Source: Bryum argenteum
Taxonomy: Eukaryota; Streptophyta; Bryopsida; Bryales; Bryaceae
NCBI GenBank assembly: GCA_037043015.1
Contig: CM073329.1
Location: 10,928,648-10,992,647 of the forward strand
Direction of reading: 5' to 3'
DNA: 64,000 bases
Under the pieces are notes generated by a model that saw nothing but the letters and a program-made list of their open reading frames with translations, searched no databases and had not been told where the DNA came from. Shown here one piece after another: positions 1-64,000 of the stretch (position 1 is the first letter of the stretch; every line of letters begins with the position of its first letter). Both the position numbers and the translations under genes were made by a program.

Positions 1-337
1 GGATTACCATGAAATTATTTGGGCAAGTTTAATATAAAAGATTGCCCGAAGGAGTACTTATTCACATGTACTCTAACACAAAGTAAACTAGACAACAACC
101 ATTCATAAGTACACTCTCTATCTCAAGTTCTTGTCATATAAACCTCTTATGACTAAAATAGAGGGAAACGACCAAACAAGTTGTGAGTGATCCTAACACC
201 TTACTTTACCCTAACACCTCGAGTGTTACTTCATAGAGATTCATTGTTTTAAATAAAAAACGCACGTGAAGAAGCGTGACAATTGTGACATGAGGTAGTG
301 AGGCACATGCGGCATGAAGTATATGCAACAAGTCACA

Positions 338-697
338 TAAGGTAGCGACACCCATTCCCGTTACTGTACCCATTTGCGTCAGCATACAGGGCACCTCAAT
401 CTGAGTGACTTTGATCATTTGTTGAGAACAAATATTACTAAATGCAGTAAAGGTATAGTGGCAGAATTTGCTTCTCCAAGTCACGGAATCAAGGCCATTT
501 AGACACAGTCAAAATGTGCAAATCAATTTTTGACTTTGGTTATCAAGAACGAACACAAATTTTCCAATAACATGACTTTTTCGATACATTTCAGATTAAA
601 ATCTAATTGCCTTTCCCCTGGTATAATAATTTCTCATACTCCTCATTCGGAAGTATGATAATTAGCTTAAAGCCACGGGAATGGGTGTCGCTACCTT
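338..697. repeat. Short inverted-repeat element (MITE-like)
   Basis: A 23-bp arm at 338-360, beginning TAAGGTAGCGACACCCATTC, is repeated exactly in inverted orientation at 675-697. The 314 bp between the arms are AT-rich and have no coding frame I can support. The layout fits a small non-autonomous DNA transposon. No clear target-site duplication is visible beside the arms, so the superfamily is open. The outermost TAA and TTA belong to the palindrome and are not a direct repeat. Confidence 0.55.
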
Positions 698-1971
698 AAC
701 TCACTGGTTGACCTTGACACTCATAATTGTAAAACCTTGTTGTTTTTCTGTTTCTTTCTCCCCTTTTATCTTTTTCGTCTAACAATCATTGTATAATAAG
801 ATCTTTGTCACACAAACTCACGTTGCAATTTGCTTTCCAATTCAAGTAAGTCAAAAAAACCAATAGAAAAAGTGAACGAATGAGGAAAAAAAGAAAGGAC
901 GAGTGAGTTAGAAGCAATGTACGATGGCTTTTTAGCACCCACGATTGGGTCGAACCTTCGGAGTTAGTGGCCGAATGATGGGTAGTAGTTGCGGAAGCTG
1001 ACATGGTTTTCGTAAGTGCTGCATAGACATGGAGCCAAGGCAAGGTACGTACCCGTCTACCCGAAGGGGCACCCGCAAAATTAAATTCCGGCCGCAAGGG
1101 TACAGTTGCCCACACCTTCCTTTCGGGGGCAGCCAGAATTAGGCAGAGGCAGACCATCTGCCCGGCGGGTGGTACAGTTGGCGGGGTGGCCCGGGGGCAG
1201 CCAGAATTAGGCAGGGGCAGACAGACGTGAGACTTGGGATCTCGAGTCGCACTTGGGGGCCGTATAATAAATTTTCCCGGGGCAGTTGGGGCGTTGCGGC
1301 ACGGCTTGCCAGGGTGGCTGGATAACGTGGCGCGCGCTCATTGGTGACGAAAGCCAGGGACCGGTTCAATGCGCATGTCCCTCGGGGGCAGGACCCGGCC
1401 CGGTCTGCTGGCATGGACCCCTTGCCTCTGCTTACTCTGCCTCCTCCATGGGACCCTCCAGGCCTTGAGCTCGAAACGCCATAGCCGTCCGGTCTCTCTT
1501 AACATTCTGCTCGTCTTCCATCGTGTCCCGACAGGCGTCTTCACTCGCTCCGTTCGCCGGTCCTGATTTGTCAACAGAATTTTTATTTTCCGATTTGACG
1601 CCGAATAATAGCTGTGAGCCTATATGGTTGCGGAGCTTCCAAATTTCGACGATCTGTTGTTGTGCTGTGGAGCGTGATCGGTGGTGGCATATTAAACCCT
1701 AATCGATCGGAAGGGAAATACGGGTGTGAGTGATTGAGTGATTGCGGTTTGCAGCGCTGGAGAGCGGTGTGGAGTGTGTTTCTTGGCTGGTGGTGGAGGA
1801 GGAGGAGGTAGAGGCAGAAGCGGTGGCGAGGCTTTTCGGATCAAAACGTGAATTTACGGGGCCTTCAAGCACTCTCTGCATGTGTGCCTGTATTGCTTTG
1901 AGTCACCCTCGGCGCTCCTTTGAGGCTTCACAACTGGAAGGCAATAATTCGCAGCGGAGACAACGCCATCT
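698..1971. other. Upstream region of polyamine oxidase with GC-rich block and local duplication
   Basis: This stretch has no gene I can support. It turns strongly GC-rich from about 1020 to 1560. Inside it, the segment GGGGGCAGCCAGAATTAGGC occurs twice, near 1125 and 1193, 68 bp apart, each followed by a CAG-rich stretch. The region from about 1600 to 1970 is the likely promoter and 5' UTR of the polyamine oxidase downstream. Short frames in the GC-rich part run on both strands and match nothing I know. Confidence 0.4.
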
Positions 1972-2118
1972 ATGGCGCCCGCGGAACAACTCAAGGCCAG
2001 ATGTGAATCTGGTGCGTTCCCTAGCTTAGATCCTACGATCTTGGCACAATTCTCAACTCCCTTTTTCTGTATAAAACAAAGAACCACCCGGCACTCTCTC
2101 CAACCATGTCTCCGTTGA
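1972..2118 (+). other. Possible upstream ORF (48 codons) in the polyamine oxidase leader
   Basis: ATG at 1972 opens a 48-codon frame starting MAPAEQLKARCES and stopping at 2116-2118. It overlaps the better start for the oxidase (ATG 2106) in another frame. An alternative reading is that 1972 is the true start: a GT at 2012 could splice to the exon at 3363 in the right phase. The same phase is reached from the GT at 2155, so both starts give an open protein. Arabidopsis PAO family members are reported to have upstream ORFs that respond to polyamines. Whether this one acts that way is inference. Confidence 0.35.
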
Positions 2119-5100
2119 CTCCTGTAGAGCCCTCTCTTCACGAGCCTAGTTCTGGTGCGTTTAGGACCCGGAGTCTTACCTCAACCTCAATTTAGTGAGC
2201 CAGAATTTTTCCTCTTCGCACGATCTGAATTGGTGACTTGATCTGATTATTATCTGGTCCGTGCCCTTTGATGTTCTAGTTTACTGTGGTTGAAGTTCAA
2301 TAGACTTTCATCTGATCGTGCGGTCAATGGCTACTGTTGCTCTTTTGGACGGGTGCTGATCAGATTAAGCCCGTGGATCGCCTCGAGCTTCGAAATTATG
2401 TACGGTATCTCTTTAGTTATATGGTTGAGTCAGTAGATTGGCTGTGCTTGGCTTCAGGTATTCATACTAAGCTGTCTTCATAGTAGTGTGCTGACTTTGT
2501 AGCAATTAAGAGTCTCTTCTTGAATGTCGAAGCGATAGGTGTTCTTTGAGTTTCACGAAGTTAGGTCCAGCAGATCGCTTGCTTGTCACGGCAGCAGTAG
2601 AACGGTTAGAACATGTTTGTTTAGGTGCGGCGAGTCCACTTGTTTCGATCGTGAGGTTGATTGAAGCATTATTGGAAACGCTATTAGGTCGTAGGATTCT
2701 GTTTGTGACTAGACACTGACGTAATCATTTGGTGGCTTGCTACTGAAGTTTCACCGGTAAAGAGTTTGGCACTCGGACTCCAGAATGCACTTAATTGAGT
2801 TAAGGTGCAGGAATTGTGATTGCCTGTCACAAGGTTTCTTTGAAGTGTACAGCATTTTTCAGCAAAGCTGTTTACTAGCTCCCTTTAGTCGTCTTCCCTC
2901 ATGGACATAATATTTTCTACATTTACTTATCATGTTGACCTGGCTGGATTCAAGGGAAGAAAATAATATTTTATTTGTCAGAGGACGGGATGTAGTTGTT
3001 GTTGTAGACCACCTAGACTTATTAGTTCGAAACTGTCTGTGCTAGTTTCATATGTGTTTTACTTCTTCTCCCGCGTATCACAAGATTTAAACCCTCTATT
3101 GTACAAAGGTCAGAGATCCCAGCTTTTGGTCTTCTATGACTGAATATGAAAGAAATGACAATATAATCTGAAGAATTAACTCTTTATACCTCTGATTCTT
3201 TGCTTCTTTCTTTGAACTTTGCTTGTTGTCTGCTGCTATCGAAGCCTCACTTTTGCCTTCGATTTGGCTACTTATGTATGTCCTCTCTTCCGATCTTTTC
3301 TCAAATAGCCGCAGTGATCACTGCAATTCTTGCTCCTAAGTTTGGTTTCTTATCTTTTTAAGGTCATTTGGAGTTACCTAGAACTGATATTGTTTTGAAC
3401 GTGCTCGTAGGTAATTGTGGGGTAAGGGGCACAAGTGCGGCTGTGACCCCCACAGTTATCGTTATTGGCGCTGGCTTTGGAGGCCTTGCTGCTGCGCGGT
3501 ATCTCCACAACTCAAATCTGGAGGTACGAGAATATATTGGAGAGATCTCGGTTGGCTGATTTTTCAGTCTTTTAGAGACTTTCGTCAGTTTCCAGCAGCT
3601 GTGAACTGTGTACACCGAGTCGTAGATTACATGTTATACTTTGTCTCGAGAGCTCTTACGTGTCTGAAAGGGTAATTCGATGTTATAGTTGAAGAATGCG
3701 TCTTGTGTTGATGACTATGAGGATGTTGGCCTTATTGAGTTACGGTCTTATTATATGTAACGTGGTCGTGCTGGATTTTGCAGGTTGTGCTGTTGGAGTC
3801 GCGTGATCGGATTGGGGGCCGTGTCTACACTGACTATTCTTTTGGCTTTCCGGTTGACATGGGGGCTTCATGGTGAGTTGTCATTCTCATTTTTTTAATA
3901 AATCGTCTAGTAGGTTCTCGTAACAAGCAGTATCTATCGGTCTTGATAAGTCTTGAATTCTGTACCTTCTGCATTGCGATTCTCCAGAGCTCTTTTCAAT
4001 GGCCTCATTTATCGTGATACAGGCTGCATGGTGTTTGCAAAGACAACCCTCTAGCACCCGTCATTGGCAAGTTGAAGTTGCCTCTATACCGAACATGTGG
4101 TGACAACTCAGTTCTGTACGATCATGACCTGGAGAGGTATGCTGCATTGACTTCTTTCTCAATATGCGATATCCATTAGACATATTGTTCAGTTTGGACT
4201 GTGTGTATCGTTTTTTACAACTGATTTGTGTAAATTCATACGTGCAAGAGTCTACCATGCTGCATTTATTACGGAGTGACCATCCTGCTGGAGTCTTAGG
4301 GCAAGGAGAGAAAAATATTTTAGTCTTCAATTGTTACAATTGAGTCTCCTAGCTTGTGTGTGGGTCAGTGCGTTGTATTGGGACAGTTGCAGCCTCTAAG
4401 TTTCTTTGGCCAGTTTGAATCGCATGATCCTCAATTTTTGAATTCTTCGTTCTGTTTAGTTATGCGCTATTTGACATGGATGGCCACCAAGTTCCACAAA
4501 GTCTGGTTAGTAAGGTCGGCAAGATATTTGAGGATATACTGGAAGAGGTGAGTCTTTTCTTCTTGATGGTTGTCTTTTCTTGATTACTTCATTTCGAAAA
4601 TTTGGATTCTATCATCTGCGGGGTACCATCTTGTCTCACGACTAATTAATTTCCAGGCATGGCATCTTTCGGTAGTTGATTTTATTATTTGCCGTTTTGG
4701 TTATGTTATTCAGACCAAGAAGATAAGAGATGAGTTCGCAGATGATATGTCGGTATCCGAGGCCTTCTCATTAGTATTGGACAGACGGCCAGAATTAAGG
4801 TTAGTCATTTTTTTACACCTAAATGTTCTTAAGGGCATCTCTTTCTCAGTAGGTCAAGAGTTGGTACTTCCTTTTCTAATAGATTTCGTTCAGGTGCTCC
4901 TCACGTTTGCACGAGTCATTTAGACCTGCATGTACGATTGTAACTGAAATGTTTTGACCATTGCAGACAAGAGGGAATGGCATACAAAGTTCTACAATGG
5001 TACATATGTCGAATGGAAGGATGGTTTGCTGCGGACGCTGATAACATTTCCGTTCAAAGTTGGGACGAGGTATACCCTTCGTTTCAATGCTGTATAATGA

Positions 5101-6481
5101 TGTGGAAGGGAGTGAACTGGTTTTGTGTAGCTCATTGTTATCGTTATAATGTTATCTATAAGCTCATTTTTCAACCTTGTATTTCTACCATCTTGGTGGT
5201 CCGCTGTTTAGTAACTTTGAGTTTTGTTGTGCAGGAAGTGTTGCTTCAGGGTGGCCATGGCTTGATGGTACGGGGATACGAGCCTGTGATCTCATCCCTT
5301 GCTGAGGGTCTTGATATCAGACTTAATCACAAGTAAGTGTCGGAACTACACCTGCATAAATTTGTGAGTAGAACGTCGTTTAAACGCTCCATATTATGGA
5401 ATGAGTCTCCTTCTGATAATTTCTTGTTCTGACGAGTTTACTTTCGTAGTGCTATCCTTAGAGATGCACTTGCCCTACATTCAATTTATTAGTAAAATGT
5501 TTTACATTAATGTTAAGCTCATATTGCTCGTTCACAGGGTTGCAAAGATTAGTCGGCGCTTGGTTGGAGTGAGGGTGACCACGGAAGACGGGAAGGTTTT
5601 TGAAGCAGATGCTTGTGTTATTGCATTACCTCTGGGAGTGTTGAAAGCAAACTTAGTGCGATTTGAGCCTCGACTTCCTGAGTGGAAGGAGGGTGCAATT
5701 GCTGATTTGGCTGTGGGTAACGAGAATAAAATTGCCCTCTTCTTTGAGAAAGTCTGTTGGCCCAATGTTGAGTTTCTTGGAGTTGTTGCACCAACCTCAT
5801 ATGGTTGCAGCTACTTTCTGAATCTCCACAAAGCAACTGGGCATCCAGTCTTGGTTTACATGCCTGCAGGTAAGTCTTCCCTTTCATGTATATTACAGAT
5901 TCCTAGCATTTATTGTCAATGATATGGAACGAAAGCCTGACCAACGATTGAACTGTTTTATCTGGTGTTAGGCCGTCTTGCTAATGACATCGAACAACTG
6001 TCAAACGAGGCTGCTGCCAACTTCGCCATCAGGCAGCTGAAAAGAATATTACCACATGCTGCAGAGCCGGTATGTGACTGAGTTAAAATACATGCTAGTT
6101 CCATTGTCAATTTGTTTCAATTGGTGTGATTTTCTATCGTGAGCAGTATGCTAATGGTTTATATGAATTCAGATCAAGTACCTGGTGTCAAGGTGGGGGA
6201 CGGACCCAAGCTCACTGGGGTGCTACAGCTACGACGCAGTAGGAAAGGCGCATGATTTGTATGGCCGATTACGATTACCAGTCGACAACTTATTTTGGGC
6301 AGGGGAGGCAACCAGTGAGTTGTATCCAGGAACTGTCCATGGGGCCTTCTCCACAGGAGTCATGGCAGGAAGAGAATGTCTGAAAAGATTTGCTGAAAGA
6401 TGCCGGGATCTGCAGATGTTCCAGCCGGTTATGGCAAAAGAAGACGAACTCATTACGCCATTACAAATCTCTCGGTTGTGA
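2106..6481 (+). CDS. PAO: Peroxisomal polyamine oxidase (PAO2/PAO3/PAO4 type), 11 exons
   Basis: This is a flavin-dependent amine oxidase that back-converts spermine and spermidine, releasing an aminoaldehyde or propanal product and hydrogen peroxide. Exons I read: 2106-2154, 3363-3523, 3784-3872, 4023-4136, 4460-4547, 4714-4799, 4967-5069, 5235-5332, 5538-5869, 5972-6069 and 6173-6481. All phases join, giving about 508 residues; the Arabidopsis proteins are near 490. Visible motifs are the FAD dinucleotide fold [37 protein letters not shown], the [13 protein letters not shown] block, the conserved lysine in NENKI and the C-terminal FAD motif [20 protein letters not shown]. The last three residues, SRL, are a type 1 peroxisome signal, which separates this clade from secreted or cytosolic PAOs. 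The first exon is the least certain part: acceptor 3411 would remove 16 residues, and ATG 1972 is an alternative start. Confidence 0.93.
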
Positions 6482-8934
6482 AGAAACAACTGTATCCTCC
6501 CTCCTTCAACTGTTGGGTAGACCTTGAAGTTTCACTTTCAGGGTAGGTGTGTCATTGTTTTTGTGACAGATAAATGTTCGCATCAATGGAGTGCGAGAAG
6601 TTGGCATCGAGACTGAGATTCTGAGATCATCAACACCCTAACAGATTCTTTACTTAACTTTAGTTTAGGTCTACCAGGGGTGTTATAGGATATTCCACAA
6701 GGTAGTCATCCAGGGATCACTTCATTCCTCGAGAGTGAGCCCGTCATCATTTATTACACCTTCTCGAGGGGGTTGGGTTGTCTCTTACTTCTAGTCTACT
6801 TACTCCCATATTGTGCCCCTAAGCTGCGCAAGCCTGCTTGGGGCACTTTCTTCCTTAGGTTCTGACCTGACTGAACAATGCTTGGTCGTGATAAAACCCG
6901 CACTCTTGCATTCTAATAGAGGTATTGATTCTTGATTTCATGCAATGAGGAAGGAATAGGTGGCCGTATGTCAGGCCAAAAGACCAGCAATCATAATTTG
7001 CTGCTACCAGATTTGGGGTGGGTCATAATGTGAAAATGTCCAATCTCATTTCTATTCCAAGAGTTCTCTGAATACTTCACGTCATTGGAATATGCTATTG
7101 TAGTCCTTCAGTGGTTGTAATATCATGCTCTTTACTCAAGGGATTCGTTGATACTGAAAGAGTGCAGGCAATTTGAATTTTACATTTTCTACGTTCAAAA
7201 GGGAGATTAGATTTTACAGATGATCATATGCTGGTGGTATTATCACTTGATGATTGCTGCCTCATTTTGGTGGTGCTCCTTACATCACCCTTTTGAGATT
7301 TATATGTAAACAGAAGCATGGCTGTTTCTTCCTCCCAAGGGCAGCCTCAGATCTGTATCCATTCATCGGGGCATCGGAGGGCATAATCAAGAACATTCAG
7401 CGTAAATGCTGTGCGTGCAATAAGGTCCACGCCATGGGCGTCTACAGGGAGGGATGGTCTACCCTGTGCTTCTGGGGGCTGTGCGGTTTAAGGTCATTCC
7501 ACCTTAGTAAAGCTCGAAAATGTAAAATCTACTTGATTCATCTTTCAAATAAAGTATGAGCACCTATTTTCATGCATTTAAGGAGTTCATCATACTTGAA
7601 GTGATCAAATGAATGAGTTTCTATTCTTAGGGATTAGAATAGAGAAATGTTAGTTTCTCTATTTTGTGATATTGTTAGGCACTTCCATATTCAACTACAA
7701 ATTCGAGAAGGGACTAATATAGGTATGCATGTACTCGTTCACCCCTATTGAATGTGCATATGAGGAACATCATTTTTGGGTGCCTAATTATGGGGGCTGT
7801 AACTTTAGGTACTCATAACTAGATATTTCCATCCGCAAAAATTGCTTGCACTTGTAACATCCCTATAGATTTCTAATGCTGAAAATTGAGCACTTCACTT
7901 CACACAAACTTTAAAATGTGCAAGATTTGAAATTATGGATACATATGGTGTTTATTAGTCTAAATGAGACTAATAAAACCCGGAAGGGGTTTTTGCAATT
8001 TAGGACAACCTTGATGAAGAGAAAATATGAATAGCTTATCTATATTTTCATCAATATTACTTTTGTCAGAAGTGGATTTTTGGCTAAAAATACCCCAAGG
8101 ACATTTAGGGGTTAGACAAAATGGTGACCTATTGTTTAGAGCCTCCAAAATACATATTGATAACTCTATTTTTTGAACTTGAAACAAACATAAGAGGAAA
8201 CCACCCTCACATGTTTTTCATGAAAACCAACTCCAAATAAAAAGAATTAGGTAAATGTAAATGTGGTGTTGACACGTGGTTACAACCTTCTTCTTATTAT
8301 CGTCACAAATGTCAACTCAAATAAATAACATGTTTAAAGGAAGCAATGTAAACTTGGCTAGACATTAACGATCTAACGTCCATAATGTAGCCTCAATCCA
8401 AAAAAAAAATTACGATACCAAGTATATGCACAAGCAAGCACCAAATGGATTGATGGATTGTGTGAAAATGCATTGTTATAAAAACATAGAAGCACTTGGG
8501 AGAGAAAACTAATAGCTACAAAATTTTGCAATTAGCATGGTAAAAGAAACGTCATGTGCTCCTAACACACAAATAGAAAGAGCCAATGGAATGTAAATAG
8601 GCCCTATCTAAGTATGTCAAATAAGTGCCTCATTGTATGGTTTAGGCGTAGCTTAGACTTATATACAAAAGTATAAAGTAAGTCATTACCTCCATACTAT
8701 CGAAAAGGCTAAGCAAAAAATTATACTCAATCAATTATTAACTTTGCATGAATATCAAACTAAGCAAAAAGGTAAACTATGAAAGTACTAACTTTGCATG
8801 TATATCAAACTGCCCAAATGGCAATTTAGAGCTGCAGGAAGAAAAAGAGAACTTTAGAACTCAATCTTAAGGTTGGAGGTCTAAAAGAAGTACAAAAATT
8901 TGGTACATACTCATGGAATTACATAGAGGTAGGA
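6482..8934. other. 3' flank of polyamine oxidase and AT-rich intergenic DNA
   Basis: The first few hundred bases are the likely 3' UTR of the oxidase. The rest is AT-rich and holds no gene I can support. Near 7910-8120 the sequence resembles part of the TTAA-element interiors seen near 24180-24300, and it holds a TTTAGGGGTTAGA string at about 8104 that looks like a mutated element end. Confidence 0.4.
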
Positions 8935-9150
8935 AATTGTTTCTCAATGAAGAGAATGTGGCTTCTATTTTCCATGCTGGCGTGGTGCTCACCACCAGAG
9001 TCCACCTAATTACAGTGTGGGTTCTTAGACCTTGTTGTATCGATACCCTAAAGTCCCTTTAGGAGGATACGGCGTCCGGGTATCTGTACATCGCTATTGG
9101 CTAGGTAGGAAGTAGGATAGTGTGTACTCCGAGTAGTCTCGCCAGTGGTG
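8935..9150 (+). mobile_element. tRNA-derived SINE, plus-strand copy, 5' worn
   Basis: This copy shares CGTGGTGCTCACCA, a variant of the CTTAGACCTTGTTGTAT stretch and GGCTAGGTAGGAA with the minus-strand copy at 9335-9557. The pair therefore forms a natural inverted repeat around about 185 bp. The tRNA-like head is eroded in this copy. SINEs are copied by host LINE machinery; no LINE is visible in the window. Confidence 0.5.
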
Positions 9151-9334
9151 TTATGACCTTTAAGCATGCATCAAAGGATAGGACAAACGGACACTCTATT
9201 CCCGCCGACCTCAAATAATTAGAGTTTTTCTTCTTCTTTAGAAAATTGCAAATTTTGAGCTTTCAAGCTCCCAAAACAGAAGCATCTCTAGGGATGAAAC
9301 ATACATAGAAGTGAAAATCTCTAAAAATCTCTAA

Positions 9335-9557
9335 CCCCTCTCGAAGTGAACACTATGCTAGTTCCTACCTAGCCACTAGTGCCTTAGAGAAAACCTGCAA
9401 AGGGCTTTGAGGTACCCATACAACAAGGTCTAAGAATCCCCCACCATAGTTGGGTGGATTATGATGGTGAGCACCACGCCTACATGGGGAACAGAACTCA
9501 CGACCTTCTCAGTTGGAGGTCATGAGACCTAACCACCAAGCCAAGGCTTGTGGTGCC
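9335..9557 (-). mobile_element. tRNA-derived SINE, best copy
   Basis: Read on the minus strand, the element starts with a tRNA-like head. An A-box-like TGGCTTGGTGG lies at 9533-9543 and a B-box-like GGTCGTGAGTTC at 9494-9505. Their spacing of about 30 bp suits an internal RNA polymerase III promoter. The body runs on through CGTGGTGCTCACCA and CTTAGACCTTGTTGTATGGG. Related copies lie at 8935-9150, 12990-13125 and 23445-23530. The family name is not known to me. Confidence 0.6.
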
Positions 9558-9744
9558 TAAGTGACTTATATACCTCATTTCTGTGTACTAGAGTTGAGAA
9601 GCCTCAGAGAAATACAGTGAAGATCAATTTGAGAGCTCAAAATTTGATCCACGTTGGATGAAATTTTTATTCAACCAATAAAAACCAAAATCTTTCAAAA
9701 TTACATGTGAAAAAATGTCATCATTTTCTGAAGCTTTATGTTTC

Positions 9745-10012
9745 TCAACCCCTAACTCTCCTTGTTGCAAAACGGTTCAAGTCACAAAATTTGACCTTGC
9801 TTTAGATTAAGCTCAAAAAATCTCAATCTAAGCATTATTTAAGAGATTCAACCGTAAGATCTCAAAGTTCATTTGACCTTCTTCTCACATACCACATTTG
9901 AACCGTTCATTCTTCCTCATTTGTGAGATTATAATGGTCAAAGTTGGCTGATTTTTTCTCGTGCGGGAACCTCCAAAACCCGTTTCCGGTTTTAAGGAGA
10001 GTTACGGGTTAA
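9745..10012. mobile_element. TTAA-flanked MITE, subfamily T1 (268 bp)
   Basis: The left end reads TCAACCCCTAACTCTCCTTG and the right end AAGGAGAGTTACGGGTTAA, giving inverted termini of about 17 bp and a worn TTAA on the left. The interior is nearly the same as the copy at 20956-21222, sharing AACCGTAAGATCTCAAAGTT and ATAATGGTCAAAGTTGGCTG. It has no coding capacity and is a non-autonomous element. The TTAA target and the CCCCTAA tip point to a piggyBac-like family. Confidence 0.75.
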
Positions 10013-11471
10013 CTTCATTCATTTGAAATTTTTATGTGTAAGAAAAAAATCACCATGATGAAATCTATACATGAAACATATCAATTATTTTTTTTTTTTC
10101 ACAAAAGCAAAAAATCTACAATATTCTCTTCAACCACTCTTCATGAATGGGACTCAAAATTTGTCTAATTTTTGAAATCGGTCAAGGAAATTTGAAGGGG
10201 CACCATGGTCGCGCACGAGGACAAAGAACAAGAACAGTGTAAGCGTATGAGGGGCACACTTCGGCATATATGTGAAAACTTGACAAAGTTCACGTCGGGG
10301 CCCATTGGCATGCAGTGGCCACAAGCCTCATCAAGGGACATAACCGAAATTCCGAGCATAGCCCCCTTAAAACATGAAACTCCTTGGCCAAAAATTAATT
10401 AAAAAAACAAAGAAAAAACTTAAAAATTATTCCTCAATGATAAGAGACTTTGATTTTGTCAGATGCCTATGTATGTACATATATGGTAGGTATCACACAT
10501 GACGTGATCAAGTTTTCTATGCCATGGTTCCTTGACCAATAAGAAACCATGGGGCTAACATCATTTTCCATGACGGCCTTTACGCAAACAAAGCACCAAT
10601 ACCCATTTTCTCAAAGTTTGAACCCACCTTTACAAGCGAGTAGTACGTTCTTTTGGGCACAAGTTTTTTTCGACCATAAACGCTTATGGTTAGTTTGGTC
10701 CCACATGATTTTTTTCTTTTCTTTCTTATGACCATAAATGCTCATGGTTAGTTTGGTCCCACATCATTGTGAAGAATGTAGTGGAATTTGTAACTATGGG
10801 TACTTTGGATGATTGAATGATTCAATCAAGGTGCGCATGCTAGGGTTTACGAGCATGGATATGCTTTGCAAGAACATGTAATAATTGACATTGTTCATAG
10901 ATGGATGAAGGATCTATGTTCCGAAAGTGTGCATTACTTTGGTGTATTGGAGAGACATTGGATTCTACAAATGTTTCTAGATTGTGTGCGCGTTTTGTAA
11001 TTTTAGAAGAACTTAGATCATGGACTAGATGTGGTTATGATGTGCTTTTTTATTTTTTTTATTTTTTTTATTTTTTAAATTTAAATCACAAATGTTGAAA
11101 GTGAATATCTTCTAAAATACAAAGAGAGTTGGTTTTGTAGGAAAGGTATGAGAAATTCTACAACCTGCAAATAGTTTTGGCTTCATAAGATCTATTAATA
11201 GTGCTAATAGGCTGCCTAGAGTCGATCAACCCAAAACAACTCCATTTTGCTTCCAGTATTGATCCATCTCAACTTTAGCCCGCCACTGCAATCAATTTCC
11301 ATTGTCTTTTCTTCCAGCCATCAATTGTACCACGTACAATGAATTCTTCGACCTCAAAGAAAGTTTGCATGCTCACACATTTAGTGATATGGTTTGACGA
11401 TTAGTGTTGTAACTCTATGGTGACGTGTGAATTTAAGTGTTATGGTTTGCAAATGACGTCTGGAACACCAA
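10013..11471. other. AT-rich intergenic DNA without a supported gene
   Basis: No gene is supported here. A local duplication at about 10668-10765 repeats GACCATAAACGCTTATGGTT and TTAGTTTGGTCCCACAT about 57 bp apart. The rest is low-complexity or worn repeat sequence. Confidence 0.4.
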
Positions 11472-11800
11472 TTAACCCTTGAACGCCCACACAAGCCCAA
11501 GGGGCTTTTTTCCAACAATCTACTCTGCTCTCACTCTACTCAACTTTTCACCTGACATTTTGATGTCAAACTAGTCACCTTCTTATGGTGCATTCAAAAA
11601 GTGAAATTTTACAATTCAAATCACAACTTGTATGAATGATTTTGTGCTTTGAATGAATTGTGGTAGGTAGGTTGGGGTTGTACATAACCTTGTAGGAGGT
11701 TACAAGCTCATCGTTGATTGGTTTGTTCATGATGCCCAAGTTCAAAAAATGCACTATTCATAATGCCCAAGTCGAGAAGATGTTGTGATCCAATTTTGGG
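11472..11800. mobile_element. Worn copy of TTAA subfamily T4, right end lost
   Basis: The left end TTAACCCTTGAACGCCCA and the interior match the reverse complement of the element at 31560-31866. Shared stretches include GGTTGGGGTTGTA, CCTTGTAGGAGGTT and GATGTTGTGATCCAATTTTG. The right end near 11800 no longer shows the GGGTTAA tip. Confidence 0.5.
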
Positions 11801-12249
11801 CAGCCCATTTCACACCTTATGAGCGTTTTAGAGTTACAAATCTTGTGTAGTGAAGAGTTCTCTTATTGTGATGCCTGGTGTAGTGACTCTACAAAAAAAT
11901 TATGGTGACATTTTTTCTCCTCTCAAAATTTACCCCTAAAGAGAAGCTCTACATTGACCTTCAAAACGATCGTATCTCCAAACAATTTTTCATTTTAAAA
12001 AATATACAATTCTGAAAATTCCAACCTTAGAATCTTCTCTATAATTTTATACAACTAATCAACCCACCAAAAATTTCACCCAACAGATCTTGAGATACAT
12101 TGGGTTTCAGTTTTTGCAAAAACAACTTATCCTTTCTCAAACCGACGGGGAAATTCCTAGATCTTTGTATTTTGGTGTCATGAGCCTTTATCGGAGCCCC
12201 CTTCAGCCAATGGGATTTTTTCATCAAAAAGCCCCGGAATTTTTCATAT

Positions 12250-12420
12250 GAACCTCCCGCAGGCGGTTTTTGATAATTTTGAATTCAAATTTGAGGTCAG
12301 CGACGCCAAATTACTCTCGGAAGCCTTCTCCTTGGAATTTAAAGCCTATACATCAAAAAATTAGGGGGCAATTTACCCATCCCCTCCCTGGCTGCCGAAA
12401 AACGCTCGTAGCACTAAAAT
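12250..12420. repeat. Dispersed repeat, copy 1 (partner at 16281-16440)
   Basis: About 170 bp starting CGGTTTTTGATAATTTTGAA recurs in the same orientation at 16281-16440, with shared ACATCAAAAAAT and a GGGGGC stretch. No coding frame or termini are clear. Class unknown. Confidence 0.55.
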
Positions 12421-12989
12421 ACGGTGATCCGAAACTCCTTACTTGTGCTTTCTACACAGAATAATCTTGCTAGAACTAGACAAGGCTAGCCTAGGCATAG
12501 AGAGAGAGAGAAAGAGAGAGATGATTTGAAGATAAGCTCCCCTTAAAAGGAGTGAAGGGCCAAAATGAATAGAAGTCACATGATTGAGAGATCAAAGTCG
12601 CTTCAGGAGGGTTGCCCAACTGGACAAGCAATTGCATGCCTCAAGGGCAGCTGGGCCCTCGGACACAAAAATCAGCCAGCTTCCCTGCCCTTGAAATCAT
12701 GGCTTTGCTTTCCCCCTCCCTTGGGACCCGAGCCCCCCCCCCCCCCTCCCTCTACCGAATCTCAATGTTACCCAAGGGCATCCGAATCTTTCTATCATGC
12801 CCCCCTCCCTTCAGATAGATAGAAACTCCGGTCCCTTTCTAAGGGGCCAGCGTGAATGAAGTGTCTGTTTGTAATGTTGTTAACCTGATGGCCACTGGAC
12901 AAGGAGAAATTGGGACAATAGTACTTCCTCCTCTTGAGGGTGGACACTGTAACTATGATGGTTTCTAGTGCCTTGAAGATACTTGACAT

Positions 12990-13125
12990 AGTATCCCCCA
13001 GAAGGCTTTGAGGTACCCATACAACAAGGTCCATGGACCCCTAATCATAGTTGGGTGGACTATGGTGATGAGCACCACGCTAGCATGGGGAATAGAACCT
13101 CCTCATTGGGGGCTAAGAGTTGGGG
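12990..13125 (-). mobile_element. tRNA-derived SINE, partial copy
   Basis: This shares GAGGTACCCATACAACAAGG, TAGTTGGGTGGA and GAGCACCACGC with the copy at 9335-9557 in the same orientation. The tRNA-like head is eroded. It ends directly beside a TTAA element that starts at 13133. Confidence 0.5.
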
Positions 13126-13132
13126 TCACTTG

Positions 13133-13389
13133 TTACCCACTCACTTTTGTTGGTACAAAATCGCATATACGACCTTAGTAGAAGCATGAAAAAAAGCTTT
13201 GTTTAAATGATAATTCTTAAAATTCCAACCATAACATCTCATATTTTACCTTGACATTCTTCTTGTACATCAAATTTGAACGGTTGATTCTTCTTCATTT
13301 GTGTTATCATAATGGTCAAAGTTGGTTGAATTTCTTCCCGTGGGAACCTCCAAAACCCATTTGGGGCTACAAGAAAAGTTAGAGGTTAA
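13133..13389. mobile_element. TTAA-flanked MITE, subfamily T1, diverged copy
   Basis: The left end TTACCCACTCACTTTTGTTG is a worn form of the T1 left end, and the right end is AAAGTTAGAGGTTAA. The interior matches the copies at 9745 and 20956 (ATAATGGTCAAAGTTGGTTG and GGGAACCTCCAAAACCC). Confidence 0.6.
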
Positions 13390-14926
13390 CCTCCTCATGG
13401 CCTTGGAGGTTAGTCCGAAGGGGGCACGCTAGCTTAGGCCCAACCAAGAAGGTTAAAAACCATGCAATTTCATTGGCTCTAAAGAGTTTTGGTGAGGGAA
13501 TATCGACTCATACTTTTGGGAAGAGCTCGATTTGGGTTGTTTGGACTCGGAACCAAATTGTTGTTTTTATAGAATATGAAATTATGAGTAGAGATATTTG
13601 CGCAATTAAATTTGATAGAACTTTGGGTAGACATACTAATGGGACAATATTAAACAAGGACCTCGAGTTGAATTTCTCAAAACTCAACTCTTACAAAAAG
13701 TTGCACATTGATTTCAAAAAGGACTATTTGGAAGTCAACTTTAGAGGTTTACAAGCTCCTTTACAAATATAGCAAGAAAAATTATGAAAATAAATAAATA
13801 TATATTGCATGAAAAGATTGCTAGAACAATTTATACATGCTAAGAAAGAGATGGGGTTCAATAAACAATGTATTTCACCCCTATGAGCTACTTTAGAGGC
13901 AAATAATAATAAGAATAAAATAACAAGTAAGACATTTGTGGAATTTTGGTTTTGACACCTCCCAAAGCCTATATTTGGAAATTTTGAGATGACAAGTGGA
14001 GACCCCATGCAACCCCCCATTTTACTCAAAGGAGAGTATATTTGGAATCTTGGAGTTCCGTACAACTACACTTTCTAATTTAGGGCTTGTAAGGACAAAA
14101 TACACCGAACCGGCTTGACCGTCCTAATTATTCCTAATCATTATCCATGCACCAAAACAATTCTCTCGCCGGCCTTAGCATAATCGGTAGATTCTAGAGG
14201 AATAGTTCAAGTGGGAAGCCTACCTACCTATGATACTCTAAATCCATTTATGAAATTCGTGAATATGGTTTTTCCAAATTTGATTTTTGATAATTCAACC
14301 GTAGGATCTTGTTTATGATTGTTTATTTCAGTCTACCCACCAATTTATATCAAATTTCACCACACAGATCTTGAGATACATTGAGTCAAAGTTTTAGTTG
14401 TTGTGAAAACAACCTACCAATTTTAAGCAAATTGACTTGATTCGGACTCCTCTCTCCTTTTGGGGTTAAGGGTTGCTTTACACAAGGGGCCAAGCCACTG
14501 ATGGCGCCAATTCATGGCAAGATCCTCTCTTGTGATTGGTCCAATTCTTGGAACTGCCCTGAAGGGCTTTATTGTACATGGGGAGTCAAGGTCAATTTTC
14601 TCAAATTGTATAAAAATGGGTGGGGGACAAGTTATGACACGGCCGACGCTCCAAAAGTTGGGAGATACAAGAACGGAAGGCCAACTCGGCCGTTGCTTGA
14701 TTTCTATACAAAATCATCATTTCACAAAAATATTTTAATGTGAACAAATCAAAAGCATGGTATGTAGCTACTAATACGAACATGCCTCATGGCCTCATTA
14801 TTTCTTCTACAAATCAAGCCCAAGGGCTTTACACATGGGGGAATTGGCCCTCACTTCAATGTGTTCTTAAAGTGGCCCATGGAACCAATTGAGCTCAAAA
14901 TTTGAGTAAAGTGGCTTAGAGAAGTG
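13390..14926. other. AT-rich intergenic DNA without a supported gene
   Basis: No coding region is supported. The segment near 14270-14440 resembles the one near 12010-12140, sharing AGATCTTGAGATACATTG. It is probably another worn transposon interior. Confidence 0.4.
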
Positions 14927-15512
14927 TTAACCCCTAACTTTCCTCGGTGTTTTTTGGGAGCTTGAAACCTCAAAACTGCAATTATTTACTCCTATGTACT
15001 CCCGAGGGTGTGAACAAATTTTGTTTCTTTTTTAAAACTTCCAACCGTAAGATCTTCTGCCTAAGACTATTTTTAGTTGTTGTTTAAAAATTTGACCGTT
15101 GGATGTTCACCGTTTGAGAGATCATAACATCCAAAGTTTGTCTCCCAAGTTTTTTTGGGCATTGCAAAGATTGGTTTTGAAGATTTTGGAGGTTGCCCTT
15201 CAAAAATTGGTAAGCTTTTTGACTTGAATCACTTTTAAATTTGAGTAGTGATTTAGTAATAAACATACTTCCAAAAAGAAAATTCAAAAAAATTACTTTT
15301 GTAAGCTGCCCTTTTTCGACTTGAAACCTAAAATTTTCTGCATGAAGGTTTTAAAATTGGAATTTGACTTTGCAAATTTTACCACATACACTTTGCAGTA
15401 TAAGGAGCACCCAATAAAAATCTTAGGCAAAAATATTACTCTTAACTACTTCATCTGGGCTGCCTGAAAGTGCAATATCCCGTTTCGGGCTTCAAGGAAA
15501 GTTAGGGGTTGA
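14927..15512. mobile_element. TTAA-flanked element, subfamily T2 (586 bp)
   Basis: The left end is TTAACCCCTAACTTTCCTCG and the right end AAGGAAAGTTAGGGGTTGA; about 17 bp pair as inverted termini. The interior, read on the minus strand, matches the longer element at 21219-22147, for example TAATATTTTTGCCT followed by a GTGTATGTGG stretch. No transposase frame is present, so it depends on proteins from elsewhere. Confidence 0.7.
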
Positions 15513-15754
15513 CCTTGACTCCTCATGTAAATCGTCCTTAACTAAATTTGATGCTTAAATTCAATACTTGGTGTGGGGGTTTCATCTTACAACTAAACTG
15601 ATTCCATGGGCCAGTTTTCATTTGTCTGAGATTATACTGTGCATACATATTCTCGAGGTGAACCAACAAACAAACAAACCATAATTTATATAACAAAATA
15701 TTCAACTACTAGTTTAATGGCTACTCGTTACTACTTGTGATTATAGTGTCCACC

Positions 15755-15870
15755 TTGAAAGGGGTTAGTAGTCCTATGTCATTGTTGTTATGTCTCGTGG
15801 GCATATCATCAAGGGTAAGTCGAACGGGCATATTATCCACGCCAGGCCTACAAGGGTTTTGGTGTTCTTA
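15755..15870. repeat. Dispersed repeat, copy 1 (partner at 33945-34085)
   Basis: This shares GTCATTGTTGTTATGTC, CGTGGGCATATCATCAAGGG and GGTGTTCTTATTTATT with 33945-34085 in the same orientation. It is GC-richer than its surroundings. No termini or coding frame identify its class. Confidence 0.55.
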
Positions 15871-16280
15871 TTTATTTTCTGAAATTACATAGTGCCTATT
15901 CTCAACGCTTAAGATAAGGCACATGGCAATATTATAAGCATGGCTCGTTCCTCACACAAGTTTGTTATCCATTAGTTTCAAAGTACTGTAGTGTAACGAT
16001 TCCAAATTCTTGTGAGTAAAAGGGAGGATAATGATCATATACCCAAATGTTATAAAATAGATATTTTGCCAAACCAGTGAACATGGGGTTGAAATTTGGA
16101 AGAATCAATTTGGGATGATTTAGGAGCAAATATCTGGGCTGGATGGCTGGATGGCTCATGCACAAACATAACAGTAGCAAATAGCATTGTCACAGATGGG
16201 GAAAGAAGAGGACAAGGAAGGAGACTCTTCTACTGGGGCAATGGTTCGTGGCAGCTACCAAGGAGGCACCCTAGAATCCG

Positions 16281-16440
16281 TGGGGACCTCCTAAGGCCGT
16301 TTTTGATAATTTTGAATTCAAATTTGAGGTCTGCAATCTCAAGTTACCCTTGGAAGCCTACTCCTCGGCATTTAATGTCTATACATCAAAAAATGAGGGG
16401 GCTCATTACCCCTCCTCCATCCTCCTTGGTAGCTGTGCTA
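16281..16440. repeat. Dispersed repeat, copy 2 (partner at 12250-12420)
   Basis: This is the second copy of the segment at 12250-12420. It runs straight into the minisatellite that starts near 16560. Confidence 0.5.
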
Positions 16441-16559
16441 CGAACGCTTACCCCTTCTACTGTAGCAGCAGCTGAGGAGCATACACCAGGAATCTTGGAT
16501 CCCCCCGAGACACCCGCCCACCCCACACAAACAGCACCAAATCGTTTGCCCATCTCTGT

Positions 16560-16910
16560 ACTCCATCCGCTCCCCTTTCACACCTGCACCACCCCCGTAT
16601 TAGCACCCCCTCCCCTTTGCCAGCTCATCCATCACTTCCGTACTGCCACCCTCCCCTTTTTCCATTTCATCACTTCCGTATTAGCACCCTCCTCATCCCC
16701 ATATTAGCACCCTCTCTTTCCCCATATCAGCACTTCCATATTAGCACCCTCCTCTTTCCCATAATGGCACCCTCTCTTTTTTCTATATCACACTTCCATA
16801 TTAGCATTCTCTCTTTTTCCATATCATCACTTCCATATTAGCACCCTCCCCTTTCCCATATTATCACTTCCATATTAGCACACTCTTCTTTCCCATATCA
16901 TCACTTCCAT
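16560..16910. repeat. Degenerate minisatellite, CACTTCCATATTAGCACCCT-type
   Basis: Units built from CATATCATCACTTCCATATT followed by AGCACCCTCC and a CTTTCC spacer recur about every 24-40 bp. The long frame that crosses it is low-complexity and not a believable gene. A similar ATCACCTCC motif makes up the minisatellites at 26040-26160 and 43115-43385. Confidence 0.7.
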
Positions 16911-17164
16911 GTTAATTTTGAAGTTCTACTTGGGAATATTTGGAACCCGGAGGCTCTGCCATATGCTAATATTTGTTGAACCTCTTTGAAATTTCACTAT
17001 ATGATTGTAATGGAAAATTGTGGTAATTTCCACCATGTTGAATGACTCATTCTACTATGGTAAGGAGCTCAATATTGGTTGAATTCTAGCATGGTAAAGA
17101 TGTAATTACACAAGCGAGAAATTTGTGTGGATGGGCAAAGTAATAAGAAGATTGGAGATGGTGA

Positions 17165-17306
17165 CACTAGTAGAAAAGTGGCTTGAGTATACCGCACGTG
17201 TACACCCCAAAGTGGCGATTTACACCCAATGTGGGTGTAATTCGCTATACCAGGTATACTTCTTGTGTATAGTGAGTGGTGTACTAAAGCCATTACAATA
17301 CTAGTG
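17165..17306. mobile_element. CACTA-type MITE, 142 bp, with TGA target duplication
   Basis: It starts CACTAGTAGAAAAGTGGCTT and ends AGCCATTACAATACTAGTG. The termini pair over about 29 bp with a few mismatches. TGA lies immediately on both sides, the 3-bp duplication typical of CACTA (En/Spm) transposons. No coding capacity. Confidence 0.85.
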
Positions 17307-17507
17307 TGAAATCATAAATTTTGCACCCTCCAAAAATTTGTTGTTGTTATTTTTTTCTTACCGCTCAAACTTTACCGCTCACTGCTCAACGCTCACACCG
17401 GTGGGTTTCCTGTCATCTACGCAATGCGTCGCTCATGGTGAAGGCATTTTACATATTACATCTAGAGGCCCTCCATCCACCGGTTAGACCTAGAAGGGGG
17501 GGGGTAA

Positions 17508-17696
17508 TGTTAGAACTATACTTAGAAGATGGTGCGGATCCGGGTGATAGTTGACAGTTGACCGCCAGTTGGGTTAACTGCCACTTCTGTATGTATAAAT
17601 GGCCAGTGAAGGAGCCTTCTCCTTCACTCCACATTCTGTCTTTACAAATATAGTTTTGTTATCTTTGCACATGCCTTAGTTGGTCCAGCTCTGACA
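17508..17696 (+). mobile_element. LTR-like fragment (fossil), low confidence
   Basis: The segment begins TGTTAGAAC and ends TGACA, with a TATAAATGG promoter-like string in the middle near 17595. This organisation resembles one long terminal repeat of a copia-type retrotransposon. No internal retroelement genes are next to it and no target duplication is clear, so it would be a solo or partial fossil end. Confidence 0.25.
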
Positions 17697-18811
17697 CTTG
17701 CACAAAAAATCCATTAAATAATACATTTGATTTCACATAATTGGTTTGCAATGCTTCACCAAGCCCATGTTTGGAAACCCAAAAACAAAAGCTGCCTCCA
17801 CTAAAAGTCTAAAATGCATACCATTAATCTTTAATTCATTGTAAGCATATGCAAATTTTATCACACAAAATAGACTAGATTTGGGACCGACTCAAGTAAT
17901 TTTATCAAAAAAGAACTTCAAATGAAGAAGTTATGGTTCCCCAAAGATTTTACCCTTCATCCAAAATGTCGTTTTCATCCAAACTACATAACCAACGTTA
18001 TCTCCCCCATCTTGTTTGCGAGCCTCCTTCCAGCATTGAGGCGAGCTCCCGCGTTCAATGACATGCGCAATCAGCTGGAAGTCTCTTCTCAAAGCCCTTA
18101 GCTTACTAACACTATTCAACAACTTAACAATAGATACAATAAATAAGGTACTAATCTATGTATGAATATTAGCCTCGTAAGTTCAAATCTGGTACATCTT
18201 TGACATGCCTATAAGCAGAGATTTGTTGTCTTAACTATTAGATCCTGGAGGCTTGATGATCCTCTGGTAATCACAAGGGCTGCTGCTCTTATTGGTTGGG
18301 TTGACAAATTTGGAGGCCTTTTCATCTTTGAGGTCCATGTCCAAACTTGCATGTTGCTTGTAATTTTGCCATTGAATCAACCTTCACAAGAGAGACAAAC
18401 ATGAACTTGAAACCTAGAGCACCTTAAAACACTGGTGACCTGGTCAACAAACTCGCCTTCGTTCAAGAGAAAACTAACATACATTTTCGACACAACCCCG
18501 CGTGTAGCATACATCTTCAACAAAACCTCACCAGAACAGACAACTCCCACGATGCATACTCTATAGCAGTTATAATCCAATTCCATTAAGACCATGCTTG
18601 CTCGAGTATGTCTGGCTCCTCCTCAAAATCTACAGCGGCAAGTGTCGACGCACTCGTAGCTCTCTTTAAGATCTTGATGTTTTGAAGTTAGGCCGAGACT
18701 TTTCGATGCTGAGTCTAATTCTGGTCGCCTCATAGCCTGAGATACCTGCTTATAAGTCAGATAACACATTAGCATTTCACAAGCTTGCTAAACAAAGAAA
18801 GTAAACAACTC

Positions 18812-18812
18812 G

Positions 18813-18863
<51 letters not shown>
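18812..18863. repeat. Microsatellite (AT)n(AG)n
   Basis: A run of AT dinucleotides passes straight into a run of AG dinucleotides. It lies in unit A at the place where the other units carry a short TATATAT stretch, so it has expanded locally. Confidence 0.9.
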
Positions 18864-18867
<4 letters not shown>

Positions 18868-18991
18868 CTTGAGACAAATTTGTACTGTGTGCCACTGTAG
18901 AGGTTACCTTCAACAAATTCGTTCGCCTCTTCCAATCTTCAATACTGAGTGGCTATGAATTCAGTCAATTAATTAACCGGCAAGCCATTGT

Positions 18992-19163
18992 CACTAGTAG
19001 AAAATGGCACTAAAAGTGACGGTCATAATGTTTTGACCGTAATGACACATAGTGCGTATTTTAATTGTGCTTTTAATGACATCATGATAAATTATTATAT
19101 TTGTCACTTTTCTTTAAATTTTTTATCAATCTATTAGGATGCGGTATGCTTATTACAAAAAAA

Positions 19164-19224
<61 letters not shown>

Positions 19225-19335
19225 AGAAAAATGACAAATATCATAATTTCCTTTGATGTTATCAAAAGCACAATTAAAACTGACACTTTGTCAAGTCATT
19301 ACGTTTGTCACTTTTAGTGCCATTTTCTACTAGAG
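18992..19335. mobile_element. CACTA-type MITE inside unit A
   Basis: It starts CACTAGTAGAAAATGGCACT; the other end, CATTTTCTACTAGAG, is a slightly worn inverted copy. The termini pair over about 35 bp. A run of about 24 A and then (AT)n at about 19157-19222 has expanded in the middle. It occupies the same position as the MITE in unit D (46826-47116), so it was inserted before those units duplicated. Confidence 0.85.
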
Positions 19336-20032
19336 CGTCACCCTACGCAAGGAAAATTAGCGCAGACATCATGAATTGAGATTTTACATTAAAAAGTATG
19401 TTTCAGATTCCGAATAATATGAAAGTTCTACCACATTTTATAACTACTGCTACATGCAAGCATAGCAAATGATGGCTCCAATCTTAATCATGTTTGGATT
19501 GTTAAGAATCCAATGAATGCCAACACAAAACGAAAACAACAAAATTCATAAACAACAATGATATGTGTCTCCTCAAAGAAGAGTCGCCGATGTATCATCC
19601 AAGGATGATAGTAAGAATTGGACTGCCTACTCAAGGAACTCTTTTTATCAGGTGAATTTTCAAGCAAGGAGAATTCCGGAAATAAATCGGAGAGAATGAA
19701 GTCGGATTTAATCTCATATGATTTGTACATTCCCGCAATCTTCAACTCGATATGGAGCTCACACAACGTAAGTGTGGTAATCTGGGATAGATGTCAGACT
19801 CTAGCCATTTGGAGTTTCGTAGGCCACTCGCGCACCTTGTGCCATGGAGTATTTCTCGTGCCGCCTCCAAAACCTCAATTTGAGCTTCAAAGGTCCGGAG
19901 ATGCGCGAGGGTTGCACTATCACCTGCACAAAGCGACTCGTTAAAAACACTCTTCATCATCATAAGAGAGGCATGGGAGGCAAAACTTACTTAAGGAACC
20001 TCGTGAAGTTTTATTCCCAAGAGCAATAGTAT

Positions 20033-20509
20033 TCAAGCAATCAAGGACTTGGGAGTCGGAGCCTCCACGGGCTTTACGCTGCACCACACATTCTTTTCCG
20101 CGGACACCATCTCCTGAGATAATAACACCGCAAGTTGTATGCGCGCAAAAGGCCGTATCGCCAAGAATACCAAGGTGCAGACCAAGGCTAGGAACATGAT
20201 GGCCAACCTTGCTATAGTTAGAAAGAGCAACATGGCGAGAGGCAATGACGCGATGGCAAGAGGCAGAGAGCGCGACGGGAAGGCGAGATGGAACGACCGC
20301 GACGCGAAGGCGAGAGGCAACGAGCGCGACGCGAAGGCAAGAGGCAACGAGCGCGACGCGAATCCGAGAGACGGCGAGCGCGGTAGCAAGAGCGATGATG
20401 AGAGGTAGTAATGGCCAAAGGCGATGTACGCGAAGGCAAGTAGCAAGCAGCTTCGCGATAGAGATTTACCGCCTTCGGAGCTAGCTAACGAGATTGTAAT
20501 TTTAGCCAT
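20033..20509 (-). CDS. Hypothetical repeat-rich protein of unit A
   Basis: This is a 158-codon frame starting MAKITISLASSEGGKS. It passes through four to five copies of a nine-residue repeat, LPLAFASRS, then a hydrophobic stretch (MLLFLTIARLAIMFLALVC) and a block with VWCSVKPVEAPTPKSLIA. Unit D keeps the start (MAKIIVSLASFEGGKS). The array is also open on the other strand, where it reads ARGNERDAK, so the open frame alone does not prove coding. The ATG was chosen because it is conserved between units A and D. No known domain is recognised, and transcription is unknown. Confidence 0.3.
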   Translation of the reverse strand: MAKITISLASSEGGKSLSRSCLLLAFAYIAFGHYYLSSSLLLPRSPSLGFASRSLPLAFASRSLPLAFASRSFHLAFPSRSLPLAIASLPLAMLLFLTIARLAIMFLALVCTLVFLAIRPFARIQLAVLLSQEMVSAEKNVWCSVKPVEAPTPKSLIA

Positions 20510-20955
20510 CTGGGTTGGTTGCTTTCGTTTTGGACTTCCGTTTTTAGATTTAGTTTTATGATTTCTGGTCTTCAATTCGCAATTTAATTTCTATGACAAA
20601 ATCAGTCTACCTGCTAAACAAATTCTCAGTGTTTTCACTTTTGTAGACAATCTCTCTTTTTCATGTCAACTCTCTTTTTCATGTCAACTCTCTTTTTCAG
20701 GCCAATTTTCTAGCGCGGAGGATTTCGGAGATGAATCTGAGAAGATGAAGTCGGAGTCGATCTCGTAAGGTTTGTACACTCTTGCGGTCTTCAAGTTGAT
20801 CACGAGCTAATCTATTGCTTGCAATGTAAGTTTGGTAATCTTTGATGCAAGTGGGTATGTTGCTCGTCAAAGTCTTGTAGCTAGGACACTCGTGAGCTCT
20901 GTGCCTTAGAGTACTCCTCGTGTCGCCTCCAACCCTTCTATTCGAGCTTCAAGGT

Positions 20956-21222
20956 TTAACCCCTAACTCTCCTTGTTGCAAAACGGTCTAAGTCACAAAA
21001 TGTGACCTTCCTTTGGATTAAGCTCAAACAATCTCAATCCAAGCATTCTTTAAAAGATTCAACCGTAAGATCTCAAAGTTCACTTGACATTCTTCTCACA
21101 TACCAAATTTGAACCGTTCATTATTCCTCATTTGTAAGATTATAATGGTCAAAGTTGGCTGATTTTTTCTCCTGCGGGAACCTCCGAACCCGATTCGGGT
21201 TTTAAGGAGAGTTAGGGGTTAA
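20956..21222. mobile_element. TTAA-flanked MITE, subfamily T1, well preserved
   Basis: It starts TTAACCCCTAACTCTCCTTG and ends AAGGAGAGTTAGGGGTTAA, with perfect 17-bp inverted termini and TTAA on each side. It has inserted into the TTAA at the edge of the next element (21219-22147) and shares that tetranucleotide. Length and interior match the copy at 9745-10012. Confidence 0.85.
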
Positions 21223-22147
21223 CCACTAAACTACCAAGGCCTCCTTTTAGGAGATTTGTGATTTCGGGCAACCTAAGTAAAGATGTTAAAAGTAATATTT
21301 TTGCCTGAGATTTTTACTGGATGTTCTCTATACTACAAGGTGTATGTGGGAAAATTTGAAAAGTCAAACTCCACCTTTGGAGTTTTAAACGCAAATTTTA
21401 GTTTTCAGCCTAGGGGCGGGCAAAAAAAACTTTTTATTTTTACCTTTTTTTTAAAAAAAAATTGAAATCTTTTATTGATTGATTTTGTACATAGTTTTCC
21501 CAGTGACCCAAGTTGAAAATTTTACTAATCCTACAAGGGCAGTCTTCAAAAATTACAAGAGCTAGATTCAAAATTTTCTATGATATTACAATTTTTTCTT
21601 TCAAAATTTGCCAGAATTTGAGATTTTGGAATTTTTTGAATGTATGTTTTCTTGAAATTCACAAACTCAAGAAGGTATGTACTCGCCATTCGTTTTTCCA
21701 CTAAACCATATACAATGAACTTGGTGCATGTTTTACCAAATCCTTGATTTCTACCTTCTTCTAATAAATAAATTGCATGAAGGTTTAAAAAGCAGAGTGA
21801 GTGTCTAAAGTTTTGCATGGACATGCTCAACTTAGTTATATACATGGGAAAAATATGAGCTAGATGTTTAAGGTAATAAGCATCACGTTTTCCTTTGCAC
21901 AAAGTGGACTATGTTTGCTGAAGAAAAGATTGCATTTACTTTGAATGTTATGATCTTACAAATGGCAAAGATCCAACGGTTGAAATTTCAGCCACTATCT
22001 CTAATGGTAGTTCTCTTTAAGATCATACGGTTGAAAGTTTCAAAAAAGTTTAAAAAATATTCTCATACTCCAAAGTTTACTAGGTTGTATGAAATTGCAA
22101 TTTTGGAGTTTGGAGCTCACAAAACACCATGGTCGTTTAGGGGTTAA
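21219..22147. mobile_element. TTAA-flanked element, subfamily T2 (929 bp)
   Basis: Left end TTAACCACTAAACTACCAAG, right end CCATGGTCGTTTAGGGGTTAA (last 20 paired), so about 20 bp form inverted termini. The flanks can be compared with unit C, which has the same host sequence without any insertion: the joined flanks here read AAGGTTTAAAAAATGCG against AAGGTTTGAAAAATGCG in unit C. That shows TTAA was the target and was duplicated. The interior has no intact transposase frame. Confidence 0.8.
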
Positions 22148-22929
22148 AAAATGCGCGAGGGTTGTTTTATAACCTGCACAAAGTCACTCATTAGAGCCAC
22201 TCTTCAACACAATAAAAGACCATGTGAGACAACAAAGCAAAACTTACGCAAGGAGACTGAAGAAGCTTTATGCCGAAGAGCAAGAATATCCATGCAAGTA
22301 AGGCCTTGAGAGTTGAAGCCTCCATGGGCTTTACTCCGCACCACACGGTCCTCTCCATTGACACCATCTCCTCAAACGGAAACTCCAAATTGCAGCAGAT
22401 CACGAGGGTAACAAACATGACTGCCAACCACAATATGGTTACAAAGAGTAGCATGGTTTAGAAGCGCGATAGCAAGAAGAAAGGAGCGCACGATGGCTAG
22501 AGGGTAGGAGCGCGCGATGAGGAGAGGAATGAGCGCGCCATGGCGAGAGGGCAGCATGATGATGGGGAGAGGGCAGGAGCGTGTAATGGCAAGAGAGGAG
22601 CAGTGCGCGATGGCAAGAGGGCAACAACGAGAGGGCAGTGGTACGCGATGGCGAGGGGGCAGCAGCGCGCGATGGGAAGAGGATACTAGTACGCGGTTGC
22701 GAGAGGGCATAAGCACGCGATGGCGATAGTGCTGCAACGTGTGATGGCGAGGGAGCAGCAGCGCGCGAAGGCGAGAGGGCTACAGGACAATAGCGAGAGG
22801 TAATGAGAGGAAGATGATGGCATCTTCATGAAACAAATTTTTCACTACTTTGGAGCCAGCCAATAGGACTATAACTTCAAAGTTAGGTATGTAGACTATG
22901 GTCTCACTGCATCCGAGTTAGTGGCTTTA

Positions 22930-23303
22930 GAGCATGCCCAGCCCTGCGCTCTAGGCCGGACCATAGGGCTGCGCTAAAAGCTTGCAGGCCCTGCTTGAGC
23001 GGGCGTCGATACCTCACTCCACGCTGGAAGGTAAGGCACATAAAAAGGCTGCTTGCAAATCACACTTTCTAACAAGTAATTATAATAGAGATTATTTTCT
23101 GCCAATAAATTTAATGCCACATGTCACTCTCGCAGTAGTGAAAGGGGGTGTTAAAATGTGAGTGAAGACACGGGATAAAATGGTGTGCTAAAATTAGGAG
23201 ACGTCAATCCTCTTTGACCAGGTTACAGGGATAGTGTGGGCTAGGGTCCTTTCACACGCCAAACAAGGTTCCACTCTCCGTTCAGTGCGGGCGGGGCATG
23301 CTC
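22930..23303. mobile_element. PIF/Harbinger-type MITE with TTA target duplication
   Basis: It starts GAGCATGCCCAGCCCTGCG and ends GTGCGGGCGGGGCATGCTC. TTA lies directly on both sides, the 3-bp duplication expected of PIF/Harbinger elements. A 381-bp relative sits at the equivalent place in unit C (43991-44371). Confidence 0.85.
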
Positions 23304-23444
23304 TTAGTTCTGGGCTTCAGTTTGATGGGTTTTTGTACTTATATCATCATAATAGAGTATAAGATAGTAAACATGTCATTTTTCCTAATTGGCTTCAAAA
23401 AATACCCATAAAAATAGAGTTATGAGCCCCTCTTAGGATAATTG

Positions 23445-23530
23445 GGTGGAATATGGTGGGGCATGATGATTTGAACATACACCCTTCTCACCTGGTGGCC
23501 ATGGGCCTCATTCACTACGTTGAGGCTTCT
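23445..23530 (-). mobile_element. tRNA-derived SINE fragment
   Basis: Read on the minus strand it keeps a worn tRNA-like head and the CCACCATATTCCACCC stretch related to the copies at 9335 and 12990. It is short and diverged. Confidence 0.35.
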
Positions 23531-23597
23531 AGCGTATCGATTTACTTCTGGGTTTTCAATTGGTGAATCTTTTATTGCAAATTTCATGTTGGTATTA

Positions 23598-23978
23598 GAG
23601 AAATCCGCTAAGTAGTCCCCAGTTTGGACCTTAGTTGATCCCCAGTTGGTCCCCAGTCCGTCGTTTCGTGCCCAGTTTTCGGTTATCCGCTAAGTAGAGC
23701 AAACTGGGGACCAAATGCACGAAATTGGGGACCAGATGTTCGGCGCTCGGCGCTGCCCCTCCGAACTCTTCACTCTAGCTTCTCGCTGTGTTGCGGACTG
23801 GGCACCAAGTCAAACTAGGGACCAAACTCGGAATACCATCACAATCGGTGCATTCTTGAGTTTAGCCCCCAGGTTCGATCGTAGTGTAAAAAGTTGGTGC
23901 CCTGTTCGACGTTTCGTCCCCAGTCCGACCAAAACTGGGTGTTCTCGTCCCCAGTCCGTCGTACTTAGCGGATTTCTC
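23598..23978. mobile_element. Inverted-repeat element with 5-bp TATTA duplication
   Basis: It starts GAGAAATCCGCTAAGTA and ends TACTTAGCGGATTTCTC, an exact 17-bp inverted pair, with TATTA on both sides. The interior repeats GGTCCCCAGT-like strings on both strands. A 15-bp direct repeat, AAATTTCATGTTGGT, also lies outside it at about 23578 and 24003. The superfamily is not clear from termini alone. Confidence 0.7.
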
Positions 23979-24224
23979 TATTATCTTCACTTTAAAGTGA
24001 AAATTTCATGTTGGTTTTTGTAGCATGTTTTACGCACTAAAACATTATGATCTCACAATTTATAAGGTCTCATGAGTCAAGTCTTAGTCGACATGATCTT
24101 AAACAAGCCTTTTACAAGTTTGTACGGTTGAGATCTTAATTGCTATTCTTATTTTTATTCACATCACTTTCCTCAAAAATGAGTTTTTGGCTCAGAATAC
24201 CTCCAATGACTTCTAGGGGTCAAA

Positions 24225-24742
24225 GCTAATTGAGACTCAAAATGGGTTTTAGCAATTTTGTGTAGCTTAGATGAAAGGGTTAGAAGTAATAATTTTGCCT
24301 AAAACTTATATCGGGTGCTCTTTATAGTGCAAAGTGTATGTGGTAAAATCTGCAACATCAAACTCCAGTTTTTGAGTCTTCTAGGACAATCCTTGGGTTG
24401 CAAGCCAAAATGGGGCAGCATTACTTAAGTTACAAAGTCACCCAAGTCAAGAAAAATACCAAACCTACAAAGGTAGCCTCTGAAAATTACATAACCAATC
24501 TTTATAGTGGCCAAAAAACTTGAAAGATAAAATTTTGGATGTTACAATCTCTCAAATGGTAATCATCCAAAAGTAAAATTTTCAAACAATAATTAAAAAT
24601 AATCTTGGGTACAATATCTTACGATTGAAAGTATAAAAGAAGGAAAAAATAAATGGTTCATACCCAAAGGAGTGCATAGAGGCATAAATCACATTTTGAG
24701 GTTTCAAACTTCCAAAAAACACCAAGAAGCTCTAGTGGTTAA
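24225..24742. mobile_element. Diverged TTAA subfamily T2 copy
   Basis: The interior follows the T2 order (AATTTTGCCTAAAAC, then GTGCTCTTTATAGTGCAAAG and GTGTATGTGGTAAAAT). The right end CTCTAGTGGTTAA is a worn T2 tip. The left end, near TTCTAGGGGTCAAA, is too degraded to place exactly. Confidence 0.45.
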
Positions 24743-24919
24743 TTTACTTAAGTTCACAACTAGCAACCCTACAAGGTCTTCAATGGTACCCCACCTAAAA
24801 ACACTTTTAGATTGAAGAAGCTACTTCGACACATCAAGTCCTCCTAGAAATTATTTTTAAGGGTAAATTCAAAACTTGAAGCAAAATTATAGTCTTATTC
24901 CCCCGGAATAAAAAAATTA

Positions 24920-25021
24920 CTCCCTCTGTCCCATTCATATTGTCCAGTAGGTTCTCTCAAATCTACCTCACAATGTAGATTTGAGAGAATCTATTGGACA
25001 ATATAAATGGGACGGAGGGAG
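24920..25021. mobile_element. Stowaway (Tc1/mariner) MITE
   Basis: It starts CTCCCTCTGTCCCATTCATA and ends TAAATGGGACGGAGGGAG, flanked by TA on both sides. At 102 bp it is almost one long hairpin. The CTCCCTCCGTCCC terminus and TA target are the textbook signs of the plant Stowaway family. Confidence 0.95.
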
Positions 25022-25107
25022 TACATTAAAAACATCACTCTCTTTTTCACGCAATTTTAATTTCTAAAATATGAACCTTATTATTTTTATTTATCTTATC
25101 AGTTCGA

Positions 25108-25595
25108 TTAACCCCTAAATGTCCCAAACTATTTTGAGTCAATAAATGCATTCAAATAAAAAATGTCATATATGAAAATGAAGGTAACTCAACACAACAA
25201 TTTTATAGTAGAGTTATTGTAGATGATGTTAACCAAATTTTGAGGCATGAAGCCTCATACATTTGAAGTTGTTGAGATTCATCTTAAGATCACACTTGTC
25301 CAAAAAATATTCATGAAAATTTAGTTTTGTGTCCACATAATTCGCTTGTAATGGTAAAACATGCCTCATGTTGTAAAATCCAAAACCAAAAGTTGCCTTC
25401 ACTAAAATGCATGACAATAATTCATACTTCATAATGTAGTTTGCAATTTTCACCACACAAACTAGACTTGATTTGGGACCTCATCCAAGTGATTGCGTCA
25501 AAAACATAGTTTCGATGAAGAAGTTACATGGCTCTTCAAAGTTTCAACCATACAGAACTACGACATTGGGGACATTGGGGACGTTTAGGAGTTAA
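25108..25595. mobile_element. TTAA-flanked element, subfamily T5 (488 bp)
   Basis: Left end TTAACCCCTAAATGTCCCAA, right end TTGGGGACGTTTAGGAGTTAA (tips pair over about 18 bp). The interior resembles 33000-33252 and parts of 17715-17960 and 53500-53760, for example a GACTTGATTTGGGACC-like stretch. Non-coding. Confidence 0.7.
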
Positions 25596-26170
25596 TTGAG
25601 AGTGATAATAGTCTACTAGAACATTGTAAACAATGAAATAAGCATAAACTATAAAGATGAGATCTTACCATAAAGGTAGACTAAATATTCTCTACACAAA
25701 GTATAATCATGTTGATTACACATCAACATAAATAACAAGAATTAAGTACACTCCGTGAATGATCTTGTTCTTCATTGCCATTTATCTAGCCTGATATGAC
25801 TATTAGGGAGTAACAAAAACACAAAGCTTCAAAGATCGGTTTTGATTTTCTTTCATTCTTTAACATTTAGTCAAAAACATGCCCACCCTAAAGAAAAGTA
25901 TTTTCATTTAACAAAAATTAAAGTGAAAGACTAGACCCCAAAGTGAAAAACTAGACCCCAAAGTGAAAGACTAGACACCAAAATGGAGTCCACCGCTACA
26001 TCAAATCAATCTAATCAATGTCTTCTCCAGCCACCTCCATACAAGCACCTCCTCTAGGTACTTCCGTAATATCACCTCCCCATCCAGTTCCATAATATCA
26101 CCTCCCCACCCAGTTCAATGGTATCACCTCCCTCAGAGTACAGTACAGTATCACCCCCTCCAAGGAAGGC
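25596..26170. other. Intergenic DNA with two short tandem arrays before the carrier gene
   Basis: At about 25920-25985 the unit AAAGTGAAAGACTAGACCCC is repeated three times. At 26040-26160 there are degenerate units around ATATCACCTCCCCA, related in motif to the minisatellites at 16560 and 43115. The second array lies just upstream of the carrier's TATA-like site, so it sits in the promoter. Confidence 0.6.
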
Positions 26171-26179
26171 ACTTTTCCA

Positions 26180-26186
26180 TATAAAC
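26180..26186 (+). promoter_or_regulatory. TATA-like box of the mitochondrial carrier gene
   Basis: TATAAAC lies about 340 bp before the ATG at 26528, in a sharp change from repeats to GC-richer leader. It predicts transcription starting near 26210 with a leader of about 300 bases. Inferred from position and sequence only. Confidence 0.4.
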
Positions 26187-26527
26187 GGCGAAGAAGGCGA
26201 AACGAAATCAATGTAGAAGAACAGTCCGTCGATACTCTTCGATACTCACAGAAGAGGAGAATTCAGTGCTCTCAGTGCCAGTGCGCAGCGTCGCGCCGTT
26301 CCAGAGTGTGCCAAGTGTGTAGATGCAGGGAGTGTGCGCGGCACAAGCCCCCACTCGCACCGCACAATAGCAAAAAACCCACAAACCCAACAATTCCATT
26401 ACCTTCCAATCCCACAACCCTAATGGACTGCTTCCGCAATGGCACTCCTCGCTCCTTCTAAGCCTCCACACTTCCAAGCCTTCCAATCCCTCCTGAATCC
26501 CCTGTTTTAGGTCTACTTTCCCGTTTT

Positions 26528-29500
26528 ATGGCGGAGGGGGTAGCCGCAGACTTGCGAGAACGCCCATTCCTCGCTCCCAAACCCGCAGCTCATCGCTATG
26601 GTGAGGACCCACCCGCGAAGATGGTGATGCCGGAGCGGGAGCCAGCCTCTGAGCAGCTTCACGATGGGCTAGGGTTCGGGCAATGGATGCTGGCAGGCTC
26701 AGTGGCAGGCATGGTGGAGCACATGGCAATGTTCCCCGTCGACCTCGTGAAGACGCGCATGCAAATGGTCCAAAGCGCAGGCGGCTCGGCGCATCGGACT
26801 GTCTACAAGGCCTTCTTCCACATCGTCAAGAAAGAGGGTCCGCAGGGATTGTACCGGGGGATTGGCGCCATGGGCCTCGGTGCTGGCCCTGCGCATGCCG
26901 TCTACTTCGCAGCGTACGAGTCTCTCAAGGAGCATCTCGGGGGCAATCGCGCGGGCTATCACCCTTTTGCCCATGCTCTTGCTGGCGCTGGCGCTACTAT
27001 TGCGAGTGACGCGGTTTTTACCCCCATGGACGTTGTCAAGCAACGCCTGCAGCTCCGCCACAGCCCCTATCATGGTACCTTGGATTGTATCAAGAAAACC
27101 ATGCAAGAAGACGGAATTTCGGCGTTTTACAAGAGTTATCGTACCACTGTTGTTATGAACATCCCATTTACAGCTGTTCATTTCGCTGCTTATGAAGCCG
27201 GCAAGAATGTAAGCCACCGTAATTTCCCTCTGTTGCTACAGTTCTGCTGCTTTTTGTCCTCAATTTTGATCCACGGGATTCTGAGCACTCGGGGATCTTT
27301 CCAGCTTTGGGAATATGAATCGGTTAAGCGGTTACGTGAGGACGAGTGTTTGGGCAATTTGAATGAGAAATTTCCTGTAGTAGTTGGTTGATCTTTATGA
27401 AGTATTGCTTACAGATTGAAATGTACCGTCGATCTCCTTCTCGGGAATGTTCAGTAGCTAAACTTGAGAGATTGGAGAGGGAGGACTGGTACGATCGTGT
27501 TTGTCTTGCTTGCTGCTCTTGTTGGTTCTTCGGAGGTCTCCTGGTTTTTGATTCTAGTGGATCGCTCGAAAGTACTCAGTGCAGATTACCTTCAGTTCAA
27601 TAGTTGGCCGATCTCTGTGAAGGATTGCTCACAGACTGAATTTTACCGCCACTTCATTTTTGATCTTCGTCTCGCAGCTAGAATCGAGAGCTTCTACCGA
27701 TATTTCAACCATCACAGAGCAGATTCTGGCATCGCTTGCCGCTCTTGTAGTCCTGTGGTTCCTTCTGAGGTCTTATATTCTTCAGTTTTAGTGGATCGCT
27801 CGAGAGAGTACTTGCTCTTCTTTTCTGCTTCTGATCCAGTACTGGATTTTTTTAGCGGTCAAAGTCGAGTTCGGCTCTGTCTGTTCTGCGTTGATCTTGA
27901 GCTAGTTTTCTTCGTAGCTATCTCAACTCCATTGATCGTGATTTCGTTTCTTCAGAACCATTTTCGATCAAGTATCGTGGAACTCGCCCTTTCGATTCTG
28001 ATCATCTCAATTCTGAGACAAGTGCTTGTTCTGTGCTAGATCGTGGTTGGGTCGCAGTTTGCAAGCACTTGTCAGTCCATATTCCTGTCCTTCGCTCCCA
28101 AGTAATGGTGTTACGCAATTTAGAATTTGAGCTGTTAGCGAGCCTTACTTGGATGGATCGGGGTTGTTGTTGATTTTGTGAAATCGTGGTGTAGCTACAG
28201 ATTTGTGGATTCAATAGGGATCCATCAGCAGTCGTTTAAGCTTGTGTATTTGTTATCAAATATTCTGTTGTAATGCACGTCTTAACGATTTACGGGTGAT
28301 TATCATTGCAGGTTTTAGCAGACATTTATCCGCAGTACGCAGATGAGGAACATTTTTTGGTGCACATTACAGCCGGTGGAGCCGCTGGGGCTTTAGCTAG
28401 TGCAGTCACAACCCCACTCGACGTAATCAAGACAAGATTGCAATGCCAGGTTAGTCATACTTGTTCTCATACCAATTGCTAGTTTACAAATAAAACTTAA
28501 GCCAGTGGAATCTTTCTCAGATGATCACGAATATTGGAATATTGTCAACCAGTCTTTTCTTTCTTTCTTTCTTCGAACGGCAAGGGTGACATATCTATCT
28601 AATCAGAAACAGTCGGATTCGCTGGACTAAAGAATCATTTGCCACACCTACTTACTGTGGGTGAAAAAATCATCGATCGTGCAAGACCAATGCATGTGAT
28701 TGGTGAACAGTGAAAGATACCTCGAAAGCTACAGAATATCATGAAAGTTGAATTCCTGTGGCCCACCGAATATTATGTATTTGGTGCGAATCGTTCCTTT
28801 CAACTGTCTGAACCCATCAACGGTTGCTCAGTGTAGCTTGTACTAGCTGCTTTCCCTTTTCACCTGAGCCCATCACTCTAGTATAATAATATTAATTAGT
28901 GTATAGCGGTACAATAATTGATTCGTACACCTTTTCACTCAACCATCTTTACTCATCAAAGAGGTGCAATCTTATACACATTGTTCGGTAAACTTTGTAT
29001 AGCACTTACAAATACATTCTGTACCCCCACAGTAATTAACTTCACCAGTGTAGTTTTTGAATCCGGTCATTAATTTCACCTGAGTTTGAGTTCTTATGAA
29101 CTACCGAGTACTCTAGTAATGCTGATTGGTTTGCGTTGAATGAAAAAACCTTTGTCCTCTTCAGAGAGGAGCAATCTTATATGCATTGTTGGTTTACTTT
29201 TTCATGTACGTTATAACATCTATTGAATCCTACAGTAAGCAATGCCGTGGTACTGTCTCTACTAATTTGAATCTTGGGCAGCATTAGCTCCTACACCAAC
29301 TTGAAACTGTTCGTGATCATCACTTCATCGTTGTTATAACATCTAGCTTCGATTAGCTTGGACCAGGTTGACTGATGGGTTTTACATTGGCAGGGTGTAA
29401 ATGGATCCGACAGATACGCAACGGGATCCGTATTGGCAGCAGCTCGCAGTATAGTAAAACGAGAAGGAACAAAGTCTCTATGGAGGGGGATGACACCTCG

Positions 29501-29603
29501 AATTCTCTTCCACACACCCGCAGCAGCAATCTGTTGGTCGACGTATGAAGCCGGCAAGAGTTTTCTACAACGATGGAACGATGATCAAATTTCGAAGCAG
29601 TAA
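26528..29603 (+). CDS. MIT: Mitoferrin-type mitochondrial iron carrier, 3 exons
   Basis: This is a six-helix mitochondrial carrier of the inner membrane. Its closest relatives known to me are plant mitochondrial iron transporters (MIT1/MIT2) and mitoferrins. Exons: 26528-27208, 28312-28449 and 29394-29603; all are phase 0 and give 342 residues against about 330 in Arabidopsis. Three carrier repeats are visible, each with the Px(D/E)xx(K/R) signature: FPVDLVKTRMQ, FTPMDVVKQRLQL and TPLDVIKTRLQCQ. Conserved helix stretches include GSVAGMVEHMAMFPVD and GAGATIASDAVFTPMD. The role is inferred by family: moving ferrous iron into the matrix for Fe-S cluster and haem synthesis. The N-terminal 40 residues before the first helix are unlike other carriers and Pro-rich. 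Another SLC25 substrate cannot be excluded, but the MIT-like sequence pattern is strong. Confidence 0.92.
27380..27830. repeat. Tandem duplication of about 215 bp in intron 1 of the carrier gene
   Basis: The block around TAGTTGGTTGATCTTTATGA (27382) recurs diverged at about 27602 (TAGTTGGCCGATCTCTGTGA). Both copies end in a GTGGATCGCTCGA string (27559 and 27790). The long frame across it is by-product of the duplication; flanking splice sites at 27209 and 28311 are clean. Confidence 0.6.
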
Positions 29604-30540
29604 AACAAAAACTCACTTCTCCCCTTCCTTTTTTCTCATCACCATCACAACACTACTCCCCTTTATCGATCATCACTGGGTCAGAGCTCTCTTCTTTTTT
29701 CTTATAATTTTGAGTGGGTTGTTGATTGCTTTCTATTAGAGCCAACCAATTATCGAGGTATACAAAACAAAGATGTACCTCTTTAAGATCGATCGATCAC
29801 CTTGCCAGTAGTGTCTCTCTCTCTCTCAACGAAGAATGTAAAATATTGCTGTTTCCTATCTATACAGCCGGATTTGATCCGGAAGAAGGAGATGAGTCCT
29901 CTTAAGATCAGGACTATTTCTGATAATGATGATGTTGAAACCATCCATACAATCGAGCAATTGACGGCTTATCTTTAGAGTAATCAATAAAACCCACTGG
30001 AGTATTGGAAGAGCTGAGATCATGCTTCAGATACCAGTTATTATCTTTTTACTACTTTGTACTACTCCGGTTTTCTTTTTAAGAGTTCTGATGCTCAGAA
30101 CGGCACCTTTGATACGACGACTCAAGACTGTGTTTTACGATCATGTGATTTTTGATTTCGATTCTGTAGCTGGTTTTGCAATTACGAGGTATTTCATGGC
30201 GTTCTTAAGTTCATCTCTATCATAGGTGACTGAATTGAATCTAGTCTGTTTCTCATGTCAAGTGAGGAAAGGCTTTCAAGAGTGATGGGGGTTTTGTTGA
30301 GTTTCATCAGTTGTTTTGGTAGTATATTTTTAACTCAAAAGAAGTGTTTGCATCTTGGTTGATGATAAAGAATGGTTATATGTTCCGAAAGAGAGATTTA
30401 GAGAAAAAATACTATGCCTAGAGAAGAAATTTGACACAATGATAAGTGAGATTCAAGTGTTTATTTATGTTTGTGGTCATAACAACAATGATGAAATTAT
30501 CATCTCTCTGCACCGAGGACTTTTAAGGGTATTCATTAGA
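29604..30540. other. 3' flank of the mitochondrial carrier gene
   Basis: The first part is the likely 3' UTR. It holds a CTCTCTCTCTC stretch near 29814 and no further gene I can support. Confidence 0.4.
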
Positions 30541-30553
30541 TGAAATTCACCTC

Positions 30554-30765
30554 GACTACTTCTATAAACATAAACAATAAGAAGTACACCTCAACTACTT
30601 TTATAAACAAAACAATTAGAAGTTCATGCTTTTAACTACTTTTATAAACAAAACAATTAGAAGTTCATGCTTTTAACTACTTTTATAAACAAAACAATTA
30701 GAAGTTCATGCTTTTAACTACTTTTATAAACAAAACAATTAGAAGTTCATGCTTTTACAAGTATC
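30554..30765. repeat. Tandem array of a 41-bp unit, about five copies
   Basis: The unit starts CTACTTTTATAAACAAAACA and contains AATTAGAAGTTCATGC. The first copy is diverged (39 bp); the later ones are almost identical, so the expansion is recent. Confidence 0.9.
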
Positions 30766-30837
30766 GCAATGATCCTACATTCCAAACATTCACACTTGGT
30801 CTTGCTATTGCAGCACCTATTAACAAAAATCATCGAA

Positions 30838-30960
30838 ATTTAACCTCCTAAAAGAGAAGCTCTATAGTGACCCTCTAAACGGCCATATATGAAATCATCA
30901 AAATTTAACCCCTAAAGGAGAAGCTCTATAGTGGCCCTCAAAATATTGCTTTTCCTTTTC
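30838..30960. repeat. Twofold 66-bp duplication with TTAACCCCTAAA tip
   Basis: AATTTAACCTCCTAAAAGAG and AATTTAACCCCTAAAGGAGA each start a segment with GAAGCTCTATAGTG and CCTC. A third relative lies at about 11930 (TTTACCCCTAAAGAGAAGCT). They look like left ends of another TTAA-type subfamily without a recognisable right end. Confidence 0.5.
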
Positions 30961-31559
30961 ATAACAAGCAGAAAGAACCTATTTGTCCAACTTTGAACGC
31001 TATGATCTCACAAACAGGGAGGAATTTGAGTCCAAGATTTGGTGTCCCTGTTCCTATACAAGATTAGTACAAGATCTCACAGTTACACACTCCAAAATCT
31101 GCCATAAAATGAAAAATCTCACCTTGCAGTGAAAGAAGGTAATTTTGAGGGCAAAACATGCAAATAGTGCCATGAAACTTTAAGGTGTATGAAAAATGAA
31201 CGTTGAAGATTTGTTTCCTTTTCTCGGTATCTAGCCATATCAGAAAACTTCATTCTTTAGCCTTTCTACATTCTACTCAAATAAAAAGTGTGAGTATGAA
31301 AATCACCATGAATGATTCATGAGTGGGGCCAATGATTCATACGCAAAAGCTTGCAATTGGATTCAAAGAGTTCCGCACTTTCAAGTCAACATCTCAATAA
31401 TGATGCACATACATTTCTTTTTCAAGGTGGAGTGTGCGCGCTGGAAGCTTTCTTGCGTCCACCACACTCCTTTCAGTTCTCATGCATGCTCATATCATAC
31501 CCAAACCACATGGACCTCCATCCGTCGTTGTCCCGTGGAAACTCCCCTTCTCAGGTACT

Positions 31560-31866
31560 TTAACCCGTAAACGCCCAAAATTGGATCACAACATCTTTCG
31601 GACTTGGGCATCGTGAATGAACCAATCAATGATGAGCTTGCAACCTCCTACAAGGTTATATACAACCCCAACCTACCTACCTACCTACCAACCACAATCC
31701 TTTTAACCCACAAGATCACTCGTACAAATTGTGAAATTTCATTTTTTGAATGCATCATAAGAAGGTGACCAGCTTGACATCAAAATATAAGTGAAAAGTT
31801 GAGTACTATGGAAGATTCTGTTGGAAAAAAAAGCCCCTCCGGCTTGCTTGGGCGCCTGCGGGTTAA
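31560..31866. mobile_element. TTAA-flanked MITE, subfamily T4 (307 bp)
   Basis: Left end TTAACCCGTAAACGCCCAAA, right end TTGGGCGCCTGCGGGTTAA. The interior matches 11472-11800 inverted and has a CCTACCTACCTACC run. Non-coding. Confidence 0.75.
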
Positions 31867-34800
31867 ATTGATGGGTGAGCACTCCCTAGACGAGAACCAT
31901 GTACTCTATTTTGGCCATAGAAGAAAACCATGTACTCTACGGCACAAAGAGGGCATGACGCTTTTGTGGGTGAAGTGTGCCAATTCTGTACTTTCTCGGG
32001 TCTTCATGATGGTATGTAAGGCCAGACATATCCACATCATAGCCGAGGACTTAAAAAATTAAAATTAAAAATAATTTTTTTCTTAAAAAAAAAAAAAAGC
32101 AAAAAAAAAAACAATGAGAGCCTCGAAATATAGCATTTGTGCTTATGTAAAAAGAGTATATTCATGCTTGGTTTACCTCTTAGAAAGGGACCGAAGTTTC
32201 TATCTATCTATAGGGGAGTACGCAATTCTTTTCTTTTTTATTCAAATTTTTTCAAAAAAAAAATTAATAAAAAATAAAAAATATATAATTTAAAAAAATT
32301 AATTATTTTTTACTTTTTTTTCTTTCTAACATGGCCCTAAGTACCTCACAGAGGGTCAGTCTAAAGCTGTAGAGTGAGGGTGATATCCGGGTGTGACTGC
32401 TCATCTTCTTAAAACAATTATTGAAAGGGCCTTAGGTTGTCAAAGTTTGAATTGAGACAACTCAAAGGTTCATTCAAGGGAGGGTTGGTAGCTTTCCTTG
32501 TCATTGAGCGTTATGTCAAGTTTACCCCTAGTAAGAGCCCATATAAACATTTTTTAAGGATGATTGAATATTGAGGAGTTCTACTTGTTTTATATAAATT
32601 TTTTTTTTTGGAATTCATTTTTGCTTCTCAAAAGTTTGGTGAGTTGGGAATCACATTCAATTTACAGAACCTTGTTTGGAATTATCAATTGTTCATACCA
32701 AGCCTTCAAACTCTAAAACTAAATCTATGTCATATCTTCAATACATTTTTTATTTTGTCAAAGTTTCTACCACATGAACTAGACTCAAATCGGAACCCAT
32801 TTCAAGAAGAAAAAAGTCGAAGTCCAATGGTGGATGAAGGAGATATAGGTTTTTTCATTGTAGAAACATCATCGCAAATCCAATACAAAAGTCATTCGGA
32901 TCAAAAATCTTCCAACTAGAAAGTTGTCAGCTTTCCTTTTAAGATCATAATTCTATAAGAAAATTTCAAAAAAACCATTATTCTGATTTTCAATAATTGC
33001 CATACATTGGCAAAACACGACCCATGTTTGAAAACTCAAAATCAAGTGTTGTTTTTATTAAAATGCATTCCATTTATTCTTACTTCATTGTATGGGTCTG
33101 TAAATTTTACGGCACAAACTTAACTTAGATTGGGACCCAACCCAAGTATTTTCATCCAAACAAACTCCGGATACAGGAAGTTATGGCCCTTTAAAGTTTC
33201 TTGCCCTTCATCCACAATGTCGTTTTTGACATTTGACACGTTTAGGGGTTAATATTACCTTCTTTTAGGGCAAGGTGAGGATTTTCACTTTGATGTGTTT
33301 AAAGCATGTACCCATGGAATCGAATATTTAACTTGTACTTCATTGTACAACTAATTTTAGATTAGAATCTCTTTGTGTTTTTGAGATCATAATGTTCAAA
33401 GTTCAAGCATTTTTTTTTTTTTTTTCAAAAGAGAAAGCAATGTTTTGGATTCCGAAAGTACACTTGTGGGAGTAAAATCTGATGTGAGGCTCTTCAAAAT
33501 CTTCTTCCTAGACAAGTCATTATTTATGTAGATTTTACTCTTGGAGAATATAGAAAACCTAGTGAAAAGCTTGATTCTTCAAATGGGGTATGTTGAGATT
33601 CGAATTCAAAGGCCCATTATTTACCATAAAAGAGGTTTGTGAAAAATAATCTACATTGAATTTAAATATTGAGAACATGCCTTGGTATCCTTTTTACCCC
33701 CTGAATGCCCAAGGGGTCATTTTATCATAGAAACAAGTTGTATCTTCATTATTATCAATGATAAATGAAGTAATATATTTAGATCTCTATCTAGTATATT
33801 AGAATTTTGAGTCTTTAATCACGTCTAATATACAAGGTTCTATATGGGTTCAAACATTTCTTTCATTTGTCCTCAAACACAAACTTAGTAAGACTTGATT
33901 ACTAATGAAATACTTATTGTACACTAGTAATCATGGTATATGATAATTGCTCGTCCACCCTGAGAGGGGTTAATAGTCCTACGTCATTGTTGTTATGTCC
34001 CGTGGGCATATCATCAAGGGTAGGTCGAACGGGCATTTTATTCACACCTACAACTCTACAAGGGTTTGGTGTTCTTATTTATTTATTGATAATTGGTCGT
34101 TTCAAATATTACATATGATCCTAGCGATTTGTATCAATTCTTAACTACTAATAATGAAAAGTACAAGCTCAATTCTAATTTTTTAACTTCTTGACCCTTG
34201 AATGCTCATGCCCTTTTGTGTCACTCAAAAACCTCTCGAGAAGCTTATTGCACAAGATCAAAAGATTGGTTAAAAAACTTAAGAGTTCAAACTTTGAGTC
34301 AAAAGGTCTTGAAGAGACTTCTCCTTATTAATTCTTTAATTCATGAAATTGTTTGATATCTTAAGGTTTGGCCATACAAATTTGGGTTGCATGGTTTGAA
34401 GAATTTGAGGCTATAGATAAGTACATAGAGTAAAAAGAACCTCATTCCATTCAGTGAATGATGAAGGTTCATATAAGGTGCACATTAGTTGAAATTCTCA
34501 TACTTTAGGAATCACCAACAAATCATCAATGAATTTTTAAACCAATAGTGTCTTGAATGCATGGTGGACTCTTGGACGACTTAAAACAAGTCCTTAAGCT
34601 ATATTAGCACTAGAAGTAATAAAAAGCTTGGCCCTAGAAAGGGCAAGGGCCACGTCTATGTTTAAGAATGTTTAAGGAAGTGCCCCTCCCTCAAAAAACA
34701 TGATTTTTTCGACTCCCATAAAGTCGATCTACATTCGTAATTTTTTATTTGCAATACATGCTTTAAGAGAACATTATGTTTGGTGTATATGGTAATACAC

Positions 34801-35131
34801 TTGATGAAGTATGATTGTTAAAAAAAATAAAATGGTTTACCACTTGACTTCAAATTTTATTTGAAATACTACATTATGATGAGTATATTGATGGACATCA
34901 TTTTCCTCTCATATATAAAAAACTCTCAATAAAAAATCATTAAATTACTTTTTAGTCACTCCATCGGTGATGTCATAACGCTCTTTTTACCATGATTAAG
35001 ATAAATATATAGATACTATACGCGCCCTTTCAATGTCAAGAAGAGGATTTTTTGAAAATATAAAAGTACTATACGCTTCCAAAAGTAATTATGACTTCTT
35101 AGAAGTAGGGTGAAAAATAATACATAACTTT
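31867..35131. other. AT-rich intergenic DNA with repeat remnants, no supported gene
   Basis: No gene is supported over about 3.2 kb. Remnants include AGAAAGGGACCGAAGTTTCT at about 32183, which matches an inverted segment near 12830; a TTAA-element right end (CGTTTAGGGGTTAA) at 33239-33252 with a T5-like interior before it; and the dispersed repeat at 33945. There are several A/T tracts near 32080-32320. Confidence 0.45.
33945..34085. repeat. Dispersed repeat, copy 2 (partner at 15755-15870)
   Basis: Same orientation and order as 15755-15870, sharing CGTGGGCATATCATCAAGGG and GTCGAACGGGCAT. Class unknown. Confidence 0.55.
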
Positions 35132-35363
35132 TCAACCCTCGACAATCCTTGATGCAAAATACTTTTAAGTTTTTTTATAAATCCACTAATTGATAGATTC
35201 AACTATAAGACCTCAAACCCAACTCAACTATTTACTCACATGTCAAATCTCAACAATTAATTCCACTTCATTTGTGAGATCATAATGAGAAAGAATGGTT
35301 GATATTTTTTCCTCTTGAAACCTCAAAAACCCATTTTGGCTTTTTTGGACCTTTAGGGGTTAA
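35132..35363. mobile_element. TTAA-flanked MITE, subfamily T1, diverged
   Basis: Left end TCAACCCTCGACAATCCTTG, right end GGACCTTTAGGGGTTAA. The interior follows T1 (AACTATAAGACCTCAAACCC and GAGATCATAATGAGAAAGAA) with many changes. At 232 bp it is shorter than intact copies. Confidence 0.6.
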
Positions 35364-36050
35364 AAATTACTTAGCCTTTGAATTTATAGTAATCTAATTA
35401 ACCCTCTTAGATTATTTTTTGATGATTACATTAAATAGCAATCCTACAGAGTAATATAAGCTTCTAGTATGTAAGATTCTATTTCCCAATTTATCATTGA
35501 AAAAAATCTTAATAATTTTAATACCTAATTCATAATGTGTATAGATTTCTTCATCATTGTTTAAAAAAAAATACATTGGTTATTTTTTTAGAATTAACTA
35601 ATTTTTTACTCTAAGAATACCAAAAAAATTAGGTAAGAATTTCTATCTTAAAATTAATATTCAAGCAATAAGTTTGCGATCTAATATTTGAGAATTTATT
35701 TATTTTATCAATCAACATCACAAGAATAACAAGGTATTTTTACTATGAGTGTGATTATGTTGCTTATAGCAACTCGTATGAAATAACTAAAACTTGTAAC
35801 TGTTGGTAGTCATTTAATGTGTATTTTATAATTATTTCTAATAAAATGACCGTAAAATGTTATGAAACTCATTTACAATGAATACCAATGGCCATATCCG
35901 TAATTTTATGACTACCAATAGTCACTCATTATCATTTTTGACCGATTGCTTTGTGCTCAATATGACTACATTCCAAGGAGATTCAATCAATGCGAGTTTT
36001 TTTAAAAAAGCCTCGAGAGTTTCTTTAGTCTCGGAAGTAGGGTCAAAAAA
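35364..36050. other. AT-rich region upstream of the sugar transporter
   Basis: Very AT-rich, with no coding region supported. The last 100 bases are the likely core promoter of the transporter. Confidence 0.4.
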
Positions 36051-36052
36051 TG

Positions 36053-36060
36053 TATAAAAG
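36053..36060 (+). promoter_or_regulatory. TATA box of the sugar transporter gene
   Basis: TATAAAAG lies 121 bp before the ATG at 36181, which would place transcription start near 36085 and give a leader of about 100 bases. The match to the plant TATA consensus is good. Confidence 0.55.
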
Positions 36061-36180
36061 GGTATTTCGTGTGGGCTCACTTCTTTCTGTGCTCTTATTC
36101 GCTCTACTATCTCGTGGAGTGAACTCTTACGGATTGTTTCATTGTATCGTATTTTTCTTGTTTGAGAGTTTGATACCAAG

Positions 36181-38168
36181 ATGGCTCATGGAGGAGTGGC
36201 GTCCGCGGGAGAAATTAGGCAGTATCCCGGTCGCACAACATTCTATCTTCTTTTGGTTTGTGTCTTAGCTGCCTCAGGAGGTCTCATGTTTGGATATGAC
36301 GTTGGCATCTCAGGTATTTACAAACGTCTTTTGCATATAGATTGATTTTTATGAGCGTGAGATTTTTCACTAAAGATTGTGCTTGAAATCTAAAAATCAT
36401 TAGACTTGCTTGTTTTTTCTTTCTTTTGGATGGAAAGAGTTCCGTTTGCTTTTATTCAAATTTATCTTTTCATTTGCTTTTGGTATTTGGTTTAATCCTA
36501 GATGTATGGTTATAATTGGTACTACGAAAAGTTTAGCTTGTGTTGTCTAGGTTTATATATGGTTTGATATTTATGACTTGTATTTTGCAATGTAGGGGGT
36601 GTGACTTCTATGGACAAGTTTCTTGCGAAGTTTTTTCCACATGTATTAGAGAAGAAACAGGAGCATGCAAACACGGACAACACATATTGCAAATACAGTG
36701 ACCAAAAGCTCCAAGCTTTTACTTCCTCCCTTTACATCACGGCACTTTTATCAACATTTGCTAGCTCGTATACCACGAGACAATATGGCCGCAAGGCTAC
36801 TATGCTTATTTCAGGTATTGCTTTTTGCCTTGGTGTGGTGTTCACGGCGGCTGCACAGAACCTTGCTATGCTCATCATTGGAAGAATTTGTCTTGGGTGG
36901 GGGGTGGGATTTGCTAACCAAGCGGTTCCATTATACCTCTCTGAGATGGCACCTTCAAAATGGCGTGGTGCACTCAACATCATGTTTCAATTGGCCGTGA
37001 CGATTGGCATTCTTTTTGCGAACCTTGTCAACTATGGCGCGGAAAAGATGAAAAGTAATGGATGGCAAGTCTCTCTTGCGATTGCCGGATTTCCCGCGGT
37101 CTTGATTACCATCGGGGGCCTTATCTTGCCTGACACGCCAAACTCATTGGTACAACGAGGCAAGCTTAGTAGCGGAAGGAAGGTCCTTCAACGAATCCGA
37201 GGAGTAGAGAACGTTGACGAGGAGTTTCAAGACATTCTCACGGCATGTAACGAAGCTGAAGCTCTTCAAAGCAACCAATTCAAGAATGTGATCAAGCGCC
37301 GCAATCGCCCACAACTCATCATCTCTATGTTGTTGCAATTCTTTCAACAATTCACAGGAATCAATGCCATCATGTTTTACGCACCTGTCATATTCCAAAC
37401 ATTAGGGTTCGGAAACTCAGCATCATTATATTCGTCGGTGATTGTCGGCGGAGTGAACGTGTTGTCTACTTTAGTAGCAGTAATCTTCGTGGACCGCTTC
37501 GGTCGTCGTTGGCTCCTCTTGGAAGCATGTGTACAAATGATTATTGCTCAGGTAATCATTCAACCAACTCCTTTTCAACCCCATACTTCTCCTATTTTAT
37601 GTCTAAACAATCATGCTTATTCTTATACTAACACCTTCTACATCACCCAGGACTCATAACCTAATGTCATGACTTCTTATGTTTTACTGTGTAGGTGGCT
37701 GTTGGCGTCATTCTTGCTCTTGGACTAAACAAATCCGGCACAATGTCACCAACTCTCGGATGGGTGACGGTCGTGATGATTTGCGTCTACGTCTCCTCTT
37801 TTGCATGGTCATGGGGTCCGATGGGATGGTTGATCCCAACCGAGATTTATCCGTTGGACACAAGATCGGCAGGACAAGCAATTACGGTGTCAACCAACAT
37901 GTTCTTCACATTTGTGATCGGACAAGTCTTTCTTTCAATGTTGTGCGCATTCAAGTGGGGCGTCTTCATTTTCTTCGCGGCATGGGTGGTGGTGATGATG
38001 GCTTTCACCTACTGGTTCATCCCGGAGACGAAGGGCATTCCTATTGAAGAGATGGAGTTTGTGTGGACTGGACACTGGTTCTGGAAACGCTTCGTTCCCG
38101 CATTGTCCAACAACGCCCGTCGACCAATGCCTGCAATCACGACTAACAACATGGAGATGGCCCAATGA
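36181..38168 (+). CDS. STP: STP-type monosaccharide/H+ symporter, 3 exons
   Basis: This is a plasma-membrane sugar transport protein of the major facilitator superfamily; the family imports hexoses with protons. Exons: 36181-36313, 36596-37551 and 37695-38168, phases consistent, 520 residues, the usual STP length, with 12 hydrophobic segments. Family motifs present: GGLMFGYDVGISGGVTSMD at the first helix, QYGRKATM in the loop after helix 2, LPDTPNSLVQRGK after helix 6, QQFTGINAIMFYAPVIFQTL in helix 7, DRFGRRWLL after helix 8 and PETKGIPIEEM after helix 12. The cysteines in NTYCKYSDQ and SMLCAFKWG correspond to the lid-domain disulfide described for plant STP10. The intron positions (in GISG and after the helix 8 to 9 region) also fit STP genes. 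Which sugar is carried cannot be read from sequence. Confidence 0.95.
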
Positions 38169-38329
38169 CGAATTATAGTTTGCATATTTCAGTAGAAAGA
38201 TGTGATAGTGCAAGTTGTCCTATAGTCTGCTCATGAGTCCTCTGAAAGCTCAGGAATTGGTCGATGCATGGCCACACAACGGTTTTTATCAATCATATTA
38301 TGCTTCACGGAGAAATGGTTTTGTCAAAG

Positions 38330-38865
38330 ATGCAGTTGAGGTTTGTGTTTCTGCTTTTTCTTCACTTATGATTGCGCTTTTGTTTCTTCAGACGAATGGA
38401 ATTCTCGCAAAGACTGGATTGAAACTTGGATGCTGTTTTCTAACATGGGCTGATCTTCTCTTGCTCGAAGTACTCGTAGTCTTGATGATGTAACAAATAT
38501 TGTGATACATTTGAATGTCTTGTTGTTACTTCGAAAGCAGGTGACGATTTTGTGTCGTAAGCTGGAACGGAACAAACTGAATCACGAACGGTATTCATGC
38601 CTTCATTTGATTGAATTGTTTTTCTTCCAAAGAACTAATCTTCCTGTGCTTTGGTCACAACTCAGGAGCTTGAGGTTTGATTACAACAAGTCAGTGGCCG
38701 TCTCACATTGTTCGTGTATGCTTTATCTTGAATGCTGTGCATTGAACTGATGCATTGGGTGTTTACAGTATGAATGGGACTATTCCAGAGTCGATAAGTA
38801 GGGTACGTAGCTGATCCATCGCAAGAATCCGGGAGCATTCCTTCCTTGAATTTGGCGAACCGGAA
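38330..38865 (+). pseudogene. Relic of an LRR receptor-like kinase ectodomain
   Basis: Pieces resemble the start of a leucine-rich-repeat receptor. ATG at 38330 opens MQLRFVFLLFLHL, a signal-peptide-like stretch that soon meets a stop. A segment then reads like an LRR N-cap in the order DDVTNIVIHLNVLLLL. Near 38660 comes QLRSLRFDYNKS, and after a CAG at about 38769 MNGTIPESISR, both LRR-like. In plant LRR kinases single repeats are often separate exons, which fits. No kinase domain follows. Frames are interrupted, so it is non-functional. The evidence is short motifs only. Confidence 0.3.
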
Positions 38866-39155
38866 CGTGTGTGGCCGTGACTATCGACTGGTGCTCAGAT
38901 TCGCGGAGATCATCTTCTTGGCTGTGCTTTGGCTTCGGATGAAACTGTTTCAGGTCCTGAATCCTTCACATGAACAGAATAGATTAGCGTTTGCCACTGA
39001 TATAAGTCCAAGTCCGCAAAGGTCCCGAATGGAGAAAAGAAAGTGGAAAGCATCGCAGTAGAAACGGAACACAAGTCTCTTAAGGTGATTTCCTTCACTT
39101 GTATTGTCCACGTACGGAACTCACCTTAGAGAACAATGTGAGACGGCCACTGACT
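38689..39155. repeat. 25-bp exact inverted repeat about 470 bp across
   Basis: CAGTGGCCGTCTCACATTGTTC (arm 38689-38713, first 20: AGTCAGTGGCCGTCTCACAT) is inverted exactly at 39131-39155. The CAGTG tip would suit a hAT-type element, but no 8-bp target duplication is visible, and the left arm overlaps an LRR-like relic. It may instead be a small inverted duplication. Confidence 0.45.
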
Positions 39156-39429
39156 GGTAAAAGAAATCAGCTGCCTTCTCGTCACGCCCATTCGCTTTTG
39201 CCGAAAATGTCTGCTATGAATCGTTTGTAATCTTTTACGCTCTGGAATTCTAAACTTTCTGAATGATGTAATTTTGAGCTGCTTAATTGGAAATGCTTTT
39301 GTAGTTTACGTGAGCAACTTTGAATACTTGTTATGAATCTGAGTGTGGAACATTTCGGTTCAAGTGGTTAACGAAGGCGAGGTCAAAGGCACAGGCTGCT
39401 GACAGACCGAAGTAACCTGCTCAAATATT

Positions 39430-40202
39430 ACTAACTCGCTATTTTAGCATAACAATCATGTAGTGAAGTTAAGAGAACAGAAATTTTGTGATTTGTCCAT
39501 GTATGTGTGTACCAAAACTTTGATTCAAATTCCTTACCAATTGTGAGATCATAACATTTAAAGTTGAAAAAAAAGTTTTTTTTCCTTGTTGCAAAATGGG
39601 TTGGAAGTTTTTTGTGAGCCCAAAAAACCAATTTTAAGAGTAGATTTGAACTGTGGCTCTTCAAATTCTTGTTCCTAAGTGAGTTGTTAACAAGCCTATG
39701 TAATTTTACCCTCATGCAACCTATAAAACTTAATGAAATGCTTAAACTTTCACATGGAAGTATGCTGAAATTCAACTTCAAAGGCCCCACTTTGGTAATA
39801 AGAATGGCATGTGAATGATAATTGAATGAAAGATCCAAACGGTGAAATCATGCCTTACAACCTTATTTCCAAGTACAAAAAACAAAAATTGAAAAGAAGT
39901 AAAATCTCAATTTTTGAAGTTCCTGCGATCTTATTAATTTTGGGCAGATTTTGAGAAAATACGAGCATATACCACAGTTTGGGCAGTTTTGGGCAGATTT
40001 CAAATAGTGTTTTCAAACTTTGAACGTAAATATCTCATAAAGTATGAGGAATTTAGGAGCATGAAATGACTTTTCGGAAAGCTATGCAAAAACTCTTCAA
40101 CCTGCAAAAGGTTTCAATTTCGTACGAGCAAAATATAGTAAGTACGGAGCTAACCAGACCCCAAACGACCTGATTCGGGCTATTTTTGACTCTAGGGGTT
40201 AA
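39430..40202. mobile_element. TTAA subfamily T3 copy, left end unclear
   Basis: The right end GACTCTAGGGGTTAA is clear. The interior runs parallel to 55208-56042 and 63191-63919, sharing GAGATCATAACATTTAAAGT, TTGCAAAATGGGTTGGA and ACCCTCATG with CTATAAAACTTAATG. The left terminus is worn. It abuts the 3' end of the debranching-enzyme copy. Confidence 0.5.
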
Positions 40203-40222
40203 AAAATTAAAATAATAATTTA

Positions 40223-41475
40223 TTAAAAACTAGTTGAATGTACTTGAATTGTGTCTTCTTCATCACTTTCATCATCTAACACAATTTCATTAGGATCCGT
40301 CAACATTTTATCTTCTGATTCAACTACATTAGTTTCTAGTTCTTTCTCACGTCTTGACTATCCTTGATCAAACAAATAAGGAAGATTCATCAACTCAAGG
40401 AACGTTGTAGTTTGTGGATCCTGCACATGTTTGTTTGATAATTCACCAACTTGATTTGGTTTATATGGTGGAACGGTTTGGATGAAGTTTGTCGGAATAG
40501 TAGATCCATGTATAGCTAGTTGCTCTTGAATCCACTTTCTATGTTGCAAGTCAATGATGACTTGTTGTTGTTGAATTCGTTGTTGACTGAAAGACAAATC
40601 GATGGTGGTATGCATGTGTAATGGCGAGCCAATCCTCATCGTAAGTGAATTCAAGATCACGAGCATTTGGATGTGTGATTTCAAACACTTCCAACCAATT
40701 CCAATGAGAGAGACACTTATCAAGAGCCAAAAACTTTGTCATGCAATTGTTTGAATAATGAATTGTTGAAGCAAATCTTGTATGTAAGTGGGCTGAAAAC
40801 CAGTACGTCGGTTTCAATTCATGAAGAAGATTCTTGTTCGGAGTGCTTCCCAAACTATCTTCCGCAATATCTTTTCGGAAATAATGTTTACGTTGCAAAA
40901 GTTGCTCAATATCTTGTTCGGAGGCATGGTTTGCAATACTTTGAGGCCAATCGTGTGATACAAATATGTCAATTTTTCCTTGCAGCTGTAAGAGCTTGTT
41001 GACGTCATATTCACGCACATTGTAAACCTAACGTATGTCATTGGAATCGTATGGAACACGTTCAAAATGACCTTTGTAATAATGTTTTTGGTTGAAAATC
41101 CCAGACAAATCCTACAATATGAATGCCGCCAAACTTCACAACACTAGCAATGCCCATGAAATAGATGTTTGGTGCTACAAAACCACCATAGTACAATTCG
41201 GAGAGGTACTTCGAAGCTTCATGGTTTCTGCCTGTAAAGATGGTGGGAAATGGTGCAGTCTTTAATCCAGAATAGTACTTCCAGAAGTCATTCATGGTAC
41301 GGTACTTTGGTGGACAGTGCAATGACTGCAAATCCATCTCATTCCTAATAGCTTGAAAATCACCGCAACAAATAACAAGGTCAATCTTTACCTTGTCAAT
41401 TCTTTCTAGACGCTCCAACGTAGCGTACATAAAATCGAGATTTCCATGGACACAAACCATCACTGCAATTTTCAT
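40223..41475 (-). pseudogene. DBR1: Intronless, broken copy of RNA lariat debranching enzyme
   Basis: The minus strand from ATG 41473-41475 encodes a metallophosphoesterase very like DBR1, the nuclear enzyme that opens the 2'-5' bond of spliced intron lariats. Recognisable stretches: [98 protein letters not shown] and the C-terminal NPQT-like QDPQTTTFLELMNLPYL. Total length is about 417 codons, the normal plant size, without introns. The frame is broken by a one-base shift near 41107, a stop at 41028-41030 and a further shift between about 40620 and 40680; a stop at 40358-40360 may be another lesion, since an acidic tail stays open to 40223. No intron and several lesions mean a processed pseudogene is likely. 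The metal-binding residues are still readable. Confidence 0.85.
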
Positions 41476-41945
41476 TATAATACAACAATTTAGAATGCGC
41501 TTAATACCTTGATGAAATTAAGGGGCACGATATTATTCTCAATTGTATCCTATTTATATGAAGAATATATATTTTGTGTTCAATGTCTTTCAAACTGAAA
41601 ATTTCTTAAAATGTAAAAGAAAATATATTTTTAAATAATTAAAAGAAATTATGGGTCACTCAGAATACAACATACATATTGAAGGAGTTGCTCGGAAGAA
41701 GAAGAGAGTATTATCCACTGGTGGAGCATAACAGAAATCATCCATGAACTTCATCCACGGCGACGGGTGGATTGGATGACAATGGACGGAAGGCTATCCA
41801 CTTCGAGGGTCCACAAGCATGAACGCCTTCGTCTCGCCCGTTCTTCCTTCTTGAGCAGGCGTGGAGCTCGCAATTGCGCCACCAGGGGAGCTCATTTGCA
41901 TCGAAGAGCGAGCGAGCGAGCGAGCAGCAGTAGTCGTAGAGCGCC

Positions 41946-43606
41946 ATGGCCATGACAATGCAGTCCCCTGTGCAGCTCGACTCCTTGTCCAATGGCTTCA
42001 TGGGCATGTCGCTCAACACCTCGCGCCCTGCTGCCTCGCAGGTACCCACCCAACATTCTTGGGTTCGCTACCTAGTACCTTTTTGTGGGGCATTTCGCTT
42101 TTGTGGTGAATTCGAAGATTTCTGGCAGGGGTTTATAGTATCACCGGAATGATTCACAAATTTGTTGAGAATGTAATGTAGAGGAGAAGCTTACGGAATT
42201 GTGTTTGAGTTTCATTGCAGGTGTCTGCCAAGCCGTGCACTACCATTCGCATGGCGGTGAGTTACCCTTTCCATCGCTCACCATTCGATTAAATCAGTAT
42301 TGTGTAAACATTGTAATGACTAGTGTGATGTGAGCAATGATATCTCGAGGGTTTTTTTATTTTCTATTTTTGTCGAAGTACTGCATTAGTTGACAACTCT
42401 AATCTTGCGGAAAAGTGGAGTAATTTGAGCGGTGAATGTGAGATTTCGTGAATTAGTTTGTGTGAACACTGTTCCGGAACTTGACTAGATAGTCTTCTAG
42501 AGCAAGGGTTTTGTATTAAGCTCTGTCGAAGTAGTACAATATTAAGTAACACAGAATTGGACGATTTTGCCGTGGTGAGATTTCAAGTTTCTAGGTCACA
42601 TGTTTCGAGTTTTTAGGTCATTCTACGTTTGTATCTCTACAGGCAAAGCTGTCAGTTTAGGTTACAGCTAAAAGTAGCTTACAATGTGACTAACAATGCC
42701 TACGTTTGGGAGCTGTGAAATTTGAGCAGAGGAATGATATTTGTGTCGGTGAATGATTCATTACAGATTAAGCGATGGGAGAGGAAGGAAGTGAAGGAGA
42801 ACAGTTTACCTGTGACTCAGAAGCTGCATGTGAAGATTGGCGATACCGTCAAGGTGATTGCAGGTCACGACAAGGGCAAAATCAGCACTGTCACCCAGCT
42901 CTACACTCACAACAGCAAGATTGTGCTCAAGGATATCAACTTGAAGACTAAGCACGTCAAGGGCAAGGGCGAGGGCGAAACCGGCCAGATCGTTCAGGTC
43001 CCTGTCCCTTCTCACACCACCAATTACCATCAATAGTTTCTTACATAATCACCTCGTCCATTGTTGCATTTCGTAGACTGTTTTTAAACCAACTCTCTAG
43101 CATTTTATCACCTCATCATTTGTTTATTATATCAGCACCTCCTTCATTGTTGAGTGATGTGTGGCCAATCGTCCAGTACATCATCACGCCTCGCCAATTG
43201 TCTAGTAACGTACATCAGCACCTCCTTTATTGTAAACTGATCTTTGGTCAGTTGTTAAGTATATCATCACCTCGTCTATCGTTTAGTATGTCAGCACCTC
43301 CTTCTTTGTTGGATACTGATTTTGGTCAACTGTTTAGTATACGGTCACCTCGGTTTTTGTTTAGTATATGAGCACCTCCTTTATTTATTGCTGGTCTGGT
43401 TTTTCTTTTTGCAGGTTGAAGCGCCTATCCACAGTTCCAATGTGATGCTGTACTCGAAGACTGCCAAGGTAGCAAGCAGAGTAGGACACAAGACTCTTGA
43501 GGACGGAAGCCGGGTCAGATATTTGCTCAAAACTGGAGAGGTTCTTGACAGCGCTGAAGAGTGGAAGAAGGTGCACAAGAAGAAATCGGAAGAGAAGAAA
43601 GAGTAG
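41946..43606 (+). CDS. RPL24: Plastid ribosomal protein uL24c, 4 exons
   Basis: A nuclear-encoded plastid 50S ribosomal protein. Exons: 41946-42041, 42221-42256, 42767-42997 and 43415-43606; all are phase 0 and give 184 residues (Arabidopsis about 198). The first 45 residues ([20 protein letters not shown] and on) are Ser/Thr/Ala-rich and poor in acidic residues, as expected of a chloroplast transit peptide. The mature part has the KOW motif, [19 protein letters not shown], then the uL24 stretch [20 protein letters not shown] and a second conserved region ([25 protein letters not shown]). uL24 helps start assembly of the large subunit. The gene lies head to head with the broken DBR1 copy, 470 bp apart. 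Intron 3 holds a minisatellite. Confidence 0.95.
43115..43385. repeat. Minisatellite in intron 3 of the plastid L24 gene
   Basis: Degenerate units alternate TATATCAGCACCTCCTT and TATCATCACCTCG with TTTAGTAT or TTGTTGG spacers, about 55-65 bp per composite unit. They end just before the intron's pyrimidine tract and acceptor at 43414. The CACCTCC core is shared with arrays at 16560 and 26040. Confidence 0.7.
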
Positions 43607-43876
43607 AGAGTGTGTTTTTGCTAATGAACTACGATTCTTATCCATTCCCACCAAATTTAGATAGGTTCTTCCTTCTTTTGTAATGCAAAATGGATTCTAC
43701 ATTTTACAAGAGCTTGGTCCAAATTACATTATCTATGATGGTCTCCTATTCTAAACGCTGATGATGAGATTCCATTGTGCTTCTTTCTGGGTCGACACAT
43801 GATCTCGAAGCTTTCATCTCTCACACCATCTCTGTTGAAATGGAGGTATAGTAGCAACCCTGAATTTGGTCCAGGG

Positions 43877-45560
43877 GCCTCATCACATCCAGGATTCAGA
43901 AAAAAAAAAGTGAAAACTCAGAGCATTCGCTTGGTAGGTAGACTGATTTTGCAGAACAGAAACCACCTAAAAACTGAAGCCCAGAACTACGAGCATGCCC
44001 AGCCTGCACTGAACGGAGAGTGAGAGTGGAGCCTTGTTTTGCGTGTGAGGGACCCCAGCCCACACATTATCTTGTAACCTGGTCAAGGGGTTTGAGGTCT
44101 CCTAAATTGTAGCACACCATTTTATCCCAGTGTATTCACTCACATTTTAACATCCCCATTTACCACTGCGAGAGTGACATGTGGCAGCAAATTTTTTGGC
44201 AGAAAATAATCTCTACTATAATCACTTGTTAGAAAGTGTGATTGGTGAGCGGCCATTTTATGTGGCTTGCTTCCTGGCGTGGGGTGGGGTATTGATGCCC
44301 GCTCAAGCAGCCCCTGCAAGCTTGCAATGCAGCCCTATGGTCCAGCCTGGAGCGCAGGGCTTGGCATGCTCTTAAGCCACTAACCTGGATGCGATGAGAC
44401 CATAGACCACTAACCTAACTATGAAGTTATTGTCCCGTTGGCTGGCTCCACAGTCGTAAAAAAGATATGTTTCATCAAGATGCCATCATCTTCCCATCAT
44501 CACCTCTCGCTATTGTGTTGTTGCCCCCTCGCCATCGCGCGCTGCTGCACTGTCGCCATTGCGTGCTAGTGCCTTCTCGCGATCGCGCGCTCCTGCCATC
44601 TTGCCATCGGGCTACTGCCCTCTTGCCATCATTACGTTGCCCTCTCGCCATCCTCTTCCTGCCCTCTCGCCATCGCGCACTCCTTTCCTCTAGCCATCGC
44701 GCACATCTGCCATCTCGCCAAAGCGCTTTGTTGCCCTCTCGCCATCGTGCACTGCTCCCTTCTCCCCATCACACGCTCATGCCTCCTCGCCATCATCCTG
44801 CTGCCCTCTCGCCATCGCGCACTGCATTCTTCTTGTCATCGCGCACCTCCTACCTTGTGGCCATTGTGCGATGTTGCCCTCTTGCTATCGTGCGTTGCTT
44901 TCATCTAGCCATCGCGCACTGTTGGCTGCTAGCCATCGCGCTTGTGCACTCTCGCCATCGAGCGCTCCTGCCCTCTCGCCATCGCGCTTCTAAACCATAC
45001 TGCTCTTTGTAACCATATCGTAGTTGGTAGTCATGTTCGTTACAATGTTCATCTGCTGCAATTTGGAGTTTCTGTTTGAGGAGATGGTGTCGACGGAGAT
45101 TACCGTGTGGCACGGCGTAAAGCCCATCGAGGCTTCGACTCTCGAGGCCTTACTTGTATAAATACTCTTGCTCTTCGTCATAAAGCTTCTCCATACTCCT
45201 CGCGTAAGTTTTGCTTTCTTGTCTTACATGGTCTTTTATTGTGTTGAAGAGTGGCTCTAATGAGTGACTTTGTGTAGGTTATAAACAACCCTCACGCATT
45301 TTTCAAACCTTAAAGCTCGAATTGAAGGGTTGGAGGCGACACGAGGAGTACTCTAAGGCACAAGGCTCACGAGTGTCCTACTAGACTTCAATTGGCAACA
45401 AACTCATTTCCATCAAAGATTACCAAACTTACATTGCAAGCAATAGATTACCTCAGCTCGTATTCAACTTGAAGACCGCGGGAGTGTACGAATCTTATGA
45501 GATCGACTCCGACTTCATCCTCTCAGATCTATCTCGAAAATCCTTTGGGCTAGAAAGTTG
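43877..45560 (+). pseudogene. Gene-like repeat unit C (inverted partner of unit B)
   Basis: The unit leader (CATCACATCCAGGATTCAG, then AGGTAGACTGATTTTGCAG) is cut by the Harbinger MITE at 43991-44371. A 24-bp tandem array follows (about 44505-44985, unit like GCCCTCTCGCCATCGCGCGC), then the GGAGATGGTGTCGACGGAGA block, a GTAAGTTTTGC site near 45206, and the helix module after GTAG near 45280. The module carries the unoccupied TCAA site at 45303-45306 that holds the TTAA elements in unit B. Frames are not continuous. The product is not recognised. Confidence 0.5.
43991..44371. mobile_element. PIF/Harbinger-type MITE in unit C
   Basis: Starts GAGCATGCCCAGCCTGCA and ends GCGCAGGGCTTGGCATGCTC, TTA on the right and a worn TAC on the left. 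It is the inverted counterpart of 22930-23303, at the same site of the duplicated unit, so one insertion was copied by duplication. Confidence 0.8.
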
Positions 45561-46176
45561 GCCTGAAAAAAAGAGATTGCCTAAAAAAGTGAAAACACAA
45601 AGCATTTGTTTAGTAGGTAGACTAATTTTGTCATAGAAATTAAGTTGCGAAATGAAGACAAGAAACCATAAAACTAAATCTAGAAACTAAACTCCAAAAC
45701 AAAAGCAACTAACCCGGATGGCTAAAATTATAGTCTCGTTGGCTAGCTTCGAAGGCGGGAAATCGCTATTGCGGTGCTCCTTACCTCTCGCCTTCGTGTC
45801 CATTGCCTCTAGCCATCACTACCTCTCGCCATCGCTCTTGCTATCGCGCTCGTTGCGTCTCCCCTTCGCGTCGTGTTCGCTACCTCTCGCCATGCTCCTC
45901 TTTCTAACCATAGCGTGATTGGCCATCATGTTTTTAATCTTGGTCTGCTTCACCTTGGTATTCTTGGCAATAAGACCTTTAGCGCGCATGCAACTTGCGG
46001 TTGCAATGTTTTTATTTTAAGAGATGGTGTCCATGGAGAGGACCGTGTGGTGTGGCATAAAGTCCGTGGAGGCTTCGACTCCCAAGTCCTTGATTGCGTG
46101 GATACTATTGCTCTTAGGAATAAAACTTCTCTAGACTCCTCAAGTAAGTTTTGCTTTCCATACCTCTCTTATTGTG

Positions 46177-46572
46177 ATGAAGAGTATTTCTAAGGAGTTG
46201 CTTTGTGCAAGTGATAGTGCAACCCTCGCGCATCTCCGGACCCTTGAAGCTCAAATTGAGGGGTTGGAGGCGGCAAGAGGAATACTCCGTAGCAAAGGGT
46301 TCGCGAGTGTTCTACAAGACTTCAACCGGCCAACCGCCCAGAGACTCAACACCATCCCAGATTACCACACCTACGTTGCAAGGAACTCTATATCACTTGA
46401 GCTCTACATCGAGTTGAAGATTGCGGGAGTATACAAATCGTATGAGATAAAATCTGACTTCATCATCTCCGATTCACCTCCGGAATTCTCCCCACCTGAA
46501 TATTCACCTCATAAAAAGAGTTCTCCTCAGTTGGCACTCCAATTCTTACTATCATCCTTAGATAATCCCTAG
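46177..46572 (+). CDS. Hypothetical 131-residue frame in unit D (helix module plus KIAG module)
   Basis: A continuous frame from ATG 46177 reads MKSISKELLCASDSATL, then AHLRTLEAQIEGLEAARGIL, an amphipathic helix that could form a coiled coil, then PDYHTYVARNSISLELYI and ELKIAGVYKSYEIKSDFIIS, ending with a Ser/Pro-rich tail. The same two modules can be read in units A, E and F with different amounts of damage. The usual acceptor AG is lost here, so translation from this ATG needs no splice. No family is recognised and no expression is known. Confidence 0.3.
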   Translation: MKSISKELLCASDSATLAHLRTLEAQIEGLEAARGILRSKGFASVLQDFNRPTAQRLNTIPDYHTYVARNSISLELYIELKIAGVYKSYEIKSDFIISDSPPEFSPPEYSPHKKSSPQLALQFLLSSLDNP

Positions 46573-46825
46573 GTGCCTCTTCTTCGAGGAGACACACATG
46601 TCATTGTTGTTTGTGAATTTTGTTGTTTCTGTTTTGCGTTGGCATTCATCAGATTCTTAACAAACCAAACATGATTAAGACTGGAGCCATCATTTGCTTT
46701 GCTTGCATGTAGCAGTAGTTATAAAATGTGGCAAAACTTTCATACTATTGGGAATCTAAACATACTTTCTAATGTAAAATCTCAATTCATGATGCCTGCG
46801 CTAATTTCTTTTGCGGTGAGTGACG

Positions 46826-47116
46826 CACTAGTAGAAAATTTCACTAAAAGTGACAAACATAATGACTTGACAAAGTGCTAGTTTTAATTGTGTTTTTAAT
46901 AACATCAAAAGAAATATGATATTTGTCACTTCTTCTTAATTTTTTTTTTGGGTAGTAATTAGCATACCACACCCTAATAGATTGGTAAAAAAATTAAGGA
47001 AGAGTGACAAATATAATAATTTATTATGATGTTATTGGAAGCATAATTTAATGCACTATGTGTCATTACGATGAAGTCATTATGGCCGTCACTTTAAGTG
47101 CCATTTTCTACTAGTG
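46826..47116. mobile_element. CACTA-type MITE in unit D
   Basis: Starts CACTAGTAGAAAATTTCACT and ends AGTGCCATTTTCTACTAGTG. The same position is empty in unit F (GGGTGACGATGGCTTGCC at about 50998-51015), which shows insertion between GTGACG and ATGGCTTG. The 3-bp flanks no longer match exactly. Confidence 0.85.
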
Positions 47117-47425
47117 TCCATGGCTTGCTAGTTAATTGATGGAAAAAATTCGTAGCCACTCAGTATCGAAGATTGGAAGAGGCGGACGAATTTGTTGAAG
47201 GCAATCTCAAGTGTCGCACACATAGCAGATCTGTCTTAAGAGTCATTCTATATATATCAAGTCGTTCACTCTCTTTGTTCAGCAAGCTTGTGAAATGCTA
47301 ATGTGTCACCATGTTCGTCTCTGTTGTGAAGGTTAATTGAACCGCAAGATCACAAGCAGCATGAAAGCCTGGACATGGACGTCAGAAATTCAAAGTTGAA
47401 AAGGCCTCCAAATTTGTCAACCCTC

Positions 47426-48835
47426 TCTAGTTGCCGCGCTCGTTGCTGCCTCTCTCGTTGCCGCGCTCGTTGCTGCCTCTCTCGTTGCCGCGCTCGTTGC
47501 TGCCTCTCTTGCCGCCGCGCTCGTTGCTACCTCTCTCGTTGCCGCGCTCGTTGTTGCCTCTCTTGCCGCCGCGCTCGTTGTTGCCTCTCTTGTCGCCGCG
47601 CTCGTTGATGCCTCTCTCGCCGCCACGCTCTTTACTGCCTCTCTTGCTGCTGCGCTCGTTGCTGCCTCTCCCGCTGCCGCGCTCGTTGCTGCCTCTCGCC
47701 ATGCTCCTCTTTTTAACCATAGCTTGGCTGGCCATCATGTTCCCTTGTCTGCTGCAGTTTGGTGCTCTTGGCGATACGACATTTTGCGCACATGCAACCT
47801 GCAGTTGCTATATTCCTATTCCAGGAGATGGTGTCCACGGAGAGGACGGTGTGGTGCGGGGTAAGGCCCGTGGAGGCTTCGACTCCCGAATCCTTGATTG
47901 CTTGGATTCTATTGCTTTTCGGAATAAAACTCCTCCAAGCCCCTCGAGTAAGTTTTGCCTCCGTTTTGCCTCCGTTTTGCTCCCATGCCTCTCCCCATCA
48001 TGTTTGTCAGCCTCCTTCCAAGATTGACGTAAGCTCTTGCATTCAATGAAATGCGCCATCAGCTGGAAGTCTCTTCTTAGAGCCCTTAGCTTACTGATAC
48101 TAGTCAACAACTCCTCCATTCAATGAAATGTGCCATCACCTGGAAGTCTCTTCTCAGAGCCCTTAGCTTTCTCTTCTTAGAGCCCTTAGCTTACTGACAC
48201 TAGTCAACAACTCCTGCATTCAATGAAATGCGCCATCAGCTAAAAGTCCCTTCTTAGTGCCCTTAGCTTTCTCTTTTAAAGCCCTTAGCTTACTGACACT
48301 AGTCAACAGCTAAACAATAGATATAATAAATGAGGTTCTAACCTGTGTATGAATGTTAGCCTCGAAAGTTCAAATCTAGTACATCTTCGACATGCCTATA
48401 AGCAGAGATTTGTCTTAACTATTAGAACCTGGAGGCCTCATGATCCTCTTGTATTCACAAGGGTTGATGCTCTTACGTGTAGGGCTGACAAATTTAGAGG
48501 CGTTTTCAACTTTGAACTTCTGAGGTCCATGTCTAGTCTTGCATGATGCTTGTAATCTTGTTATACAACCTTCACAACAGAGACGAGCATGAAGAGTGCT
48601 CTAACAAATCGCTTTGTGTAGGTGATAGTGCAACCCTCTCGCATTTCCGGACCCTTGAAGCTCGAATTGAGGGGTTGGAGGCGGCACGAGGAACACTCCA
48701 TGGCACGGGGTCCACGAGTGCCAAGTGGCCTACGAGACTCCAATTGCCGAAAGACTCACCTCCATCAAAGATTACCACACTTACGTTGCAAGGAATGGAT
48801 CACCGCAGCTCCTTATCGGGTCTCATCATATCCAG
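47426..48835 (+). pseudogene. Gene-like repeat unit E, rearranged
   Basis: Unit E lacks the leader and starts in a 27-bp array (47430-47700, unit like CGCGCTCGTTGCTGCCTCTC). The conserved GGAGATGGTGTCCACGGAGA block and the GTAAGTTTTGCC site (about 47949) follow. An inverted fragment of the unit's own 3' part (about 47985-48590) fills the place of the intron. The helix module then resumes after GTAG near 48620 (VGDSATLSHFRT and IEGLEAARGTL). This copy cannot be a normal gene, but it shows the module borders. Confidence 0.5.
47985..48590 (-). repeat. Inverted 3' fragment inside unit E, with a threefold internal duplication
   Basis: On the minus strand this carries the unit's 3' modules (SKLRALRRDFQLMAHFIE near 48100 and LDMDLRSSKLKTPLNLS near 48500) in opposite orientation to the rest of unit E. 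Within it, a segment of about 110 bp with GAGCCCTTAGCTTACTGA and CAATGAAATG is present three times (48030-48310). Confidence 0.6.
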
Positions 48836-49089
48836 GTTTTAGAAGAAAAAAAAAAAAAATGAAAACACATATCATTCATTTAGTAGGTAGATTGATTTTG
48901 TCGTAGAAATTAAGCTGCAAAATGAAGACCACAAACCGTAAAACTAAATCCAAAAATTGTAGTCGAAAATGAAAGCAACTAAACCGAATGGCTAAATTAG
49001 AGTCCCGTTGGCGGGCTTCGAAGGCAGGAAATCGCTATGACGGTGCTCCTTGCCTTTCACCTTCATGTCCATTGCCTCTGGCCATCGTT

Positions 49090-50090
49090 GCCTCTCGCCA
49101 CCGCTCTCCTACCGCGCTAACCCGCTCGCTGCCTCTCGCGTTTGCGTCGCGCTCATTGCCTCCCGCGTTTGCGTCGCGCTCGTTGCCTCTCGCATTCGTG
49201 TCGGGCTCGATGCCTCTCGCGTTCGCGTTGCGCTAGCTGCCTCTAGCGTTTGCGTCCTGCTGCCTCTCGCCATGCTCTTTTTTCTAACCAAGGCTCCGAA
49301 CACGGGAAATTGTTATTGTTGTGGTGCATGTCTTTGCCTTCGCGTCCATCGCCTCTAGCCATCGCTTTTGCGTCGCGCTCGTTGCCTCTCAATTTTGTGA
49401 TGCGCTCGTTGCCTCTCGCCTTCGCGTTGCGCTCGCCGCCTCTCGCCATGCTCCCCTTTCTAACCAAGGCTCCGAAGGCGGGAAATTGCTATCGCGGTGT
49501 TGCTTGTATTTCGCCTTCTCGTCCATCGCCTATGTTCATCGCTGCCTTTGGCCATCGCTCTCGCTACCGTACTCGCTGCCTGGTACGTTCAGGTTGCGCT
49601 TGCTGCCTCTTGTGTTCGCGTCACGGGAAATTGTTATTGCGATGGTGCTTGCCTTTTGCCTTCGCGTCCATCCCCTCTCGCTATAGTTGCCTCTCGCCAT
49701 GGCTCTCGCTACCGCGCTGCCTCTCGCACTCGCTGCCTCTCGCACTCGCTGCCTCTTGTATTTGCGTCGCACTCGTTGCCTCTCGTGTTTGGGTTGCGCT
49801 TGTTGCCTCGTGCCATGCTCCTCTTTTTAACCAAGGCCCCAAAGGCGGGAAATTGTTATTATTGTGGTGCTTGTCTTTTGCCTTCGCGTCCATCGCCTCT
49901 GGTCATCATTGCTTCTTGCGTTTGTGTCGCGCTTGCTGCCTCTCGTGTTCACGTCGCACTCACTGCCTCTTGCCTTTGCGTCGTGCTCGCTGCCTTTCAT
50001 GTTCGCGTCGCGCTCGTTGCCTCTCATGTTTGCGTTCCACTCGTTGCCTCTCGCGTTAGTGTCGCGCTCGCTGCCTCTTGCCATGCTTCT
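49090..50090. repeat. Large in-frame 27-bp tandem array of unit F
   Basis: About one kilobase of degenerate 27-bp units of the form GCTCGTTGCCTCTCGCGTTT plus GCGTCGC. The array is broken by repeated copies of the segment ACCAAGGC(T/C)CCGAAGGCGGGAAATTG, so it was also amplified in larger blocks of about 180-200 bp. Read forward it gives LPLAFASRS-like repeats; read backward ARGNERDAK-like repeats. Both strands stay open over long distances. Confidence 0.8.
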
Positions 50091-51135
50091 CTTTCTAACC
50101 ATAGCTTGGCTCGCCATCATGCCGTAACCCTCGTCTGGTGCAGCTTGGTATACTTGGCTATACAACCTTTTGCGGGCATGCAACCTACGATTGTGGTTGT
50201 TTCCATTTCAAGAGATGGTGTCCACGGAGACAACCGTGTGGTGCAGCGTAAAGCCCGTGAAAGCTTCGACTCCCGAGTCGTTCATTGCTTCGATCCTATT
50301 GCTCTTTCGAATAAAACTTCTCCAGACTCCTTAAGTAAGTTTTGTCTCCCCTACCTCTCTTATTGTGATGAAGAGTGGCTCTAACGAGTCACTTTGTGCA
50401 GGTGATAGTGCAACCCTCGCGCATCTCTGGACCTTTGAAGTTTAAATTGAGGGGTTGGAGGCAGCATGAGAAATACTTCATAGCACAAGGTCCGCAAGTG
50501 TCCTACGAGACTCCAACCAGCCAGAGACTGACCTCCATCCCAGATTACCACACTTACGTTGAAAGAATGGATCACATGAGTTCCATATCAAGTTGAAGAT
50601 TGCGGGAGTGTACGAATCATATGAGATCGACTCCAACTTCATCCTCTCCAAATTACCTCCGGAATTCTCTCTGCCTGAAAGTTCACTTGATAAAGAGAGT
50701 TCCCGTAGGTAGGCAGTCCGATTCTTACTATCATCCCTCGATGATCCCTGGGCGCTTCTCCTTTGAGGAGACACATGTCATTGTTGTTTGTGAATTTTGA
50801 TGTGTTCTTTTTGTGTTGGCATTCATTAGATTCCTATCGAATCAAACATAATTAAGACTGGTTTCATCATTTGTTTTGCTTGCATGTAGGAGTAGTTATA
50901 AAATTTAGCGAAACTTTCATAATATTTAGAATCTCAAACATACTTTGTAATGTAAAATCTCAGTTCATGATTCGTGCGCTAATTTCTCTTGCGCTGGGTG
51001 ACGATGGCTTGCCAGTTAATTAATTGACAGAATTCATAACCACTCAGTATCAAAGATTGCAAGAGGCGAACGAATTTGTTGAAGGCAATCTGGACTATGG
51101 CACACATTACCGACATGTCTCAAGGGTCATTCTAT

Positions 51136-51439
51136 CACTAGTAGGAAATGGCATTAAAAGTGACAAACGTAATGACTTGATTGTAATGATACAAAGTGAC
51201 TGTTTTACTTATGCTTCTAATAATATCAAAAAAATTATGATATTTGTGACTTTTTCTTAGTTTTTTTGTTGTTGTAATAAGCATTCCACACCCTAATAGA
51301 TTAGTAAAAAAAATCAAGAAAAAGTGACAAATATAATAATTCATTGCGATGTAATTAGAAGCACAATTAAAATATGCACTATGTGTCATTACGGTCAAGT
51401 CAATACAACCGTCACTTTTAGTGTCATTTTCTACTAGTT
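51136..51439. mobile_element. CACTA-type MITE in unit F with TAT target duplication
   Basis: Starts CACTAGTAGGAAATGGCATT and ends AGTGTCATTTTCTACTAGTT, with TAT immediately on both sides. It is related to the copies at 18992 and 46826 but occupies a different site in the unit, so it is an independent insertion. Confidence 0.85.
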
Positions 51440-52299
51440 TATGTTCATCAAGCCGTTTATTATCTTTGTTCAGCTAGCTTGTGAAATACTAATGTGTCAT
51501 TTGACTTGTAAGGAGGTGTCTCGCGCTATGAGGCCACCGGAATTTGACTGTCTCGGTCAAGACTGCAAAAAATCAAGACCTGAAAGAGAGCGACGAGTGC
51601 CCGACACATGCCATTGTAGATGTTGAGGAGGAGCTAGTTACTCTAGCAAGCAGAGTGTTCATGCAACCGATCCAACTACTATATAGTAGGCATCGTGGGG
51701 TTAAGGAACTAATCAAAGTACTTGATAATCATTTACACACATACTCTGTTCCAAATGCTTTTCAATCACACACGATTTTTGGTGAGTCATAATTTTGTGT
51801 CAGCCTTTTCTTTGCTATTCAGTAACTCAGTTCCGTAATTCCCTAGTTGTGGAACCGGTTCTTCAATTCAAGTTCTTCACCATTTAAGAAAATTTGCTCA
51901 CGTTACTCTGGTCCTCAACTTTACAATTTGTTGTTCTGTGGTGTATTCCTTCCCAACAACATACTCATTGTTAAGGATAATTTAATATTCTCCCGTCTCT
52001 TTAGTTCTTGGCCAATGCGTTCAGTGAGCCTGTTTTCAGAAGTTGCAGTTTCGGGTATTTTTGATCGCTGTAGAGACAATTTGGAATATCTCATCTAGAT
52101 TGATGCGTTGCTGCGATCTGCATGTCTTACTCAGAGCTACTGAAATGTAGACAAAAGATAAAAGGGGAAGGGACGTTCCAGCCAGGTCAACATCGACGTC
52201 CATGTGTCAGAGCCGGAAGAAGGTTGTTTACTCGACCATTGATATGAAGGACATTTTAGATGTTAAGGATAGTATGAGAGGTGGATGATGTACTAATGG

Positions 52300-52355
52300 G
52301 CATCCTGTAGATGTCGGCCCTCCAAATCCTTAGACGGCCGGTATCTACAGGATGC
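52300..52355. repeat. Short hairpin, 20-bp arms
   Basis: GCATCCTGTAGATGTCGGCC (52300-52319) and its inverted copy at 52336-52355 pair with two mismatches around a 16-base loop. It could be a tiny MITE, a stem in RNA or a by-product. It lies in a part of unit F that has no counterpart in unit A. Confidence 0.6.
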
Positions 52356-52645
52356 TAGTGAGTAAATCGCTTATTACAAGAATTGAAGCTACACGTGAGG
52401 TCATGAAGATGTATGCTAGTTTTCTCTTGAACAAAAACCAATTTGCTGGCCACTTTACCACTATTTTGAAGTATTGTAGGTTTCAAGTTCATGTTCGTCC
52501 CTGTCATAAAGGTTGATTCAATGGCAAGATTACAAGCAACATGAAAGTCTGGACATGGACCTTAGAAATTCAGAGTGGAAAGGCCTCTAAATTTGTCAAC
52601 CCTACGAGTAAGAGCAACGGCCCTTGTGAATACAAGAGGATCATG

Positions 52646-53224
52646 CATGGGCCACACCGGGGCCCCAATAGGCTCCAAACACCAGCCCGGGGCTGGTGCT
52701 AGAGTAGCAGGGGCTTTTTTCTCCTGCTAGGTGCAAGCGGGGTGGTTGGCATCCAGCAGGCCCCCTTCCTGTCCGGCTGGAGCCCGCACCGACATGCATA
52801 GACATTTTTTTTTTCAAATTATTATATTTTATTTTCTTTTTTCTTTTTTATTTTGGTACATGTCCGTGTTTTGTTTTTATATATGTCCGTGTTTATATAT
52901 GTTTTGTTTTTATACATGTCTACGTTTTTTTTTTTTTTTTACATAATCCAGTAAACACAAAAGAATGTAGGTAGGTAGGTTGGTAAGTCTATAGGTTGGT
53001 ACGTTGGTGGGTAGGAAGGAAAACCGTAATCAAGGGCTCTCAACGGACACCATTATGCAAAAGTAATTTGAACTTTTTTGAAGGGGGTTGGCTGCCCCCT
53101 CTACTTCGCAGCCCTTGGTGGACCGGTTTGCTGGCTCAAGGCCACACTGGCCAGCAGGGTTCGAAGCCCGCCAACCCTTTCTCCTTGGACTGGGTTGCAC
53201 CCCGCGGTGGGGCCCATGTATAGT
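52646..53224. mobile_element. GC-rich inverted-repeat insertion in unit F
   Basis: The left tip CATGGGCCACACCGGGGCCC and the right tip CCCCGCGGTGGGGCCCATG (ending 53218) pair over about 17 bp. Units A and E are continuous at this place (AGGATCATGAGGCCTCC in E, reversed), so the insertion is well bounded. The target duplication is not clear. The interior has long T-rich tracts and a CTGGCCAGCAGG palindrome-rich stretch, without coding capacity. Confidence 0.7.
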
Positions 53225-53765
53225 AGGCCTCCACGTTCTGATAGTTAAGACAACAGATCTATGCTTACAAGCATGTCGAGATGTACTAGATTTGAACGTT
53301 CGAGGCTAATATTCATACACAGATCAGAACCTCATATATTGTATTTATTGTTCAGCTCTTGAGTCTTGGCTCGTGTCTTTAAGCTAAAGGCTTTAAAAAG
53401 AGACTTCCAGCTGATGGCGCATTTACTGAATGCAAGAGCTCGCGCCAATGCTAGAAGGAGGCTCGCAAACAAAATGGGGTGATAACGCTGGTTATGTACT
53501 TTGTATGAAAATGACATTTTGGATGAAGGGTAGAAACTTTGGAGAATCATAACCTCTCCATTTGAAGTCTTTTTTTGACAAAATCACTTGGGTTGGTCCC
53601 AAATCTAGTCTTGTTTGTGTCGTAGAATTTGCAGACCCATACGATGAAGAATAAATTAATGGCATGCATTATAGTGGAGGTTGCTCTTGTTTTAGGGTTT
53701 TCAAACATGGGCATGGTATAGCATTGCAAGCCAATTATGTGAAATCAAATATATTATTTCATAAT

Positions 53766-55207
53766 TTTTTTTACAATAACGTGATCTTAAGATGAAACCC
53801 AACAACTTTTTAGTCAGAAGATTTTTGATTCAAATACTTTTGGTATTAGATTTGCAATGATGATTCGGCAATGAAAAAAGTGGGAAAATGGATGATTCTT
53901 TAGGAACTATATTATCTTCATCCACTGTTGGAGTTTGGATTTATTTTTTGAAGTGGATTCCAATTAGAGTCTAGTTTTAGTGGTGGAAACCTTCACAACA
54001 TAAAAGATGTTTTGAAGATAAGGCAAGGAAATGAGTGCAAAAGGTCTAGTTTTAGACTAATTTTCCTTTGTAAACGTTTTGCTTGTTTTCACTATTGCAA
54101 GGGTAATATTTGAGGCAAGAATTATTTTTTTTTATGAGTTTTTTAATGCAAGGGTGTTCTTGAAATGAAGGTAAACAACTTTTTCGTCAGAGGTTTTTTC
54201 ATTCTAATAGGTTAGTTAATAGCATATCCACTCTGAAGTGAAAATGATGAAATCTTGAAATGTCTTTTTAGTACTAATACGTTACAATCTTGCAATCTAT
54301 GAGGCTTCATGACCTAAATTTTGGTCCACATGACAAACAAGAAGTGTATTACAAGATTGTAGGGTTGAGTTTGAAATATCTTGGCTCCATTCGCATCTAT
54401 GACACTATTTTGAGATTTGTGTTCCTAGGTTGGGGACCCTCCTTGGGTGTATGAGGGTTAACGTCTACAAAAACATTCAAACAAAAGTCTTCCAAAGTAA
54501 GCCTTTGGGTAAAATATTTTTAGTGTTTTGTCCAAGTAAATGCTTAATTTCTAACTTTTTATAAATTTAGTATAACCTTCAGTAGAATGCGTTATTGTAA
54601 AAGCCTTAAATTTAATGCCTTAGACCATATAGTCAAATGAAAATTTAAATGAATGCTCTTGTGAAAGTTTGTGGATAACTTTACATGGATACCTCGAAAA
54701 TTACACAACTAGACATAATCATTCCAAAATCTAGGCACCACATTGCTGACCAATCATACCAACTAGTCAATTGAATAACTTGTAATGAAAATCTTCAACT
54801 TACAAATAGTAAAGGCTTTCAAAACTTACAATGGTGTTCAATTGTAAGGTTGCTCCTTTAGCAGACCACCAAAGCAATAGCTCACATGTGTGATGGCACT
54901 GGTGACCAAAATAAAAGTCCATAAAGGTAAAAAAAATCCTCATTCAAGGTATGCTAAATATCAACTCGATTGCTCCTTGTTTTAAATTCACCTCCTCCGA
55001 AGTGAACCATCTTGCTTGAAAACTGCAATCACATTTTACATGAAAATTATCTTAAGAAGTTGTGACTTAAGGAGTTGTGAAAAAACGAGAAAAATAAAGA
55101 CAATAATGCATGCAAAAGCTTTAGGTAGAAGAGATGTAAATGGTGCTTAAACAAAAATATTCTAAAAAACAATAACGCACGAGGTGAAAGAACTTTTGTA
55201 AACAATC
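53766..55207. other. AT-rich intergenic DNA without a supported gene
   Basis: No gene, clear termini or array found in 1.4 kb. Composition resembles the worn transposon interiors elsewhere in the window. Confidence 0.4.
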
Positions 55208-56042
55208 TTAACCCTTTATGCAGTAAGGTGTCAAAACTATCAAAAAGCCTCAAAACATCCCTCGTTTATTGCAAGGTGCATATTTTAATTTTGAGACATT
55301 TTTGAGTATGTAATCATTAGGATCTTATACTTAAGTTGTACATGTTTGTGCGTACTTGGTCTTAGAATCAAATTTCTCACCGAATATGAGATCATAATGT
55401 TCAAAGTTGAAAGAGAAGTTTTTCCCCCTAGTTGTAAAATGGGTTGGAAAAGTTTTGTCTGCCAAAAAAATCATTTTTAAGACTGAATTTGTATTGAGGC
55501 TCTTCTAATTCTTATCCCTAAGTGAGTTAGGATTACGTTTATAAATTTTTTACCCTAATTGGACCTATGCCACGTGTAAAAATGCTTGATTTTCCACATG
55601 GAGGTATGTTGAATTTCAAATACAAAGGCATGTCTTTGACAATAAAAAAGGAATGTCTTTACCAATAAAAAATGCTTGTGAAAAAATCTTGGATTGGAAT
55701 TTGGATGGTGAGATCCTTGGTACTTCTTCTACATATATAAAATACAAAACTTGAGGATAAGTAAATTCTCAATAATTGGTGAATTTTTAAAGTTACTGCA
55801 ATCATATTAATTTTTGGTAGACTCTCAGAACAAATGAGCATATACCCCAACTTGGAGAATTTTAATGCATATATTAAATAGTGTTTTCAAATTTTGACCT
55901 TGAATATCTCCTAATGTATGAGGGAATTTGAAACGTGAAAGAACTATTCGGAAAGGTATGGAAAAATATTACAATCTGCAAAAAGGTTCTACTTCATATG
56001 ATTTAGATTAGTAACTAACCACAATATGGCATTAGGGGTTAA
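55208..56042. mobile_element. TTAA-flanked element, subfamily T3 (835 bp)
   Basis: Left end TTAACCCTTTATGCA, right end GGCATTAGGGGTTAA. The interior is shared with 39430-40202 and 63191-63919 (TTGCAAGGTGCA, GAGATCATAATGTTCAAAGT, CACATGGAGGTATG). No transposase frame. Confidence 0.7.
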
Positions 56043-56061
56043 GCTTGACTAAAAAGAGGAT

Positions 56062-56245
56062 TAACAAAAGCAATAGAATTAAAAAGAAAAGAGAAAATAG
56101 GGAAAAGGAGAAAATAAATAAATATGAGGAGGAAGAAGAGGAAGTAGAGGAAGAGTTGGTAGAACGAGAGGAAGAGGAAGAAAAGGAAGAGGAGGAAGAG
56201 GAAGAACACCAAGAAGAAGGCAAAAAGGAAGGTGAAGAAGATCTT
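56062..56245. repeat. Purine-rich low-complexity tract (GAGGAA)n
   Basis: A degenerate run of AAAGAGAAA and GAGGAAGAGGAAG units. The Glu/Lys-rich frame across it is a by-product of the composition. Confidence 0.8.
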
Positions 56246-56272
56246 GTCACAAATTTAGAAAATAAGTTTTAA

Positions 56273-57400
56273 AAAAAGCTTCATCTAAACAAGTCTGTAC
56301 ACATAAGTAGGTAGGTCAGGGTTTCAAAATAGCTTGATCCAAATAAGTGTGAACACATAAGTAGATAGGTTTTTGAACCTTGCAACTAGTGTCAATACAC
56401 AAGTAGTTCAATTCCTTTAACCTTGCAACTAGTGTGAATACACAAGTAGTTTGGTTCTTTTAATCTTGCAACTATTTTGAACACATAAGTAGATCGGTCT
56501 TTAAACCTTTCCATATAGTTGATGGGGAACATCATTCCAATTTTTTTTTCCCATAGGATAGAGTCAATAAACTATAAATCTTAGAGCGTGATATTGAGAG
56601 TATGAACAAAAACTACAGGAACTTTAGGTTCATGAATTGAGAACTTTTTTTGAATGGAGATCCGGAATGCAAGAGATTTGCAAAGCGACAAAAGTTTGAA
56701 GTTATTCATGAAGTAGTAAAGAGGTTGGTATGGAGCTCTACAAACCCTCAAAAAATCAAGCAATAACAATCTCAAGAGACTTGAAAGGCGGCCAAATACA
56801 AAGTAACCTCTAGAAAAGACGAAACAATGAATGTAAAGCTCGAAGAGATTCTCAAAAAAAAAAAAAAAAAGATCCACAAAGAAACAACTTCACTCAATCT
56901 ACCGTCCAAGAGAGGGTAAAAGACACCGACACCGACACCGACAACAAAAAAATAAAATAAAACCTTTCAAATATCCAATATCCTTAATACCGGGAACAAG
57001 GATGTCTATTCATATCAAAAACCCACGCGATATCGCGATCTAACACCTATATCCTCACATTAGTGAACTAGACCAGATTGAATCATCGTGCTTGAACTCT
57101 GGAGAATATTTTATGAATTTATGAAATAAGTTTTGTAGGTATTCCTAAACTGGTATAATTTAAATTGTTCACAACAAATGTATTCAATATCAGCTTTCAT
57201 AATTATCACGTTCCTCTTGCAAAGTTCACCCTAGTGAATTTTTGGCACACCTCCTTCTTAGTGCTAAGGGTGCCAAAGAAGTATGTTGGTAAAAAGGGGG
57301 GGAATATCCCTCCGTCCGCGTTGTAGGAGGGAGAGGTTTGGCTAAAACGTGGAAAAGGGTCAACAGTTCCACATCAACAGATAAAGCCCAGCGTTCCTGT
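56273..57400. other. Intergenic DNA upstream of the GIP1-like gene
   Basis: A repeat of GTGAACACATAAGTAGATAG-like units occurs four times at about 56300-56500 (each with AACCTTGCAACTA-like text). After 57290 the sequence becomes GC-richer, which marks the promoter and leader of the gene at 57709. No other gene is supported. Confidence 0.5.
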
Positions 57401-57708
57401 AGCGAGAGTGCATAGGATCGAATTAGGGTTTGACGCCCACGGCAGAAACCTCCCGCCCTTCCAGCGCTTGTGATTCAATTCCTCTGCCCCGTCATCGCCC
57501 TCCGACTGTTTCTATTCCCGTCGCAACCAGGCGCTCCCCGCCCCCGCCATAGCCATCCCTCCTCTCGCCCATTGTCCCTCGCCCTCCTCTCCCCCTGCTG
57601 TGCCTCCCGATCTCTCTGTGGCCCCCCTTAACCCTACGCCTTCCCCAACGCCGTCGCTGGTGGTCGTACTCAGGCGGCAGAAGCAGAGGCGCAGGTGGGG
57701 TGGGCATC

Positions 57709-60700
57709 ATGAGCACCACCACGGGCAGCAGCCGAGGGGGCGGCGGTCATGGTGCGTCGGTGGAGATTCCGGCGAGCACCAAGAAAGTGGTGCAGGACCT
57801 GAAGGAGGTCGTGGGCAACAGCGAGGAGGAGATCTATGCCATGCTCAAAGAGTGCAACATGGACCCGAATGAGACCGCTCAGCGTCTGCTCAACCAAGGT
57901 ATCACTCTTTTCCAGCGCGATCGTCGATCGTTGGTGCTTTCTCGTGCGCACCATATTGCGAGAGGTGCATTTGGTCGGTTTGTGGTATTTCCTAGAGCGA
58001 AACTTAGTCTTCAACAATAATGTAGGTTTTATGCGAGGGCTTAGAGCGCTGGTGATAGCGCACTAGTTCGCTCTTGGAAATATGATCAGTAGCACGAGTG
58101 GGACTTCCTGATTGTGTTCATGGTTCCGGAAGAGATGGATACTTCGATTGCGAGGGGAGTTTTAGGTTTCAGCGTTTGAAAAGAGTGTGGCTGGGGTGTA
58201 GTTGCGTTTGCTATGCTGGAGGAGGCTGTGGGTGGAGTGGTTGATATGTGTTTCTTCTTTTTGGTTGATTTTTGCAGGAGGTATTGGAGCCGCACCCTTC
58301 TGCTGTTTGTGAACGTTCTTACCTTTTTATTCTTTGCAGTAGGAGGTAGGGGTGGGCAGGACAGGGGGCGAGGTGAGTGAGTGGACGTGCTAATGTTTGG
58401 TTTGCTTGCGTGTGGTGTGGCAGACCCTTTTCACGAGGTGAAGAGGAAACGCGACAAGAGAAAAGAGGTGAGTGATAGTGGACGTCCCAGGAGAGTCGTT
58501 TCATGGAGGTCCGACAGTGAGGGTGGAAGGCTGGAGGAGTGAAAGTGGTTGCAGTATTGCTGACAGGGTAGTATGGATGATATGGTTGCAGGGAGGGGCA
58601 GCGAAGGAGGTGTCGGATGTGAGGGGGCGACCTGGGAGCGGGGGAAACTACGGAAGGGGAGGCGGACGCAGTGGCGGTGGAAGAGGAAGTTCTCTGCCTC
58701 GGTTCGGTTCGCAGGGTAAGTGTGGGCGGCGTGGAACGGAGTGACGTTGCACGTGTGACTAGGCGCGAGGGTGTATTGTGTTGGGTGAAGTGCTGCAGGG
58801 TTTAGGGTGGAATTTCCAGTATCGTGGTTTTGCTTGTTAAAGAAGATGGCGCTTTGATGCATCTTGTGAAGAGTGATGATTGGTAGTTGATAGGCAACAA
58901 GAGCGAATGTTGGTTTAGGCGTAAGGGATTGATGTTGGAGTCTGTGAGCTACGGCTTTCGGAGGCTTATCGTTTTGGAGATTCTGTGACGGGTTTCTCAG
59001 ATCAAGGAGCGGGAAGAGGGCGATCGTATGGAAGGGAGAATGGGTCGCGCGGGTCGAGTGCAGTTTCCAACTCGAGTCCTGCAATTGGTGCTGCTAGTGC
59101 CAAGCTATCAGCTGCTGCACCAACGTAAGTTTCGGTGTTGACTGATTTTCTAGCTCAGAAGTGGATTCTGATTCGGCAGCCTGGTGTGCTTTCGTGCGTT
59201 CCTTGGATTGACACGGCTTGACTATGCAATGTACAGGTCGGTGCCGTTGTCCTCACCTGCACAAGCAGCTGCAGCACCGCAAGCTCAGAGTGTGAATTCA
59301 GGAAGTGGTGGGCTGACTGGAGTGGCGAATGGAAGCATTGGTTATGTGAGGCCTGCACCTGCGCCACAAGGGGCATGGGCGTCTGGGCACGGGACGATGG
59401 CGGACTTGTTGAAAGCACGGGCCGCTCCTCCTCCAAGCTTCCCGGCCTTCCCGAGCGCCCAAAGGAATGCGAGCCCGTCCTATCCGGCGGCAGCGCCATC
59501 TGTACAATTAAGTGAAGAAGCTGAGTTTTATTCGTCAACTGCGGATCCAGTGCTGGAGTCATCCGTGGATTCCGGTAACCAACGACCTATCGGGTCGAGT
59601 GCGACGAGCGTAGAAGCAACCTTGGGGTCCGAAGTGGGGGTACAAGATACTTCGCCGGAAGTAAGTTCGGTGCCAGAAGCAGCATCAGCAGCGGAGACAG
59701 CAGATGTAGAGGCGCAGGTTGAGGTGCTTGTGCAGAGAGTGGCGTCGCCGCCCCCTGTGTTTGCGGCAGCAGCGAGTGAAGATGCGAACGTGGAGGAAAG
59801 TACATCAAGCACTGAAAGCGAGCAGCAATCAGGAGGGATCAGTGCACTGGGTGGAAGCCAGTTCAACGGCCGCCCGTTGTATGCACCTCCTCAACAGCCA
59901 GTGGGCACGCAGAAAGGTAAGGATCAAGGGATTGGAGTTGATCGCGGGGATGGAATGTGTTTGGGCACGATGGTATAGTGGGCATGTGACGGAGTGTTTG
60001 GGAGGCGATGATCGACGGCGTTGTATGTGGCGGGACTGAGTAGTGATTGTATGTGGATTTGCAGTTTCAGGAGGCGTGGGGTTAGAGTGGAAGGCGAAGG
60101 CTCCAGGGCTCCAGAGCTCGGATGGTGGTTTGCAGTCCGTAGGCCCCGTGGACCCGACGATGTTGGTGCAGTCTTATCAGGCAATGAGCCTACAGGATGA
60201 CGAGCCGGTGATAATTCCAACTCACTTCCGCGTGCCAGAAGGAGAAAGGTCTCACCTGAGCTTTGGAAGCTTCGGGACGGACTTTAACACTGGGTTCGGT
60301 AGCTTTGGACTGGAGGAGTTGGAGAAGCCGAAGCACGTCGAGACGGTTGCGGCTGAGGAGGATGTTGTGGAGGAGGTTGCTCCCGCGAGGTGAGCAATTC
60401 GGAACTGCTGGACTTCTTGTTATGTGTTCCTTGTGATGGTATAAGAGTACATTCTGGTCTGAACACATTGGACGTTTCTCAGACGGGTGAGTGGTTATTG
60501 GCGAGAGTTTATGTTTTCTTTCCATAGTGATCTTTAATGGAGGCCGTACTGGTCGGGTGGGTGCAGCGTGGAAACTCAAGTGGAGATGGGACAGTCTTAC
60601 GGACATCAGCAAGGGTCGGCAGCGGCGGAGGACATGAGTGGGAGCTTGGAGACATCATCTGTAGCTCACCAGGCTCCGCTAGTTACAACGCAGGAGCAGC

Positions 60701-62374
60701 ACAACAAGGCAGATGCGGGAGTGCAGCAGAGCCCAAATTACTATTTGGGAGGGGGAGCGTCGAACTACCCTGGGTTCGGGCTACAGATGCCGCAGATGCC
60801 GAGCGGGCAGTACGGTTACGAGCAAGCTGAGTCGCAGGGCCAGGATGTGTCTCGAATTCCGAGCATGATGGTATGCGTTTGAACTGACAGTTGTGGTTGT
60901 TTGAGTTCTCTTGTGGCTCTGGTCATTGAAATTTGTTCTGTTTGCCTCTATAAGTATAGAAAGTGTTCAGTATAGAAAATGCAGACTTTGCAATTGTATG
61001 GGGGACTGGCCTCTGGGAGTTGTGGATAGATTGTGTGGGCATGTTTTGATGAGACTGTGGGTTGGTGATGCAGCCGGCGTATGACCCAACGACCAGTTTC
61101 TACACTTCGGCGTTCCGTGGGCAAGACGCGGATCGGCTGTATCCTCCATATGTGGCTACTAATGCAAGCAGCAAGTACGGTGGGAACGTTGGCTTGATGT
61201 CCGCTTCTTCTGTGCCATCATCTCAGGAGGTGAGTATGAGTTTCGGCAGATTTGCGGTGATGTCGTTTGAGGGCCGTCTGGGCGATGGGGTTCTGATCAT
61301 CTCAATGCGGGTGGTTTCTATTCAGGGGGTGAGCCAGATGATCGTGTCGTCAGGGCCGAGCGCCGCGCCGAGTTTGCAGGCGGGAAGCAACGTGCAGAGC
61401 GCACAGTCGATGCCTCAGCAGGTTGTGCCGACGATGCATTACGCGCAGCAGCCACACTCAGTGCAGTATGGTGGAAATTACATGCAGTATCAGTACATGC
61501 CTCAATCGTATCCCTACATGCAGCCTCCGTACGCACACATGTATAACTCTAGCAACAGCGGGTACGTCCAGCCACCTGCTGGGTCCAGCTACCAACCGCC
61601 GGCAGGGTCGAGTTATCAGCCACCTGCCGGGTCGAGTTACCAGCCACCGGCAGGGTCGAGTTATCCTCCAGCGGGAGGGTCTTCGTATCCCAGCGCTGGA
61701 ACGGCTGCGGTGAAGTTTCCGATGCCTCAGTACAAGCCAGTGGCGGGGGTCGGAAGTGCGCCACACTCTGCACCCGGAATAGGGTACGGTGGATACACAA
61801 CTACGGCTTCCGGGTATGCTTCGAATCCTGCGGCGGTGTCGACGGGCAACGCGTCCGGGTACGAGGACGTGAGCACATCGCATTATAAGGACAGCACTCT
61901 GTACATCCCCGGCCAGCAGGTGAGTTATTAGAGGTGTATTTCGGCACATTGAACGTATCACGTGAGGGAGCTTGGTATCAATGTTGATCTTCAGAAGATG
62001 GTTGATAGTAACGGTGGTGGGTTTGAGTGCAGCCGGGAGATAGCTCGGCGGTGTGGATCCAGACGCCGATGGGCCGGGAAATGGGACCGTCGGGAGGTAT
62101 GCAGGCGAGCTCGTACTACAACTTGGCGAGCCAAGGGCAGCACAGCGGTTATGCTCACACCCAGCAACCGACGCTCGGGCATGGACACGGGCACCAGCAC
62201 CCGAACGCCGCGTACGCGAACTTGTATCATCCTTCGCAGGCTGCACCAGCTGCGAGCCACCAGATGCTCCAACAGCCGCAAGGCATGGGAGGGGGAGCGG
62301 GCAACACGCAAGGCGGAGCATACCAGCAGCAAACACAACGGACGCAGCAGACGTGGAACAACTCCAACTACTAG
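57709..62374 (+). CDS. GBF-interacting protein 1-like (GIP1/DUF1296), 10 exons
   Basis: A plant-specific nuclear or cytoplasmic cofactor; Arabidopsis GIP1 binds bZIP G-box factors (GBF3) and raises their DNA binding. Exons: 57709-57898, 58424-58467, 58592-58715, 59001-59124, 59237-59916, 60065-60389, 60567-60870, 61074-61229, 61326-61919 and 62033-62374, all in phase, 960 residues. Residues about 20-70 are the GIP1_N domain, a UBA/CUE-like three-helix fold: IPASTKKVVQDLKEVV, EEIYAMLKECNMDPNETAQ, LLNQ joined across the intron to DPFHEVKRKRDKRKE. An RGG-like Gly-Arg region follows (about 80-160). The family's VIIPTHFRVPEGERSHLSFG block lies near residue 440. The C-terminal half is disordered, Gln-, Tyr-, Ser- and Pro-rich, and typical of proteins that condense. 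ATG 57709 was chosen because GIP1_N follows directly. Symbol left blank because paralogues exist in plants. Confidence 0.93.
61571..61690 (+). repeat. In-frame 24-bp tandem repeat coding PPAGSSYQ
   Basis: Five copies of the eight-residue unit PPAGSSYQ (the last ones ending YP) in exon 9 of the GIP1-like gene, in its disordered C-terminal part. Nearly identical units point to recent slippage, so length may vary between individuals. Confidence 0.85.
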
Positions 62375-63190
62375 CGCGAAGTAGAGTTGCTTTGCTGGTG
62401 GGGAGAAGTGAGGGTTGGGTGTTGTAGTGCAGTAATTTTATAGAACGCCATGTTCGTGGAGCAGAGCGAAGTCGCGAGAGATTGCATGGAGGCTGCTGCG
62501 GGCAATGGGGTTCTTGATGAGTAGGCAGGTAGATTAGGCCAGGCCATGAGGGGGTCTAAGAGGAGTGTAAATACAAGTTTGACGAAAACGGTAGGGGATG
62601 CGAGGGGCAGAGCGCCGGCGCATTCAACCAACTCGACGACGTCAGCTTGTCGTGTGTCGAGCCTATTCGTTTTGGCAGTTCTTGGGATGCCTCTGTTTCA
62701 TAATTTTAATTGGTAGAGTTAGGTTTGGCTCTTTTTCACCTCGACATACGTTGGTCCTATAAATTTTCAAGTTCATGAGTTTTGGCCTGTTTTGACTGGT
62801 TTGAGGTTACATCTTGCGCCTCTCTCTGTGTTCAGGTTGTCGGTTGCGATTTGGGTGTGTTGTTTCTCGAATGTTTGCTTTTGCTCTCTTCAACTGCTGA
62901 TGGTGAAGTTGAGGGGTGAAGTGACGATTTTGCGGCTGGGTGCTATATGGTTTTCTGTTTAGATTTGTGGCAACATGCAGATTTGTATTCGAAGAGGTTG
63001 GTAGAGTTGGCGGTACGGTCTGTGATGGGCGAAGTCCACTTAACTACAGTAGTGGTGATACTTTTTGGGACTGTGAGACGAAAGTTGTGCATGGGGAGTC
63101 AAATTTGTGAGAGGGAATGCAAGTGTGATTGTGGAGGCCGAAGGTTTTGAAGAGGAGCTCATGTTAGTAAAGGTCAGGTCGTGCATGCAT
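62375..63190. other. 3' UTR and downstream flank of the GIP1-like gene
   Basis: The sequence stays GC-balanced for about 700 bp after the stop, longer than usual for intergenic DNA here, which suggests a long 3' UTR. No other gene is supported. Confidence 0.4.
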
Positions 63191-63919
63191 TTAACCGAAG
63201 TAACCCTCAAAACTGCCGTCTTTCTCAAAACTGCCCTCTTTCATTGCAAGGTGCAAATTTTGAACTTTTGATGTATTTCTGAGTATTTGACCATAAGATC
63301 TAGTACAAAACTTGTATGTGCATATGCATGTCAAGTTTTAAATTCAAATTCCTTACCAATTAATTGGAAAAAAGTATTGGAAAAAAGTATTTTTTGCTAT
63401 TTGGGAGAGGGGTAAGTAGTTTGTTGAAGGCCGAAAAAACCATTTTTGGTAGAAACTTTGATATGGGTTCTAGGTGGGTTAGGAACATGTTTATGCAATT
63501 TTTACCCTCATGGGACCTATAAAACTCAAAGAAATGCTTGATTATTCACATGGAGGTATGCTGAAATTCAACTACAAAGGTTGATCTTTGACAATAAAAA
63601 TGGCATGTGAAGAATAAATGGATTGAAAATCCAAATGGTGAGATTATGCGTTGAAATTTTATGTACATGAACTATAAAAAACAAAACTTGAGAAAAAGTA
63701 AAATTTTGATGAATTTTTGGATTTTATGCAATTCAATTGATTTTGGGCGGAATTTGAGAATAATAAGCATTTAAATCATGTTGGCCAGTTTTGGGCAGTT
63801 TTCAAATAGTATTTTCAAACTTTGACAGTGAATATTTCCTAAAGTTTGAGGAATTTAAAGGCACAAAAGGATTTTTAGGAAATGTATGAACTCTACAACG
63901 AGTCAACTATAGGGGTTGA
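63191..63919. mobile_element. TTAA-type element, subfamily T3, worn ends
   Basis: The left end lies at TTAACCGAAGTAACCCTCAA (63191 or 63200) and the right end at AACTATAGGGGTTGA. The interior follows 55208-56042 (TTGCAAGGTGCAAATTTTGA, TTCACATGGAGGTATGC). Non-coding. Confidence 0.55.
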
Positions 63920-64000
63920 ATTTTGACGACTCTCTAAGAAGACTTGTTCCCAAGGTGTGGAGAAATTCAATGACGTTGGGCTCTTTAAGATTTTGTATCT

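Follow-up and report, generated by a model that had tools for sequence, protein, structure and literature searches.

Short elements of probable piggyBac origin and their transposase-bearing relatives in the moss Bryum argenteum

The transposon piggyBac, a widely used TTAA-specific tool, is chiefly known from animals. In a stretch of 64,000 nucleotides from the genome of Bryum argenteum, the whole of which we call the window, two short elements with inverted termini stand back to back between TTAA tetranucleotides. Their presence raises the question of whether a land plant harbours genuine piggyBac elements and, if this is the case, which enzyme moves them. The window carries plant genes, among them mitochondrial carrier and sugar transporter frames (named by eye). 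The 114.6-kb contig C12 of the same genome carries plastid genes in the order rbcL, trnR(CCG), accD, which is a bryophyte order, and the best PDB matches of the plastid PsaB (8htu, 6l35/7xqp and 7ksq/7kux) are what we take to be Physcomitrium photosystem I entries; both features make a moss, rather than a flowering plant, the likely host.

Two adjoining elements and their target site

Element A, delimited by its genome matches and inverted ends, spans 267 bp on the plus strand (20956-21222) and has TTAA at each end. Its left inverted end (20956-20974, plus strand, including the TTAA at 20956-20959) and right inverted end (21204-21222, minus strand, including the TTAA at 21219-21222) match perfectly over 19 of 19 positions, TTAACCCCTAACTCTCCTT. 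Element B, 929 bp in length, follows immediately on the plus strand (21219-22147). The TTAA at 21219-21222 is common to both elements, as seen in the sequence and in an alignment of the joined flanks, and the same alignment identifies the TTAA closing B at the right (22144-22147). The left tip of B is TTAACCACTAAACTACCAAGG and the right tip, written as its reverse complement, is TTAACCCCTAAACGACCATGG. An 'A' is found in the left tip of the window copy. When 20 other B copies (L049-L068) were fetched, 18 had CCCC at the corresponding side and the remaining two, L063 and L066, departed from CCCC in other ways; this 'A' looks private to the copy in the window. Tip-like motifs, with one mismatch allowed, occur 16 times in the window, compared with 0.82 expected in shuffles. 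Three more convergent tip pairs of the piggyBac type were noticed at 9745-10012 (268 bp), 14927-15512 (586 bp) and 25108-25595 (488 bp). Back-to-back elements with a single common TTAA were also noticed elsewhere, namely two A elements in L097 and a B tip beside an A tip at G000:C2:15103182-15103211, so that the arrangement of neighbours with one TTAA is a recurrent one.

Both elements belong to large families. Exact 17-bp A tips were found 906 times genome-wide (455+451) against none (0+0) for a reversed control pattern, and exact 17-bp B tips 279 times (141+138) against one (0+1). The best 40 of 2,002 candidate matches of A, the window copy included, were scored at 97-100% identity. In a less biased set of 17 copies, picked by exact tips alone, identity to the window copy is 90-97%; three more stretches obtained along with this set comprise another family with the same tip (L096), the two A elements of L097, and a locus in which the likeness to A is confined to the right 250 bp and the tips (L098). 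For B, 39 further matches (the best 39 of 6,246 candidates) were scored at 89-92% identity. Element A, being short (267 bp), non-coding, bounded by inverted ends and present in high copy number (906 exact tips), is a MITE, whereas B is long for a MITE at 929 bp and is better called a non-autonomous element. Because the nearest relatives are 99-100% identical for A and 92% for B, B would be the older insertion, with A subsequently entering the TTAA that bounds B on the left. Movement of A- and B-type elements would be recent or continuing.

The target was tabulated from the fetched copies. Similarity to A yielded 30 copies (window copy included), of which 28 are flanked by TTAA left and right, the two exceptions having TGAA at the left in one and TTGT at the right in the other. 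With 20 further A-type copies the count becomes 48 of 50, which is no independent test of the target, since the pattern used to choose these copies contains TTAA. Among the B copies (the window copy and 20 fetched ones), TTAA flanks both sides in 20 of 21, one flank each of L052 and L063 having been read directly from the sequence where the tip script missed the tip. The exception, L053 (G000:C4:25756862-25758792), has CTAG at both sides, a symmetric non-TTAA target. Genome-wide, A tips follow a 4-mer not beginning with T in 33 places, versus 906 after TTAA, the pattern behind the former count being two bases longer than that behind the latter; 21 of these 33 4-mers are CTAA (12), CTAG (5) or ATAA (4).

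The flanks of the A-B pair, joined by one TTAA, can be aligned to a paralogous host stretch without insert on the minus strand of the window (45054-45556), with 444/508 identities (87% over 508 bp). In this stretch TTGA (45303-45306) stands where the filled site has TTAA-A-TTAA-B-TTAA. A second clean pair, L017 (filled) and L021 (empty), agrees at 91% over 198 bp and leaves exactly one TTAA. None of the four further window paralogs spanning the site (72-74% identity) has an insert, and none has TTAA there. In the paralogs of L024, CTAA takes the place of the TTAA of the filled copy, and the paralogous empty sites of L015 and L016 are also other than TTAA; a mutation of the host copy to TTAA before the insertion would explain these cases. 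The window regions 18764-23323 and 43971-51438 comprise several repeats of host sequence that have diverged to ~67-82% identity and mostly lie on opposite strands; they are probably a duplicated gene cluster, one unit of which provides the empty site. The earlier note on this DNA had described two back-to-back elements with inverted termini and TTAA flanks, had pointed to a near-empty counterpart in the window, and had proposed that targets be tabulated at filled and empty sites. The two elements and the near-empty site, with TTGA replacing the whole A-B insert, are as it described, and the tabulation supports a 4-bp TTAA duplication, with TTAA on both sides of nearly all filled copies and a single TTAA or TTGA in the clean empty ones.

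Transposase-bearing relatives in the same genome

A profile search of the genome with PF13843 (DDE_Tnp_1_7) gave 116 scored matches, all above the cut-off, out of 776 candidates, and five translated frames matched the profile with E values of 1e-77 to 3e-83. Locus L069 contains an open 910-aa frame (PF13843, E 1e-78), the protein of which also matches the solved piggyBat 9c0f (E 2.6e-26) and Trichoplusia ni piggyBac 6x67 (E 6.2e-26) proteins. The motifs around the catalytic aspartates line up between L069 and 6x67 (ltideqll/ltidemmi, tcdnwfts/tmdnyfts and gvdtldq/gvdvsdq), the aspartates of 6x67 being presumably residues 268/346/447. By eye, the frames of L069, L039 and L046 end in a cysteine-rich C-terminal tail, for which the domain search found no model above the cut-off. 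Searching the genome with the L069 protein yielded 74 match rows, including 22 long ones that begin no more than three residues from the N-terminus; six of the 22, L069 included, are free of stops to within seven residues of the L069 C-terminus.

Transposase-bearing elements with both tips were delimited at C2:9668679-9675139 (6,461 bp, with interrupted frames), C8:14124498-14130255 (5,758 bp, with an open 910-aa frame), C2:9290327-9296971 (6,645 bp), C9:4434014-4439718 (5,705 bp) and C2:31450160-31455864 (5,705 bp). Similar tips were paired to fix these limits, which meant excluding one extra tip on the 5' side and one on the 3' side of L069 as dissimilar. The 3' tip was seen alone in L071 and L072. 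At L039, L040 and L043 the transposase is enclosed by tips of another class, TTAACCCTTAAACGCCC and TTAACCCCAAATTCC, at a distance of 2.2-2.6 kb. No tip pair was found within 1.5 kb on either side, a flank shorter than the element, at seven of the ten transposase loci fetched at the outset (L041, L042 and L044-L048).

The two 5,705-bp elements on C9 and C2 were compared over their two ends, which flank a middle of 2.5 kb. Their 5' sides align over 1,441 bp with zero differences; at their 3' sides 1,687 bp align with zero mismatches, interrupted by seven gap columns in four openings. Each alignment ends precisely at TTAA, which lends independent support to the limits. The frames of the two elements, 831 and 786 aa long, match the L069 protein to residues 838 and 794 of 902, and the cysteine-rich tail is encoded downstream of the listed frames, in the C2 copy in another reading frame than the preceding residues. 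The two copies appear young, yet a complete enzyme may be lacking from them, because their frames end before the cysteine-rich tail. The family as a whole has probably moved recently in this land plant, since many transposase frames are open and some copies are near-identical at their ends.

The short elements can be linked to the transposase-bearing ones by their sequences. The right part of B (21766-22147, plus strand) is akin to the 3' ends of L070 and L069 up to the tip (each E 9e-38), and its right ~400 bp, the final base included, are 70-74% identical to the 3' ends of L070, L069 and L099/L102. With the B copy L004 as query, the corresponding E values are 2e-45 for L070, 3e-44 for L069 and 6e-67 for both L099 and L102. 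In the middle of A, the portion at 21058-21157 (plus strand) resembles the 3' non-coding end of L069 (73.8% over 103 columns, E 5e-9), a weak match that recurs with L099/L102 (E 6e-10). None of the transposase-bearing elements fetched has exactly the tip of A or B, the closest tips being TTAACCCCTAACTGCCCAGG (L069/L074) and TTAACCCCTAAAGGCCCAGG (L100 and L101). By eye, no exact 17-bp A or B tip bounds a PF13843 transposase among the first 100 places per tip, which span C1 to the start of C4 for B and C1 to C2:15.9 Mb for A; an autonomous element bounded by exactly these tips was accordingly rejected for the places compared. One B copy lies directly outside the transposase-bearing element of L073. 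As no exact tip match was found and the homology of B amounts to 70-74%, the true mobilising partner of A and B may be another copy, or one now extinct.

An additional conserved reading frame ahead of the transposase

Besides the transposase, the larger elements carry a conserved segment of ~95 aa upstream of it (L069:6766-7890, minus strand; L101:2107-2391; L070:976-1260; L044:3876-4160, minus strand). Its identity to the L101 copy is 55-68% in L069, L070, L044 and L042, and 34% in L073. The segment lies 26-114 bp 5' of the transposase on the same strand in all 22 of the long N-terminal matches mentioned above, and 26-225 bp upstream on the same strand in 14 of 20 shorter N-terminal pieces (one of 21, starting at residue 23, was omitted). 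In each of the six pairs examined, substitutions fall most often at the third position of the codon. The dN/dS value is 0.11-0.22 in five of ten pairs and is only a rough guide, because dS is near saturation (1.8-3.0); among the remaining pairs, dS was not computable in four and zero in one. Stops are present in some copies of the segment (L042 and several of the listed rows). A GT-AG intron of 82-94 bp is predicted after the transposase start in L069, L070, L044 and L042, separating a short predicted first exon from the residues (M/L)EWDGIP, and the start itself probably lies inside the end of the upstream frame, in another reading frame. Among the 150 matches of the segment listed, 58 have the same score and identity, a comparison of scores rather than of sequences. 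Searches of Pfam and NCBIfam with the segment gave nothing up to E 10, and its single match in the PDB has an E value of 0.59.

The 44.1-Mb contig C1 carries none of the 58 identically scoring copies of the upstream frame, with 9.9 expected by length, and five of the 116 PF13843 matches, with 19.8 expected. C1 is thus poor in the piggyBac family, and it might be a sex chromosome.

It is attractive to speculate that the moss lineage is a two-gene transposon, a proposal for and against which we see the balance as even. The upstream protein, of which the ~95-residue segment has no known relatives in the libraries searched, would be under purifying selection, and the transposase would start within the end of its frame, in another frame and just before the small intron. 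Such a transposon would have moved recently, as the 58 identically scoring copies suggest, and would avoid the largest chromosome, possibly a sex chromosome. The piggyBac superfamily is usually described as single-gene. If the second gene is genuine, it would represent an accessory protein in this superfamily.

Assignment of the short elements and the place of piggyBac in land plants

We consider it very probable that A and B are non-autonomous piggyBac members in a moss, on which the PF13843 transposase of their relatives most likely acts in trans. Relatives of ~5.7-6.5 kb in the same genome encode a DDD (PF13843) transposase. This enzyme would recognise A and B by their CCCCTAA-tipped inverted ends and subterminal sequence and cut at the flanking TTAA. 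The element would then be re-inserted at another TTAA, which is duplicated. On terminal likeness, we infer that A and B would be moved by transposases of the L069 type and not by the enzyme of some closer relative.

Other sources of such elements need to be weighed against this assignment. PIF/Harbinger (Tourist-like) MITEs are common plant elements. If A and B were of this kind, the duplication would be of 3 bp (TTA/TAA) and the fourth base of TTAA would belong to the element; TTAA does contain TTA, and one filled/empty TTAA pair cannot tell 3 from 4 bp. The CTAG at both sides of the B copy L053 is nevertheless a symmetric 4-bp change, almost every copy has A as its fourth base, and the relatives with the 3' end of B encode PF13843, which leaves a PIF/Harbinger origin highly improbable. 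TTAA targets are also known from Kolobok and Sola3, and an origin in one of these superfamilies deserves equally little credence: the target is all that they have in common with the moss elements, whereas the right 400 bp of B match the 3' ends of PF13843 elements up to the tip, and the transposases align with the solved piggyBac and piggyBat proteins. The tip CCCCTAAA is like the plant telomere repeat, CCCTAAA, and the tips could in principle be telomere-like sequence captured at breaks rather than transposon ends. The copies fetched have defined bodies of 267 bp or ~930 bp, are complete at either end and lie in unrelated flanking sequence, and just one TTAA is present at an empty site; telomere capture, the least credible of these readings, is excluded by the common bodies and the empty sites.

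A narrower alternative accepts the piggyBac origin and concerns the mobilising lineage, which could be other than the L069/L070/C9 type, for instance the L039 type with its TTAACCCTTAAACGCCC tips 2.2-2.6 kb apart. The genome contains several classes of tips alongside several lineages of transposase, and cross-mobilisation of MITEs was suggested for corals in the portion of PMC2872659 available. Among the transposase loci compared, however, it is the L069/L070/C9-type elements that have the terminal sequence of B, and the match of B to L043, a locus of the other type (E 2e-9), falls at 3794-4098, outside the tip pair at 1278 and 3499. We regard mobilisation by another lineage as rather unlikely and retain the L069 type as the candidate partner. 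The earlier note had left the family as piggyBac-like or convergent and had suggested a search for full-length relatives with a DDE_Tnp_1_7 transposase. Such relatives are present, as 116 PF13843 matches and tip-bounded elements. The family is true piggyBac, because these relatives exist, B has their 3' ends, and the filled/empty pairs fit TTAA.

Like T. ni piggyBac (6x67) and piggyBat (9c0f), the moss elements have a TTAA target, short inverted ends starting with C, and a DDD transposase with aligned catalytic motifs and a cysteine-rich C-terminal tail. Unlike these two, they reside in a land plant, and the L069 type is 5.7-6.6 kb long. In this type ~400 residues precede the PF13843 domain, a small intron is predicted, and another conserved frame lies upstream. 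The L039 type, 2.2-2.6 kb long and with a short N-terminus, is nearer to the usual piggyBac form. A hallmark in print is inverted ends of 12-19 bp with the tip CC[C/T]T (PMC2872659, in the part accessible). The inverted ends of A are 19 bp long and tipped by CCCCTAA, so that CCCT is found one base inward and not at the first base. Similarly to the coral CMITE families described in the accessible text of PMC2872659, A and B are short, TTAA-flanked, non-autonomous elements with ends common to piggyBac-like elements. The coral families, from an unrelated host, also occur in tandem arrays, according to the same text; here neighbours have one common TTAA (the window and L097).

The superfamily itself is known; what is new is its host and its scale here, and perhaps the second gene. 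The earlier note had held piggyBac elements to be reported rarely or not at all from flowering plants, which is too strong: the sections available of a review count PiggyBac as one of seven MITE superfamilies of angiosperms (PMC10004981). Those angiosperm MITEs resemble A and B as piggyBac-type MITEs of a plant, and are given there, as far as these sections go, as a class name, whereas here transposase-bearing relatives with open frames are found in the same genome. PBLEs in plants are mentioned in the accessible part of PMC8086355, and a fern repeat table includes PiggyBac with 1,230 entries (PMC6890710, table as available). A word search did not find piggyBac in a review of land-plant transposable elements (PMC9033089), and found it in a moss genome paper (PMC10619864) as 'piggybacking' alone; no title on piggyBac in mosses was among the matches listed from the open-licence literature. 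As to the proposal that the family is widespread in this plant lineage, the high copy number in one genome bears it out for that genome, and support does not extend beyond it.

With its many open transposase frames, its copies with near-identical ends and its non-autonomous copies in the hundreds, this land plant would offer a natural plant system for studying piggyBac control. The moss set may also provide a source of plant-adapted enzymes, and it calls for caution in the use of piggyBac vectors in such hosts.
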